The notes under the pieces: generated by a model
What the model was told of the DNA's origin: nothing
Database searches by the model: none
Seen by the model: the letters and a program-made list of their open reading frames with translations, nothing else
Translations under genes and position numbers: made by a program
Source: Cyanosarcina radialis HA8281-LM2
GTDB lineage: Bacteria > Cyanobacteriota > Cyanobacteriia > Cyanobacteriales > CCAP-1448
Assembly (NCBI GenBank): GCA_019359615.1
Contig: JAHHHA010000041.1
Coordinates: 1-53,853 of the forward strand
DNA: 53,853 nt
Direction: 5' to 3'
Shown here: in pieces, positions 1 through 53,853 of the stretch
How the letters are laid out: every line of letters starts with the position of its first letter
Numbering within the stretch: the stretch's first letter is position 1

Positions 1-42
1 TCACGATCTATCGTTCTACCCATCTCCGGCTATACCGATCTG

Positions 43-133
43 CCCATCTCCCCATCTCCCCATCTCCCCATCTCCCCATCTCCCCATCTCCCCATCTCCC
101 CATCTCCCCATCTCCCCATCTCCCCATCTCCCC
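43..133. repeat. Octamer short tandem repeat (ATCTCCCC)n
   Basis: About eleven head-to-tail copies of ATCTCCCC end some 16 bases before the start codon of the ABC permease. The same octamer occurs in-frame inside the caspase-STAND-WD40 gene at 14935-14977 and, reversed, near 15720-15760. Short tandem repeats of 7-8 bases are known in filamentous cyanobacteria. Here the repeat takes the place where a Shine-Dalgarno sequence would be expected. Confidence 0.95.
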
Positions 134-149
134 TTTCCCTTTCTCAAAC

Positions 150-1367
150 ATGGATATTCTAGAAAGCGTCAAAATGGCAGGGACTACCCTGATCGCCAAT
201 AAAATGCGTAGCAGTCTGACGATCTTGGGGATCGTGATCGGTAATGCTTCGGTGATTGCGATGGTAGGACTGGGACAAGGGGCGCAAAAATTGGCATCCG
301 AGCAGTTTGAATCTCTCGGACCGAATGTGGTGTTTGTGGTTCCAGGGAGTCCTGAATCTCAGAATCGCCCGGTAATACCGCCGAAAACTTTGGTCTTGGC
401 AGATGCTGAAGCGATCGCCAAACAAGTTCCTTCAATCCAAGCTGTTGCACCTCAACTCAACAGCAGCGAACTGGTAACTTACCGCAATAAGAACACATCG
501 ACTTTAATAGTTGGGACGACACCAGAATTTCTCACGGTGCGCAGCTTTGATGTGGCTCAAGGGCGTTTTATCAACGCCAATGACGTGAAACTCAATAACC
601 GCGTAGCGGCTTTGGGAGCGGATGTTGCTAAAAAACTGCTGGGCGATCGCAACCCCATCGGCCAACAAATCCGGATTAAAAATGTCAGTTTCCGAGTAAT
701 TGGGGTGATGGCTCCTAAAGGTTCTTTCTTAGGCAGTAATAACGACGACTCGGTGTTTATTCCCGTAACTACGGCAGCTAACCGCATCGTCGGCCGCACG
801 TCCCCCTACGGTATTGATGTCACCTTCATCAACGTGACGGCTAGAAATGAAGAAAGCATTCAAGCTGCTACCTTTCAAATTACTAACTTATTGCGGCTGC
901 GGCATAAAATTACCCAAGACGATGACTTTAGCATTCAAACTCAAAAAGACATCTTACAAATCGTGGGAACAATTACGGGCGCTTTGACTTTGATGCTAGC
1001 TGCGATCGCGGCTATTTCTTTGTTAGTTGGCGGCATTGGGGTAATGAACATTATGCTAGTTTCCGTCACCGAACGCACCCAAGAAATCGGACTGAGAAAA
1101 GCGATCGGTGCGACTCAGCAAGATATCTTAATTCAATTTCTGATCGAGGCGATTATTTTAGCTACTGCTGGGGGTTTAATTGGAACTGCGATCGGTATTG
1201 GTGGCATTTCGTTGATTAGTTCGTTCACCCCCTTAAAAGCTGGAGCCTCCATCCCATCGATCGTGATGGCTGTGGGGATATCTAGTGGCATCGGGCTATT
1301 CTTTGGGGTGGTTCCCGCTCAAAGAGCCGCTAAACTCGATCCGATCGTCGCTCTCAGAAGTGCTTAG
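150..1367 (+). CDS. MacB-type ABC transporter permease (FtsX domain)
   Basis: Membrane subunit of an ABC exporter of the MacB/LolC-like class, which uses a periplasmic domain to drive substrates (drugs, lipids, peptides) outward. Visible order: one N-terminal membrane helix around residues 18-40 with the family-typical 'MRSSLTILGIVIG', a periplasmic MacB_PCD-like region to about residue 265, then three C-terminal helices (about 275-305, 325-355, 370-392) and the usual ending 'AAKLDPIVALRSA'. At 405 residues it has the normal length for a stand-alone permease without the fused ATPase of E. coli MacB. The ATPase partner would be expected upstream, outside the window. The ATG at 150 fits the family start, but no ribosome binding site precedes it, only the octamer repeat. 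The substrate is unknown. Confidence 0.9.
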   Translation: MDILESVKMAGTTLIANKMRSSLTILGIVIGNASVIAMVGLGQGAQKLASEQFESLGPNVVFVVPGSPESQNRPVIPPKTLVLADAEAIAKQVPSIQAVAPQLNSSELVTYRNKNTSTLIVGTTPEFLTVRSFDVAQGRFINANDVKLNNRVAALGADVAKKLLGDRNPIGQQIRIKNVSFRVIGVMAPKGSFLGSNNDDSVFIPVTTAANRIVGRTSPYGIDVTFINVTARNEESIQAATFQITNLLRLRHKITQDDDFSIQTQKDILQIVGTITGALTLMLAAIAAISLLVGGIGVMNIMLVSVTERTQEIGLRKAIGATQQDILIQFLIEAIILATAGGLIGTAIGIGGISLISSFTPLKAGASIPSIVMAVGISSGIGLFFGVVPAQRAAKLDPIVALRSA

Positions 1368-1419
1368 GGAACAAACAAATTTTTGAGAAGCCGTAACGCA
1401 TCTGAATTGGGGCATGGAT

Positions 1420-1494
1420 AGGGGTGCAATCCTTCAGCAAGACTTCGGCACGAGCTCAGTCGAACGCTCAGGAACAGTATTGCGCCCCTACAGC
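1420..1494. repeat. Dispersed hairpin repeat (GCGCCCCTACAG type)
   Basis: AGGGGTGCAAT (1420-1430) pairs with ATTGCGCCCCT (1479-1489) with one G-T pair. The right end, TGCGCCCCTACAG, recurs at 10733-10745 in another hairpin. It lies in the 220-base gap between the permease and the GT-C-like gene and could end permease transcription. I see nothing else in the gap. Confidence 0.6.
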
Positions 1495-1589
1495 AATTTC
1501 ATAGGTTGTATTCTTTTTTCTTGCTTGGCATGGGAACCGCTATATAATAACGCGAGCAGACAAGCTATATTTTCTCTGGCAAGCGATCG

Positions 1590-3134
1590 ATGATGTTGTT
1601 TTCTAAAAAAACCAAACCATTTGTTGATGTTTTTGAATCTTCAAAACACGGTTTTAATTATTTACCTATATTAATATTTTTTCTTTGGGGTGCAATCGGC
1701 ATTTACCGTCATGCCATGTGGCGCGATGAATTAAATGTTTGGTTAATTTCTAGAAATAGTTTTTCTATTCCCGAACTTTTCCAAAATATGGAATATGAGG
1801 GACATCCCAGCCTTTGGTATATTTGCTTGTATCTACTCAAGCAATTGGTAGACAATCCAGTAGCCATGCAAATTTTTCACTTGGCGATCGCTACTGCAAA
1901 CGTTTATATTTTTTCTAGGTATTCTCCTTTTACTAGGTGGCAAAAAACTTTATTTATTTTTGGCTACTTCCCTTTTTATGAATATTTAACCATTAGCAGA
2001 AACTATGCGATCGGCTTATTTTTTATATTGTTGTTTTGTACGTTGTTTGCCCTTAGAGAAAAAGGATATATCTTACTGGCAATCGTTCTAGCTTTAATGG
2101 CTAATACTAATGCTTACTGTCTGTTTATTTCATTGGCTTTAGGTTTGGCTTTGGTAGTCGATCGCCTGATATCAAGAAAAACAAATAATATTAAATCTGG
2201 CAATATAATTGCTAGTATTGCGATCTTTCTTACTGGAATAATTGCTGCTGTTTTAACGATCCTTCCTCCTTCAAATTCAACTTCGCAAGGAGGAACTAAT
2301 TTATGGTATTTATATTTTGATTTTACCAGGTTAACTCAAGCAATCGCGCGGATATGGAATGCCTATATCGTCGTTTTAATACCTGGTGACTCTCAGCAAT
2401 TATCTTTATTGTTTTTTTCGATTGTTAGTTTATTTCTGATAGCGTTCGTCTCTACTATATTTATCAAAAAGCCTGTCGTTTTATTCTTTTATTTATTTGC
2501 TACTTTAGAAATAGTCGTTTTTAACTACATCAAATTCTTAGGCGTTTTCAGACACTACGGGCATCATTATATAGTTTTAGTTGTCTCTTTATGGTTGTCT
2601 AGTTATTACGTCGATGTCAATTGGCTAAACCAGAGGATATTTAAAACGATCGGCAATTGGATAAAGTTTGTCGATCGCCAGAAAAAGATCGCGATCGCCA
2701 TTATATTATCTGCGCAACTAGCTGGCGGATTAGTAGCTTTTAGTCGAGACGTGCTAGTTCCCTATTCTGCGGGACGCGAAACCGCAAATTACATTAAAAG
2801 CCACGACTTAGGAGAAATGTTCGTTGTCGGCAGTCGAGATATCAACATGGCAACCATCTCCGGCTATCTCCATCGGGAACTTTATTATCCAGAGACGCAA
2901 GCAATGGGAAGTTTCACCCGATTTAACAATGAAAGAAAAGAGGTAGATGCAGATACAGTATTACAGCAAGTCAGCCAATTAGTCAGACAGAAAAATACGG
3001 ACATCCTTTTAATTCTTAACTATCGGCTAGAAAAATCGAGAGACGATATTGCTATTTCCTCGATCGCCTCTTTTGAGAACAGCGTAATTGCCAGCGAAAG
3101 ATACTATTTGTATAAAATTAAAGCAACAAACTAA
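1590..3134 (+). CDS. Polytopic membrane protein, GT-C glycosyltransferase-like
   Basis: A hydrophobic 514-residue protein with about ten predicted membrane helices and a C-terminal soluble part of about 120 residues. Just after the first helix it has 'WRDEL' (D46, E47) followed by 'GHPSLWY'. An acidic pair in the first external loop is the hallmark of GT-C fold enzymes (ArnT/PMT-like), which take sugars from polyprenyl-phosphate donors and act outside the membrane. I infer a lipid-linked sugar transferase; neither acceptor nor sugar can be read from the sequence. Two adjacent ATGs start the gene at 1590 without a strong Shine-Dalgarno. The next gene, also a large membrane protein, follows after 48 bases, so the two may form an operon. 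Base composition is AT-richer than in the flanking genes. Confidence 0.7.
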   Translation: MMLFSKKTKPFVDVFESSKHGFNYLPILIFFLWGAIGIYRHAMWRDELNVWLISRNSFSIPELFQNMEYEGHPSLWYICLYLLKQLVDNPVAMQIFHLAIATANVYIFSRYSPFTRWQKTLFIFGYFPFYEYLTISRNYAIGLFFILLFCTLFALREKGYILLAIVLALMANTNAYCLFISLALGLALVVDRLISRKTNNIKSGNIIASIAIFLTGIIAAVLTILPPSNSTSQGGTNLWYLYFDFTRLTQAIARIWNAYIVVLIPGDSQQLSLLFFSIVSLFLIAFVSTIFIKKPVVLFFYLFATLEIVVFNYIKFLGVFRHYGHHYIVLVVSLWLSSYYVDVNWLNQRIFKTIGNWIKFVDRQKKIAIAIILSAQLAGGLVAFSRDVLVPYSAGRETANYIKSHDLGEMFVVGSRDINMATISGYLHRELYYPETQAMGSFTRFNNERKEVDADTVLQQVSQLVRQKNTDILLILNYRLEKSRDDIAISSIASFENSVIASERYYLYKIKATN

Positions 3135-3143
3135 TAAATATCG

Positions 3144-3165
3144 TATAGCTGCGGTTTCAACTGCC
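3144..3165. repeat. Dispersed hairpin GCGGTT-TC-AACYGC, copy 1
   Basis: The core GCTGCGGTTTCAACTGCC lies between the GT-C-like and DUF2079 genes. Closely matching copies, with AACCGCC, occur at 28625-28648 and 46267-46288. Each can form a short hairpin with GCGGTT pairing AACCGC over a TC loop. Confidence 0.7.
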
Positions 3166-3182
3166 AAGGTGAAGTAATCTTT

Positions 3183-4811
3183 GTGGTTATTTACAAAATG
3201 AATATGAAGCTCAAAAAACTTGACATAGACCGCGCCGTAATTGTAGCAGCAATTATATTTTTCAGTGTCGAGTTAATTCTCGTCCTGCACCGACATTTTA
3301 GCTATTATCCTTCCTACTCTTCTTTTGACCAAGGCATTTTCAATCAAGTTTTTTGGAATAGCCTTCACGGGAACTTCTTTCAAGGATCTCTTTCCTCGAC
3401 TCGATCGATCTCCGAATCGATACCGCAGGTTGATTACCATCGCTTGGGACAGCATTTTACACCGGCCCTGCTATTGTGGTTGCCAATTTATGCCATCTGG
3501 CCGACAGCAGCTACTTTACTGACTTTAAATGTCACCCTGATAACCGCAGCCGGAGTAGTTTTATATGTATTAGCCCGCCAACGCCTCAACCCTCAACTGT
3601 CGGCGTTAATTGCCATGAGTTTTTATGGCACGAAAGCAGTTATCGGTCCGACACTAGGAAATTTTCAAGATTTATGCCAGTTGCCCCTGTTTGTTTTTGG
3701 ACTGTTTTTAGCCCTAGAACGGCGTTCTTGGGGATGGTTTTGGCTACTAGCAGGATTAATTCTAGCAGTGCGAGAAGATGCTGGAATCGTGCTTTTTAGT
3801 ATCGGATTTTATCTCATCGCTAGCAAGCGTCACCCGTGGATCGGTTTAGTAGTTTGCCTCGTGAGTTTTAGTTATGCGATCGCGATTACCAGTAAAGTGA
3901 TGCCATTATTTTCTCAGGATGTTCCCCAACGGTTTCTGATCGATCAGTTCGGGCACTTTGTAGAAGGCGATAAAACATCGAGTTTAGAGGTACTTTTAGC
4001 CCTAGCCAGCAAACCCTGGCTGCTTTTGCACGAAATCTTTAACCCTTTGGGTAGAACGATTCAATATATTCTCGATCGTAGCTTTCCCCTAGCATTTATC
4101 CCCTTGATTTCTCCTTCGACGTGGGCGCTAGATGCAGCGCCGCTACTGGTACTGTTGCTGCGAGATGACCCTTGGGCGCTGTCGATGAATATGCGTTTTG
4201 CCTTAACGGTAGTACCAGGGCTGTTTTATGGTGCAATTATTTGGTGGCATCACCATCCTGGAGCCTTTAAGCTGAAATTGCGTCGTTTTTGGGCATTTTG
4301 TATCAGTGCGTCTGTCTTTTTCGCCTTACTTTCTAATCCTCACCGTGCCTTATCTTTTATTATTCCTGATTCTTTTAGCCCTTGGGTGTATGCTTCCCCA
4401 GTTCAGCAGTGGGAACGCGCTCAAATTATTAATTCATTTTTGGCACGAATTCCCAACGATGCTAGCGTATCGGCAACCACATACATGATTCCCCATCTAT
4501 CCAGCCGTAGGGCAATACTAGGATTTCCATCGTTAGAGTTAGTTAACGATGCCAAAGAAAAGATCTCTGTCGATTATATTGCGGCCGATTTAGGACAATT
4601 ACAACAATATCAAGTAGCATTTAAAGACGATCGCGATCGTCTGAAAACAATGGTTCCTATTATTGATGAGTTAGTGGCACAAAATCGTTATGGGTTAGTA
4701 GACTGTCAAGATGGGGTAATTTTGATGCGTCGAGGGGTGGCTGACGATCGCATTTCTTTAGCCGCGTGGCAAAGTTTTCGGCAAGAAGTGCAGCCAATTT
4801 TGACTCCATGA
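3183..4811 (+). CDS. DUF2079 family membrane protein
   Basis: A 542-residue polytopic membrane protein that I recognise as DUF2079 from its N-terminal motif: after the first helix comes 'SFDQGIFNQVFWNSLHG', then 'HRLGQHFTPALLLWLPIYA' leading into the second helix. About ten helices follow, then a soluble tail from roughly residue 410. DUF2079 proteins are predicted polytopic proteins distantly related to GT-C glycosyltransferases; no reaction is established. A GTG start at 3183 is used here; ATGs at 3198 and 3204 are also possible and would give a more usual start. It lies 48 bases after the GT-C-like gene on the same strand, and a joint role in surface glycans is an inference. It converges on the minus-strand genes that follow. 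Confidence 0.85.
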   Translation: MVIYKMNMKLKKLDIDRAVIVAAIIFFSVELILVLHRHFSYYPSYSSFDQGIFNQVFWNSLHGNFFQGSLSSTRSISESIPQVDYHRLGQHFTPALLLWLPIYAIWPTAATLLTLNVTLITAAGVVLYVLARQRLNPQLSALIAMSFYGTKAVIGPTLGNFQDLCQLPLFVFGLFLALERRSWGWFWLLAGLILAVREDAGIVLFSIGFYLIASKRHPWIGLVVCLVSFSYAIAITSKVMPLFSQDVPQRFLIDQFGHFVEGDKTSSLEVLLALASKPWLLLHEIFNPLGRTIQYILDRSFPLAFIPLISPSTWALDAAPLLVLLLRDDPWALSMNMRFALTVVPGLFYGAIIWWHHHPGAFKLKLRRFWAFCISASVFFALLSNPHRALSFIIPDSFSPWVYASPVQQWERAQIINSFLARIPNDASVSATTYMIPHLSSRRAILGFPSLELVNDAKEKISVDYIAADLGQLQQYQVAFKDDRDRLKTMVPIIDELVAQNRYGLVDCQDGVILMRRGVADDRISLAAWQSFRQEVQPILTP

Positions 4812-4835
4812 CTGCGGCCAGGGTCTTTTGCCTAG

Positions 4836-4952
4836 TTACGTCGTCTGGCACTCAATCTGCTCGCTCAAGAGCCAGCTACCAAAGATAGGATGACGCTTAT
4901 CTGGCTCAGGTTCTTGCTCAAGCGTGATGCGTTCGCCCTGGATATCCTGCAT
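4836..4952 (-). CDS. Possible 38-residue ORF or gene remnant
   Basis: An ATG six bases beyond the stop of the glycine-zipper gene opens a 38-codon frame. Its hydrophilic product contains 'EPEPDKRHPIFGSWLL'. A 'HPxFGS' segment after charged residues recalls the C-terminal half of small cyanobacterial antitoxin-like proteins (DUF2281 type), so this may be a remnant of one. No Shine-Dalgarno is visible. The call rests only on length and composition. Confidence 0.25.
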   Translation of the reverse strand: MQDIQGERITLEQEPEPDKRHPIFGSWLLSEQIECQTT

Positions 4953-4958
4953 ACCCTT

Positions 4959-5471
4959 TTAAGATTGGGGAAATTCGATGTAGCCTTGAAAATTTTCTGG
5001 TTCAAACTGACGTAATATCGGGATCGCTCGATCGGTTAGCTCTTCGCTACCATTGACCACCACTATATATTTACCAGCATCCAAATAGTGGCGATAGGGT
5101 AAAGCATCACCGCTGCCGACTGTTAAACCAACGCCAGTAACAACAAAGATGGCTCCTAAAATTCCTGCTATGGCTCCCAGCAGTCCGCCCAAGAAGTGAT
5201 TACCTAAACTACTAACTGAGAGTATTTCGATTCTCGTGAGAACGTTAAAAAGATAACCAGCAATAAATCCAAAGGGAATTAACCAATAAATTAGTTTAAT
5301 TAATCGTTGTTTTGCTGGTTTGCTTGGTTCGATCGAACCATATTCATCTGCACTTTTATAGCCTTTGCCGATAATCTCAACTCGATCGCTTGTTATCCCG
5401 CCTTCGAGCAAGGCAGTGTAAGCAGCTTCGGCTCGATCCCGATCGGCTAAAACCGCAACTAGGTAATTCAT
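4959..5471 (-). CDS. Glycine-zipper membrane protein, stress-type (unknown function)
   Basis: A 170-residue protein with three parts: an N-terminal soluble domain (residues 1-50, 'YLVAVLADRDRAEAAYTALLEGG') resembling the fold of general-stress 17M/YflT-like domains; two membrane helices (about 57-75 and 85-115), the second rich in small residues ('GGLLGAIAGILGAIFVVTG'); and a C-terminal soluble segment ending 'GYIEFPQS'. A Gly/Ala-rich helix pair suggests oligomerisation in the membrane. I do not know a function. It is transcribed in the same direction as the lipoprotein gene upstream (about 100-base gap), at the edge of a run of small envelope and stress proteins. Confidence 0.75.
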   Translation of the reverse strand: MNYLVAVLADRDRAEAAYTALLEGGITSDRVEIIGKGYKSADEYGSIEPSKPAKQRLIKLIYWLIPFGFIAGYLFNVLTRIEILSVSSLGNHFLGGLLGAIAGILGAIFVVTGVGLTVGSGDALPYRHYLDAGKYIVVVNGSEELTDRAIPILRQFEPENFQGYIEFPQS

Positions 5472-5568
5472 AGTTTTACTAAATTAATTTACTAAAAAGA
5501 GGGGAGGCAGAAAAAGCGATCGCCTTTTACACCTCTACCCCTCTTCCCTCCTCACAAATGGAAAATTT

Positions 5569-6147
5569 TTATCTTCTGGATACTGACTCTGACGGCAAGT
5601 TAGTGCTATCGCCCAAAGTTTTAACCGGATCTGTCAAAAAGCCAGAAGCGTCCTTAAAAGTTTCGCCTGCTCTTTTCAAGACATTACTATCTGGATAACT
5701 GCGTTCGACGCGGCTATTAACTGAAGTCTGAGGTAAAGCCGGGTCTAAAGTAGGAGGCCCGATAAACTTCTGCTTAATTTTAGGATCGGCAGGTCGATAG
5801 CTAGGATTGTTTCCTGGATACAGCACTCTAGAGTTATTGCTTTCAAAGTCTCTATCGGCGATCGATTTATTCAAAGAGTAATATCCACTAGCTTGCTTGC
5901 CAGACGAACGATTGGCCGAACTCTTGACCTGGCGATCGGTAGACATTTGGTAATCGGTGTAGCCGTCGCCACCGCCTTTATGAGGATTATTTTGCCCTCC
6001 CATTTGTACGGGTGGGTTCTGGGGACGCGCACCCAAGCTATCGCCAGAATTACAAGCAGAAGCGAACAACAAAATTGCTCCTAGTAAAACCGCAGTCAGA
6101 AACTTGCCAGGTTGCCATTTTTTAAGAACAGCTATTATCCTTTTCAT
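5569..6147 (-). CDS. Cyanobacterial lipoprotein of unknown function
   Basis: A 192-residue protein with an N-terminal signal: basic start, hydrophobic 'FLTAVLLGAILLFA', then 'ASAC' with the cysteine at about residue 32 as the lipid-modified site. The mature part is hydrophilic, with the conserved-looking opening 'GARPQNPPVQMGGQNNPHK' followed by low-complexity Ser/Asp/Pro-rich sequence. It resembles small cyanobacterial lipoproteins often labelled low-temperature-induced (possibly DUF6658), but I am not certain of that family. It should sit on the outer face of the plasma or thylakoid membrane. Its 5' region faces the 600-base gap shared with the divergent small genes. Confidence 0.75.
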   Translation of the reverse strand: MKRIIAVLKKWQPGKFLTAVLLGAILLFASACNSGDSLGARPQNPPVQMGGQNNPHKGGGDGYTDYQMSTDRQVKSSANRSSGKQASGYYSLNKSIADRDFESNNSRVLYPGNNPSYRPADPKIKQKFIGPPTLDPALPQTSVNSRVERSYPDSNVLKRAGETFKDASGFLTDPVKTLGDSTNLPSESVSRR

Positions 6148-6755
6148 CAGCTTTCCCTTAAATCTTAAGATGGGATAAGAGCAGCTACAAATTAAAATTT
6201 ATTTGCTAGCGTTGCCCTCTCTGCTTTCAGGATACAGATCTCAACTATCGGCACTCTCTAGCATAGGTTAGATTTATCCATCCATCTCAAGAGAATCTCT
6301 ATATTCATTAAGGATTAGGAAAAAAGGATCGGGAGGCGATCGCATCAGTCTTTAGTTTGGTTTAAAACTCTAAGCTGGCTAACTCCGGTATAGATACTTA
6401 CAGAACTTTCGAGAATTGCAGATAAATATTAACTTCGATATAGGCCAAGCATTTGGCAAATAAATTCGATTTTAACCGTCGAGCGCTCAAACGCTAAGTA
6501 AAAAGTGCAGGTTAATCCAATATCTATAATTCTGAATCTCTCTATTGCGATCCAATGGATATACCTAAAAGATCGTAAAATTTAATCTAAAGAAAGATTG
6601 ACAAAAGGTTAATTATCGCTATCGTAGAGTCAAACTTATTTAATAGTTCTTTTGTTAATCGCTTGACGCAGTTAATGAAAGAACTATGGATAGTTTGCGG
6701 TCGCTTTTATGAAGTTCGATCGAATTATTTACCCCGCCTAAATAGGAGGTTGATT
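6148..6755. promoter_or_regulatory. 600-base divergent intergenic region with one candidate promoter
   Basis: This gap separates the lipoprotein (minus) from the 87-residue gene (plus), so it should hold two promoters. The best plus-strand candidate is TTGACA at 6598-6603, a 16-base spacer and TATCGT at 6620-6625, which matches a sigma-70 -10 element only moderately. It gives a leader of about 120 bases. Apart from one HIP1 site I see no hairpin or repeat of note. Confidence 0.3.
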
Positions 6756-7019
6756 ATGACTGGACAAATGTGTTGGTTGCCTGGATTTGGTAGAGATGGC
6801 AATTTGATATTGCACCTTAGAGAACATTCTCAAGGGCGATGGCAACCCTATACGTTCTATTCCCAATATGCAGTTCCCGACTACCAGATACCTGGAGGTT
6901 CAAAAGGTTGGGCTACTGCCCAGAAATTAATGCGGGCGGGATGGAAGTTAATACCCACAGAGCCAGAAAGAAACAGGTTTACCTCTGAATTAGCGGTTGC
7001 AGCCGCCGCTAAACGATAA
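6756..7019 (+). CDS. Small conserved-type protein of unknown function, 87 aa
   Basis: The reading frame is open from 6663, but the real start is almost certainly the ATG at 6756, because an excellent Shine-Dalgarno (AGGAGGT, 6744-6750) sits five bases ahead of it. The product is small, soluble and aromatic-rich ('GQMCWLPGFGRDGNLILHL', 'PYTFYSQYAVPDYQIPGG'), with a basic C-terminal helix ending 'AVAAAAKR'. I recognise no domain. Such a strong ribosome binding site suggests high expression. The next small gene starts 40 bases downstream, so the two may be cotranscribed. Confidence 0.7.
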   Translation: MTGQMCWLPGFGRDGNLILHLREHSQGRWQPYTFYSQYAVPDYQIPGGSKGWATAQKLMRAGWKLIPTEPERNRFTSELAVAAAAKR

Positions 7020-7059
7020 ATTTGCCGACTACCAACAATACCTCAATCCAGGTAAGCAA

Positions 7060-7341
7060 ATGAATAATTCTTCTCTACACCCAGACTCAAACCCTTCATT
7101 AAAAACCGAGCGGTTTTTTATGAGATTAAAAATGGGCATTTGGTCTTTAGGAGTCGCTACCTGGTTAATAGGTATTAGCGAACGATTTATGGCAGCTTTC
7201 TCAGACCGTCACTTATCAGCGATCGGTCTGATTCAACTAGTAACAACTTTTGGCTTTTTTGTCGGTTGGTTATTTTTGAAACCTGCCAATAACATTTTCA
7301 AGTGGTACTACCCCAATCGCCCAAGCCCACCAACTAAGTAA
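7060..7341 (+). CDS. Small two-helix membrane protein, 93 aa
   Basis: The ATG at 7060 is chosen because the longer open frame (from 6997) overlaps the upstream gene and encodes nothing hydrophobic there. The protein has a polar N-terminus, then two membrane helices: 'GIWSLGVATWLIGISERFMAAF' and, after a short loop, 'LIQLVTTFGFFVGWLFL'. It ends in a basic Pro-rich tail. No family is recognised. It probably sits in an operon with the 87-residue gene 40 bases upstream; the ribosome binding site (AGGTAAG) is weak. Confidence 0.6.
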   Translation: MNNSSLHPDSNPSLKTERFFMRLKMGIWSLGVATWLIGISERFMAAFSDRHLSAIGLIQLVTTFGFFVGWLFLKPANNIFKWYYPNRPSPPTK

Positions 7342-7481
7342 ATAGGATGAGGTCGAGAGAACGTCAAGGAACCCCTATTTTAGGCGTGTCAGACAGCATC
7401 ATTCTAGATGCCAGATTGATTACAGCGATCGCGATCGTCCTTCCTCCTGACGCGTCAAGCTTAAAGTAGGGCAATAACCAT

Positions 7482-7520
7482 AGGTTGGGTTGACGTTAGG
7501 AAACCCAACTAACCCAACCT
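7482..7520. repeat. Inverted repeat between convergent genes (AGGTTGGGTT)
   Basis: AGGTTGGGTT (7482-7491) pairs perfectly with AACCCAACCT (7511-7520); a second AACCCAACT lies in the loop at 7502-7510. It sits between the ends of convergent genes (7341 plus, 7541 minus) and resembles the common cyanobacterial 'GGTTGGGTTGACG' palindromic repeat. It may stop transcription from both sides. The rest of the gap (7342-7481) shows only HIP1 sites. Confidence 0.65.
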
Positions 7521-7540
7521 TAAAGCCTCTGGTTCCACTT

Positions 7541-8278
7541 TTAAGGCACAGGGCTTGCAGTCACCGCTGGTGCTGGCGAAGTCACGCTCTCGCTAGGCGA
7601 GGTCGTACCTTGTTGGTTTTCTACGTTCGATTCAGAACCATTTCCAGTCGTGCCTTGAGGTGCGGGTTGAGGACTGTTGAGGTCAGAAGCAGGTGACTCA
7701 ACTGGAGCAGCAGGAGACGCTGAAGGTGGAGCTTGAGGTGTTGGTTGAGTAACGTTAACGTTGACATCAGGGGCCTGCTCTTGGGGAGGATTGGCCGGGG
7801 CCGGAACCACTTCCCGCGTGCGATCCGTGTTCGTTCTCTCAATAACAGTCCTTTCTCGATTGTTGTTAGTTGAAGCCGGAGGATTAGGCGCTTGAGGAAC
7901 TACAATCGTGGTTCTAGTAGAAGGTTGAGCCGGAACCGGAACCGGAACGAGTTCTCGTTCTCGCGGCGCGTTCTGCTGGTTACTGGGCGCTGCTGGAGAT
8001 GACTGAGGTACAACAATTGTAGTCGGTCTTCTATCTCTAGCCCATAAGAAATAAGCACCCACTCCCAAGCCTACAAGAGCGAGTAATAAGATACCCAACA
8101 GCAATCCATTATTAGCTCTTTCTTCCTCTACTTCGCGAACCATTAGATCTCGATCGGTTTGTTCGGAAATTCGACCGTCAACATAGCCCTCTTCATAATT
8201 AACCTCATCAGGATCTACTCTTCTGGTAGTCAGGGGACGCTCGGTAGAATCGTTATTACGGGGATTAAAATTAGTCAT
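7541..8278 (-). CDS. Single-pass membrane protein with long Pro/Thr-rich tail
   Basis: A 245-residue protein. Residues 1-55 are acidic and cytoplasmic ('DPDEVNYEEGYVDGRISEQTDRD'). One membrane helix follows ('GLLLGILLLALVGLGVGAYFLW'), then about 165 residues of low-complexity Pro, Ala, Ser, Thr and Asn, with the motif 'TTIVVPQ' appearing twice (after the helix and again about 50 residues on). This looks like an envelope protein with a flexible periplasmic or wall-spanning tail. No catalytic domain is present. The gene stands alone, with a 330-base gap ahead of it. Confidence 0.75.
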   Translation of the reverse strand: MTNFNPRNNDSTERPLTTRRVDPDEVNYEEGYVDGRISEQTDRDLMVREVEEERANNGLLLGILLLALVGLGVGAYFLWARDRRPTTIVVPQSSPAAPSNQQNAPRERELVPVPVPAQPSTRTTIVVPQAPNPPASTNNNRERTVIERTNTDRTREVVPAPANPPQEQAPDVNVNVTQPTPQAPPSASPAAPVESPASDLNSPQPAPQGTTGNGSESNVENQQGTTSPSESVTSPAPAVTASPVP

Positions 8279-8608
8279 GTTAGTTTGTCACACCTGCGAT
8301 AAAAAACATAGAATTAGAACAACTAGCGAATCATTTAGACTGGCGATCGCTCCTATTCTAAAAGTTAAATTAACCAGTTTTTAGCACCAGATCGTTCTGT
8401 CAATAGAATTAAATCCTACCTCTCCCCAAGGGCTAATTTTGCTCTCCATTATCTCTCCTTAAAGATGTAGGGCAGCGGCTATTAAATAGCACACTTCCGA
8501 AAGATGCGCGTCATTACGGATTCTAAGTAGTCTAAAACATAGGCGGTTGACGAAATAGTTTAACGCTCGACTCAGCCGATTTAATTAGATATCAGAGGAA
8601 GAAAAGAT
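8279..8608. other. 330-base divergent intergenic region
   Basis: Separates the Pro-rich membrane protein (minus) from csbD-like (plus) and must hold promoters for both. A TTGACG lies at 8547-8552, but no convincing -10 element follows at the right distance. No repeat or strong hairpin is seen. Confidence 0.4.
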
Positions 8609-8791
8609 ATGAGCGCAGAAGATAGAGCCAAAGCTACTGCCAAGAATATTGAAGGCAAAGCTCAAGAAGCATGGGGTAATGTAACTGGAGATCCTGAAGA
8701 TAAAGCTGAAGGCAAAGCAAAACAAGGTGAAGCTCAAGTTCGTCATGGCGTTGAAGATGTTAAAGATGATGTAAAAAAAGCCATGGACTAG
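8609..8791 (+). CDS. CsbD-like stress-response protein
   Basis: A 60-residue, highly charged, helical protein of the CsbD family: 'KNIEGKAQEAWGNVTGDPEDKAEGKAKQ' is the family signature, followed by 'GEAQVRHGVEDVKDDVKK'. CsbD proteins are small, abundant proteins induced by general, osmotic or oxidative stress; their molecular role is unknown. Length is normal. The start is supported by GAGGAAG about ten bases upstream of the ATG. A hairpin terminator follows 19 bases after the stop, so it is probably transcribed mostly on its own. Confidence 0.93.
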   Translation: MSAEDRAKATAKNIEGKAQEAWGNVTGDPEDKAEGKAKQGEAQVRHGVEDVKDDVKKAMD

Positions 8792-8809
8792 ATTTTCCTA
8801 GTTAGAAGA

Positions 8810-8839
8810 AGTCTGGGTAACAGCCATGCTACCCAGACT
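8810..8839 (+). terminator. Hairpin terminator after csbD-like gene
   Basis: AGTCTGGGTA (8810-8819) pairs perfectly with TACCCAGACT (8830-8839) over a ten-base loop. The downstream T-run is weak (TTTACCTTATT), so termination may be partial and allow some readthrough into the lipoprotein gene. Confidence 0.7.
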
Positions 8840-8879
8840 TTACCTTATTAAATGTTTGCTGTTTCAATAGGAGGAAAAA

Positions 8880-9314
8880 ATGAATTTACTCGCTCGCAGT
8901 CGCCAAATTTTATTATCTCTAGCTTTAGTGCTAATTTTGGCGACCAGTACCGCTTGTAGCGGGGTAGCTCAAAAACCAACAAATACTAATTTACCGACTT
9001 TAACCAATAGCACCAAATACGACCAAATTCAACGGGGTAATACGGCTCAAGGCCAAGATTTTGGTAGCTGGGTAGTACAAACTGCTAAAGGTTTAGCCCA
9101 AGATGCTTACGTGCGTGACAACAATAAGTTAGGTGTGGTTATTACTCCTCAAGTTCGCCCTAACGAAGTGCGTCCTTTTGCTAAATCTTTAGTAGAAGGG
9201 TTTCATAAAAATTTCCCCAATCGCGATTTAACAGTGCTGATGTACGCTCCTGACAAAAAACTAATTTTGTCTGCTAAATACGACAATGGCACTCGGCAAA
9301 TTCAGTACCAATAA
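8880..9314 (+). CDS. Small lipoprotein of unknown function, 144 aa
   Basis: Starts after a near-perfect Shine-Dalgarno (AGGAGG, 8869-8874). Signal sequence 'ILLSLALVLILATSTAC' with a lipobox at 'STAC' (cysteine about residue 26). The mature domain of about 118 residues contains 'LGVVITPQVRPNEVRPFAKSLVEGF' and 'DLTVLMYAPDKKLILSAKYD', an alternating strand/helix pattern suggesting a compact alpha/beta fold. I recognise no family. It is followed 23 bases later by another unknown gene in the same direction; the group 8609-10143 looks like a stress-related transcription unit. Confidence 0.8.
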   Translation: MNLLARSRQILLSLALVLILATSTACSGVAQKPTNTNLPTLTNSTKYDQIQRGNTAQGQDFGSWVVQTAKGLAQDAYVRDNNKLGVVITPQVRPNEVRPFAKSLVEGFHKNFPNRDLTVLMYAPDKKLILSAKYDNGTRQIQYQ

Positions 9315-9337
9315 CCAAAACAATCGGAGTCAAAAAG

Positions 9338-9859
9338 ATGACTAGTAGCGAACAATATAAGCGTCAAATCATGAACGATTTGTCCAGCGGCAATATGGAC
9401 TCTCTTGATGAAAACTCAACGGGTTCATCATCCGAATACGAAAATTTTGATGATTTCGCTCAAAGATCTTCGCGGCAAGAACGCTTTCAATTATTTAATC
9501 GATCGTTTCATCCCGATCGCATTCCTGCTACCCAAATGGAACCGGAATTGCAAAAAGCGATCGCCCAAATTCAACCCAACGAACGGGATGATGTGGCGCG
9601 AGAGTTTTTCAAACACTTGAAAGAAAGAGGTTTAAACGATCGCCAGCTAGAACAACAGTTAGGATTGTCTACCCATCATCCCAACCGCATGAATAGCGAT
9701 GATGTTAGTAAGTTGGCAGGTTTTGCCTATCGCAACCATCCCGACATTTTCCAAGAAGTGCTAGCAGATAAACCGGGGATCGTGAAGTTTCTGAGCAATC
9801 CAGTGGTAGGCGCGGTTTTAGGTGCGATCGCGGCCAAATGGATGGGACATCGCCGCTAA
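9338..9859 (+). CDS. Hypothetical soluble protein with C-terminal hydrophobic helix
   Basis: 173 residues. The N-terminal 45 residues are Ser/Asp/Asn-rich and probably disordered. Residues 50-145 form charged helices ('PELQKAIAQIQPNERDDVAREFFKHLKERG'), and the C-terminus has a Gly/Ala-rich hydrophobic stretch, 'NPVVGAVLGAIAAKWMG', that could insert into a membrane. No domain recognised. It lies 23 bases after the lipoprotein gene and 56 bases before a small membrane protein gene, likely the same transcript. Confidence 0.75.
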   Translation: MTSSEQYKRQIMNDLSSGNMDSLDENSTGSSSEYENFDDFAQRSSRQERFQLFNRSFHPDRIPATQMEPELQKAIAQIQPNERDDVAREFFKHLKERGLNDRQLEQQLGLSTHHPNRMNSDDVSKLAGFAYRNHPDIFQEVLADKPGIVKFLSNPVVGAVLGAIAAKWMGHRR

Positions 9860-9915
9860 GTTTAAAATCCGAAATTTTCGCGTTTGTAAAAGTCTAGAAA
9901 AGGAGAAACCAACTG

Positions 9916-10143
9916 ATGCTAAATATTTTGATGACCGATGCAGCACTCAACACCGATAGCGGTTCTTATTTCTCCAGCCTGACGTTATTGTTTGTAGTCG
10001 GCTTTATTGCGGCTGTAACCATAGGGTCGATCGCCTGGTACAACTCCAAGCGTCCTGAAGGCTGGGAAGATAAAGAGCGTCCGAGTATCGTACCCGAAAT
10101 CGAGAAAGAAGAAACTCCGGGTTTAGGAACTCCAGAATCTTAA
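9916..10143 (+). CDS. Small single-helix membrane protein, possibly Psb35-like
   Basis: 75 residues, preceded by a good Shine-Dalgarno (AAGGAG). One membrane helix, 'LTLLFVVGFIAAVTIGSIAWY', is followed at once by 'NSKRPEGWEDKERPSIVP' and an acidic tail. The helix plus 'KRP.GWE.KERP' pattern resembles small cyanobacterial thylakoid proteins annotated as the photosystem II assembly factor Psb35; that match is from memory and uncertain. If right, it would place a photosystem-repair factor among stress genes, which is sensible. Confidence 0.7.
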   Translation: MLNILMTDAALNTDSGSYFSSLTLLFVVGFIAAVTIGSIAWYNSKRPEGWEDKERPSIVPEIEKEETPGLGTPES

Positions 10144-10178
10144 TCGCCACTCGCTCGCCCATAATTAGAATTGTGGTA

Positions 10179-10254
10179 GGGTGGGTTTGACATCGGGGAA
10201 ATTATTGTGGCGGAGAGACGCGAGATCTTGCGTCTCTCAATCCCAAACCCACCC
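10179..10254. repeat. Nested double hairpin, 76 bases
   Basis: Outer arms GGGTGGGTTTG (10179-10189) and CAAACCCACCC (10244-10254) pair perfectly. Within them GAGAGACGC (10213-10221) pairs with GCGTCTCTC (10230-10238) over an eight-base loop. It follows the small membrane protein gene and could act as a terminator or be a dispersed palindromic repeat. Downstream to 10421 I see only the heptamer repeat. Confidence 0.75.
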
Positions 10255-10386
10255 CGACAAATATTACGATCGTTCGATCGGATTCGATCTTACTTATTAC
10301 CTAATTTACAAAAAATCAGGGGTTCTAGAGCAAGCGCCTTAAGGCAGATTGTGGTTAAATCGGGGCATAAATCCCAGTTTCAACCA

Positions 10387-10413
10387 CCGACTCCTGACTC
10401 CTGACTCCTGACT
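10387..10413. repeat. Heptamer tandem repeat (GACTCCT)n
   Basis: Between three and four copies of GACTCCT lie just ahead of the 84-residue gene. The related TGACTTC heptamer is found at 43706-43753. Confidence 0.85.
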
Positions 10414-10421
10414 TCATTAAT

Positions 10422-10676
10422 ATGTCATCACCAACTCCTCTTCAAGGGTTAGATTTAATCGACTGTGCTAAGGCCAATAGCAAAGCCGGGATCGAAGTCG
10501 CAGCCGAACAGTGCGGTTACGGTAAAGATATTGCTACTTTTGAATTAGAACTCCAAAAAGCTAGTAGCAATATAGGCGTTAAAGTTGAAAATTTCTCTGA
10601 TTTAGTAGCGCTTGACACGCCGCCATCTAGCCAGCCAGCTATAGAAATCGCCCCTGAAACCCCCGATAAACTTTAA
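10422..10676 (+). CDS. Small hypothetical protein, 84 aa
   Basis: A soluble 84-residue product starting 'MSSPTPLQGLDLIDCAKANSKAG', with two cysteines (about residues 15 and 30) and a Pro-rich C-terminus. The spacing 'DLIDCAKANSKAGIEVAAEQCGYG' looks like one ordered helical domain of about 55 residues plus a disordered tail. No family recognised, and no good Shine-Dalgarno: the heptamer repeat occupies that position. Codon use resembles its neighbours, so it is probably real. Confidence 0.6.
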   Translation: MSSPTPLQGLDLIDCAKANSKAGIEVAAEQCGYGKDIATFELELQKASSNIGVKVENFSDLVALDTPPSSQPAIEIAPETPDKL

Positions 10677-10717
10677 TCTCGTACTATTTTGCTTTTCCGG
10701 TGCCACATATTCTCGGT

Positions 10718-10741
10718 AGGGACGCAAAGCTTTGCGCCCCT
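10718..10741. terminator. Hairpin between convergent genes
   Basis: AGGGACGCAAAG runs straight into CTTTGCGCCCCT, a 24-base palindrome with one G-T pair, lying between the 84-residue gene (plus) and the SPFH gene (minus). Its end, TGCGCCCCTACAG, matches the repeat at 1481-1493. A bidirectional terminator made from a dispersed repeat is likely. Confidence 0.6.
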
Positions 10742-10771
10742 ACAGTTAATTTATACGTAATCTGTTGGTAC

Positions 10772-11632
10772 TCAATCGCGATCGCCGTTACTCTCCGATG
10801 CTGCCGATCGATCCATGTTAATGTAAATCCGAGCGTTCGCCGTGCGGGCCAGTTCTCGCAGCGTCTCTAATTCCTGCAAGCGCAATAAAGCCGGATGCGT
10901 GCTATAAGCTGATGCTGCTTGTTCCCTTGCCCTTAAAGATTGAATCTCTGCCTCAGTTTTAACTCGCTGAAATTCCAACTCATTTTCAGTTGACAACCGT
11001 TTGCCCCTCGCTTGAGTTTCCATCTCTAAATGCTGGGCTTCGGCTTTAGCTTGGGCATCAATTTGTTGTACTTCTGCCTTAGTTCTAGCTTCTACCAACT
11101 GTACTTGACTCATGCGTTCGGCTGCCAAAACGCGATTCATGATTTCTTGCAAGTTACCGGGAAACACCAGATCTTTAACATCAGCCCGGAGGATGGCAAC
11201 TCCATAGCGACTGGCGACTTCTTGCACGTCTTGCAGAATATCTTCGTTCAGTTGATTGCGGTTGGTCAAAATTTCTTCTAAAGACATCCTAGCGAGCGAT
11301 CGCCTCGCGGCCAATTGCACGTCGCTGTACAGGCGTTCCTGATACTCTTCTACTTCGTGGAGGGCAGCACGAGGATCGATGACGCGAAATTGCACGATAA
11401 TGCTTACCCGAATCGCTACTTTGTCGGCTGTAAGAATTTCCTGTCCTTTAATTGTCAAATCTCTTTCGCGGACATCAACTAGGACGATTTCGATCTTCGG
11501 CTGTCGTAAAAATGGCCAATTGAGTGCGCGGGGAATGGTATACCGTCCCGCACCCAAAACTTTGGTCAGAACTCCATCTTGGTAGTACAAACCTCGGTGC
11601 GTATCCTTGATAATAATTTCCCGCTGGCTCAT
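10772..11632 (-). CDS. Slipin/stomatin-like SPFH-domain protein
   Basis: 286 residues. The SPFH (prohibitin/stomatin) domain spans about residues 5-190: 'GLYYQDGVLTKVLGAGRY', 'VDVRERDLTIKGQEILTADKVAI' and 'EEILTNRNQLNEDILQDVQEVASRYGV'. A long charged coiled coil rich in Ala/Glu/Gln follows (about 185-255, 'ARTKAEVQQIDAQAKAEAQ'). SPFH proteins assemble into ring-like scaffolds that organise membrane microdomains and often hold proteases or chaperones. Unlike most slipins there is no N-terminal membrane helix, so attachment would be peripheral. No NfeD-type protease partner is adjacent. The start is the only good ATG and matches related proteins. Confidence 0.9.
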   Translation of the reverse strand: MSQREIIIKDTHRGLYYQDGVLTKVLGAGRYTIPRALNWPFLRQPKIEIVLVDVRERDLTIKGQEILTADKVAIRVSIIVQFRVIDPRAALHEVEEYQERLYSDVQLAARRSLARMSLEEILTNRNQLNEDILQDVQEVASRYGVAILRADVKDLVFPGNLQEIMNRVLAAERMSQVQLVEARTKAEVQQIDAQAKAEAQHLEMETQARGKRLSTENELEFQRVKTEAEIQSLRAREQAASAYSTHPALLRLQELETLRELARTANARIYINMDRSAASESNGDRD

Positions 11633-11808
11633 CTTTGAAGAATACAGGAGTTTAGGAGTTTAGAAGTTTAGGAGAATTATAAACTCCCAAACTTCTCCAT
11701 TAGACATCTCCCACAATTCTTGTGGGGCAGGCATCCTGCCTGCCCTCGATCTTACTTTTTGGAGATGTCTATTGTGTGAAGTGAACTTTTTCGATCGCAA
11801 TTTCTAGG

Positions 11809-11944
11809 AAGCCCCGTAGCATTAAGCCGATGTGGAGAACGAATTTTCAGATGGGTGTCCGCCTATCCACGCTGCAAGCGAGGGTATCGAACCTCTCGTA
11901 GCGGCGGCACCTGATGGCCATTCGCTCCTGACTTGCCAGGGCTT
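11809..11944 (+). ncRNA. Candidate structured RNA (long irregular rod)
   Basis: The stretch folds on itself in nested order: AAGCCC (11809-11814) with GGGCTT (11939-11944); GGAG (11834-11837) and CGAAT (11840-11844) with ATTCG (11920-11924) and CTCC (11925-11928); GGTG-T-CCGCC (11854-11863) with GGCGG-CACC (11903-11911); then an apical hairpin CGAG (11879-11882) with CTCG (11895-11898). A T-rich stretch (TTATTTT) follows on the plus strand. The long rod with bulges recalls 6S-type RNAs, but I do not recognise a known family and the strand is a guess. Upstream, 11640-11698 carries AGGAGTTT-type repeats, and 11717-11745 a GGGCAGGC/GCCTGCCC hairpin repeat. Confidence 0.35.
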
Positions 11945-12019
11945 ATCTGTTATTTTAACTTCTGTTTGAGATAACTGGAGGTCAAGGGAGCAGAGGGGAT
12001 GATAACAAAATTCTTGTGG

Positions 12020-12340
12020 GATAGCCCTCTGGGCTGTCCCACTCCAGACAGCCCCTATGGTGTATACATAAGTTATCGATCTGAAGTTCGGCCTTTTAGA
12101 TCCCTCTAAATCCCCTTAAAAAGCGGATGCGCTGTGCGGAGGTTCCCTCCGCATACAAGCGCACCAAGCAGCGGATGCAAGCGTGGCGAGGGTTTCCTCG
12201 CCATACAGCTTGCACCAAGCAGGGGGACGAAGAGATCCGGTTCCCCCCTTTTGAAGGGGGGCTAGGGGGGATCTGCGAGGGTGTAGGCATCAAAACTAAA
12301 GATGTGTATACTCGGTAGCCAGACAGCCCAGAGGGCTATC
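12020..12340. repeat. Mosaic of dispersed palindromic repeats, copy A
   Basis: The outer ends, GATAGCCCTCTGGGCTGTC (12020-12038) and its exact reverse complement (12322-12340), enclose a TGTATACATAAGTTATCG segment (12061-12078), two adjacent related hairpin units (12122-12169 and 12170-12220) and a CCCCCCTT/AAGGGGGG palindrome (12245-12260). The same modules in a different order lie at 31656-31885. No coding frame is convincing here. Each hairpin unit has the form AGCGGATGC, outer stem, inner stem, CACCAAGC. Confidence 0.85.
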
Positions 12341-12514
12341 TTACAATAGAGTCGTTCCCTGAGTTGAAAATTGCTAGAAACCCGCTCTGGAACTGAGGAG
12401 AGAATTCTTATGCTTGGGGTTAAGAGCATTTTCGAGAAGTTTTCCGAAATCGCAGATTTGTCCTCTGTATCTAATTCATACCAATCCAAGTTGCTTTAGT
12501 TACTTTATTTTACC

Positions 12515-12620
12515 ATCCACTAAATTTATAAAAGTGGATCGATTTATGTCCAATTAAGGCAGTTATCCTGCCAAATATATTTAAATCTGGCTCCCTTCAA
12601 TATTTGAGGGAGCTATTTTT
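12515..12620 (+). ncRNA. Candidate small RNA with intrinsic terminator
   Basis: Three hairpins in a row: ATCCACT/AGTGGAT (12515-12539), GGCAG/CTGCC (12558-12572) and the terminator stem GCTCCCT/AGGGAGC (12590-12613) followed by TATTTTT. No protein gene on the plus strand lies upstream for over 1 kb, so this strong terminator must end a non-coding or very short transcript. A TATAAA at 12527-12532 could serve as a -10 element. No known sRNA family is recognised. Confidence 0.45.
12590..12620 (+). terminator. Rho-independent terminator without an upstream gene
   Basis: Stem GCTCCCT (12590-12596) and AGGGAGC (12607-12613), with additional CAA/TTG pairing in the loop, is followed by TATTTTT (12614-12620). 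It is the clearest intrinsic terminator in the window. Confidence 0.8.
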
Positions 12621-12705
12621 ATGGCTGAATTAACCGTTCTGGCTTTGCCTAAATCTCCTCGATCGCTTTTCTGGAAAGACAGATTTATACTTTGTATCTT
12701 CATGC

Positions 12706-12846
12706 AATAGCGATATCAATGGGTTGGCAGGCGTAAAACGACCCAGAACCACATCGCTATTTAATAGGTATTGAATCTACAGTTTAGGAAACTGCATAAA
12801 TAGATGCCAGCACGCATATAAGTTAACGAAGGTGAAATTGCTGGCA
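12706..12846 (+). promoter_or_regulatory. Two leader hairpins before the caspase-STAND gene
   Basis: AATAGCGAT (12706-12714) pairs with ATCGCTATT (12753-12761) with an inner TGGGT/ACCCA stem. TGCCAGCA (12805-12812) pairs with TGCTGGCA (12839-12846). They lie 55-195 bases ahead of the start codon in what should be the leader of the giant gene, which itself has no clear Shine-Dalgarno. They may regulate translation or transcription; no known riboswitch is recognised. Confidence 0.4.
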
Positions 12847-12900
12847 CAAAATAGTTACAGCGAATCAGATCGAATTTAAATAACTAGTTAGCGTAAAAAG

Positions 12901-15900
12901 ATGTCTCCAGTCAGCGTTCGCCTTGGTCGTTCGATACTCGATCTAGAAACCGGACAAGCAGCTATTTGGCTGTTACTAATCGGCGTTAATCACTACGAAG
13001 ATTCGCAACTGCCATCATTACGCTACTCGGCTTTTGATTGTCAAGGTTTAGCCGAAGCCCTCTCTACAGCTACTCAAGGATTTCCACAGAAACAGGTAAC
13101 GATCCACCACGATTTTGCCCTGCAACCGCCTCGATTAGAGACGGTGCGTAGCAGTTTGAAGCAAATTGCCGATTTAGCTCGACCGGAAGATACTGTTATC
13201 TTTTACTTTTCGGGTCACGGAATGTTAGATCCAGCTAGCCAACAAGTGGTTTTATGCTTGGCAGATACTAACAGCGATCGATTGTTAAATACGGGTTTAA
13301 GCTTATCAGAATTGTTGCAATCATTAGACAGTTGCCAAGCACGCGATCGCCTAGTTTGTTTAGATGCCTGTCATAGCGGTGGCATGACGTTAAAGGGTGT
13401 AGGAGAAGCAGCGATCGCCGGAGTGGGTTTGAGCGCAGCGAAATCCGCTCTGGGAGCAGGATCGACTATGCAGCAGGGTAGCAGAGGCCAACAACTGGTA
13501 CAGGCGCGAGATCTAACAACTCAATTGAATCCTACTCATGAATTAGTGCAAGCATTGCAGCAGCAGGCGGTTAAAAGTAAGGGATTTTATGCCTTGCTAT
13601 CTTGCGATGAAGGGCAGCAATCTTGGGAATTCCGCGAACTGGGGCATGGGGTATTTACTTATTACTTAATGCGAGGATTGCAAGGAGAAGCGGCTGACGA
13701 TCGCGGTGTAATTGATGCCGATCGCCTCTACGAATACGTTTATTATCAAACTCTGGCATACATCGATAAAACTAACCAACAACTGCGGTTAATCAATCAA
13801 CAAAAAAGCAGTCGCGGCGAAATTCAATTGCATCCTGAATACCCCTTGCAAACTCCCAAACGCATTGTCGAAGGGGTGGGAAAACTAGTTGTAGGAATTC
13901 GATCGGAATTAGACTTAGAAACTGCTTATCCCAGGCAAGCATTAATTTTAGATGGCTTCAATAGCACTCAATCTGTCTGCTTGAGCAAATTGCTCGGTGT
14001 CAGCGGTGGTTTTGAGTTGGAATATTGGTGTCCGTCTAGCAAATCTACAACCGAGATCGATAAAGCAATCGCCAATTGCTGGCAAAAAGTCGAGTCGGCA
14101 TGGGAAAAATCGCCAGGAAGTTCGATCGCTCAAGAAACCGCCACCCTATTAGTGTACGTGCGAGCCGCGATCGAAGAAACCCCAACTGGCGAACCGATCC
14201 TGGTATTGGGAGAAGAAACGCGCTTGAGTCGTTCTTGGTGGCGGCAACAATTGCGCCAATTGAAAAACGCCCAACAAATCGTCATTTTAGATTGCCCTGA
14301 TGGCACGTCTCTACAGGATTGGGTTGAAGACCTGCAATTAGAATCCGAAGCCGGACAGTGTATCATCGCTGCGGCTTCTCCAGCGAACGCACCCGAACGA
14401 TTTGCCCAAGCTGTAGTCAATACCTTAGCCGCCGCCAACACGTCCAGCGGGCTGTCAGTTGCCGGATGGATTACCCAACTGCAAGTAGAAATGGCAGATA
14501 CAGGTATTCCCCTCTACATTTGGCTATCTGGAACTCAAGGCGCGATCGAAGTCTGGCCGAGCAAAGCTGCCAAAAGCTTTAAGTTCAAAACTGGATTCGA
14601 TCTGGGCATTTGTCCTTATAAAGGTTTAAAAGCCTTTAGAGAAGAAGACGCTCAATACTTTTACGGACGGGAAACCCTAACCCCACAACTTATAGATCTA
14701 GTAGGCAAGCGATCGCTTGTAGCTGTCCTCGGCGCTTCTGGTAGCGGCAAATCCTCGATCGTCCAAGCCGGATTAGTCGCTCAACTGCGACAAGGGCAAC
14801 AACTGCCCAACAGCGACAAGTGGTTAATCGAAACCTTACGCCCCGGATCGCGCCCCTTAGAAACCTTATCGCGACGACTCTCTGCAAAAGAGCAGAGGAC
14901 AAGGGAGACAAGGGAGCTACGAGACATTCATTCTTCCCCATCTCCCCATCTCCCCATCTCCCCATCTCCCCATCCCCCTCACCTCATCCTCGAAGGAATG
15001 CTATATCAGGGAGTAGAGGGATTTGTCTATTGGTTGCGCAGTCGCCCAGAACCAGCGGTAGTTTTAGTCATAGATCAGTTTGAGGAATTATTTACTCTGG
15101 CATCAGCCGCAGACAGAGAGAAATTTTTGGAACTGTTGCTAGGGGCCTTAGAGTTTGCTAAAGATAAATTCAAATTAGTCATTACCTTGCGGGCAGACTT
15201 TATCGCTCCCTGTTTAGAAATTCCTTTAATCGCAGCAGCCCTGCAAGATTCGAGCCTGTTACTTCCACCCCAACTAACAACCGAAGACTATCGCCGCGTC
15301 ATCGTGCATCCTGCCGAAACAGTGGGCTTGAGAGTAGAACCAGAACTAGTAGAAGTGCTTTTGCAGCAGCTAGAGCGATCGGCTGGAGATTTACCGCTGT
15401 TAGAGTTCGTCTTAGAGCAGTTGTGGGAACATCGAGTCAACGGCGAGTTGACGCTACCATCCTACCTCCAGCAAATTGGCGGACTCAAAGGAGCCTTAGA
15501 GCGCAAGGCGCAAGCCGTTTACGACAGTTTAGATCCCGAAGCTCAAGCCTGCGCTCAATGGATTTTTCTGTCATTGACGCAACTGGGAGATAACACTGAA
15601 GACACTCGGCGACGAGTCCTAAAATCAGATTTAGTAGTCCCAAAATACCCAGCACCTTTAGTAGAAAGAACTCTCTCTGCCCTGATCGAGGCCAAATTGG
15701 TAGTCATCAACTGGGAAGAGGGAGAGATGGAGAGATGGGGAGATGGGAAGATGGGGAGAGAGGGGGCAGGGGAGCAGGGGAGCAGGGGAGCGTTCTTCAC
15801 TCCACACTCAACACTCAACACTCAACACTCAACACTCCCCCCGGTGACAGTTGAAGTGATTCACGAGATTTTGATCCGTCATTGGTCAACTTTGCGCTGG

Positions 15901-18495
15901 TGGTTAGAACAAAACCGAACTCGCTTGCAGTTGCAGCGGCAAATCGAACAAGCGGCGAGCTTATGGAAACAAAGCGATCGCCAATCAGATTTTTTGTTGC
16001 GAGGGGTGCGCTTGGGAGAAGCCGAAGAGATTTATATCAAGCACACCGACGAATTATCTGACGACGTGCAGCTTTTTATTGAAGCTGGTTTAGCCGAAAG
16101 ACAACAGCAACAACTACAGGCAAAAAGAAGACTCAAACAAACCCAAACGGTGGCTATTGCCATGATTTTCCTTGGAGTGGCGGCTTCCGGCTTGGGAGGG
16201 TTAGCTTACCTGCAAGGACAAAAAGCCCAAATGAGCGAAATTGAGGCTTTAAATTCCTTGTCAGAAAGCCTCCTGCTATCTGACCAACAGCTTGAGTCTT
16301 TGGTAGCTAGTCTCAAAGCGGCACGACATCTTAGAGGCATGGGGGTATGGAATAAGTTTTTCCCATCTCAGTTACCTGTAGACCTGCAAAACAAAACCGC
16401 GATCGCTCTGGGGCAAGCCGTTTACGAAACTCAAGAGCGCAATCGCTTAGAAGGACATACTGCTTGGGTTACAAGCGTTAGTTTTAGTCCCGACGGTCAA
16501 ACTTTAGCCTCTGCTAGTAGCGACAGCACTATCAAACTCTGGCGACCGGATGGCACTTTGCTCAAAACCCTGCAAGGACATACTAAAGATGTTCATAGCG
16601 TCAGCTTTAGCCCCGACGGTCAACTTATTGCCTCTGCTAGTAGCGACAGCACCATTAAGCTGTGGCGGCCGGATGGCACTTTATGGAAAACTCTGACGGG
16701 ACATAAGAAAGTAGTTTGGAGCGTCATTTTCAGTGCTGACGGACAAACCATGGCTTCTTATAGTAGCGATCGCACTCTCAAGCTATGGAGTCGAGACGGC
16801 ACTTTGCTCAAAACCTTTTCCGGCCTGACCGATAAAGGGGTGAACACCATCAGATTTAGTCCCGACGGTCAAACCTTAGCGATAGGCATTCACGACGGTA
16901 CGATTCAACTTTGGAACCGCGATGGCGTTTTGCTCAAAACCCTGCGAAGACATCAAAGCGAAGTTAATAGCGTCAACTTTAGTCCTGATGGTAAGTTCTT
17001 AGCTTCAGGTGGCGAAGAGGGTACGGTGAAACTCTGGAATCTGGCCGATGGTAGTTCTAAGACTTTCACGCGACACGAGCGGGGCATTCACAGTCATAGA
17101 GGACCAGTGAAGTACGTTATTTTTAGTCCCGACGGGCAGATTATTGCTTCTGCTGGTGCTGACAAGCTGGTGCAAATCTGGAGTACGGATGGCTCGTTGC
17201 TGAAAACTATTGAGGGACACACTCAAGCGGTTAATAGCCTCAGTTTTAGTCCTGACGGCAAAACCTTAGCTTCGGCCAGCGACGATCGCACGGTGAGACT
17301 CTGGAAATTGGCTGAAATTTTGCCAAAAACGCTCTATGGGCATCGTTTTGATGTAGTTGGCCTCAGTTTCAGTCCCGATGGCAACACTTTAGCTTCTGCT
17401 AGCGAGGACATGACTATCAAACTTTGGGATCTCGATCGATCCTCGATCGGCGACTTACCAAGACAAAGAAGACGGGGACGCGGCGATGGCAGCGGGGGTG
17501 GAAATGGTAGCGGAGGCGGCCGGGAAAATTCCTTGCGCCAACTGCCAGCAGTCGCTAACGAGGAAACCAATTTTGCCGAAAATGCTGGGGTTAAAACCCT
17601 GACGGGACATACTTCTTGGCTGACTAAGGTGCGTTTTAGTCCCGACGGTCAAACTTTAGCTTCGGCTAGCGCCGACTACACGATTAAACTGTGGAACCGC
17701 GATGGTAAGTTGCTGCAAACCCTGAAAGGACATAGCAGTTGGGTTATCGATATTAGATTCAGCCCTGACGGTCAAACTCTAGCTTCGGCTGGGGGCGATC
17801 GCGCGATCCTACTCTGGAAGCGCGACCCCAAAACTGGTTTATTTTTAGAACGCCCCGATCGCACTCTCAAAGGACACGATAGTTGGGTGACTGGCGTTAG
17901 TTTTAGTCCGATTCCCCCAACCCCCCTTAATAAGGGGGGCGAAGGGGGGATCTTAGCTTCAGCAAGTGCTGACAGCGCTATCAAACTCTGGAACCTCAAA
18001 GGCGAACTTTTGAAAACGATTCCAGGACAAGGTGCTAGCGTTTGGAGTGTCAGTTTTAGTCCTGACGGACAGATGCTAGCTGCTGCCAATCAAGACAACA
18101 CCGTCAAACTTTGGAGTCGCGACGGTCAGTTGCTCAAAACTCTGGAAGGACATGAAGATCAAGTCAGTAGCGTCACCTTTAGTCCTGACGGCAAAACTTT
18201 AGCCTCTGTTAGCGATGACGACACCATTAAAATCTGGAGCGTTGACGGTCATTTGCTCAAAACCCTACAAGGACACGGCGGCAACGTTAGAAGTGTTGCC
18301 TTTAGTCCTGACGGCAAAACTATAGCCTCTGCTAGTAGCGATCGCACCATCAAACTCTGGAGCCTGCCAAACCTCGAACTCCAAACTATGGATCTCGATC
18401 TGCTGTTAGAAAGCGGTTGCCGCGAGGTGCGCGATTACCTCAAAACCAATCCAAATTTGAAAGCTAGCGATCGCCAAATCTGCGACGGCGAATAA
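12901..18495 (+). CDS. Caspase - STAND NTPase - WD40 repeat protein
   Basis: 1864 residues. (1) Residues about 20-310: caspase-like peptidase C14 domain with the dyad H106 ('FSGHG') and C157 ('DACHSGG'). (2) About 570-1000: nSTAND1-type NTPase beginning '[21 protein letters not shown]', with the P-loop 'GASGSGKSS' (G611-S619) and Walker B '[11 protein letters not shown]'. (3) A hydrophobic helix near 1085-1105 ('[20 protein letters not shown]') that may anchor it to a membrane. (4) From about 1183, fourteen WD40 repeats, enough for two seven-bladed propellers, with a Gly/Ser/Arg-rich linker after the eighth. STAND proteins are ligand-triggered oligomerising switches; the propellers would sense and the caspase would be the effector, as in programmed cell death or anti-phage immunity. 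The domain order is established; the trigger is inference. Tandem repeats have entered the frame near residues 678 and 940, and a palindromic repeat near residue 1673. Confidence 0.95.
14935..14977 (+). repeat. ATCTCCCC repeat inside coding frame
   Basis: About five copies of the octamer lie in-frame in the NTPase domain between the P-loop and Walker B, giving '[15 protein letters not shown]'. The repeat is the same as at 43-133. The reading frame is kept. Confidence 0.9.
15715..15840 (+). repeat. Composite tandem repeats inside coding frame
   Basis: Reverse-complement octamer copies (GGGGAGAT type) followed by GGGGAGCA and then heptamer ACTCAAC copies (about 15797-15832), all translated as roughly 40 low-complexity residues ('[13 protein letters not shown]', '[11 protein letters not shown]') near residue 940 between two helical parts of the STAND region. 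Confidence 0.9.
17910..17951 (+). repeat. Palindromic repeat inserted in a WD40 blade
   Basis: Blade 11 reads '[22 protein letters not shown]' where the other blades read '[12 protein letters not shown]'. The extra bases contain CCCCCCTTA (17921-17929) and TAAGGGGGG (17931-17939), the same kind of palindrome as the intergenic one at 12245-12260. Net insertion is 30 bases, in frame. Confidence 0.85.
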
Positions 18496-18573
18496 CCGAG
18501 TTATGGCGATGTCCGATGCCCCATGCCCTGCCTCGAACTCGATCGTTAACGAAAGCCTACCTACTTAGAATTT

Positions 18574-19809
18574 CTAATTTAGAATCTCCTCAAACAGAGA
18601 TAAGTAACGACGCGCTTGTAGCTCTAAAGTAAATTCTTTTTCAGTTTGTTCGCGAGCATTGAAACGCAATTTTTGCAGTCGATCGCTATCTGCTAGTACC
18701 CATGCTATCCCTGCTGCTAAATCTTCAGTTTCAAACGGACGAGCAAGATAGCCAGTTTCTTGATGCCTCACAATATCCTTTAAGCCATTAGCATTAAAGG
18801 CAACTACTGGCGTACCACAAGCCAGAGACTCAGTAGCCGTCTGTCCGAACGCTTCTTGGATTGATGGTACTACCATGACATCTGCGGCTGAATATACTAG
18901 TGCCAGGGTAATTTCGTCATGAAATCGACCTAAAAAATGAGATTTCAATTCTAAATCGGTTTCCCGATCGCCTTGAGACGTACCAAAGATCGCTAGCTCG
19001 ATTTGGCCTTGCCATGAACTCTGACTGAGTTTTTTTAAGGCAGCCCGCAGCAAATGCCAGCCTTTTCTAGAATTGAAGAAAGTACCGCTATCTGCTCCAA
19101 ATAGCACTAGCTGTTTGTCTTGAGGTAAATTGAGGATTTGACGGGCGAGATGTCGGGCAATAGGTTGGTAGATTTGGGTATTCAAACCGTGAGGAATGAC
19201 CTCGATTCTGGAATCTTTCAACAAAGAGCTAGATCGGGCAAGTTCTGCCAGCCAATAACTGGGAGAAATAATAGTTAAATTTAACTGCTGGTAAGCCTTG
19301 GCTTTTCGTCGCCAGCCCCAATAAGATAGATCCCATTGGCGCTGGCTTTGCAGTCGAGGACACTTACCGCAGGAATTAGTATAGCGATCGCACTCTTGAG
19401 GATAGTGGCACCCCCCCGTAAACGCCCACAGATCGTGCAGCGTCCAGACCAAAGGCTTATTCAGTTTGGCCAGAGTTTCAATTTGCACGAAACCATTACC
19501 AATCCACTGCGGGCTAATTACATCAGGATTTAACTTGGCAACTGCGGGAGCGATCGCATCTGGGAACCACTGAGATGAAAACATAGTGCGATCCCGATGG
19601 GGGTAAAGCTGGAGGGGCAATGTATTAGCAGTCGGTCCTAACTTAGTTATCGGTGACTTCTGAGCGATTACGGTCGGATCGGTACTCATCTTGGCCCGCA
19701 CCAACATTTGCGAAGGTACGCCGATCGAGCGCAAGCCCTCGTGCAATCTATAAGAAGCACGCGCTGCGCCACCTTTAATGTCAGAGGTACTCAGTAGCAA
19801 AGGTTTCAT
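18574..19809 (-). CDS. Family 4 glycosyltransferase
   Basis: 411 residues from the ATG at 19809. The frame is open to 19971, but family members begin 'MKPLLLSTSDIKGGAARA', so the upstream 54 codons are probably not translated. A GT-B enzyme: an N-terminal domain with a glycine-rich acceptor loop ('GGAARASYRLHEGL'), a cysteine-rich insert ('GGCHYPQECDRYTNSCGKCP') typical of colanic-acid-type GT4 enzymes, and a C-terminal donor domain with the E-x7-E pair in 'EAFGQTATESLACGTPVVAF'. It would transfer a sugar from a nucleotide donor during exopolysaccharide synthesis in the cytoplasm. It points away from the other cluster genes. Confidence 0.9.
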   Translation of the reverse strand: MKPLLLSTSDIKGGAARASYRLHEGLRSIGVPSQMLVRAKMSTDPTVIAQKSPITKLGPTANTLPLQLYPHRDRTMFSSQWFPDAIAPAVAKLNPDVISPQWIGNGFVQIETLAKLNKPLVWTLHDLWAFTGGCHYPQECDRYTNSCGKCPRLQSQRQWDLSYWGWRRKAKAYQQLNLTIISPSYWLAELARSSSLLKDSRIEVIPHGLNTQIYQPIARHLARQILNLPQDKQLVLFGADSGTFFNSRKGWHLLRAALKKLSQSSWQGQIELAIFGTSQGDRETDLELKSHFLGRFHDEITLALVYSAADVMVVPSIQEAFGQTATESLACGTPVVAFNANGLKDIVRHQETGYLARPFETEDLAAGIAWVLADSDRLQKLRFNAREQTEKEFTLELQARRYLSLFEEILN

Positions 19810-20004
19810 CTTCAAGGTGTCAAGAAATATGCTACAGCTTACCAAACTTGGTTCGAGTTCGAGACAAATCCAAGTAGCTGATAGATGGCATCTATTACTG
19901 GAGGCGAATGCGGTTGCGATCGACCCGATTAAGCCATACAACAACGATCGACAATCAACGATTGCCAGCAATGGCGATCGTGCTAAGCTATATTAATGCT
20001 ATTA

Positions 20005-20077
20005 GGGCATGTAGCTCAGTGGATAGAGCATCAGATTCCGGTTCTGAGGGTCGGGGGTTCGAATCCCTCCATGCTCG
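20005..20077 (+). tRNA. trnR-CCG: tRNA-Arg (anticodon CCG)
   Basis: 73 bases with a full cloverleaf: acceptor GGGCATG/CATGCTC (one G-T pair), D-stem GCTC/GAGC, anticodon stem TCAGA/TCTGA around loop TTCCGGT (anticodon CCG at 20038-20040), T-stem GGGGG/CCCTC around TTCGAAT, discriminator G. No CCA is encoded. tRNA-Arg genes are common integration sites, but no duplicated 3' end is seen nearby. Confidence 0.97.
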
Positions 20078-20601
20078 TTGAAGTAGCTGCCAAAAGGGTA
20101 GCAAGCGATCGCGTGCCGATCGCTTTAAAGCTTTTGAGTTTTGCACTAGGAACTAATCCCAATTCTCATTAGTCGTTGGAGACATGAGTGGCTCCACTTG
20201 AGATCGATCGAGAAATACTTTTATTGCTCGCTGGCGATAAATCTTTCGATTCCTGCGGAAGTTTCAGGAAATTTCGTGCTGTCTGATGTAGATAAAGATC
20301 TAGACAATCGCGATCGCGGAGCGGCAAACAGTTCTCGATCGCGCTCTAAGCCCGTTCCCAATTGAGATTCAAGCTAAAAATACAACTTTTATGGTTTTTG
20401 ATGTTAGTTCGCTAGTTGGCATGGGTACTCTCTAGATAAGTTGCCAAAAAAAGCTTCTAACTATGGTTATGGCATAGCTTGTCGTTTGACTAACCGAAGT
20501 CGATGTTTGAAAAGTTAAAAAAGTATATGCTTTTTTAGCTATCATAGGTAATAACCCCTATTCGCAACTTTGTCACCGAGTCCCCAAGCAGGTTTTTTAG
20601 T
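20078..20601. other. 520-base gap between tRNA-Arg and GT4 gene
   Basis: No coding frame is seen. HIP1-like sites occur, and an AAAAAAG/CTTTTTT hairpin (20517-20536) lies 65 bases ahead of the glycosyltransferase. The promoter of the exopolysaccharide genes should be here, but I cannot pick a convincing -35/-10 pair. Confidence 0.4.
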
Positions 20602-21720
20602 ATGAAAATAGCGCTCGTCCACGACTATTTGACTCAGCGAGGTGGGGCTGAACGGGTATTTCAACTGCTCTGTCAGCACTTTCCCGATGCCGACATTTTT
20701 ACATCTCTATACGATCGAGAGCGGACAGTCGATCTGGGCGATCGCGTCGTTCATACCACCATGCTGCAACACATTCCAGGGGCAAGCGATCGTTTTCGGC
20801 TCTTAGCACCTCTTTACTATCCAGTCTTTCGGACTTTGGATTTGCGCGACTACGACTTGATTATCAGTAGCAGCAGCAGTTTTGCCAAAGCCGTGCGGAA
20901 AAAACCCACAGCTACCCATATCTGTTTTTGCCACAACGTCACTCGCTTCTTGTGGGATAGCGAAACCTATTTGGAAGAGTACAAACAATACCAGCAATTA
21001 GCACCCTTACTGTCCAAAATCTTCCAGGCGATGAGGCAAGCAGATAAAGCTTACGCCCAAGAACCCGATATATATATTGCCAACTCCAGCGTCGTCGCCG
21101 ATCGGATTCGCAAATTCTACAACCGAGATGCGATGGTGATTAACTATCCGATCGACGACAGCCAATTTATTTTTTCGGCTCAAAAAGATAACTTTTGCCT
21201 CGCCATCTCTCGCATCCTCAGCTACAAACGGATAGATTTAACCGTCAAAGCCTTCAAGGAACTGGGATGGCCGCTGCTAATTGCTGGCGACGGGCCGGAG
21301 CGGCAGCGCTTGCAAATGGAAGCAGGCAATGCCAAAAATATTCAGTTCCTCGGAGAAGTCAGCGACGAAAAACGCCGCGAGTTGTTATCTAGCGCTAGTT
21401 CTGTGATAGTGACGGCTTTAGAAGATTATGGATTAGTCCCGATCGAAGCTAATGCCAGCGGTACGCCAGTAGTGGCCTATGGAGAAGGCGGAGTCAGAGA
21501 TACTCAGGTTGACGGTAAAACCGGAGTGCTATTTCGCCCTCAAAACGCCGATGCTCTGCGAGACGCTCTCCTCAAAACCCAAGAAATTAAATGGGACTAC
21601 AGAAGTATCAGGCAGCACGCGTTAAACAACTTCTCCCAAAGAGTCTTTTTTAACCAAGTCGATCGATTAATCGAGCAAGTAGTTGGCTTAAATTTCAGCC
21701 AGTTAGTTTCTTCTGTTTAG
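20602..21720 (+). CDS. Family 4 glycosyltransferase
   Basis: 372 residues, full length for GT4. Start 'MKIALVHDYLTQRGGAERVF' is family-typical, with the Gly-Gly-Ala-Glu acceptor loop. The C-terminal donor domain has 'ISRILSYKRIDL', 'AGDGPERQRLQ' and the E-x7-E pair E274/E282 in 'EDYGLVPIEANASGTPVVAY'. A retaining sugar transferase for exopolysaccharide assembly; substrate not deducible. It is first in a four-gene plus-strand run (gaps of 20-30 bases) with the DUF4082 protein, the Tat-type protein and the Wzc-like kinase. Confidence 0.93.
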   Translation: MKIALVHDYLTQRGGAERVFQLLCQHFPDADIFTSLYDRERTVDLGDRVVHTTMLQHIPGASDRFRLLAPLYYPVFRTLDLRDYDLIISSSSSFAKAVRKKPTATHICFCHNVTRFLWDSETYLEEYKQYQQLAPLLSKIFQAMRQADKAYAQEPDIYIANSSVVADRIRKFYNRDAMVINYPIDDSQFIFSAQKDNFCLAISRILSYKRIDLTVKAFKELGWPLLIAGDGPERQRLQMEAGNAKNIQFLGEVSDEKRRELLSSASSVIVTALEDYGLVPIEANASGTPVVAYGEGGVRDTQVDGKTGVLFRPQNADALRDALLKTQEIKWDYRSIRQHALNNFSQRVFFNQVDRLIEQVVGLNFSQLVSSV

Positions 21721-21740
21721 ACCATTAGATACCTTGACAA

Positions 21741-24473
21741 ATGACTACCATATTTACTTCTCAAACACCCGTAACTCCCAATAAAACTGACGGCGTTTCC
21801 TACGAATTAGGGATGAAATTTCGCAGTAACACTGCTGGGAAAATTACCACCATTCGTCACTGGAAAAGCGCTGGCGAAGCCGGAACTCATATCGGCAAAA
21901 TCTGGACGACAAGCGGAACCCTATTGGGAAGTATTACTTTTACTAATGAGACGGCTTCTGGTTGGCAACAACAAACTTTCACTGCCGGATCGGAAATTGC
22001 CATTCAAGCTAACACGACTTATATCGTCTCGGTCAACTGCAACAGTCATTATCCCTTCACATCTAATGCCTTAGGTAGCTCTATAACCAACGGCGAGCTA
22101 ACTTCGATCGCAGGCAGTAATGGCGTATTTAGTGAGACTGCCAACACTTTCCCCACTAATTCTTACAACAATTCTAATTATTTCCGCGACATCGACTTTG
22201 TAGCTGCTGAAGTGCCTCCCCCTCCTCCTCCTCCGACCGGTTCGGGACAAACTCTCTTTACAACTCAAACGCCCAGCAGTCCCAATAAGACTGACGGCAC
22301 TCCTTATGAATTGGGCATGAAATTCCGCAGTGCTAAAGGCGGGCAGATTAACGCCGTTCGCTACTACAAACCGCCTAGCGAGACAGGAACTCATACTGGC
22401 AAAATCTGGACGGCAAGTGGGACTCTTCTAGGAAGCGTTACCTTCACCAATGAGACGGCTTCTGGCTGGCAAGAGCAAGCTTTAACCGCGCCAGTCAACA
22501 TTTTATCCAATACCACTTACGTGGTTTCGGTCAACGTCAACGCCTACTATCCCTTTACTCAGAGCGGATTAGCCAGTTCTATAACTAATGGAGATCTCAG
22601 TTCGGTAGCAGATGGTGGCAATGGGGTATATAACGTCAATGCCAATTCTTTCCCCAACAATTCTTATTTCAATAGCAACTATTTTCGCGATGTCAGGTTC
22701 TTGGCCGGCAGTAGCATCACTAAAGTTAGCGGCGACAGTCAAAACGGCGCTCAGGGTTCTACTTTGCCAGCCCCGTTGGTCGTGGAAGTCAAAAACAGTG
22801 CTGGCAATCCTCAATCTGGGGTAACGGTTAATTTTGCCGTTACTACTGGTAACGGTTCGGTATCTCCTAGCAGCGCGACGACGAATGCCAGCGGTCGAGC
22901 CAGCACGGTCTTGACTTTAGGCACGAGTGGGGGAGTAGTAGTAACTGCCACCGCCGCCAACATCGGCAGCGTTACCTTCAGTGCCACGACGACTCCAGCT
23001 AATGCCAATCCCATTTATATAGAAAACCAAAACCCCGGCACGACGGCGTGGAAGTTGGAAAACCGAGCTAGCGGCGAGATTGCTGGTTATGCCTCAGCTA
23101 CCAGCGTCAATAAAGGCGGGTCGTTAGAGATGAAGGTTTCTTTAGCCCAGTCCGGACAATTTACCGTCAACACCTACCGCCTGGGCTATTATGGCGGCAC
23201 GGGCGGGCGGTTAATGGCCAGCAGCGGCACGCTCAATGGCATCAGTCAAGCGGCTTGTACCATGAACCCCACCACCCGCTTGGTTGAATGTAATTGGTCT
23301 ACTTCTTACACGTTACAAGTGGGCAGTAACTGGACGAGCGGATTGTACGTGTCTAAACTGACCCACCAGGCAACTGGAAAGATAGCCCACATCTGGTTTG
23401 TAGTGCGCGACGATAGTAGCACTGCCGACATTCTGTTCCAAAGCAGCGTTTCTACCGTCCTCGCTTACAGCACTTATGGCGGGCACAGCCTGTATAACTT
23501 TAACAGCGTTGGCGGCCAGCGAGCTTACAAGGTTTCCTACGATCGCCCCTACTCGCAAGCCTCATTCGAGGAGTCTTACGAAGCTGATACTCCCCTGCGA
23601 TGGGAATACAATATGGTGCGGTGGCTGGAATCTCAAGGTTACAACGTAACTTACACCGACAACATGCAGGTTCATACCAACGGACAAAGATTGCTCAACT
23701 ACAAAGTCTTTCTGTCTGTAGGTCACGATGAATACTGGTCTACAGAAATCCGCAATGCCGTCGAAAATGCCCGCAATAACGGCGTTCACCTGGGATTTTT
23801 CTCTGCTAATACCGCCTATTGGCGAGTGAGATTTGAAAATTCTACTGCTAATGCCGGAGCGATCCGAGCCAATCGGGTAATGGCTTGTTACAAGCAAGAT
23901 TGGCAATCAGATCCGGTCGCCCAGCAGCAGGGTTCGTCAGCCGCCACTAATAAATTCCGCAGCGTCCAGAACCAACGACCGGAAAACGCCTTGTTAGGAG
24001 TGATGTACGGTAGCGATACCGCAAATATTTACGGCGGTTATAACTTTATCGTTACCAACGCCAGCGATCCTTACTACGCCAACACGGGGCTGCAAAATGG
24101 AGACAGTCTGGGTCTGTTAGTCGGCTACGAATGGGATTTTCGCGTTAATAATGGGGCTGCTCCTGCTGGACTGGTCACTTTAGCTCAATCGACAGTTGTG
24201 CCTGCGGGTACGTTACCAACTTTTGACGAACCGCCTGGAGAGCGCGCTCTTCCCACCAACCAAGATTTCACCAAATCCCATGCCGTGCGCTATACGGCTA
24301 GTAGTGGGGCTAAAGTCTTTGCCTCTGGCACCATTCAGTGGGCGTGGGGTTTAGATAGCGATGATGTCAGTCCGGCTAGAGAAGATAATCGCGTCAAACA
24401 GATTACGGTCAACATCTTGGCCGGTATGGGAGCTAGACCCATTAATCCAGATGCTTTCCTCATCGTCCCCTAA
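21741..24473 (+). CDS. DUF4082 x2 - Ig-like - DMF-lyase-like domain protein
   Basis: 910 residues. (1) Two related DUF4082 domains (about 2-155 and 168-318) sharing 'PNKTDG..YELGMKFRS' and 'FTNETASGWQ', joined by a Pro-rich linker. (2) A bacterial Ig-like/invasin domain (about 323-420, 'SGVTVNFAVTTGNGSVSPSSATT'). (3) A large C-terminal domain (about 425-905) resembling the N,N-dimethylformamidase beta-subunit family: 'YRLGYYGGTGGRLM', 'YDRPYS', 'FLSVGHDEYWS', 'NTAYWRVRFE'. DUF4082 domains often accompany surface or carbohydrate-active proteins. No N-terminal signal peptide is visible, which is odd for a protein built of extracellular modules. Context suggests export or modification of polysaccharide; no reaction is established for this arrangement. 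Confidence 0.85.
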   Translation: MTTIFTSQTPVTPNKTDGVSYELGMKFRSNTAGKITTIRHWKSAGEAGTHIGKIWTTSGTLLGSITFTNETASGWQQQTFTAGSEIAIQANTTYIVSVNCNSHYPFTSNALGSSITNGELTSIAGSNGVFSETANTFPTNSYNNSNYFRDIDFVAAEVPPPPPPPTGSGQTLFTTQTPSSPNKTDGTPYELGMKFRSAKGGQINAVRYYKPPSETGTHTGKIWTASGTLLGSVTFTNETASGWQEQALTAPVNILSNTTYVVSVNVNAYYPFTQSGLASSITNGDLSSVADGGNGVYNVNANSFPNNSYFNSNYFRDVRFLAGSSITKVSGDSQNGAQGSTLPAPLVVEVKNSAGNPQSGVTVNFAVTTGNGSVSPSSATTNASGRASTVLTLGTSGGVVVTATAANIGSVTFSATTTPANANPIYIENQNPGTTAWKLENRASGEIAGYASATSVNKGGSLEMKVSLAQSGQFTVNTYRLGYYGGTGGRLMASSGTLNGISQAACTMNPTTRLVECNWSTSYTLQVGSNWTSGLYVSKLTHQATGKIAHIWFVVRDDSSTADILFQSSVSTVLAYSTYGGHSLYNFNSVGGQRAYKVSYDRPYSQASFEESYEADTPLRWEYNMVRWLESQGYNVTYTDNMQVHTNGQRLLNYKVFLSVGHDEYWSTEIRNAVENARNNGVHLGFFSANTAYWRVRFENSTANAGAIRANRVMACYKQDWQSDPVAQQQGSSAATNKFRSVQNQRPENALLGVMYGSDTANIYGGYNFIVTNASDPYYANTGLQNGDSLGLLVGYEWDFRVNNGAAPAGLVTLAQSTVVPAGTLPTFDEPPGERALPTNQDFTKSHAVRYTASSGAKVFASGTIQWAWGLDSDDVSPAREDNRVKQITVNILAGMGARPINPDAFLIVP

Positions 24474-24502
24474 CTAGATAAAGATCGCGCAGGAGTGCAA
24501 AA

Positions 24503-25450
24503 ATGACAAAATTCAAACGCCGCAAATTCGGTCAGTTGGTAGTTGCCAGTTTGACCGCCACTTCTCTGGCTGGAGTAGCCACTAAGGGAACTACCCAGCC
24601 ATCGGAGATTTTGGTCGGGGTGAGTCAGGGGAAAGCCGATCCGCAAAACCCCGAAGATGAAACGGCCTCAGTCGGACTGACTATTGCCGAACCCACGACC
24701 GGGAAAGTCCTCTCTCAAGCCGACATCTCGCCCAAGCAGGTGAGCAATCCATCGCCCACCCTGAAAGCTAATCGCGCCTTTTATGTTGGCGACCAACATC
24801 GAGTATCGGATATCACCGTGCAAAAAAATGGAACGGTGGTGGTGGCTACGGTCAGCCACACCAGAACTGGGTGTTTCAATAAATTGCTCTTGACCAACAG
24901 TCGCTCTCCGCAAAAGTCTAGGGCGGTGAAAGTCTTAAATTTGAAGAGTCCAGACCATACGATCGAAAGTTTGCTATCTCTTTCCGAGAAGCAAATAATC
25001 TGTACGATCGGCAATAATGGTATCCCTCCGTTTAAGCTGGCGATTATCGACCCGCAAACTGGCAAAGTTCGTTCTGGCAAGGAGCTATCCCTGCCGACAT
25101 TGCCAGAGCGGGTGCGATTTGCTAACCTCTGTCAAACGCCAGATGGATACATTTACGCCACTCAAATCGACTCCGACGGCATTCCGATTTTGGTGCGGAT
25201 GGATCTAGAGGACAAAGCGGGAGTTACAGGTGAGGTTAAGATCCAGCAAGTAGCTCAATTAACCTTTAGGGGTCAACTTCTCAGCAACGATCTTAAGAGC
25301 TTGACTTCTTCGTCTTCCGGTCAACTGTATGCAGTCGCGACGATCGATAATGGAGAGAGCAACACTCTGTTCTCGATCGATGCCCAGACTGGCAAAATGA
25401 CCAGAGTTGCCGATGAGTTTGCGGCTGAAAAGATCGTGATTAGCGGTTAG
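24503..25450 (+). CDS. Tat-type exported beta-propeller-like protein, unknown function
   Basis: 315 residues, preceded by a good ribosome binding site (AGGAG, 24491-24495). The start 'MTKFKRRKFGQLVVASLTATSLAG' has a twin-arginine motif (RRKFGQL) and hydrophobic core, so export through Tat is likely. The remainder is strand-rich with blade-like repeats ('GQLYAVATIDNGESNTLFSIDAQTGKMTRV', in part), consistent with a beta-propeller. No family name is recognised. It lies 29 bases after the DUF4082 gene and 20 bases before the Wzc-like kinase. Confidence 0.7.
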   Translation: MTKFKRRKFGQLVVASLTATSLAGVATKGTTQPSEILVGVSQGKADPQNPEDETASVGLTIAEPTTGKVLSQADISPKQVSNPSPTLKANRAFYVGDQHRVSDITVQKNGTVVVATVSHTRTGCFNKLLLTNSRSPQKSRAVKVLNLKSPDHTIESLLSLSEKQIICTIGNNGIPPFKLAIIDPQTGKVRSGKELSLPTLPERVRFANLCQTPDGYIYATQIDSDGIPILVRMDLEDKAGVTGEVKIQQVAQLTFRGQLLSNDLKSLTSSSSGQLYAVATIDNGESNTLFSIDAQTGKMTRVADEFAAEKIVISG

Positions 25451-25469
25451 GTAGAAAGGCGATCGCTGC

Positions 25470-27692
25470 TTGAATGGAGTTAAGCTTCAGCCAACAAGTT
25501 TATCGTGTTTAGCAATGAACCAAAAAACTAACAGCCATCTTATAGATAGTGCCGAAGCCGAAGTGGGATACGGTCAATTATTTGGCATCCTCTTGCGCCG
25601 CTGGCCGTGGATTCTGGCTGTGTTTGCTGCGGTTATGAGTGTAACTGCTATCAAAGCAGCGACAGCACCAGATACCTTCCAAAGCTCTCTGCAATTGCAA
25701 GTCGAGCCTAACTATCAGAGTAAAGGGCCGGGAGGAGAAACAGATTTCACCGATACTACAGTTCAAGTCGATACTGCCACTCAACTGACGCTGATGCGCA
25801 GTTCTCAGTTGCTGGAAAAAGCCGTCAACTTGCTGCGCCCTCAGTACCAAAATATTAGCGTCCAGGAACTCCAAAGTTCCATGGCGCTGACTCCGGTAGT
25901 AGAAGGTAAAGTAGAGACAAAAATCTTTCAGGTAGATTATACCGATACCGACCCTGCTAAAAGCCAGAAAGTTCTTCAGGCACTTCAAAAAGTTTATCAA
26001 AATTACAACCGAGAACAGCAAAAACTACGCTTGACTAAAGGGTTGTCGTTCATTGACGAGCAATTGCCCCAAGTACAAAACCAGCTTGAAGCATCGGAAA
26101 AGGCATTAGAAAAATTTCGTCAAACTCACAAATTAGTCGATCCGCAAGCAGAAGCCAATGCTGTCAATACTACTTTGAACGCTATTAAGCAAGAAGAACA
26201 AAGCATCCGCTCTAAAATTCAAGAATTGCAAGCTCGTAACCTGGGACTACAGCAACAACTAGCATCTACACCCCGATACGCCCTCCTCACCTCGCGCTTG
26301 AGCGAGTCGAATCGCTATCAGTCCTTATTGAGCGAACTGCAAACTACAGAACAAAGCTTGCTTCAGCAGCGACTGCGGTTTACCGATGCTTCTCCTGTGG
26401 TGCAACAGTTGCTAGAACAACGCCAAAAACAGCGCCAACAGTTGGGGGAAGCCGCCAGAAACATTTTGGGTAAAAATGCTGGCCAGGTAGATTTATCGGA
26501 GACAGGGATATTGCGAGCAGGCAACCTGGCACCGTTGGATATCAATGTCACCAATCAACTGGTAACTACCCAAATCGAACTGATAGGATTGAAGGCTCAA
26601 CAGCAAGCTTTAGTCAAGCGGGAACAACAACTGCGAGGACAACTCGACTATTTCTTGAGCTTGATGGTAGAGTACAATCGTATCGAACCTAAAGTAACTA
26701 TTCACCGCAGCACTCTCGAACAACTGCAAAAAGCCAGACAGGATTTAAGTTTGGAACTAGCTCGCGGTGGTTTTGACTGGCAGGTAGTCGAAGAACCTCA
26801 AATGGGATGGAAAACCGGACCTAACACCAAACAGACCCTATTACTAGGTACTGTAGTGGGGTTGATGTTAGGAGGAGGAGCGGCCTTTGCTAGGGAGATG
26901 CTCGATAGTGGAGTTCGCAGTGCCGACGATCTGAAGCGGTCGGGACTACCTTTATTGGGAAGCATTCCGGAGTTACGACGAGATGAGCCGAGACCAGGGA
27001 TTGCTTCTTTACCACTGAGGCTAGCAAATCGAGCTACCAGTTTTAAAAGTGAAGTCATCGATTGGTCGCCTTTTCGAGCGGCTGTCGATCTATTGTACAA
27101 AAATCTAGAAGAGCCAGATCGCGATCGCTCCAGAGTGCTGGCCATTACCTCGGCTCTAGCTGGCGAAGGCAAATCGACGCTGGCTGTGGGGTTGGCGATG
27201 AGTGCCTCTCGGCTGCAACAGCGGGTACTGGTGATCGATGCCAATCTCCATCACCCTAGCTTGCACAACTGGTTCAACCTCTCCAACGAACAAGGACTGA
27301 CAACTTTATTAAAAAGCGACAATCCGGCTTTAGATCTCAGTATTATTCAACAAATTAATTCCCACGATCGAATTTCGATTTTAACGACGGGACCGATACC
27401 TCCAGACCATACCAGCTTGTTAAGCTCCCGCCGACTGGGAGAGATATTAGAAAAATTAGAACACATCTACGACCTAGTAATTTTGGATACGCCGCCAATT
27501 TTAGGACTGGTAGATGTGGTTTTGATGGGATCGTTCGGTTGCCGAGTATTGATGCTAGCGCGCTTAGGGCAGATAAACCGCAGCCAATTGACCCAAGCAG
27601 TTGCCAACTTAGGAAAAATAGACGTAATCGGCCTTGTGGCTAATGGAGTCGATACTCCCAGCGATCGCCAGACTCCTTATAAAACAGTCTGA
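25470..27692 (+). CDS. Wzz/Wzc-like polysaccharide chain-length kinase
   Basis: 740 residues. N-terminal Wzz domain with a membrane helix near 40-65 ('RRWPWILAVFAAVMSVTA'), a long periplasmic coiled coil (about 170-430), a second helix near 455-475 ('LLLGTVVGLMLGGGAAF'), then a cytoplasmic P-loop domain with Walker A 'AGEGKST' (K568), Walker A' 'VLVIDANLHHP' and Walker B 'LVILDTPP'. Such proteins control the export length of capsular or exopolysaccharide and are regulated by tyrosine phosphorylation. The C-terminus ends 'TPYKTV' with one tyrosine instead of the usual cluster, so kinase cycling may be altered. An alternative start is ATG 25515. It closes the exopolysaccharide run. Confidence 0.92.
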   Translation: MNGVKLQPTSLSCLAMNQKTNSHLIDSAEAEVGYGQLFGILLRRWPWILAVFAAVMSVTAIKAATAPDTFQSSLQLQVEPNYQSKGPGGETDFTDTTVQVDTATQLTLMRSSQLLEKAVNLLRPQYQNISVQELQSSMALTPVVEGKVETKIFQVDYTDTDPAKSQKVLQALQKVYQNYNREQQKLRLTKGLSFIDEQLPQVQNQLEASEKALEKFRQTHKLVDPQAEANAVNTTLNAIKQEEQSIRSKIQELQARNLGLQQQLASTPRYALLTSRLSESNRYQSLLSELQTTEQSLLQQRLRFTDASPVVQQLLEQRQKQRQQLGEAARNILGKNAGQVDLSETGILRAGNLAPLDINVTNQLVTTQIELIGLKAQQQALVKREQQLRGQLDYFLSLMVEYNRIEPKVTIHRSTLEQLQKARQDLSLELARGGFDWQVVEEPQMGWKTGPNTKQTLLLGTVVGLMLGGGAAFAREMLDSGVRSADDLKRSGLPLLGSIPELRRDEPRPGIASLPLRLANRATSFKSEVIDWSPFRAAVDLLYKNLEEPDRDRSRVLAITSALAGEGKSTLAVGLAMSASRLQQRVLVIDANLHHPSLHNWFNLSNEQGLTTLLKSDNPALDLSIIQQINSHDRISILTTGPIPPDHTSLLSSRRLGEILEKLEHIYDLVILDTPPILGLVDVVLMGSFGCRVLMLARLGQINRSQLTQAVANLGKIDVIGLVANGVDTPSDRQTPYKTV

Positions 27693-27770
27693 ACGCATTT
27701 GTCTGGGTTAGATGATATTTTAGTCGCTCCCAGTTTCATCTGAAATTATCAAACCACCCTCGATCGATCT

Positions 27771-28553
27771 CTACGGCAACCAAATTCGAGCAAAGCGTTC
27801 GGCCGTCCATCTCACCAGATCTGACACCTGGCCGTCACCGATTTCTACAATCCGCTTAGTACCATCTTTTAGCTCGATCGCGTCTACAGAAAAAAACTGA
27901 CTTTTAATTCGCTGGGCGCACTCTGTAACAATATCTGGAACTCGATCGTCTGGTGAAGCGGCAAAGGCGCGATCGCGGATGACAAAGTAACGCCTTTCGG
28001 TTTCTGAGGCAAAATCTTCGAGCCGTCGCACGCAAATACCACCCTCAATATGGCCTCGAAACTTCTGCATTTCACTCACAACCGTACTAATTTCTGAGGG
28101 GTTGTAAATGGTGGAGCCAACTGAAGTTTTGAGAGATTTAACGTAATCTTTGATAAAAAATCCCTGCCAGTTAAGCCCGTTCAATGCACTCTCTAAATCG
28201 TCATCAATGGCATAAAATTTAGTTTCTGGAGTTAAGTCGGCTATTAGGGGATACCAGTTTGGTAGATAATGCGCGGCTAGATACTTAGTCGGAGAAGTTA
28301 AAACTCTGGCTTCCGTGCTTTCTACCAGCCTAACTAATAGCTCGTAATCGGCAGGCGAGAGCATCCAACCTCGATAGACTACTGGCAAATCTCGATCGGG
28401 GACGGGAATTATTTTGGCTAAACCAGATCCCAGTGACTCTATAGAAATAACCGAAGTTGCAAATCCCGCATTTTGCAAGCAAGTCATTTGCTCGATATAG
28501 GCGGCATCTGCTTGTTTGGGATTGAAGTAATCGCTAGGGAAAATAAATCTCAC
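27771..28553 (-). CDS. ATP-grasp domain protein (DUF4343-like)
   Basis: 260 residues from a GTG at 28553, chosen because relatives begin 'MRFIFPSDYFNPKQADAAY'. The open frame continues to 28682, but that extension reads through the dispersed hairpin repeat at 28600-28648. The C-terminal half has ATP-grasp features: 'GFFIKDYVKSLKT' (ATP-binding lysine region), 'GHIEGGICVRRLED' and 'SVDAIELKDGTKRIVEIGDGQVSD' (metal-binding acidic strand). Such enzymes ligate carboxylates to amines; the substrate is unknown. It converges with the Wzc-like gene and lies downstream of the NADP-dependent reductase gene. Confidence 0.75.
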   Translation of the reverse strand: MRFIFPSDYFNPKQADAAYIEQMTCLQNAGFATSVISIESLGSGLAKIIPVPDRDLPVVYRGWMLSPADYELLVRLVESTEARVLTSPTKYLAAHYLPNWYPLIADLTPETKFYAIDDDLESALNGLNWQGFFIKDYVKSLKTSVGSTIYNPSEISTVVSEMQKFRGHIEGGICVRRLEDFASETERRYFVIRDRAFAASPDDRVPDIVTECAQRIKSQFFSVDAIELKDGTKRIVEIGDGQVSDLVRWTAERFARIWLP

Positions 28554-28599
28554 GATCGTTTTGGTAATAATAAATCCTGTTCGATTACCTCTTTTTCTT

Positions 28600-28648
28600 G
28601 AAGTCCGCGTAGGCGAACTTTGGTTATATCGCTGCGGTTTCAACCGCC
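28600..28648. repeat. Dispersed hairpin repeat, copy 2
   Basis: AAGTCCGCGTAGGCGAACTT is followed by the core GCTGCGGTTTCAACCGCC. The same two-part element is at 46242-46288 with AGTCCGC-CTAC-GCGGACT. A part-copy is at 3144-3165. Confidence 0.8.
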
Positions 28649-28656
28649 AGCGTCTA

Positions 28657-29292
28657 TTACCTCCGCAACATTGCCCAGACAAAACCCGCCCCTAACCCTT
28701 GGACTCGCGCCATCTTAATCCACAAGAGCGTCATATGTTCCAAATGCAGGCTCATAGAGAGGTTGCCTGTATCGACTGGTTCCCAACCTAATTCTTCACA
28801 AAGCTTTGAAACCACTTTTTTGGCGGCTGCGTCGTCTCCAGCAATTAACATCGCTGGTTTGAGATTGCCATAACCGGGATAAGAACTATCTGCAAAATTC
28901 TCAAATCCGTAAATCGTGAATGCTTTCACTACTTTGGCAGCGGGGACAAAACTTTGAACCAATTCTGACCCCGATCGCTCGTTGTTGAGTCCGTGAGTTA
29001 AGTTGGCTGCAATTGGATTGGTACAATCGACTAGAATTTTGCCTGCTAAATCGCCTGCTGCTTCCAGGGCCGACTGATTAGCAGCAAAGGGGGTTGCCAG
29101 AAAGATAACCTCGGCATCAACCACCGCTGCTGGTGGAGATGCCACTTTCAGATCGGGGTACTTGGCGATCGCAGTTTTTACGGTGTCAGAATTCGGATTG
29201 CGGGCGGCGATCGTAACTGTGTGCCCCAGCTTAACTAACTGCCCCGCTAGCGCAGAACCGACTTGTCCAATGCCAATAAATGCAACCTTCAT
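28657..29292 (-). CDS. NADP-dependent F420-reductase-like oxidoreductase
   Basis: 211 residues from ATG 29292. The frame is open to 29379, but the dinucleotide-binding start 'MKVAFIGIGQVGSALAGQL' is the natural beginning. The Rossmann motif GIGQVG is followed by 'TIAARNPNSD', a basic pattern suited to NADPH, then 'VIFLATPF' and 'VDCTNPI'. This is the FNO/NADPH-dependent F420 reductase-like family, widespread also in organisms without F420, where it acts as a quinone or flavin reductase; the true substrate is unknown. It diverges from the HTH-ClpN regulator, with paired operator-like palindromes between them, so that regulator probably controls it. Confidence 0.85.
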   Translation of the reverse strand: MKVAFIGIGQVGSALAGQLVKLGHTVTIAARNPNSDTVKTAIAKYPDLKVASPPAAVVDAEVIFLATPFAANQSALEAAGDLAGKILVDCTNPIAANLTHGLNNERSGSELVQSFVPAAKVVKAFTIYGFENFADSSYPGYGNLKPAMLIAGDDAAAKKVVSKLCEELGWEPVDTGNLSMSLHLEHMTLLWIKMARVQGLGAGFVWAMLRR

Positions 29293-29389
29293 CCTAATAA
29301 CTGCGAATTGCGTTCGCGCAGCGTGCCGGAGGCATCTACTGTTAATTGCGAATTGCTTTGACCTTCCCAAAGATATCATAGGCGCAGCT

Positions 29390-29442
29390 TGTCAAGTGAT
29401 ACTTGACATTTTTAGTGGCAGCGTGTAAAGTGATACTTGACG
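29390..29442. promoter_or_regulatory. Paired operator over regulator promoter
   Basis: Site 1, TGTCAAG-TGATA-CTTGACA (29390-29408), is a perfect palindrome with 7-base arms. Site 2, TGTAAAG-TGATA-CTTGACG (29424-29442), has the same centre with a mismatched left arm and an altered last base. Their centres are 34 bases apart, about three helical turns. TTGACA (29403-29408), a 17-base spacer and TAAAGT (29426-29431) form a good promoter for the regulator gene, with -35 inside site 1 and -10 inside site 2. Binding would therefore block its transcription. Confidence 0.75.
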
Positions 29443-29457
29443 GCAAACCACAAAGCA

Positions 29458-30141
29458 ATGAAAAACCGATTGCAAGAACTCCGACAACTGCACCAGCGAT
29501 CGCAAGCCGATCTAGCCAGAGAATTAGGTGTCAGTCGTCAGGCAATCAACGGTTTTGAATCTGGGAAGTTCGATCCCAGCTTAGAGATGGCGTTCAAAAT
29601 TGCCAACCTGTTTCGCGTCAAAGTTGAAGATGTTTTCATCTATGAGGGCAAAAACTCTATGCCAACAATAGTCGCTCGAGTCAAAAATTTCTTCGGATTG
29701 GAGTTTGGATTCGAGCGGTTTACGGAAAAAACGATCGAGGCGATCGATTTTGCTCGGAATGAAGCAGCACGCTCCCAGCACCCCCAAGTCGAGCCAATAC
29801 ACCTACTGCTGGGCTTGCTGTCCGATCCGACAATGACCTCTGCGCGGTTGCTTCGGGCCAATGGCGCGACCATAGAGATCGAAATTAGAGATCGTGCCTT
29901 TGAGTCTCGTGGGAAGATAAAATTCAGTTCAAAAAGCAAATTTGTCTTAGAGCTTGCCTTGCAAATCGTGCGACTTCAAGGTAAAAAATCGATCGGAACC
30001 GAACATCTGTTGTGGGGATTAGCCCGCCTAGCTGAAACCGACAAAACGACTTTGAACGAACTGTTTCAAGATTACGGTATCGATGTCAAAGCCCTGAACG
30101 ATGAATTCGATCGATTAACCGATCTTGCAGAAATTATTTAA
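29458..30141 (+). CDS. XRE-type regulator fused to a ClpN domain
   Basis: 227 residues from ATG 29458; an in-frame TTG at 29437 lies inside the operator and is less likely. Residues 1-65 form an XRE helix-turn-helix: 'LRQLHQRSQADLARELGVSRQAINGFESG' is the recognition region, like short YozG/YgzD-type regulators. Residues about 85-225 match the Clp N-terminal double repeat: 'EAIDFARNEAARSQHPQVEPIHLLLGLL' and 'LELALQIVRLQGKKSIGTEHLLWGL' (each in part). The ClpN domain normally presents substrates or adaptors to ClpA/ClpC. The fusion may make repression sensitive to Clp-type proteolysis or unfolded protein. Paired palindromes over its own promoter indicate autoregulation and control of the divergent reductase. 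Confidence 0.88.
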   Translation: MKNRLQELRQLHQRSQADLARELGVSRQAINGFESGKFDPSLEMAFKIANLFRVKVEDVFIYEGKNSMPTIVARVKNFFGLEFGFERFTEKTIEAIDFARNEAARSQHPQVEPIHLLLGLLSDPTMTSARLLRANGATIEIEIRDRAFESRGKIKFSSKSKFVLELALQIVRLQGKKSIGTEHLLWGLARLAETDKTTLNELFQDYGIDVKALNDEFDRLTDLAEII

Positions 30142-30166
30142 TCCCATCTGAAACGTAAAAAATCAA

Positions 30167-31624
30167 ATGGCTAGTTGGCGAGAACACTTTGCGGTCTGGC
30201 ACAAAATCATTAAAACCGACCTGACTCCTGTGGCCGAAGATGGGTGGGTAAAAGCAGGGCGTGAGGCTGAAGATTTGCTCCGCCAACTGGTCGATGAAAA
30301 CTTTAGCTTTAGAGGATGCCACTCTTTTGCAGCTAAAAGAATACCCGACCCCCAAAATCAACGACGGCGGGAAATAGATTTGATTGTGGTCACAGCCAAA
30401 AAGATGTACGTCATCGAGTGCAAAAACTGGAGTGGAACGCTGAGAGTAGAGGGTGACAAGTGGGTGCAAACTTCGGGCGGTAAAGTTAAAACCCATGAGG
30501 ATGTGCTGTTACTGAATACTCTAAAAATGAAGCTGTTAATCGCCTATTTAAGGCGAGAGGGGATTCAGGTACAGCCCGATCGAATATGTCAAAAAGTCAT
30601 TTTTATGAATAAAAAGCTCGACATTCAGAGCTTGGTAATTGAGAAAAACTTTGATGTCATTACCCCAGAACGATTAGATGAGTATTTAAGCGCTCAAAAT
30701 AACAAATTAAAATTTCACGAAAAATTGCTTTCTTCGGTCATTGGCTTGCTATTAGATGAAGAACTCAAAGGGGTGGTGTTGGATGGATTGGCGATCGAGC
30801 GAGTGGGAGGCGAGAATCACGAGCGATTGATTCAAGTAATAAGCCAATTGCCGACCTGGGACAAAATATTTTTACACGGCACCAAAATTTTATCGGGAGA
30901 TATCATTAAAAGTTCTGCCAACATCTATGCCGATCCTCGTCGTCTCCCCTTCGATCGAATTAAAGAAATTCGGGTCAAATTAGTTAAATCTAAGTGGTGG
31001 GGATTAATCAAAGCTCTATTGCGGGTAGGACGGCCGATAGGGCTGGATTTATACGACGATCGAGGTAAGCTGTTGGCGGCAACTACCGGAAATCCCCACG
31101 GACTGATGCGGATAATGGAAGCTGGTTCGCCCCAACCCACTGATGTCGGTATTTGCCAAATCGATCGCGTAGTTTATGGAGGTAAGCGTCTAGCTGTTAG
31201 TAGATCGTCAGTCGATCGCCGCAAGTTGCCAAAGCCCTTAGTTATTGCGGTCGTTGGGGGTATGCTGTTTGCCATTCCTGGGGTGCGGGATCTCTTGACT
31301 AACCCCACTACGATCGGGCAGTGGTGGAAATCTGGGGTTTCGCCCAGTCCCGCGCAGGAACTAGACAGCTATACGGGTAAGTACGATTTCGGTCGCTACG
31401 CTGTACGAATCTACCGCCAAGGTCAAAAACTATTCGCAGAAACTGCCGTGGGTAAAGCAGAACTGCGCCAGAGTAACAAGAAAAATGAATTTGTCGTGGT
31501 TAGTCCCAAGAAAGGCCGTTTGGGCAAGTATATCTTCACCAAAAACAAGCAAGGCCAGATCGGGCAATTAGTGTGGGTCCAAAACAACGGTCGAACCAGA
31601 AAATGTCCGAAAATCGCTGGCTAG
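30167..31624 (+). CDS. NERD-domain nuclease-like membrane protein
   Basis: 485 residues. Residues 25-150 form a NERD (nuclease-related) domain with the PD-(D/E)XK pattern: E33/E35 in 'GREAEDLLRQL', D71 in 'REIDLIVV', and E84-x-K86 in 'YVIECKNWSG'. The middle carries a PH-like charged region, then one membrane helix near 347-365 ('PLVIAVVGGMLFAIPGV') and a small strand-rich C-terminal domain. NERD proteins may cut or bind nucleic acid; the role is mostly unknown. It starts 26 bases after the regulator gene and may be in its operon, placing a nuclease under the same repressor. Confidence 0.85.
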   Translation: MASWREHFAVWHKIIKTDLTPVAEDGWVKAGREAEDLLRQLVDENFSFRGCHSFAAKRIPDPQNQRRREIDLIVVTAKKMYVIECKNWSGTLRVEGDKWVQTSGGKVKTHEDVLLLNTLKMKLLIAYLRREGIQVQPDRICQKVIFMNKKLDIQSLVIEKNFDVITPERLDEYLSAQNNKLKFHEKLLSSVIGLLLDEELKGVVLDGLAIERVGGENHERLIQVISQLPTWDKIFLHGTKILSGDIIKSSANIYADPRRLPFDRIKEIRVKLVKSKWWGLIKALLRVGRPIGLDLYDDRGKLLAATTGNPHGLMRIMEAGSPQPTDVGICQIDRVVYGGKRLAVSRSSVDRRKLPKPLVIAVVGGMLFAIPGVRDLLTNPTTIGQWWKSGVSPSPAQELDSYTGKYDFGRYAVRIYRQGQKLFAETAVGKAELRQSNKKNEFVVVSPKKGRLGKYIFTKNKQGQIGQLVWVQNNGRTRKCPKIAG

Positions 31625-31655
31625 CTCTCGCGTGTCATCTCCCTTCAGCCTACTG

Positions 31656-31885
31656 TGTATACATAAGTTATCGATCTGAAGTTGAGCTTTTTAGATCCCC
31701 TAAATCCCCCTTAAAAAGCGGATGCAAGCGTGGCGAGGTTTCCTCGCCGTGCAGCTTGCACCAAGCAGGAGGACTTTGAATCCAATTCCCCGTTTTATGA
31801 AAGTTAAAAAAATAATTCGGTAATTCTTGTGGGATAGCCCTCTGGGCTGTCCCGCAAAATGGCGGGCAAGATGCCCGCCCCACAA
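31656..31885. repeat. Mosaic of dispersed palindromic repeats, copy B
   Basis: Contains the TGTATACATAAGTTATCG segment (31656 on), one AGCGGATGC...CACCAAGC hairpin unit (31717-31766; outer TGCAAGC/GCTTGCA, inner GGCGAGG/CCTCGCC), GATAGCCCTCTGGGCTGTC (31833-31851) and GGCGGGC-AAGAT-GCCCGCC. The modules match those of 12020-12340 but in another order. It lies between the NERD gene and the truncated abm-like copy, where it apparently replaced the rest of that gene. Confidence 0.85.
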
Positions 31886-31901
31886 TTACCGGATTTAATT
31901 C

Positions 31902-32012
31902 TTAACCTTCATTATTTGAGAGTTGTTCCGTGAGTTCTTGTTGCTTATCTGATGTAGTAGAGAATAAGTCGATCGATGCTAGCAAAGTATTGTTCTTTTG
32001 AATGGCAACCAT
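31902..32012 (-). pseudogene. N-terminal fragment of a second abm-like gene
   Basis: A 36-codon frame beginning 'MVAIQKNNTLLASIDLF' aligns with the start of the intact neighbour ('MVQIDRTNTAIVGLDLY'), then stops at 31902-31904, next to the repeat mosaic. It lies 34 bases downstream of the intact gene on the same strand. Best explained as the 5' remnant of a tandem duplicate whose remainder was lost at the repeat cluster. Confidence 0.7.
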
Positions 32013-32046
32013 TGGTTAGCTCCAAGTTTGAACGCTCGATACTTTA

Positions 32047-32673
32047 TTAGGCTGCTGTTGTTTCTACACAAACGACATTATAAAGATGAAACTCATTACG
32101 GGCTAAACCTTCCCAATACGGTTTATCTGGATTAAATCCTGGCTGCTTGAGAATTGCTTCAAATGCCTCTTTGCTCTCCCATTGACCGTAATTGAACATT
32201 CGCGTTCCGTCTAAACTGCGATGAAACGTTGCTGAAATTAGTCCTGGGGAATTACTCATAGCGCGATCGAGTTCTGCCGTCGTTCGCTTCACCATTTCTG
32301 GTTGATTCGATGGCATCATCCGAAACTCAGCCAGATGTGTAATGCGATCGCCTACGGCAATTTCAACTTCTGCCAACACTGACCCACTAGCAGAAACTTC
32401 TAGTTGAAGAGAATCAGGTGGGAAAAACTCACTAAAAATAGTCGGTCGTGGCAAGCTCCGGGAATCGAATTTAGGTCGCCACTGACTGTATGTAAAGACA
32501 CGAACTCCATCCAAACTTTGATGAACGCTGGCCGATAAAAAATAAGGATTAGATTTCCAAGACTCGATTTGTTCTCCAATGATTGCTTCCACCAAACCCG
32601 ATTGGTGGCGTTCTGCAACTGCATACAAATCCAATCCCACGATGGCAGTATTAGTTCGATCGATCTGCACCAT
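32047..32673 (-). CDS. Tandem antibiotic-biosynthesis-monooxygenase (ABM) domain protein
   Basis: 208 residues made of two ABM-like ferredoxin-fold halves: 'NPYFLSASVHQSLDGVRVFTYSQW' (residues about 42-65) and 'SPGLISATFHRSLDGTRMFNYGQW' (about 141-164, each in part). The repeated 'SLDG.R.F.Y.QW' confirms internal duplication. ABM proteins are small cofactorless oxygenases acting on aromatic polyketides, or stress and heme-related enzymes; many have unknown substrates. It probably forms the core of a dimer within one chain. A truncated second copy follows immediately downstream. Confidence 0.88.
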   Translation of the reverse strand: MVQIDRTNTAIVGLDLYAVAERHQSGLVEAIIGEQIESWKSNPYFLSASVHQSLDGVRVFTYSQWRPKFDSRSLPRPTIFSEFFPPDSLQLEVSASGSVLAEVEIAVGDRITHLAEFRMMPSNQPEMVKRTTAELDRAMSNSPGLISATFHRSLDGTRMFNYGQWESKEAFEAILKQPGFNPDKPYWEGLARNEFHLYNVVCVETTAA

Positions 32674-32769
32674 AGATATTCTTCAATACTTGGTTTTCAG
32701 CTACTTCAATACTAAACACCAACCGATAACCTGACAATACCGCTCCATCCCGAAAACAAAGCTAGCTAA

Positions 32770-33117
32770 CTATGTTTTATCTAATAGCGATTCAAAGGCT
32801 TGCTGCAATCCCTTCATATTGGCAATTCTGGCGACTAAAAGATTATCTTTGCCAGCATCCTCTAAACGGGTTTTCCAGTAGCTAATAGTATCTGAATGAT
32901 TAATCCAAAAATCGATCGTGGTGTCTACTACCTGCTGAAAATCCCAGCCGCGTTTGGGAATGACAGGCTCGACTGATTCGATAAAACAATCGAGAGTACA
33001 CTTGTAACAGCCTAAATACTCCACTCCTAATTGGGGGTTAGTTTCAATAATCTCTTCCTGTTGGTGGAAAAAATAAAGTAGGGGAGCAACTCCTAAAATA
33101 TCAAACGTATATGACAT
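32770..33117 (-). CDS. Hypothetical protein, 115 aa
   Basis: A soluble, aromatic-rich protein starting 'MSYTFDILGVAPLLYFFHQQEEI'. It has two cysteines close together ('YKCTLDCFIES') and a helical C-terminus ('LLVARIANMKGLQQAFESLLD'). I recognise no family. It lies between the O-methyltransferase and the ABM gene on the same strand, with gaps of about 100 bases each, so a shared transcript is possible. The sequence is well ordered and its codon use matches its neighbours, so it is probably a real gene. Confidence 0.65.
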   Translation of the reverse strand: MSYTFDILGVAPLLYFFHQQEEIIETNPQLGVEYLGCYKCTLDCFIESVEPVIPKRGWDFQQVVDTTIDFWINHSDTISYWKTRLEDAGKDNLLVARIANMKGLQQAFESLLDKT

Positions 33118-33232
33118 ACCGACCTGCTAAATTGAGTTCTCTAATATTGATAAGATAACGATTTTTAGCAGCTATTGCGGTCAAATAATTTACCGATCGC
33201 TTGTACTTAGAATAAATCTTTACAAACTAGCA

Positions 33233-33898
33233 CTAACGCGGTTTGAGTGCTAAAGTCAATCCGTCAGCAATGGGAACTAAACTAATAGTTACTCGCCCGT
33301 CTGCAAGCAGTTGGCGATTAAAATCGCGAATGCTTTGGGTACTGCGATCTCGATCTTGTAGATCGGCAACTCTACCGTTCCAAAGCACGTTATCGATCGC
33401 AATCAAACCCCCAGGACGAATGAGTTGCAGCGATCGCTCGTAATAAGCCCAATAATTCTCTTTGTCGGCATCGATGAAGGCAAAGTCAAAGGTTTCAGCC
33501 TGCCCGCTAGCTAACAGCCGATCTAACGTTTCCAATGCTGGGGCTAGGTGCAAATCAATTTTGTGAGCGACTCCAGCCAGTTGCCAATAACGGCGTGCGA
33601 TCGCGGTATATTCTTCGCTGACATCGCAAGCCACAATCCGGCCGTCAGGGGGAAGTGCGAGGGCGACGCACAAGGAACTGTATCCAGTGAAAACCCCAAC
33701 TTCTAGAGTTTTGCTCGCGCCGAGAAGCTGTACCAACAGTGCCATAAATTGCCCTTGTTCGGGAGCGATTTGCATACTGGCAGCGGGATGGTTAGCCGTT
33801 TCCTCTCGCAACTTCACCAAAATTTCTGGCTCTCGCAACGAAACTGATAAGAGATAGTTGTAGAGGCGATCGCTTAGCCCTATAGTCTTGTTCGACAT
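33233..33898 (-). CDS. SAM-dependent O-methyltransferase, CCoAOMT type
   Basis: 221 residues, full length for the methyltransferase 3 (caffeoyl-CoA/catechol O-methyltransferase) family. SAM-binding 'TLEVGVFTGYSSLCVALALP', 'GRIVACDVSEEYTAIARRYW', and the metal-binding 'FIDADKENYWAYYERSLQL' followed by 'IDNVLWNGRV' are all present. It methylates a hydroxyl, usually of a catechol, using Mg2+. In cyanobacteria some members act in mycosporine synthesis, but no mycosporine genes are near. It leads a run of minus-strand genes with the 115-residue protein and the ABM protein. Confidence 0.92.
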   Translation of the reverse strand: MSNKTIGLSDRLYNYLLSVSLREPEILVKLREETANHPAASMQIAPEQGQFMALLVQLLGASKTLEVGVFTGYSSLCVALALPPDGRIVACDVSEEYTAIARRYWQLAGVAHKIDLHLAPALETLDRLLASGQAETFDFAFIDADKENYWAYYERSLQLIRPGGLIAIDNVLWNGRVADLQDRDRSTQSIRDFNRQLLADGRVTISLVPIADGLTLALKPR

Positions 33899-33967
33899 AA
33901 TTGAAATTCGCTGTTAGTAAGGATCTCAATTTTATCAAGGAGAATAGAACTATTGACTAAAAGAATT

Positions 33968-34030
33968 TCCAATTGGCAATTGACAATACTCACTAATTGC
34001 GAACTGCGAATTGGAAATTGCGAATTCGAT
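33968..34030. repeat. Dispersed AATTGCGAATT-type repeats
   Basis: The gap after the beta-helix gene contains several copies of the mutually complementary AATTGCGAA and TTGGCAATT segments. The same words occur at 29300-29355, 37465-37498 and 49993-50023, often as inverted repeats. Confidence 0.65.
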
Positions 34031-34048
34031 CGACCTCTTACCTACCTT

Positions 34049-35668
34049 TTAAAATCCAGCTTCAAAAGCGCCCAAATCGCAGGGATTTCGTCTGTTAACG
34101 CCTCGCTGATCTGTCGTGGGACAGCCAGTACCTCGGTTGGTGGCAGCACTACCTGCTAATAAGGCTCTGGTTAGAGTCAGCCCACCGTTATTCTTGAGTC
34201 CATCTAGTTTTGGATCGGCAGTTAAGATGTTGACAGTGCAGTCTACATCTTTAGAATCTCTTAAGTTTCTAGCTGGAAATTGTAAGTTGTTACCCCCATT
34301 AGTCATTTGGGTAAAACAATTCTGTTTGATGTTCCACTTATTTCCACCATTATTAGCGACGTTATTAGCAATGATGGTATTTTTTAGCACTACATTCCCT
34401 TTAGGAACTTTGCCCGTTTTGACGATACCACCTCCTTGCCAACTAGCATAATTGTGAGAAATAGTAGTGTTAACAATCGTGGCAGTACCGCTACTAATCG
34501 ATATCCCTCCACCCAAGCTATATTGACCTAGCACTCGATTATCAGAAATAGTGCTGTTGGTGATATTTAATTTGCTGTTATCTCCCATGGTAAGACCGCC
34601 ACCATTGCTAGTATTAGCTACATTACCAGAGATAGTTGTATTGCTAATAGTGATGCCCGCAGGATGTTTGGCTATCCAAATTCCGCCACCTTGGGTATTA
34701 GCAGTGTTACCCGATATCGTGGTGTTAGTCACTGCCATGGTAGTGTTATTAGCATTAATCTTCCAGTGTCCCCCTAATACTTTATCTCCTGTAGTCCAAA
34801 TACCACCTCCTTGGCCGTTGCTACCGCCGCCAACTCGATTACCAATAAACCTGCTGCGATCGACAGTAGCCTTGTTATTGTTCTTGATAGCAATAAACAA
34901 ACCGCCGCCGTATGAAGTCGCAGTATTATTAGTAAAAGTGCTACCACTGATACTAATTTTCCCAAAGTCAGCCCAAGCGCCATCGATATAGATTCCACCG
35001 CCGCTACCTAAACCCCTATCGACTGCCTGATTGTTAGCAAAAGAACTATTAGTAACTTGCAAGTTACTGTTTAATATGGCGATCGCACCGCCCTGTCCCG
35101 CTTTGTTGTTAGTAAAGGTACTGCGATCTACAGAAACCGAACCGATCGGGCCGCCATGGATCGCGCCCCCACCAGCTTCTTTAGAACTCGTAGATACATT
35201 ATTGTTGAATTTGGAGTTACTAACAACTAACTTTCCATATACGGGTTTGCTAATCGCTCCACCTCGATCTGTAGTGTAACCGTTAGCCAAGGTTAGGTTT
35301 TTGACAGTAAATTCAATATCGCCTTGCATGAGGAACAGGCGACGGGAGTTACTGCCGCTGATAGTAACTAGATTTCTACCATCGATCGTCGTGTTCCTGC
35401 TAATTACCTTGGTACTAGTAATAGCAACAGTTACCGGCCTGCTACCACAATTAAAAGTAACGTTACCGCCACCATTTAAAGCGTTATTTAAGGCAGTATC
35501 GGTACAACTTGCTGGCGTTCCATTACCTACTATACCAGCAGCACTAGCTGGATTATGCCAGCTACAAGCAAGCCCTAATCCTATACCAATAACTGCAGCT
35601 GACTGTATAGACAGTTGGCTATTAAGTATAACGAATTGACGATTTTTGGTGAAGAATTCATTTGACAT
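34049..35668 (-). CDS. Secreted right-handed beta-helix protein with choice-of-anchor Q ending
   Basis: 539 residues from ATG 35668. The signal peptide is 'SAAVIGIGLGLACSWHNPASA' or close to it, with likely cleavage after ASA. The mature chain is a run of parallel beta-helix coils, recognisable by repeats such as 'VSNSKFNNN', 'ITNSTISDNR', 'ISNTTISGNVA' and 'GGGIWIAK' (Asn ladders and Gly-Gly-Gly-Ile turns). The end 'RNPCDLGAFEAGF' is the choice-of-anchor Q motif. Such proteins are exported adhesins or polysaccharide-binding or -cleaving surface proteins. No catalytic triad can be assigned. Its N-terminus includes 'FVILNSQLSIQ', reminiscent of the dispersed AATTG repeat translated. Confidence 0.85.
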   Translation of the reverse strand: MSNEFFTKNRQFVILNSQLSIQSAAVIGIGLGLACSWHNPASAAGIVGNGTPASCTDTALNNALNGGGNVTFNCGSRPVTVAITSTKVISRNTTIDGRNLVTISGSNSRRLFLMQGDIEFTVKNLTLANGYTTDRGGAISKPVYGKLVVSNSKFNNNVSTSSKEAGGGAIHGGPIGSVSVDRSTFTNNKAGQGGAIAILNSNLQVTNSSFANNQAVDRGLGSGGGIYIDGAWADFGKISISGSTFTNNTATSYGGGLFIAIKNNNKATVDRSRFIGNRVGGGSNGQGGGIWTTGDKVLGGHWKINANNTTMAVTNTTISGNTANTQGGGIWIAKHPAGITISNTTISGNVANTSNGGGLTMGDNSKLNITNSTISDNRVLGQYSLGGGISISSGTATIVNTTISHNYASWQGGGIVKTGKVPKGNVVLKNTIIANNVANNGGNKWNIKQNCFTQMTNGGNNLQFPARNLRDSKDVDCTVNILTADPKLDGLKNNGGLTLTRALLAGSAATNRGTGCPTTDQRGVNRRNPCDLGAFEAGF

Positions 35669-36155
35669 TATTGCGATCAACTCCTTGCAATTAAGGTCGG
35701 AAACATTATAAATGTCAGTGGTAAATTTGCAAAATTTTCAATTAAAAATTAGCAAGCTACAGCAAACATAGCTTGTGAATATAACAGTAATTATTTAATT
35801 TGCGATTCAGTGAATTCACCTAAATTAAACTAATAAGCCCAATATTTATTGACTCAATAACTCAGTAAATTTACTGAAAATCGATCCAGCGATTTACAAC
35901 TAATCGAAGCTCTAGTAGGTAGGAAGTATATTTTTTAGCAGCTACAATAAATTGCCGATCGCGATCGTCGCCAGATAATTTCGAGCTAGTTATGAAACCT
36001 TGAAAGGGTAGAATAGCTGTATTTGTCCGGTTTTTAGTTCGAGAAAACCAGATTTGCTGTAAATAACGTATCGTCAGACAAAAATAGATAGCTTCTAGAT
36101 CTAGGTGGGACTGCAATCCTGCCCGACATCCAAATACTCAATCCCGACTTCTCTT
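35669..36155. other. 490-base AT-rich divergent intergenic region
   Basis: Separates the beta-helix gene (minus) from fumarylacetoacetase (plus). AT-rich, with long runs of A and T around 35690-35850. It should hold both promoters, but none stands out. No reliable coding frame or repeat is seen. Confidence 0.4.
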
Positions 36156-37499
36156 ATGAGCCGACCTATCGATCGCACCCACGAGCCAAATTTACGCAGT
36201 TGGGTCGAATCTGCCAATCTCAAAGATACTGATTTCCCCATTCAAAACTTGCCGTTTGGGGTATTTCGAGCGCTAGGTAGTAACGATAGCTCTCGGATCG
36301 GGGTAGCAATCGGCGATCGCATTCTCGATTTGAGCAAATGCGTCACCCTCGGATTGTTCTCAGAACTTCCCCAAGCACTGCAAGCAGCTTGTAGGGCCTC
36401 CAACTTGAACCCATTAATGGCTATGGGAACCGAGGCAACATTAACGTTGCGTCAAAGATTGAGCCAATTACTGCGATCTGACAACCGCTCGCCTCTTGCA
36501 GGGGAGGAACTTCTCATTCTGATGTCGGATGTAGAAATGCTATTGCCTGCCACTATTGGCGATTACACCGACTTCTACGCCTCGATTTTTCACGCCACCA
36601 ATGTCGGCAAATTATTCCGTCCCGATAATCCCTTGTTGCCCAACTATAAATACGTCCCGATCGCTTACCACGGACGCGCTTCTTCGATCGTCCCCAGCGG
36701 CAGGGCGATCGATCGCCCGCAAGGTCAGAGAAAGCGTCCCGAAGATGCTGCCCCTAGTTTCGGTCCCTCTCGAATGCTAGATTACGAACTAGAAGTCGGA
36801 TTTTTTGTCGGTGCTGGTAACGAACTGGGACAGCCTATACCCATCGATCGAGCCGAAGAACATATATTCGGCCTGTGCTTGGTTAACGACTGGTCGGCGC
36901 GAGATCTCCAAGCCTGGGAATACCAACCTCTAGGGCCATTTCTGGCCAAAAGCTTTGCTACTTCGATTTCTCCTTGGGTAGTAACTTTAGAAGCTTTAGC
37001 TCCCTTCCGCTGCCCTGCTTTTCAACGTCCCGAAGGCGATCCTCTGCCCTTACCCTATCTGACTTCACCTGAAGATGCTAGTTCTGGTGGCATCGACCTC
37101 AAACTAGAAGTCTGGTTGCAATCTGCCCGAATGCGCGAAGTAGGAATGGAACCGTTTCTTTTGAGTAGAGGTTCCTTCCCACAAATGTACTGGACGATCG
37201 CCCAAATGCTAACTCACCACGCTAGTAACGGTTGCAACTTGCGATCGGGCGATCTCATAGCCAGCGGTACGGTTTCCGGCCCGGCAGCAGGTTCCCAAGG
37301 ATGCTTGCTAGAAATTACCCAACGCGGTTCCCAGCCGATCGAATTACCCACGGGTGAGGTGCGCTCTTTCCTAGTTGACGGGGATCAAATCGTTTTGAAG
37401 GGATTCTGCGATCGTCCTGGTTACGCCAGAATTGGATTTGGAGAATGTCGGGGAGCGATCGGGCCAATTGGCAATTCGCAATTGACAATTCGCAATTAG
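36156..37499 (+). CDS. fahA: Fumarylacetoacetase
   Basis: 447 residues from ATG 36156; the frame upstream to 36105 has no family-like sequence. Last enzyme of tyrosine degradation, hydrolysing fumarylacetoacetate to fumarate and acetoacetate. Family motifs are all present: N-terminal 'NLPFGVF', metal-binding 'DYTDFYASIFHATNVG', 'DYELEVGFFVG', 'VNDWSARDLQAWEYQPLGPF', and 'GCNLRSGDLIASGTVSG'. Length is close to other bacterial FahA. The C-terminal residues ('PIGNSQLTIRN') are encoded by the dispersed AATTG repeat, so the original tail seems replaced. Its stop codon overlaps that of the DNA methyltransferase by four bases. No other tyrosine-catabolism gene is nearby. Confidence 0.95.
   Translation: MSRPIDRTHEPNLRSWVESANLKDTDFPIQNLPFGVFRALGSNDSSRIGVAIGDRILDLSKCVTLGLFSELPQALQAACRASNLNPLMAMGTEATLTLRQRLSQLLRSDNRSPLAGEELLILMSDVEMLLPATIGDYTDFYASIFHATNVGKLFRPDNPLLPNYKYVPIAYHGRASSIVPSGRAIDRPQGQRKRPEDAAPSFGPSRMLDYELEVGFFVGAGNELGQPIPIDRAEEHIFGLCLVNDWSARDLQAWEYQPLGPFLAKSFATSISPWVVTLEALAPFRCPAFQRPEGDPLPLPYLTSPEDASSGGIDLKLEVWLQSARMREVGMEPFLLSRGSFPQMYWTIAQMLTHHASNGCNLRSGDLIASGTVSGPAAGSQGCLLEITQRGSQPIELPTGEVRSFLVDGDQIVLKGFCDRPGYARIGFGECRGAIGPIGNSQLTIRN
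37465..37498. repeat. AATTG repeat forming the 3' end of fahA
   Basis: CAATTGGCAATTCGCAATTG and further copies of the same words run to the fahA stop codon and across the methyltransferase stop. It belongs to the same family as the hairpin at 49993-50023. Confidence 0.75.
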
Positions 37500-38833
37500 G
37501 AAATTTCGATCGCATAAAGTCGCACGGCTTGAGCCATTTTCAAATGCAGCCAGCTTTCATCTCCCAAGGATTGGACGATCGCTGGTTTTTCGGGTCGGAC
37601 GTTTAAGGCACGGATAATTTGAGTCGCGATCGCTTTGGCTAAAAGTGGCGGTACGGAGTTGCCTACTTGCCTGAATCCGTGCCATTTAGTGACGTGAAAC
37701 CTGAACCAGTCGGGATAAGAATGCAGTCGTGCTGCTTCTCGAACCGTAATACAACGGGGCGTAAAAGGATGGATCGGTCTGGGAGAAGTGAAAGCCCCCC
37801 GCTGTTGGTCGGTGCCAGCCCTGAGAGTGTTGCAAACTCCTTGAGGGTGCAGTTTGTAAAAACGGCTGATCGGTTCTCGTTCTCCTTGAGGAGTATCGTG
37901 AAATCTGGCAATAGATAGCGCTGTGTGCTTAGTTCGCCAGCTAGAAGATAGCAGGCGCGAATCGAATTGGCGAACGTAGGAATAATCGTCTTCTACAGCA
38001 CAAAGACTGCGCAATTTCAAGGCATAATCGCTAGGTTTACCGTAAGTACACTCTATCCAGTCTTGTTGGAACAACTCTGGGTAATCTTCCACTTTCGGTA
38101 AGTCTCTAATCGCATCCCAGACATTCGGTCCGACTTCAAGATTTAAGTGTTGAGTGTGGAGTGTTGAGTGTGAAGTTGCGCCCCTACCTCCCCTGCGCCC
38201 CTGCTCCCCTGCTCCTCCACCGGGCGATGCGATCGCAGTAATCGGCACAGGATATTTGGGCAACTGGCAACCTACCTGACAGCCGAGCAGAAATAATCTT
38301 TCCCTAGATTGAGGAACGCCATAGCGAGCGGCGTTTAGCAGTTGGTAGTTTTCTTCTACCTGGTAGCCAGCAGCCTTAAACTCGGCAATCAAACTGGTGA
38401 GAACTTGTTGGTGTTTGCCGATGGTTAACCCGCGAACGTTCTCTAAGACGAAGAATTTGGGTTTTAGCGCCAAAACCAGCCGTTGAAAGTGAAATACTAG
38501 CGAATTGCGGGGATCGTATAGATCTCGCTTCCCCATCAGAGAAAATCCTTGACAAGGGGAGCCACCAAAGACCACATCGATTTGGCGATCGCCTATACTA
38601 GATCGATTTCTAATCTCTTCGGCTGTCAGATCGACGACGCTGCGACACAAAACTGAGGTGTGAGGAAAGTTAAATTGATGCGTGGCACAATGAATCGGAT
38701 CGATGTCAACTGCTGCTAGCACGTCAAAGCCAGCTTGCTCGAATCCTAGAGACATTCCTCCCGCACCTGCAAATAGGTCAACCGCGATCGGTCGGTATGG
38801 GGTATGGGGCATGGGGCATGGGGCATAGGGCAT
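37496..38833 (-). CDS. C5-cytosine DNA methyltransferase (solitary)
   Basis: 445 residues; an alternative start is ATG 38812. All catalytic motifs are in order: I 'VDLFAGAGGMSLGF', IV 'GGSPCQGFSL' with catalytic C94, VI 'ENVRG', VIII 'QSRERLF', X 'GNSVPPLLA'. It transfers methyl groups to C5 of cytosine in a short DNA target. No restriction endonuclease lies beside it. Solitary m5C methyltransferases in cyanobacteria include enzymes for CGATCG, the HIP1 core, and this is a plausible target. An in-frame tandem-repeat insertion ('GGGAGEQGRRGGRG', 'HSTLHTQHL') occupies residues about 204-232, just before the target-recognition region. The first codons are also a 7-base repeat (CCCCATG). Confidence 0.93.
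   Translation of the reverse strand: MPYAPCPMPHTPYRPIAVDLFAGAGGMSLGFEQAGFDVLAAVDIDPIHCATHQFNFPHTSVLCRSVVDLTAEEIRNRSSIGDRQIDVVFGGSPCQGFSLMGKRDLYDPRNSLVFHFQRLVLALKPKFFVLENVRGLTIGKHQQVLTSLIAEFKAAGYQVEENYQLLNAARYGVPQSRERLFLLGCQVGCQLPKYPVPITAIASPGGGAGEQGRRGGRGATSHSTLHTQHLNLEVGPNVWDAIRDLPKVEDYPELFQQDWIECTYGKPSDYALKLRSLCAVEDDYSYVRQFDSRLLSSSWRTKHTALSIARFHDTPQGEREPISRFYKLHPQGVCNTLRAGTDQQRGAFTSPRPIHPFTPRCITVREAARLHSYPDWFRFHVTKWHGFRQVGNSVPPLLAKAIATQIIRALNVRPEKPAIVQSLGDESWLHLKMAQAVRLYAIEIS
38138..38224. repeat. Tandem repeats inside the methyltransferase frame
   Basis: GTTGAGTGTGGAGTGTTGAG heptamer-type copies followed by CCCCTGCTCCCCTGCTCC units, translated in frame as about 29 low-complexity residues. 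The composition is like 15715-15840 in the WD40 gene. Confidence 0.85.
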
Positions 38834-38865
38834 GGTACATGAGGTATAGCCCTAGATCGTTTATT

Positions 38866-39828
38866 TTACTCGCGGGCTGAATTATTTTCTGCTATGGCAA
38901 TCGCGATTTTGCCTGCTGCCCGTTCGGTTTCGCTGTACTCATGGGCGGCTACGATTTCTGTCAGAGGATAGGTGCGATCGATCGCCGACTGGATTTTACC
39001 TGCTTCTATTAACTCCTTCAAGTAAGTTAAATCTCGACCGCTAGGAGTTTGAAACACGAGTTTGGCTTTTTTGCCTGGAACGAAGGCTGTCAATATTCCT
39101 TGGATAACTAGGTCGGCATTGGGCAAGGTGGTGATGTAAATTCCTTGAGGTTTGAGGGCCGATTTGCATTCGGAAAAAGAGCGCTTGCCGACAGCATCGA
39201 GAATAATGTCGTACTGCGAGCCATCTTTAGTAAAATCCTCTTGGGTATAGTCGATCGCGCGATCGGCTCCTAAAGATTTTACCAGTTCTAAATTTTTGCT
39301 GCTGCAAACCCCCGTTACTTCGGCCCCCAATGCCTTAGCAATTTGAACGGCAAAACTGCCGACACCGCCAGAAGCGCCGTTAACCAGCACCGATTGTCTG
39401 GGTTGAATTTGTCCGAGATCGCGCAAGGCTTGCAAAGCCGTTAGCGCTGAACCGGGGATTACTGCTGCTTGTTCGTAGGTCGTGTTTGTGGGCTTCAAAG
39501 CCGCGAACTTTTCTGGAACGGCAACGTATTCGGCGCAGGCCCCTCCAGGTAAACTCAAACCAGCAAAGATTTGCTCTCCCGATCGAAAGCGCGTCACTTG
39601 GCTGCCTATCTCTACTACGTCTCCGGCTAGGTCAAAACCCGTAATCTTGGGGAATTTGTTGCCTGTAATTATCCTCAACATTCCCTGGCGAATCTTCCAA
39701 TCGATCGGATTGACGGCCGTGGCGCGAACTTTGACTAGTAGCTGGTCGGGTTTGATTTTCGGCGGCTCGATTTCTGCCAACTGAAGGACATCAGGAGCAC
39801 CATATCGATAAAAAACAACTGCTTTCAT
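38866..39828 (-). CDS. MDR-family NADPH:quinone reductase-like oxidoreductase
   Basis: 320 residues from ATG 39828, which has AAGG upstream and matches the family start 'MKAVVFYRYGAPDVLQL'. Medium-chain dehydrogenase/reductase: 'ATAVNPIDWKIRQGML', 'GFDLAGDVVEIGSQV', and the NADP-binding 'VLVNGASGGVGSFAVQIAKALGA'. It lacks the cysteine cluster for structural zinc, so it belongs with zinc-independent quinone or enoyl reductases. It reduces a small quinone or unsaturated carbonyl with NADPH; the natural substrate is unknown. It precedes the methyltransferase on the same strand, 32 bases apart. Confidence 0.9.
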   Translation of the reverse strand: MKAVVFYRYGAPDVLQLAEIEPPKIKPDQLLVKVRATAVNPIDWKIRQGMLRIITGNKFPKITGFDLAGDVVEIGSQVTRFRSGEQIFAGLSLPGGACAEYVAVPEKFAALKPTNTTYEQAAVIPGSALTALQALRDLGQIQPRQSVLVNGASGGVGSFAVQIAKALGAEVTGVCSSKNLELVKSLGADRAIDYTQEDFTKDGSQYDIILDAVGKRSFSECKSALKPQGIYITTLPNADLVIQGILTAFVPGKKAKLVFQTPSGRDLTYLKELIEAGKIQSAIDRTYPLTEIVAAHEYSETERAAGKIAIAIAENNSARE

Positions 39829-39910
39829 TGCCTTATCCTGAGTCGATCGCTTAGATAACAGATTGTGAGGCAAGCAAGATGACTAAACTATAGTTATCTT
39901 AGATCGGTTG

Positions 39911-39960
39911 TGGCATAGCTGTCCTGGCTGTCCCACGGCAGGCAAGATGCCTGCTTTACA
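39911..39960. repeat. Dispersed hairpin repeat (GCAGGC-AAGAT-GCCTGC)
   Basis: GGCATAGCTGTCCTGGCTGT followed by GCAGGC (39938-39943), loop AAGAT and GCCTGC (39949-39954). Related to 11722-11744 (GGGCAGGC/GCCTGCCC) and to the GGCGGGC-AAGAT-GCCCGCC hairpin within copy B (31852-31878 area). The remaining gap to 40110 holds only HIP1 sites. Confidence 0.75.
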
Positions 39961-40110
39961 AGAGTTTCATCAACGTTCTAGAACTGCTAGATGTGCTATA
40001 TCTACTGACAAGAGCGATCGCTCAACTAGAGCATCACCATTAACTACTCTTAGTTTGCGATCGGAAGTCCGCAGTTATTTTAACTATTCGATCGAGAAAA
40101 AGTAAGCAAA

Positions 40111-40881
40111 ATGCCATTATTAGAAGCGCAACAACTCACTATGCAATTTGGCGGTTTAACTGCTGTCAATCGAGTCGATTTAGCGATCGAACCTGGTTCG
40201 ATCGCCAGCCTCATCGGTCCTAATGGGGCGGGAAAAACCACATTTTTTAATATGCTGACGGGCATCTACCATCCTACTTTTGGTAAATTGCTGCTAGACA
40301 ATCGAGATATTACTGGCTCACCGCCCGATCGTCTCACTAAATTGGGAATTGCCCGGACTTTTCAGAACATCCGCTTATTTAATAACATGAGCGTTTTAGA
40401 CAACGTTTTAGTCGGGATGCACTGTCGCCTCAAAACTGGCTTAATCGGAACTTTACTGCGTCCGCCCAAGGTGAGGAAAGAAGAAGCCAAAGGCAAAGAA
40501 AAAGCCCTCTACTTTTTAGATTTTGTCGGTTTAGGCAGGTCGAAAGCAAACGAATTGGCAAAAAACTTATCTTATGGCGATCAGCGACGGCTAGAAATTG
40601 CCCGCGCCTTAGCCTCCGATCCCAAAGTGCTATTGTTAGACGAACCGACTGCTGGAATGAACCCTAGAGAAACAGACGCGTTAACCGATTTTATCCGCCG
40701 CCTGCGAGACGAACTTAATTTAACGATCTTGTTGATCGAACACGATATGAAAGTAGTTATGGGCATCAGCGATCGCGTCAGCGTTATGGAATACGGCAAA
40801 AAAATCGCTGAAGGTACTCCTAACGAAGTCCGCACCGATCCAATAGTGATCGAGGCATATCTCGGTAAGGAAGAAGAGTAG
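40111..40881 (+). CDS. livG: Branched-chain amino acid ABC transporter ATPase LivG
   Basis: 256 residues. ABC ATPase of the LivG (BCA, NatA in cyanobacteria) subfamily: Walker A 'GPNGAGKTT' (G36-T44), Q-loop 'ARTFQNIRLF', signature 'LSYGDQRRLEIARAL', Walker B 'VLLLDEPTAGMNP', H-loop 'IEHDM', and the family C-terminus 'IVIEAYLGKEEE'. It powers uptake of branched-chain or neutral amino acids with LivF, LivH, LivM and a binding protein, none of which is adjacent. Scattered subunit genes are usual in cyanobacteria. The start is followed by the typical 'PLLEAQQLTMQFGGLTAVN'. Confidence 0.95.
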   Translation: MPLLEAQQLTMQFGGLTAVNRVDLAIEPGSIASLIGPNGAGKTTFFNMLTGIYHPTFGKLLLDNRDITGSPPDRLTKLGIARTFQNIRLFNNMSVLDNVLVGMHCRLKTGLIGTLLRPPKVRKEEAKGKEKALYFLDFVGLGRSKANELAKNLSYGDQRRLEIARALASDPKVLLLDEPTAGMNPRETDALTDFIRRLRDELNLTILLIEHDMKVVMGISDRVSVMEYGKKIAEGTPNEVRTDPIVIEAYLGKEEE

Positions 40882-40960
40882 CCTACACCTTCTCGCACCA
40901 TTGGCCTCAAAGTCTTATCGGATAAACTGAAATTAAACTCACCCATCAGCGAGACAGTTT

Positions 40961-41632
40961 ATGCTTACTAGCCTAGCAAAACTTGAATCTCTCGATCGCC
41001 TGCAACCAATTGGGGAAAAGCGAGTCATTTTCAATCATCTCAATTGGCAGGCATATCAACAAATCTTACACGCATTAGGACAAACTCGTTCTGCGCGTCT
41101 TACCTACGATCGCGGCAGGTTGGAAATTAGTATGCCTCTAGAAAGTCACGAATTTGCTAGAGAACTGATTGGGCTTTTCATTCGCATTCTGGTTGTAGAG
41201 ATGGGGTTGAAAATCAAGAGCATGGGTTCAACTACCTTAGATCGAGAAGATCTAAATCGAGGTTCAGAACCAGATAATGCCTACTACATTCAAAATCAAC
41301 CCCGCGTTGCTGGGAAGAAAGTCGATCTCAAACAAGATCCTCCACCAGATTTAGTTGTCGAAGTCGATATTACTCACAGCGATATCGATAAACCAGCCCT
41401 GTATGCCAGCATGGGCGTACTGGAATTCTGGCGTTACAACGGACGAGTGTGGCGAATTTATCAACTCCAAGGACAGCAATATCAAGAAGTAGAAAATAGC
41501 CCAACTTTCCCTTGGGTATCTAAAGAAAAACTCTATGAATTTCTGGCACAAGCGGAGCAAGATGAAGTGGAAGCAGAGAAATCCTTCCGCACTTGGGTGC
41601 GAGAACAATTGCGCGATCGGGCTAATCAGTAA
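40961..41632 (+). CDS. Uma2 family (DUF820) PD-(D/E)XK protein
   Basis: 223 residues. Recognised as Uma2 from 'RLTYDRGRLEISMPLESHEFARELIG', 'EPDNAYYI', 'DPPPDLVVEVDITHSDIDKPALYASMGVLEFWRYNG' (each in part). D130 and E134 fall in the metal-binding strand of a restriction-endonuclease-like fold. Cyanobacterial genomes carry dozens of these genes; their biological role, perhaps in mobile or toxin-like contexts, is unsettled. The C-terminus is Glu/Lys-rich. It starts 80 bases after livG and converges with the hydroxyacid dehydrogenase gene across a hairpin. Confidence 0.92.
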   Translation: MLTSLAKLESLDRLQPIGEKRVIFNHLNWQAYQQILHALGQTRSARLTYDRGRLEISMPLESHEFARELIGLFIRILVVEMGLKIKSMGSTTLDREDLNRGSEPDNAYYIQNQPRVAGKKVDLKQDPPPDLVVEVDITHSDIDKPALYASMGVLEFWRYNGRVWRIYQLQGQQYQEVENSPTFPWVSKEKLYEFLAQAEQDEVEAEKSFRTWVREQLRDRANQ

Positions 41633-41687
41633 TAACTTACCTAAGTATAGGGAGTCTATTTGATTGACGAACAGCCCTCACCCCCAA

Positions 41688-41713
41688 CCCCTCTCCCAAG
41701 ATTGGGAGAGGGG
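41688..41713. terminator. Palindromic repeat between convergent genes
   Basis: CCCCTCTCCCAA (41688-41699) and TTGGGAGAGGGG (41702-41713) pair perfectly over a two-base centre. This is a common cyanobacterial intergenic palindrome and lies between the stops of the Uma2 and hydroxyacid dehydrogenase genes, where it can end transcription from both sides. Confidence 0.75.
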
Positions 41714-41758
41714 AGCAAGAAAGATTAGAACTCATTTGGACTCGCTATAGATTTGAGA

Positions 41759-42736
41759 TTAACGATCGACTTCAGGGTTGACGCAATGAGGCAAGCGATC
41801 GCCTTGCAATCCAGCAATCAGGTTATCGATCGCCATCTGCGCCATTTTCTGGCGGGTTTGGCGGCTGGCGCTGGCAATGTGAGGGGCAATAATCAAGTTA
41901 TCTAGACCTAACAAAGGGCTATCAGTCGGAATCGGTTCTGGTTCGGTAACGTCGATGGCAGCAGCGGCAATTTGCCCGCTGCTGAGGGCGCGGTGCAAAG
42001 CATCAGGATCGACAATTCCTCCCCGCGAGGTGTTGATTAAGATGGCTGTAGGCTTCATCAACTCGAATTGGCGATCGCTAAATAGATGGTAAGTATCCGC
42101 AGAAAAAGGCGTATGGATGGTGACAAAATCTGACTCAGAAAGCAAGCGATCGAACTCGGCAAACTCTACGCCCAAAGATGTTTCTAACTGGCGATCGCAT
42201 TGATGTCTGCTAGCGTATAGAATTCGCATATTAAATCCCGAAGCGCGACGGGCAACAGCTTGTCCGATCCTGCCCAACCCAACAATTCCTAAAGTCGCTC
42301 CGACTAAATCTGCTCCCAGTAACAAATCTGGCTCCCAAGTCTGCCATTGCAGGGCGCGAGTAAACTTGTCAGCCTCGACTATGCGCCTAGCCGCTGCCAT
42401 CAGTAATGCCCAAGTAAAATCGGCAGTAGCATCGGTTAAAACTCCAGGGGTATGACCGACTGGAATGCCTCTAGCACTGGCGGCTGAGATGTCGATGTTA
42501 TCGTAGCCCACAGCCATCTGACTGATAACCTTCAATGCCGTTCCCGTTTCCAGCAATTGGCGATCGATCCGATCGGTGAGCAAGCATAACAAACCATCGA
42601 TCGCTTTTACCTTTTCCAGCAATACTTCATAGGGAGGCGGCTGGCGTTCCGGCCAAACCTCAACCTTGGCAATCTCTTGCAGGCGATCGAGAGCCATTGG
42701 CAGGCGGCGAGTCACAAAGACTTGAAATTGAGGCAT
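41759..42736 (-). CDS. D-2-hydroxyacid dehydrogenase (glyoxylate/hydroxypyruvate reductase type)
   Basis: 325 residues. NAD(P)-binding 'GIVGLGRIGQAVARRASGF'; catalytic Arg in 'LINTSRGGIVD', Glu in 'AIDVTEPEP', His in 'LIIAPHIASAS'. The N-terminal substrate half starts 'PQFQVFVTRRLPMALDRL', as in the GyaR/GRHPR branch, so glyoxylate or hydroxypyruvate reduction is most likely, relevant to photorespiratory glycolate handling. The exact substrate cannot be told apart from glycerate dehydrogenase. Length is normal. Confidence 0.93.
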   Translation of the reverse strand: MPQFQVFVTRRLPMALDRLQEIAKVEVWPERQPPPYEVLLEKVKAIDGLLCLLTDRIDRQLLETGTALKVISQMAVGYDNIDISAASARGIPVGHTPGVLTDATADFTWALLMAAARRIVEADKFTRALQWQTWEPDLLLGADLVGATLGIVGLGRIGQAVARRASGFNMRILYASRHQCDRQLETSLGVEFAEFDRLLSESDFVTIHTPFSADTYHLFSDRQFELMKPTAILINTSRGGIVDPDALHRALSSGQIAAAAIDVTEPEPIPTDSPLLGLDNLIIAPHIASASRQTRQKMAQMAIDNLIAGLQGDRLPHCVNPEVDR

Positions 42737-42852
42737 AAGCGAAGCTAATTTGGTGCGTTACGACGGATTGTTCGATTTCTGTCACAGCAAAGGTTGTCGC
42801 CGTCTAACGCACGCTACTGGATCGACATACCTAAAACCGAACCAACTCAACA

Positions 42853-43650
42853 TTAATGACTCATTTTAGCTGTATACAGCCAGATTTCAAATTTAGCTTC
42901 AGACGATAACTCTGTTTGCAGGGAACCATAATGTTCAAGACAAAATGATTCAAACTCTGGCATCACTCGATCGAATACTTCATCTTCTACTTGCCAGCAC
43001 AAACCATAAGCACGCGATCGAAAGCAGCCTAACAATTCCTCAACTGTATTGCTCACCAACCAACTTTTAGCCAGGTGATAGCTGGAACTGTAACCTTTTT
43101 GCCGCAAATAACTATCGGCATCGATCGCACCAATTGCCGCATCCACCTGTTTCAATCTTCGATCGCGATCTTCCCCAGATAAAATCGATCGAAAATAACC
43201 CTCAAATTCTCTGCGGGCTGGTGGTGTAATCCATTGAGCTTGCAGATAAAAGCCTCCTGGTTTGAGAACGCGATCGATCTCATCTAAAAACTTTCTCCAA
43301 TCGGCCACCGCATGAATCATGTGAACGGTTAACACCACATCAAAACTGCGATCTAAAAACGGTAATTGCGAAGCATCAGCCTGGATTAAGTGGAGATTGG
43401 CAGGCACTTCATCGAATTTCTGCCGAAAGCGATCGAGCATTTCACCAGAAACATCAATTCCGGTTACGGAATAACCCCGTTTAACCAAAGGAAGTACATT
43501 TAAACCAGTACCGACACCAGGTTCTAGAAAAGATGTTGCAGGCGTTGCGCCGACTAATTTGACGATAAAATCGGCAACTTCTTCAGCCACCGATGCTGTC
43601 AGCCAACGGGTGCGATCGTAGATAGGGGCAATTCGATCGTAATAGTTCAA
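42853..43650 (-). CDS. Class I SAM-dependent methyltransferase
   Basis: 265 residues from a TTG at 43650, giving 'MNYYDRIAPIYDRTRWLT', the usual start of this group; no ATG is available and the open frame reaches a TTG at 43701, so the start is uncertain. Motif I 'FLEPGVGTGLNVLPL', post-I 'VTGIDVSGEML', motif II 'SFDVVLTVHMIHAV', motif III 'VLKPGGFYLQAQW'. It resembles UbiE/BioC-like methyltransferases, but the substrate is unknown. A heptamer tandem repeat lies at its 5' side, between it and the TPR gene. Confidence 0.82.
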   Translation of the reverse strand: MNYYDRIAPIYDRTRWLTASVAEEVADFIVKLVGATPATSFLEPGVGTGLNVLPLVKRGYSVTGIDVSGEMLDRFRQKFDEVPANLHLIQADASQLPFLDRSFDVVLTVHMIHAVADWRKFLDEIDRVLKPGGFYLQAQWITPPARREFEGYFRSILSGEDRDRRLKQVDAAIGAIDADSYLRQKGYSSSYHLAKSWLVSNTVEELLGCFRSRAYGLCWQVEDEVFDRVMPEFESFCLEHYGSLQTELSSEAKFEIWLYTAKMSH

Positions 43651-43705
43651 ATCGAAGAAACAGATAATAGAGAACGGTAAGAGGGCAGAGCAGAGGAGCA
43701 AATTA

Positions 43706-43753
43706 ACTCCTGACTCCTGACTTCTGACTTCTGACTTCTGACTTCTGACTTCT
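43706..43753. repeat. Heptamer tandem repeat (TGACTTC/TGACTCC)n
   Basis: About six to seven copies, first TGACTCC and then TGACTTC, filling the gap between the methyltransferase start and the TPR protein stop. The last copy reaches the TPR stop codon region. Confidence 0.9.
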
Positions 43754-44637
43754 TATTGCGGTGGTGCTGGAGTTGGAGTTGGTTGCTGTTGGCTGCTGAC
43801 AATAGTGTTTTTAATTTTGGGAATTTCGAGGAATTTTTTGGTTTCGCCCAGCAATCGATCGCCCCAAAGGTTTTCTTTGAGAAATTCTATGTCAGCATAG
43901 CGATTGTCTAGAAGAATGGCAGTTTCTCCCATAGCTACACCCTGCTCTCGATCGCCTTTGGTATAGAGCGCCACTCCCATGGCTAAGAGAGGTTCGGCGG
44001 CTTTATCGTCGAGGGCGATCGCTTTTTGCCAATTTTCGATCGCAGCGTTAACGTCACCTTGTTCGTATTTAATCAGCCCGATGTTATTAATCGCAGGCCA
44101 GAACTTGGCATCTTTAGCTACCACTTTGTCGTATTGAGCGATCGCTTGGTCGTACTGCTTTAATTTGTAGTAGGTATTGCCCAGATCGAATAAAGCTGTG
44201 GGCACATCTGGTTTGATCTTTAGGCCTTCTTCTAAATAAGCGATCGCTCCTCGGTAGTCTTCTTTTTGAAATTTAGCCGAACCAAGAGCAAATAAAATTT
44301 CAGCTTCCTTCGGTGCTAAAGAGCGAGCTTTTTCTAGAGCCTCAATGCCTTTATCTAATTTCTCTGTTTCTAGGTACAAGCTGCCCAAGAGAAACCAAGA
44401 TTGATAAGTTTTCGGAGCTAGTTGAGTGGCTAGATTGGCTCTTTGCAACGCTGGTTCGTATTGCTGGAATCGCGCCAATCCTACCGCTTCTTGGATCAGA
44501 CCCAATCCTTGCTGTTCTAGCTGTTTGGCATCTAGTTGGGGGCTATAAGGTAAGAGTGCTTGTCCTCGCACTGGTAGGGCTATACTGCTTAAGCCCAAAA
44601 GGACAACGATCGAAACTAAAGGGATGCGCTTTAACAC
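43753..44637 (-). CDS. Secreted TPR-repeat protein
   Basis: 294 residues with a signal peptide ('IPLVSIVVLLGLSSIALPVRGQA', cleavage near residue 26). About six tetratricopeptide repeats span residues 40-260, for example 'ALQRANLATQLAPKTYQSW', 'GSLYLETEKLDKGIEALEK', 'GNTYYKLKQYDQAIAQYDK' and 'NNIGLIKYEQGDVNAAIENW'. It would act in the periplasm or thylakoid lumen as a protein-binding scaffold. The C-terminus is Gln/Pro/Thr-rich. Partners are unknown. The upstream 160 bases contain nothing notable. Confidence 0.88.
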   Translation of the reverse strand: MLKRIPLVSIVVLLGLSSIALPVRGQALLPYSPQLDAKQLEQQGLGLIQEAVGLARFQQYEPALQRANLATQLAPKTYQSWFLLGSLYLETEKLDKGIEALEKARSLAPKEAEILFALGSAKFQKEDYRGAIAYLEEGLKIKPDVPTALFDLGNTYYKLKQYDQAIAQYDKVVAKDAKFWPAINNIGLIKYEQGDVNAAIENWQKAIALDDKAAEPLLAMGVALYTKGDREQGVAMGETAILLDNRYADIEFLKENLWGDRLLGETKKFLEIPKIKNTIVSSQQQPTPTPAPPQ

Positions 44638-44803
44638 TTTGTTGCCTCAACAGAATAACAAACCATGCGGTAGGGTTAAATTGCTACTCTACCACCTACC
44701 AAGTTTAACTGATACCAGTTTGAAAAAAGAACTAGGCAGATGGATTAGCCAAACCGAGACGGAGAAGCCTATTCGTAATCCAAAATCCAAAATGGTATGA
44801 GTG

Positions 44804-45574
44804 TTATGCCGTTTTGAAAAACCGGATAATTTCGCGAACGTGTTCTAGAAATTGCCCGTCGGTTGTCAGTTGAGCTATAGCGGCTCTGGCTTCTCGCGAT
44901 AGCCGTTCGTGTTCGAGGTGATTCGTCGCTCGCAGTTCTTCCCCCGCTGCTGCTAAACGCGCCAATTCTTGCCGATTTTCTTCCCATTGCCGCTGTTGGG
45001 TATTTATCCAAGAGTAAGGTAACTCTGGGTTCAACTGCTCTTCTAAACGCTTCACGGTTTCTTCAAGAGCTTTAAACCGATAGCGTAATTCCACCACGTC
45101 CTCGCGGGGATATTTAAATTCATGGCTCATTGCTGCTAGTCGCCTAGCTAAGTATTCGTATGTTCGCACGGCAGGACGCAAGGCGGTTAATAATAAAGCT
45201 GCACCGGAACCGATATAGCCAATGGTACTGATACCGACGATCGCTAAGGTATAAAGCCCAATAGCCGATAACAGATGTAACGCTATAGCAATTACGAGCG
45301 ATCGCTTAGCGATGATTTGGGCGTATTTAACTTGCTTGGGATCGACGGCGATCTCTTTGGTTGTCGATTGTTCCGCATCGGCTAGAGCCTCTTTAGCGGC
45401 AAAGTAGATATTCCAAGGGACGGTGACGATGGCCAACAGCCACTCAAAAACTGCGATGGCAATTACCCAATCTAAAAATCGTCCAGTCGGAACGTGCAAC
45501 CACTGGAGAATGCCAAAAACCAGCAGCACTAAAACTGCTAATCCAAAATTAAAGCCGATAAAGTTGTAATACAT
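44804..45574 (-). CDS. Membrane protein with C-terminal coiled coil, unknown function
   Basis: 256 residues. Four hydrophobic helices: 'FGLAVLVLLVFGILQWL', 'WVIAIAVFEWLLAIVTVPW', 'LVIAIALHLLSAIGLYTLAI' and 'IGYIGSGAALLLTAL'. A charged helix follows from about residue 150 ('RYRFKALEETVKRLEEQL') and continues as coiled coil to the end ('LARLAAAGEELRATNHLEHERLSREA' in part). No family recognised. The coiled coil should lie in the cytoplasm and could bring the protein together with itself or a partner. Confidence 0.75.
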   Translation of the reverse strand: MYYNFIGFNFGLAVLVLLVFGILQWLHVPTGRFLDWVIAIAVFEWLLAIVTVPWNIYFAAKEALADAEQSTTKEIAVDPKQVKYAQIIAKRSLVIAIALHLLSAIGLYTLAIVGISTIGYIGSGAALLLTALRPAVRTYEYLARRLAAMSHEFKYPREDVVELRYRFKALEETVKRLEEQLNPELPYSWINTQQRQWEENRQELARLAAAGEELRATNHLEHERLSREARAAIAQLTTDGQFLEHVREIIRFFKTA

Positions 45575-45713
45575 CTCTACTCATTTTTCGTGCGATCGAG
45601 TACCTCAATTCTGGTTGCTGTCAGGCTTGCAGTTATCTTGCCTTGTGACAGTTTTCTAAGTTGCACGTAAGGGAAGAGGGGGAAGAGGGAAAGGGTAAAG
45701 GGGGAGTATTCTT

Positions 45714-45740
45714 AACTCAACACTCAACACTCAACACTCC
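45714..45740. repeat. Heptamer tandem repeat (ACTCAAC)n
   Basis: Between three and four copies of ACTCAAC after a purine-rich GGGGAAGAGG-type stretch (45670-45706). The same heptamer is found in-frame in the WD40 gene (15797-15832) and, reversed, in the DNA methyltransferase. Confidence 0.88.
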
Positions 45741-45762
45741 ACACTTCCAAAGCTCCACACTT

Positions 45763-46212
45763 CTAACTTCCTAAAGTATTTTGCCATTCCATAAAGTATC
45801 GATCGCGATCGCTGTCCACAACCTTAAAGCCCAAGCGATCGTATAATTCTTTTGCCGGATTAACTCGCATCACATTCAACTTCACTGGAACACCTCTCTC
45901 TGCTGCTTGGCTTAATACTTGGCGAACAAGCTGAGTTCCTAAACCTTGTTTTTGGTAAATCGGTAAAATAGCCAGGTAGTTGAGAAACATTTCATTTCCG
46001 CGATCGATAACTGAGATTACGCCAATATCTTGTTCGTTAAGGCAGACAATTTCAAACAGCGAATTATCGAAATCCTCTTGCATTCCTTGAAGCTGAACTT
46101 CCTCTTTCCATCCCCAAGTCTGTTCCACATATGAATACATCGTTTGGCGGTGCAGATCGTAAATAAAGGAGAAATCTGCGATCGCCGTTTTGCGAGTTTC
46201 CAAAATACTCAT
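45763..46212 (-). CDS. GNAT family N-acetyltransferase
   Basis: 149 residues. Acetyl-CoA binding motif A is clear: 'FLNYLAILPIYQKQGLGTQLVRQVLSQAAERGV' (in part), with the Q/R-x-x-G-x-G/A signature as 'QKQGLG'. Motif B 'PVKLNVMRVNPAKELYDRLGFKVV' follows. It would acetylate an amine, possibly an antibiotic or amino acid; the substrate is unknown. Length is typical of the family. It stands downstream of the dispersed repeat at 46242-46288. Confidence 0.9.
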   Translation of the reverse strand: MSILETRKTAIADFSFIYDLHRQTMYSYVEQTWGWKEEVQLQGMQEDFDNSLFEIVCLNEQDIGVISVIDRGNEMFLNYLAILPIYQKQGLGTQLVRQVLSQAAERGVPVKLNVMRVNPAKELYDRLGFKVVDSDRDRYFMEWQNTLGS

Positions 46213-46241
46213 ATTAAATCAAAAACCATCTTTTTTTCCCT

Positions 46242-46288
46242 AGTCCGCCTACGCGGACTTTGTTTGTATAGCTGCGGTTTCAACCGCC
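46242..46288. repeat. Dispersed hairpin repeat, copy 3
   Basis: AGTCCGC-CTAC-GCGGACT (46242-46259) is a perfect 7-base stem, followed by the core GCTGCGGTTTCAACCGCC. It matches 28600-28648. It lies between the GNAT and phosphatase-like genes. Confidence 0.8.
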
Positions 46289-46301
46289 AAGTGTAAATAA
46301 T

Positions 46302-46625
46302 TCAGGCTAGTAGCGGTAAAACTCTCTTCTTCAGTAACTCAACTAAAACTGGTTCCATATACTCATATTCGTCAGGAATATCTAAGCAAATCACTCGTTT
46401 ATTTTTTAACCAAGGCTGAAACTTATTTGATAGTTTGCTGCGGTGCGACTTCTCCATTACAAAAATGATATCTGCCCATTCGATCGCCTCACTAGATAAA
46501 GGCATTTCTGCATCTCGATCGAGTCCGGCTGAATCTACTTCTAAACCCTCATACTCAGCAAATACAGCTTCGGCTGTTGGGCTACGCAATCGATTTCGAC
46601 TGCAAATAAATAATAATTTCTTCAT
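46302..46625 (-). CDS. Low-molecular-weight tyrosine phosphatase-like protein
   Basis: 107 residues from ATG 46625; an upstream start at 46634 is possible. The phosphate-binding loop is C8-x5-R14-S in 'ICSRNRLRSPTAEAVF', as in LMW protein tyrosine phosphatases, and a possible general acid lies in 'IPDEYEYM'. It is shorter than classic LMW-PTP (about 150 residues). Its start codon overlaps the stop of the macrodomain gene (ATGA, 46622-46625), so the two are translationally coupled. A phosphatase working on a macrodomain ligand, such as ADP-ribose phosphate, is an inference from that coupling. A 22-codon copy of its 5' end lies at 50761-50826. Confidence 0.82.
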   Translation of the reverse strand: MKKLLFICSRNRLRSPTAEAVFAEYEGLEVDSAGLDRDAEMPLSSEAIEWADIIFVMEKSHRSKLSNKFQPWLKNKRVICLDIPDEYEYMEPVLVELLKKRVLPLLA

Positions 46626-47209
46626 CCTTCCCAAATTTGTAGTTGTCTGGATGCAGCGACAAAGCAGTTAAGCAATTTTGGCGGATACAAAAAATAGTCG
46701 TAGGCTAAAGCCATTTGCCTCGCAGCTTCATCATCTGGTACTCGACCGATTCCGGTTCCCAATCCGGGGCAAACAACACTTTTAATTGGGTTTTGAGAAT
46801 ACTTGTTGTGCTGTCGAACTGCTAACAGCATTGCCCACATCGCCACATAAGGAATATCTGTACCTTTAATAATCATTGGCACTCGCATAGTAGGAGTATG
46901 TGCTAGAAAAGGATGTTTGGGATGCCCAGTTTCGATAATAAATGATGTGCCAACTGGTTGTTCGCCCAAATAATCTTCGAGAATTCGTTGCTGAACTCGA
47001 TCCATCAAAGAGCGATCGAAAAACTTAACGATCGCAGCATCCATTCCACCATCCATCATCCCAAAGGAATTTGCCGGACTGACCAGACAATCAAATTCTT
47101 TCACCCACTCGAAGTAGTTATTAACTACCTCAACATTAGGAAAATGAGCAAAGTGTTCTTGAAAAGTAACGGACAGCGAGGCGTGAGGTGCTACTAGAAT
47201 TAATTTCAA
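46622..47209 (-). CDS. Macrodomain protein (ADP-ribose binding)
   Basis: 195 residues. A macro (Appr-1-p processing) domain: 'CLVSPANSFGMMDGGMDAAIVKFF' supplies the adenine and ribose loops with 'NSFG..DGG', and 'VVCPGLGTGIGRVPDDEAARQMALAY' the distal-phosphate loop (each in part). Such domains bind or hydrolyse ADP-ribose derivatives on proteins, nucleic acids or as free metabolites. It is single-domain, cytoplasmic, and upstream of the coupled phosphatase. Possible roles: removing ADP-ribose 1''-phosphate, or reversing ADP-ribosylation in a toxin or defence setting. No ART-type toxin is visible nearby. Confidence 0.92.
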   Translation of the reverse strand: MKLILVAPHASLSVTFQEHFAHFPNVEVVNNYFEWVKEFDCLVSPANSFGMMDGGMDAAIVKFFDRSLMDRVQQRILEDYLGEQPVGTSFIIETGHPKHPFLAHTPTMRVPMIIKGTDIPYVAMWAMLLAVRQHNKYSQNPIKSVVCPGLGTGIGRVPDDEAARQMALAYDYFLYPPKLLNCFVAASRQLQIWEG

Positions 47210-47279
47210 AGCTAATGTCTCCAGATATAACTAATTATATCTGGCACTAATCACAAGTGTCATCAAAGCGATCGATCGT

Positions 47280-47630
47280 CTAGTTTGTTTCACCCGTACC
47301 AAAGTCAGTAAACTGGGGGACTTCAGGTTCGTGAAATGCCAGCACGATATCTTGCTTAGGCACTCCCATTTCTACCAGTTGATTCGCAATTCCGACTTCC
47401 GTTCCATCATGTTGAATCCAAATTTTTCCGGCTTTGATATCCAGATGCAAAACACAGCCAAAATCCCGCTTATGGCCTCGCCAGCCCACATAAAGTAGTT
47501 GATAATGGTCCCTTTCGGTATCAAAAATGGTCTGGATCTCATATTCCCGTGCGTTTCGTTGTTTTGATGCCCGTTCGGCACGCTCCGAAAGAATCTGTCG
47601 AATATATTGTCGATAATGTTCTACAGCCAT
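47280..47630 (-). CDS. xisI: XisI family protein
   Basis: 116 residues. Recognised as XisI (fdxN element excision controlling factor) from 'VEHYRQYIRQILSE', 'FDTERDHYQLLYVGW', 'HLDIKAGKIWIQHDGTE' and 'IVLAFHEPEVPQFTDFG'. In heterocystous cyanobacteria XisI and XisH help XisF excise the fdxN element, but XisH/XisI-like pairs are widespread in genomes without it, and their general role is unknown. Start ATG 47630 has AGGAGG upstream, within the remnant of xisH whose stop codon overlaps the beginning of xisI. The partner is reduced to a fragment, so this XisI is an orphan. Confidence 0.95.
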   Translation of the reverse strand: MAVEHYRQYIRQILSERAERASKQRNAREYEIQTIFDTERDHYQLLYVGWRGHKRDFGCVLHLDIKAGKIWIQHDGTEVGIANQLVEMGVPKQDIVLAFHEPEVPQFTDFGTGETN

Positions 47631-47755
47631 CGAACAATGACCTCCTGTTGTACATCATAAACAATCAGCTTCAACTGATATCGGTGAACCGCAGCCATGA
47701 TAAATCGTCGTTGAAAGAAACTTTCATAAACTGGCACTCTTACCGCAAGATAAAG
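47621..47755 (-). pseudogene. xisH: xisH, C-terminal remnant
   Basis: Forty-four codons read 'LYLAVRVPVYESFF' at the start and 'YQLKLIVYDVQQEVIVRWL' at the end, which is the C-terminal third of XisH. A stop codon (47756-47758) lies directly upstream in frame, and no N-terminal part is found in the 125 bases before oligopeptidase A. The nuclease-like N-terminal region of XisH is therefore missing. The end overlaps the xisI start by ten bases, as in intact pairs. Confidence 0.8.
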
Positions 47756-47881
47756 TTAATAAAGGTCAATAAAATTTAAATTTACGATTATCGATCGATA
47801 GAGTTTCTCTAATTCATACTTCAGATGACTTGTCATCTCAAATTTAACTTGTTAGTTTAGAAATAGCTTAGAAAATCAACT

Positions 47882-49984
<2,103 letters not shown>

Positions 49985-49992
49985 CGGTTGAA

Positions 49993-50023
49993 TTCGCAAT
50001 TGGCATTAATTGCCAATTGCGAA
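49993..50023 (+). terminator. Hairpin after oligopeptidase A
   Basis: TTCGCAATTGGCA (49993-50005) pairs perfectly with TGCCAATTGCGAA (50011-50023) over TTAAT. It is built from the dispersed AATTG repeat and lies nine bases after the stop. There is no T-run, so it may slow decay or terminate only in part. Confidence 0.6.
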
Positions 50024-50057
50024 ATCCACCACCCATCAAGAATAACAACTTAAGTCA

Positions 50058-50375
50058 ATGACCGAATCAATTTCAAAACCATCTAAACGACGAGGCAGAA
50101 TCTTTCCCGAACGGACTTTATCGCCGGAAGAACTAGCTAGAAGTAAGGCCGAACGAGAAGCATTTCGTCGGCGGTGTCGAGCAATCTTTGAGCGAGTACG
50201 ACCAGAATTAATCGATAAATACTATGGCTGGTATATTGCTGTTGAACCAGATAGTGGTGATTATTTCATCGATCGAGATCTAGAAGTAGCCAGTCAAAAA
50301 GCACGAGATAAACACCCGAACGCCACGCACTGTGTGTTTTGCCTCAATGAATCTGGAACTACTGGCAGCATATGA
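50058..50375 (+). CDS. Small basic protein coupled to aspartic protease-like gene
   Basis: 105 residues. A basic, helical N-terminal half ('SKPSKRRGRIFPERTLSPEELARSKAER') precedes 'YYGWYIAVEPDSGDYFIDRDLEVASQKARDKHP', a pattern frequent in small cyanobacterial proteins that precede an aspartic protease-like gene. No catalytic motif is seen. Its stop overlaps the next start as ATGA (50372-50375), so the two are translated together. A toxin-antitoxin-like or regulatory role for the pair is only a possibility. Confidence 0.75.
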   Translation: MTESISKPSKRRGRIFPERTLSPEELARSKAEREAFRRRCRAIFERVRPELIDKYYGWYIAVEPDSGDYFIDRDLEVASQKARDKHPNATHCVFCLNESGTTGSI

Positions 50376-50740
50376 TTGGGGGGACATTTGGCAGCCGTGG
50401 CGAGTTATTTTTTGAAATTGAATTGATTGCTAGTAACGGATTAAATGTACCTGTAGATGCCATGCTAGATACTGGTTTTACAGGGTTTTTAGCCATTAAT
50501 AAACTAGACTTAGATGTTCTCAACTGGCAGTTTCTCCGCGAACAAGAATTACAAACCGCACAAGGAGAAGCATTTTTTGATATTTATTTAGGCAAAGTTG
50601 TAATAGATAAACAAGAGTATGAAATCCCAGTTTTGACCGGAGATGAGATTACTGAAATATTGCTTGGTTCAGAGTGGTTAAAGCTCTTGCCTTTGGTGGT
50701 AAATTACCAAACTGGTATCCTGACGTTAGGATCGAAGTAA
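50372..50740 (+). CDS. Clan AA aspartic protease-like protein
   Basis: 122 residues, single-domain, of the retropepsin-like family. The catalytic motif is 'AMLDTGFTGFLA' (D33-T-G), followed by the flap-like strands and 'LLGSEWLKLLPLVVNYQTG', which corresponds to the second conserved hydrophobic-Gly motif. Such proteins work as homodimers, each chain supplying one Asp. Coupled to the upstream basic protein, which could be its substrate or partner. The gene converges with the phosphatase fragment, overlapping it by about 37 bases. Confidence 0.9.
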   Translation: MIGGTFGSRGELFFEIELIASNGLNVPVDAMLDTGFTGFLAINKLDLDVLNWQFLREQELQTAQGEAFFDIYLGKVVIDKQEYEIPVLTGDEITEILLGSEWLKLLPLVVNYQTGILTLGSK

Positions 50741-50826
50741 GAGGAGCGATCGCACTTAGAAAACACAGCTTCGGCCGTGGGACTGCGTAATCGATTTTGA
50801 CTGCAAATAAATAATAATTTCTTCAT
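50704..50826 (-). pseudogene. 5' fragment of a second phosphatase-like gene
   Basis: A 40-codon frame beginning 'MKKLLFICSQNRLRSPTAEA'. Over 50762-50826, 58 of 65 bases match the 5' end of the intact phosphatase gene (46561-46625). Six of the seven differences inside or near codons are silent and one changes Arg to Gln in the phosphate-binding loop. After codon 22 the similarity ends and the frame runs into the aspartic protease gene. It follows the nuclease gene stop by nine bases on the same strand. Confidence 0.8.
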
Positions 50827-50835
50827 CTTGGCTAT

Positions 50836-52272
50836 CTACATAAGTAAATCACGGAGAAAATAAAAGCGATCGCGCCGCCAATCTTCTCCTTTCTTGCGCC
50901 CTAAATACCCTGCCAAAGGTGAAGAAAGTTCAATCAAAATTTCATTTAATTCTATAGAAGACAGCCGTTTAGGAAAATTAGAAATACTATATGCTCCATG
51001 AATTGCTTCAACTCCTGCACATTCTTTATGGGTATTTTCGAGGTAATTTTTTAATACTTGGATAACGTGCGATCGCAACCTAATATCTTGAGACACTTGT
51101 TCGATATATTTTGTGACATCTTCATCAGACTTTCCAGCTTTTAGATATTCTTTTAGCTTGAACAAATCTACTGAGTTGCGATAGTTATTTTGCAGTTTCA
51201 CTAGCTTCTCAAGAGTTTCAGAATTAATGATAGCCATATTATGAATTGTTGCCGCGTCTAAAAGTTGTTGTGTAGGTTCACCTGGACCAATAATTAATTT
51301 AGTAGATTGCTGAAAATCTTTTTTATTGAGGCGTAATGTTCCTAGATTCAGTAGTTGCACTGCGGTATCATTGGGAATTTTTTTGCCAGATTTACATTCT
51401 CCAATTAATGGATATGGTTTTGAACAGAATACATCTACACCACCTGCACCTCCTTTGTGATAAGAGTCAACTGTAAATCCCAAAAAATCAAGACTCTTAC
51501 GGACTATATTTTCAAAGTCTGTTCCAGCTTGATAATTGCTTTTTCCTTCATCTTCTTCTTTGCTGCGATCGCCCAACTTAGCAATGTCATTTATCCAAGT
51601 TAAAACTGGTTCAGGTTGCTGAATATGTTCGCCACTCCAACCTAAAAATACTTGGATATCGCGCTCTAATTTTTTAGCATCTAGATTTGTGATAGCAAGA
51701 GAAGAGATTGTACCCTGCAATTCCTCTAATTCAGGATGCAGTGGTGGGAGTCGATCTTTTAGCTGTTTTAAGCGTTTTTTAAAGGTATTGTTGCTTAGAA
51801 TAGGTGTTCCTTCAGCCGCACTCAAGGTAGGTAAGAAAGGAACAAACTGATTGCCAATATCTCCCAGAATAGATACCTGAAGAGGCTGCGGCAGCTTATA
51901 TACGTGCATATAAGCTAGAAAAATATACTCACGCTGCTTGATAATTTTCTGTAAAGCTTCAGTTGTCCATACTGTTAATAAGGACAAATCTTTTAGAGGT
52001 TTGCTCTTATCTATTATTTCACAAAGTTCGCATTTTGCCCAAGCTTTAATTATAGGTTTATTAGGATTGAGTCGAGCCAAAGTTGCTTGAGCAGTCGATA
52101 AAAAACTAGATCGATAGTATTCGTTAATTGGTAGTATATTTATTGAGGTATCTGAGGCATAAAGAGCAAACTCCCCTGGATCGATGAATAAGTGTGATAT
52201 AGCAACAATCGTTCGACCTTGAATCAAACCTTCAATTTCTGGCGCTGGTAAACATAAAGCAGTATCAATCAT
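50836..52272 (-). CDS. PD-(D/E)XK nuclease of a predicted ATPase-nuclease pair
   Basis: 478 residues. The N-terminal 240 residues form a domain I do not recognise ('APEIEGLIQGRTIVAISHLF'). Residues 248-320 form a restriction-endonuclease (Mrr-like) core: E254 in 'AGTDFENIVRKSLDFLGF', D280 in 'GGAGGVDVF', E292-x-K294 in 'IGECKSGKK', followed by 'AVQLLNL', and a Rossmann-like strand 'STKLIIGPGEPTQQLLDAA'. The last 130 residues are helical. It should cut DNA. The start overlaps the end of the ATPase gene by eight bases, so the two are coupled, as in restriction or defence systems. Codon use is AT-richer than in neighbours, consistent with transfer. Confidence 0.82.
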   Translation of the reverse strand: MIDTALCLPAPEIEGLIQGRTIVAISHLFIDPGEFALYASDTSINILPINEYYRSSFLSTAQATLARLNPNKPIIKAWAKCELCEIIDKSKPLKDLSLLTVWTTEALQKIIKQREYIFLAYMHVYKLPQPLQVSILGDIGNQFVPFLPTLSAAEGTPILSNNTFKKRLKQLKDRLPPLHPELEELQGTISSLAITNLDAKKLERDIQVFLGWSGEHIQQPEPVLTWINDIAKLGDRSKEEDEGKSNYQAGTDFENIVRKSLDFLGFTVDSYHKGGAGGVDVFCSKPYPLIGECKSGKKIPNDTAVQLLNLGTLRLNKKDFQQSTKLIIGPGEPTQQLLDAATIHNMAIINSETLEKLVKLQNNYRNSVDLFKLKEYLKAGKSDEDVTKYIEQVSQDIRLRSHVIQVLKNYLENTHKECAGVEAIHGAYSISNFPKRLSSIELNEILIELSSPLAGYLGRKKGEDWRRDRFYFLRDLLM

Positions 52273-53853
52273 CGGTTAATCCTTCAGGAATCTTACCAGT
52301 TGGTTCGCTTAAAATAGCATGAATAAGAGAATTGTCAATTACTAATTTTCTATTATGAATAAAATCTATGATTTCCTCAAGAGTTACCTGATAATCTTCG
52401 CGACCACTATAAACAAACCAGATAGCTAGGAGAGGCTTAATGTCTTCTGCACTCAACAATACCCATTTACCACCGCAACCAGCCGATAGAAATTTTTCTA
52501 AATTCTGTTTTGCCTCAACAGGAGAATTAGTAATTTTTCTAGAACGCACTAAACACCCATAAGTTATATCAAATGTTTGGTAATTAACTATACGTTTTAG
52601 TACAGCCTTTACAGATTGCCAGTGAGTCTTCTGAAAAACAGCTACTCCAATTTTTATTATTTTACTGTCTTGATTGCCAATAATTTTGAAATCAAAGCAA
52701 TTTTCTCCACCAACTTTATTTTTGTTTTCTGGCTTAATTGGTTCAATGCCCTCTATTTTAAATTTGTCTATTTGCTTACCAATTAGCGTTTTGAAACTTT
52801 CCTGAATAGCATTAGCCAGTTGATATTTATCATCTAACCAAAGTTGTCTAGAGCTTTCTAAGAGGGATAGTTCCTTATTATATGCAAATTCAACAGGATG
52901 TTCTTTGGGTGTAACATAAGGAGCAAATTTATCTGCACATGCTTTTAAAATTTCTCGTACAGAGTTACCATCACCCAACTCTCTTAAAAAACTTTCTTCA
53001 AATGGATAAATTTCAGTAGGAGGATTTAAATTATTTTGCTGATAAAACTCTGCTAACCAAAGCTTTACTAACTCAACGATCGCATCACCATCCATAAAGT
53101 CTAAATTAATCGGCTCTTTTTTGGCTGAAACTCGATCTGGTACTCCACCAGGCATCTGTTTTATTTTTTGCGTCCATGTATCAGGCATCATCACCGTGAG
53201 AATGACAACACCATGACAAGTGGTAGTAGGTAAATTAATACTATCAACTAGAGTCTTAATTAAACTTGCAACAATATGCGGTTTTGCCAAACCTGTTTGA
53301 CTACGGCTCTTATCAGGTAAATCTAGTTCATCAAAACAAATTATCAGTGGTTTATAGAGGCTAACTAAGCTCAAAATTTGCTGGATATGGTCAAAAGCTT
53401 TTGCTTCTGAGTTACGTAAGTCTGCACTCAAGTTTGGTAAGCTTAGCTCGTGGCTTTTATTTTCCGATAATTCCTTGCCAGATAACCACTTAATTGCATA
53501 AAGTACGTGAGATTCTGAAAGTGTCCAAAAAATAGCTCGGATAAGATCTGGATCGAATCTTTCTCTTCGGTAAATTCGACTAAACTTATCTGTAATTAAG
53601 TCAATCCATTGAGATAGTTTTTCTAGGTGTGTGTTTGACTTATTAAAATTTGCCACTAAATTTTTAGCAGTATAAGTTTGAGCATTATGATTCCCTGCTT
53701 TCCATACTTGATTAGCCATAAATGTGGCTAGTGCAGCGTGGCGAAAATAAGTGACCAGCTTAAGCGGGTTCGGGAAACCCCTGAAATTTCCAGACAAAAG
53801 GTTTAGCCAAAGTGCGGTTGAAGTAGTCAATAAAATCAAGAATCTTCTGCGTG
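52265..53853 (-). CDS. P-loop ATPase of a predicted ATPase-nuclease pair (partial)
   Basis: At least 524 residues; the frame stays open to the window edge, so the start and the Walker A loop lie outside. A Walker B is visible: 'KPLIICFDELDLPDKS' (Asp and Glu near codons 53332-53327), followed by 'VVILTVMMPDTW', a sensor-like strand typical of STAND/ORC-type ATPases, and 'LGDGNSVREILKACADKF', a winged-helix-like tail motif. The last 150 residues have a restriction-fold look ('IIKIGVAVFQKTHW', 'TFDITYGCLVRSR'), perhaps a degenerate nuclease or DNA-binding domain. It is coupled by overlap to the nuclease downstream. A DNA-sensing, nucleotide-driven activator of that nuclease is an inference. Confidence 0.75.
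   Translation of the reverse strand, partial: RRRFLILLTTSTALWLNLLSGNFRGFPNPLKLVTYFRHAALATFMANQVWKAGNHNAQTYTAKNLVANFNKSNTHLEKLSQWIDLITDKFSRIYRRERFDPDLIRAIFWTLSESHVLYAIKWLSGKELSENKSHELSLPNLSADLRNSEAKAFDHIQQILSLVSLYKPLIICFDELDLPDKSRSQTGLAKPHIVASLIKTLVDSINLPTTTCHGVVILTVMMPDTWTQKIKQMPGGVPDRVSAKKEPINLDFMDGDAIVELVKLWLAEFYQQNNLNPPTEIYPFEESFLRELGDGNSVREILKACADKFAPYVTPKEHPVEFAYNKELSLLESSRQLWLDDKYQLANAIQESFKTLIGKQIDKFKIEGIEPIKPENKNKVGGENCFDFKIIGNQDSKIIKIGVAVFQKTHWQSVKAVLKRIVNYQTFDITYGCLVRSRKITNSPVEAKQNLEKFLSAGCGGKWVLLSAEDIKPLLAIWFVYSGREDYQVTLEEIIDFIHNRKLVIDNSLIHAILSEPTGKIPEGLTDD

What the first reader, a model, noticed from the sequence alone, without database searches (positions are those of the whole stretch)
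50836..53853. Overlapping ATPase-nuclease pair that may be an undescribed defence module
Two AT-rich minus-strand genes overlap by eight bases. The upstream one has a Walker B followed by ORC/STAND-like features and runs off the window. The downstream one has an Mrr-like PD-(D/E)XK core (E254, D280, E292, K294) after a 240-residue N-terminal domain that I do not recognise. Overlapping ATPase plus nuclease is a common plan for phage-defence operons, but I cannot assign this pair to a named system. Nearby lie a macrodomain/phosphatase pair, a decayed xisH, a protease pair and a gene fragment, as expected in an accessory island.
Basis: partly seen in the sequence, partly recalled or inferred. Interest (0 to 1): 0.8.

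Follow-up and report, generated by a model that had tools for sequence, protein, structure and literature searches.

The report
Module-swapping cyanobacterial ATPase-nuclease locus
Two overlapping genes at the end of this piece of a cyanobacterial genome look like the broken remains of an undescribed three-gene ATPase-nuclease system, probably antiviral, whose parts are swapped like interchangeable cassettes between related species while the DNA around them stays alike.

Summary
The pair is real, but the copy in the window is broken. The last 126 bases are the end of an IS630-like element found at ten contig ends of this genome, so the ATPase lacks about 137 N-terminal residues including Walker A. 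The nuclease is intact: a DUF1802 domain (predicted PUA/ASCH-like fold), a PD-(D/E)XK core and a C-terminal domain. In other cyanobacteria the intact form is a three-gene operon: a ~220-aa gene, a ~620-aa AAA+ ATPase and this nuclease (ATPase upstream in 79 of 80 fetched loci, small gene in 76; all misses are cut off by a contig end). No PADLOC model matches the window proteins, and DUF1802 occurs in one paper of the library searched.

Main finding: in loci flanked by the same chromosomal genes, ATPase + DUF1802 and the nuclease core are exchanged as separate blocks between near-identical genomes, and the C-terminal domain partly so, while flanks, most of the small gene and a linker follow the species. 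Of 33 close pairs, 16 are mosaic.

Best reading: an ATP-dependent nuclease immune system whose sensing and cutting modules diversify by recombination. Defence is inferred, not shown. I rate it a new variant of a known kind.

The parts
50836..52272 (-). Intact gene of the DUF1802-PD-(D/E)XK nuclease (478 aa + stop), third gene of the operon
   Evidence: ATPase homologue upstream in 79 of 80 homologous loci
51748..52272 (-). DUF1802 domain (residues 1-175); predicted PUA/ASCH-like fold; residues 1-146 belong, loosely, to the exchange block of the ATPase
   Evidence: PF08819 E 2e-23; VIA-align Z 10.1 to 6kir, 9.0 to 2dp9, 8.3 to ZmASCH; blocks
51565..51834 (-). Linker (residues 147-236): backbone segment that correlates with the small gene and with flanking genes, between two exchange blocks
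51112..51564 (-). PD-(D/E)XK nuclease core (residues 237-387; E254, D280, E292, K294); exchanged independently of ATPase and DUF1802
   Evidence: each catalytic residue 78 of 78; residues 223-395 match FokI / N.BspD6I at Z about 13
50929..51111 (-). C-terminal domain (residues 388-448), a further exchange block, partly coupled to ATPase/DUF1802 by allele class
50839..50928 (-). Conserved tail (residues 449-478)
52265..53728 (-). Truncated AAA+ ATPase gene (487 aa left, equivalent to residues 138-617 of the intact paralogue at G000:C28:272204-274057); Walker A lost, Walker B at about 53321-53341
53728..53853 (-). End of an IS630-like insertion sequence at the contig end; interrupts the ATPase gene
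   Evidence: ten copies in the genome, all at contig ends; common boundary; IS630/DDE_3 matches of a relative's copy
50058..50740 (+). Convergent neighbour pair (105-aa unknown + 122-aa aspartyl-protease-like); relatives lie near the nuclease in about a quarter of loci; membership in the system unproven
   Evidence: families c12 in 25 and c14 in 22 of 80 loci

Best explanation
This is the IS-disrupted remnant of a cyanobacterial three-gene nuclease system, most likely an anti-phage or anti-mobile-element system. In intact operons the small protein (weak winged-helix signal) and the AAA+ ATPase (ORC/Cdc6/TnsC-like fold, Walker A and B conserved) probably form an ATP-driven recognition complex. 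The PUA/ASCH-like DUF1802 domain of the nuclease docks on it or reads nucleic acid (inferred). Recognition then lets the PD-(D/E)XK core cut DNA (activity inferred from residues and fold). Shown here: the conserved operon, the residues, the predicted folds, and recombinational exchange of blocks between loci with the same flanking genes. The small protein's C-terminus, the ATPase and, more loosely, DUF1802 travel together, so these parts probably touch and set specificity (inferred). The nuclease core is swapped independently of them, as expected if the effector evades inhibitors (inferred). In this genome the system is probably dead: the small gene and Walker A were not found.
For: Operon: ATPase upstream on the same strand in 79 of 80 loci (homology gap up to 300 bases in 72, at most 1.5 kb), small gene before the ATPase in 76 of 80; the misses are cut off by a contig end. 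In 194 phylum genomes 32 have a strong nuclease match (over 130 bits), 31 of them with the ATPase adjacent and 29 with all three genes adjacent (counted by hand from the listed places). Catalytic E254/D280/E292/K294 each 78 of 78; Walker A G, G, K and Walker B D each 71 of 71. Folds. Exchange: among 33 pairs with pgi identity >= 0.95, ATPase is < 0.70 in 25 and >= 0.85 in 8, nuclease core < 0.70 in 11 and >= 0.85 in 13; 16 of 33 pairs are mosaic. Allele classes in 35 loci: ATPase-DUF1802 AMI 0.74 (0 of 500 shuffles reach it), ATPase-core 0.09 (26 of 500), DUF1802-core 0.06 (63 of 500); 32 distinct combinations. In 16 loci with markers on both sides, flank genes correlate with each other (rho 0.67-0.92) and with the small gene (0.58-0.79) but not with ATPase or DUF1802 (-0.12 to 0.05). 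DNA identity of seven pairs falls from about 85-97% to about 47-75% and returns within the operon. Diversification of sensor and effector of this kind is typical of conflict systems (established knowledge, recalled).
Against: No experiment. No plasmid, phage or viral-contig relative of the nuclease, and no viral-contig relative of the ATPase. No PADLOC match for the window proteins, only marginal ones for two homologues. About half of the loci sit among genes I read as housekeeping and part of the operon is inherited with them, unlike a typical defence island. The blocks are not perfectly independent: the C-terminal domain shares class information with ATPase (AMI 0.33) and DUF1802 (0.45), both 0 of 500 shuffles, although their Mantel r is about 0; ATPase-DUF1802 is only r 0.39 by Mantel; DUF1802 correlates weakly with pgi in 35 loci (0.21), the core with pgi (0.23) and, in 16 loci, with the flanks (0.32-0.44). 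PUA-like folds also serve RNA metabolism, and no base-binding pocket was tested. No self-protection gene was identified, but only two loci were read gene by gene.
Confidence: 0.6

Rival explanations
1. Abortive-infection sensor: the STAND-like ATPase recognises a phage protein (with the small protein as adaptor), oligomerises and switches on the nuclease, which degrades host and phage DNA. DUF1802 is a docking domain, not a reader.
For: ATPase fold matches ORC and TnsC (Z 13-15) and, a little lower, RdrA (12.5) and the NRC4 resistosome (12.4); weak profile similarity of one intact ATPase to NF053860 'DS41_1 anti-phage protein' (E 3e-6, 26 bits against a cut-off of 370), which I take from its name to belong to the system DS-41 of PMC13092281 (passages); the small protein's C-terminal domain is shared with a protein in the structural region of cyanophage PaV-LD and with three viral contigs.
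Against: No sensor-repeat family in the Pfam scans of intact ATPases; ORC/TnsC-like folds are DNA-binding; the DUF1802 domain has a nucleic-acid-reader fold.
Confidence: 0.25
2. Modification-dependent (type IV-like) restriction: DUF1802 reads a modified base in invading DNA and the FokI-like core cuts, with the ATPase translocating or licensing.
For: Architecture PUA-like + PD-(D/E)XK; Foldseek's best hit of the whole nuclease is MspJI (E 4e-4, but TM-score 0.17). EVE/ASCH/PUA domains are known or predicted sensors of modified bases, some fused to nucleases (PMC7641849 passages; start of abstract of PMC7897488).
Against: Reader fold only predicted; the MspJI match is not a global superposition; no binding pocket tested.
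Confidence: 0.3
3. Not defence: a chromosomal DNA-maintenance module (ORC-like ATPase plus repair nuclease) inherited with its neighbours.
For: Shared flanking genes and species-like backbone in about half of the loci; EndoMS-like matches of the core at Z about 9.
Against: Patchy (32 of 194 genomes); at least six of 80 loci look disrupted (my reading; sequencing errors not excluded); exchange down to about 40-55% identity between species with 97-98% identical pgi, which a housekeeping enzyme should not need.
Confidence: 0.15
4. Self/non-self or kin-discrimination locus between cyanobacterial strains, in which allele differences rather than phages drive diversification.
For: High allele diversity between the same flanks (32 combinations in 35 loci).
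Against: The genes that recur with the operon are only the three and, in a quarter of loci, the c12/c14 pair; secretion signals and immunity genes were not searched for.
Confidence: 0.07

Closest known systems
MspJI and other PUA-superfamily modification-dependent endonucleases
   Same: N-terminal PUA-superfamily-like domain plus PD-(D/E)XK core
   Different: Here in a three-gene operon with an AAA+ ATPase and a small protein; DUF1802 rather than an SRA-like domain (that MspJI has one is recalled); no modification dependence shown
McrBC (type IV restriction)
   Same: NTPase plus PD-(D/E)XK nuclease in adjacent genes; a reader domain in the complex (recalled)
Anti-phage protein DS41_1 (NF053860) and the Sll1717 ATPase family (NF047389)
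   Same: Weak profile similarity of the AAA+ region of an intact homologue (E 3e-6 and 8e-9)
   Different: Far below both curated cut-offs (26 against 370 and 35 against 75 bits); partner genes not compared
Tn7 TnsA-TnsC
   Same: TnsC-like AAA+ fold (Z 15.1, tied with ORC and Cdc6); FokI-like nuclease core (that TnsA is FokI-like is recalled)
   Different: No transposase family was seen to recur beside the operon; no plasmid or phage relatives of the nuclease; the conserved third gene is the small protein
Specificity-domain shuffling of type I restriction HsdS (recalled)
   Same: Conserved segments flank variable segments that are exchanged by recombination
   Different: Here ATPase, reader-like domain, nuclease core and C-terminal domain are exchanged, over two genes and the end of a third

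Membership tests
Pfam DUF1802 (PF08819) | Profile match above the curated cut-off | tested here: met
   83.5 bits against 25
PD-(D/E)XK nucleases | Fold and invariant E, D, ExK residues | tested here: met
   78 of 78 for each residue; predicted topology and FokI/HindIII matches at Z 10-13
PUA/ASCH superfamily | Fold similar to solved ASCH proteins | tested here: met
   Predicted model only: Z 10.1 (6kir), 9.2 (5y7d), 9.0 (2dp9), 8.3 (ZmASCH), 7.9 (YqfB), 7.7 (TRIP4 ASCH) over 94-147 residues. That CXorf40A/EOLA1, TTHA0113 and YqfB are ASCH-type is recalled; no sequence match found
PUA/ASCH superfamily | Binding of a modified base | not testable with these tools
   Needs biochemistry
AAA+ ATPases | Walker A and Walker B in intact homologues | tested here: met
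   71 of 71; AAA_16 above its cut-off in four of five homologues scanned
AAA+ ATPases | Walker A in the window copy | tested here: not met
   Lost at the IS junction; not found elsewhere in the genome
McrBC type IV restriction | McrB and McrC family domains | tested here: not met
   No such Pfam or NCBIfam match
Named systems of PADLOC-DB 2.0.0 | Match to a component model | tested here: not met
   No family for the window proteins or for two small proteins and two operon ATPases; E 0.002-0.03 matches only for the C28 paralogue and one homologous nuclease. Systems published after 2023 are not covered
DS41_1 anti-phage protein (NF053860) | Match above the curated cut-off | tested here: not met
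   26.4 bits against 370
Tn7-like transposition modules | Conserved TnsB-type transposase in the operon | tested here: inconclusive
   The families that recur directly beside the nuclease are ATPase and small gene; no profile search for TnsB was run
Anti-phage defence systems in general | Protection against phage | not testable with these tools
   No experiment

The most novel reading that the evidence does not exclude
A chromosomal immune locus built as a chassis with exchangeable cassettes: most of the small gene, a linker and the extreme C-terminus of the nuclease are inherited with the chromosome, while a sensor cassette (small-protein C-terminus + AAA+ ATPase + PUA-like DUF1802) and effector cassettes (nuclease core; C-terminal domain) are replaced by homologous recombination. 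Innate immunity thus diversifies combinatorially without moving, and at least one cyanophage carries the small protein's C-terminal domain, possibly as trigger or decoy.
Probability: 0.4. Interest if true: 0.85.

Novelty: new variant of a known kind. Interest (0 to 1): 0.72.

Why it matters
Many defence systems are found because they sit in mobile defence islands. In about half of the loci seen, this one instead lies between the same chromosomal genes, and its proteins are recombined block by block between species. That gives a natural set of swapped sensor and effector alleles on near-identical backgrounds, so specificity can be tested directly. It also gives DUF1802, a Pfam domain of unknown function, a predicted PUA/ASCH fold and a testable role.

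Tried and rejected
Read-through idea: the 528-aa ORF with its TTG start was first taken as the ATPase; rejected because its first 41 residues are translated IS end.

Pseudo-nuclease idea: the ATPase C-terminal region (about 440-575) has a helix-strand order like PD-(D/E)XK without ExK; profile comparison with the nuclease core gave nothing (probability 0.1%) and the domain was not folded alone, so I do not claim it.

Sequence searches against solved structures gave only chance-level matches; YTH-domain rows for the ATPase profile (E 0.012) were treated as chance.

Mobile spread: no plasmid or phage match for the nuclease, none in viral contigs for nuclease or ATPase; the ATPase was not searched in plasmids. 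Defence genes around the loci were not scanned with PADLOC.

Search for the lost small gene in the own genome: none with the family profile at E <= 1e-8; a second search with its C-terminal part was also empty, but the tool warns that this alone shows nothing.

Sampling limits: the 80 loci are the best of 252 found, so they lean to close relatives; all 80 are cyanobacteria by their record titles, the other 172 were not seen. For the exchange analysis rows were dropped by length or truncation: 77 nucleases, 71 ATPases, 69 small genes and 38 pgi of 80 loci remained, 35 with all four, 16 with all flanking markers. Many records are MAGs, but a clear mosaic also occurs between two records not marked MAG, L047/L078 (ATPase 0.87, DUF1802 0.90, core 0.61), and a milder one between L069/L075 (C-terminal region 0.73, the rest 0.89-0.99). 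Pairs of loci are not independent; Mantel and label shuffles were used. 'Allele classes' are single-linkage groups at 0.8 identity, and loci that share recent ancestry share classes for that reason too.

Exceptions to pairing in 194 genomes: solo ATPases on C28 of the own genome, in G038, and a second one in G010; small gene without the others in G055, a small-gene fragment in G164; G168 and G188 have the parts on separate short contigs.

Literature: DUF1802 appears in one paper, on soil microbial networks (PMC6155114, listing only). PMC7641849, PMC12839542 and PMC13092281 were read as passages; all others only as search listings or starts of abstracts. The library holds open-licence papers only.
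Full report
WHAT IS IN THE WINDOW. The window is one complete contig, C26, of a 6.5-Mb genome in 65 contigs. All 80 fetched relatives of its nuclease are cyanobacterial by their record titles, so I treat the genome as a cyanobacterium. On the minus strand lie a 478-aa nuclease gene (50836-52272) and, overlapping it by eight bases, an ORF that reaches the contig end (52265-53851). The N-terminal domain of the nuclease is Pfam DUF1802 (E 2e-23).

THE UPSTREAM GENE IS BROKEN. The last 126 bases of the contig recur at 100% identity over 121-126 bases at nine other places in the genome, each at a contig end. In the seven places whose flanks were printed the shared stretch begins at the same CTAG. 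It carries the end of a transposase frame; an 83%-identical copy in a relative matches IS630-family and DDE_3 models. ATPase homology begins there, at residue 138 of an intact 617-aa paralogue on contig C28 (54% identity). The lost part contains Walker A. Neither that part nor the third operon gene described below was found elsewhere in the genome, so they were deleted or lie in an assembly gap. The C28 paralogue has no DUF1802 nuclease beside it.

THE INTACT SYSTEM HAS THREE GENES. In 80 fetched loci (best of 252), an ATPase homologue lies upstream of the nuclease on the same strand in 79; the exception is cut off inside the nuclease. The homology gap is at most 300 bases in 72 of the 79 and 1.5 kb at most. 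A third gene of about 220 aa precedes the ATPase in 76 of 80; the four misses are all cut off by a contig end. In L091 an insert of over 1 kb separates small gene and ATPase. In 194 genomes drawn evenly from the phylum, 32 have a strong nuclease match (over 130 bits); 31 of them have the ATPase adjacent (the other nuclease starts at base 124 of its contig) and 29 all three genes adjacent (counted by hand from the listed places). Exceptions are listed under Tried and rejected. One locus, L054 (Oscillatoria sp. PCC 10802), carries three nuclease genes and four ATPases within 18 kb; two nucleases are close (core 0.85), the third is 39-40% identical to them in the core.

DOMAINS. The nuclease model (mean pLDDT 82) matches FokI, N.BspD6I and HindIII over residues 223-395 (Z 10-13) and, with residues 1 to about 160, ASCH/PUA-type proteins: CXorf40A Z 10.1, EOLA1 9.2, TTHA0113 9.0, Zymomonas ASCH 8.3, YqfB 7.9 (that the first three and YqfB are ASCH-type is recalled). 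Foldseek's single hit below 0.001 is MspJI, a modification-dependent enzyme (recalled), with a TM-score of only 0.17. The ATPase model (L048, mean pLDDT 89) has an AAA+ core tied between TnsC, ORC and Cdc6 (Z 13-15). E254/D280/E292/K294 are each 78 of 78; Walker A G, G, K and Walker B D are each 71 of 71. The small protein has only weak winged-helix signals (E 0.08 and 0.016).

NOT A NAMED SYSTEM. PADLOC gives nothing for the window proteins and only E 0.002-0.03 matches for the C28 paralogue and one homologous nuclease. NCBIfam gives weak similarity of one intact ATPase to the Sll1717 family and to the DS41_1 anti-phage protein, far below the cut-offs. DUF1802 occurs in one paper of the library (listing only); further searches found no description.

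CASSETTE EXCHANGE BETWEEN THE SAME FLANKS. In about half of the loci, mostly heterocystous genera by their record titles, the operon lies between genes that I recognise by eye as mraY, mutM, psaE, ndhO and a malate/lactate dehydrogenase on one side and pgi, livM and livG on the other (families in 30-42 of 80 loci; names not from a family search; some loci are too short to show flanks). For 35 loci with pgi and all three genes I compared modules. Among 33 pairs with pgi identity >= 0.95, the ATPase is < 0.70 in 25 and >= 0.85 in 8, and DUF1802 has the same counts; the core is < 0.70 in 11 and >= 0.85 in 13; the C-terminal domain < 0.70 in 18 and >= 0.85 in 12. The tail is never below 0.84, the small gene's main part never below 0.78, the linker below 0.70 once. 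16 of 33 pairs are mosaic, with one module >= 0.85 and another < 0.70. A window-by-window correlation map shows blocks: small-gene windows 0-5 correlate with pgi; its last window and the whole ATPase form one block, with DUF1802 more loosely attached; the linker (147-236) and, more weakly, the tail correlate with the small gene and pgi; core and C-terminal domain form further blocks.

CONTROLS AND RESULTS AGAINST. With markers on both sides (16 loci), flank genes correlate with each other at 0.67-0.92 and with the small gene at 0.58-0.79, with ATPase and DUF1802 at -0.12 to 0.05, with the core at 0.32-0.44 and the C-terminal domain at 0.15-0.23. In 35 loci Mantel r with pgi is 0.67 for the small gene, 0.43 linker, 0.32 tail, 0.28 C-terminal domain, 0.23 core, 0.21 DUF1802 and 0.00 ATPase. 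Allele classes: ATPase-DUF1802 AMI 0.74 (0 of 500 shuffles reach it), ATPase-core 0.09 (26), DUF1802-core 0.06 (63), core-C-terminal domain 0.13 (9), but ATPase-C-terminal domain 0.33 and DUF1802-C-terminal domain 0.45 (0 each). So the core is the clearly independent block; the C-terminal domain is only partly independent. The 35 loci hold 32 combinations.

DNA LEVEL. Seven pairs were plotted in 150-base windows. L101/L102: upstream flank, small gene, ATPase and DUF1802 89-98%, core 67-75% with an 88% edge, C-terminus 92-93%, downstream a gap and then 84-98%. L082/L098: upstream flank and small gene 84-94%, ATPase 47-70%, DUF1802 63-65%, linker 81-89%, core to tail 89-97%, then 87-97% downstream before homology ends. 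Point mutation cannot give this; recombination between divergent alleles can.

HOW IT MOST LIKELY WORKS. Shown: three genes kept together, conserved ATPase and nuclease residues, predicted folds, exchange blocks. Inferred: the parts that travel together (small-protein C-terminus, ATPase, DUF1802) form one recognition assembly; ATP use by the AAA+ ring on recognition activates or positions the nuclease; the core varies independently because it need not match the ATPase but may have to escape inhibitors. Whether the trigger is modified DNA read by DUF1802 or a phage protein cannot be decided here. A hint: the small protein's C-terminal domain also occurs in ORF078R of cyanophage PaV-LD, which lies between genes annotated as capsid and virion structural protein, and in three IMG/VR contigs, in one of them near a portal gene.

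VERDICT. A disrupted copy of an undescribed, conserved three-gene ATPase-nuclease system of cyanobacteria, probably defensive, with unusual block-wise diversification between constant flanks. The window copy is probably inactive. Main doubts: no functional test, predicted folds only, a sample biased to close relatives, and blocks that are not all fully independent.

Noticed in passing
L135:4410-5696, L137:1770-4388, L136 (match only); PaV-LD 53341-53595 (L138:4001-4255): The C-terminal domain of the small operon protein (about residues 134-240) occurs in two tandem copies in proteins of viral contigs L135 (near a portal gene) and L137, in L136, and in ORF078R of cyanophage PaV-LD. Possible trigger, decoy or shared adaptor domain.
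   Followed up: partly
50058-50740; families c12/c14 in 25 and 22 of 80 loci: An aspartyl-protease-like gene with a 105-aa partner lies convergent, directly downstream of the nuclease here and near it in about a quarter of the loci, although the next genes differ. One closer (51%) and four distant copies of the 105-aa gene exist elsewhere in the genome.
   Followed up: partly
50740-50826 (-): A fragment that reads MKKLLFICSQNRLRSPTAEAVFSK, like the start of the LMW-phosphatase-like gene at 46302-46634, lies directly downstream of the nuclease: probably a partial duplication.
   Followed up: no
G000:C32:162442-162996: A stand-alone DUF1802-like gene (frame of 230 aa) exists in the same genome; matches of this size occur in a number of other cyanobacteria of the sample. 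Their role is unknown.
   Followed up: no
L054:3429-21149: Oscillatoria sp. PCC 10802 carries three nuclease genes and four ATPase genes of this family close together, a possible source of cassettes.
   Followed up: partly
47280-47630: XisI homologue (PF08869, E 7e-43); no neighbouring xisH was tested for.
   Followed up: no
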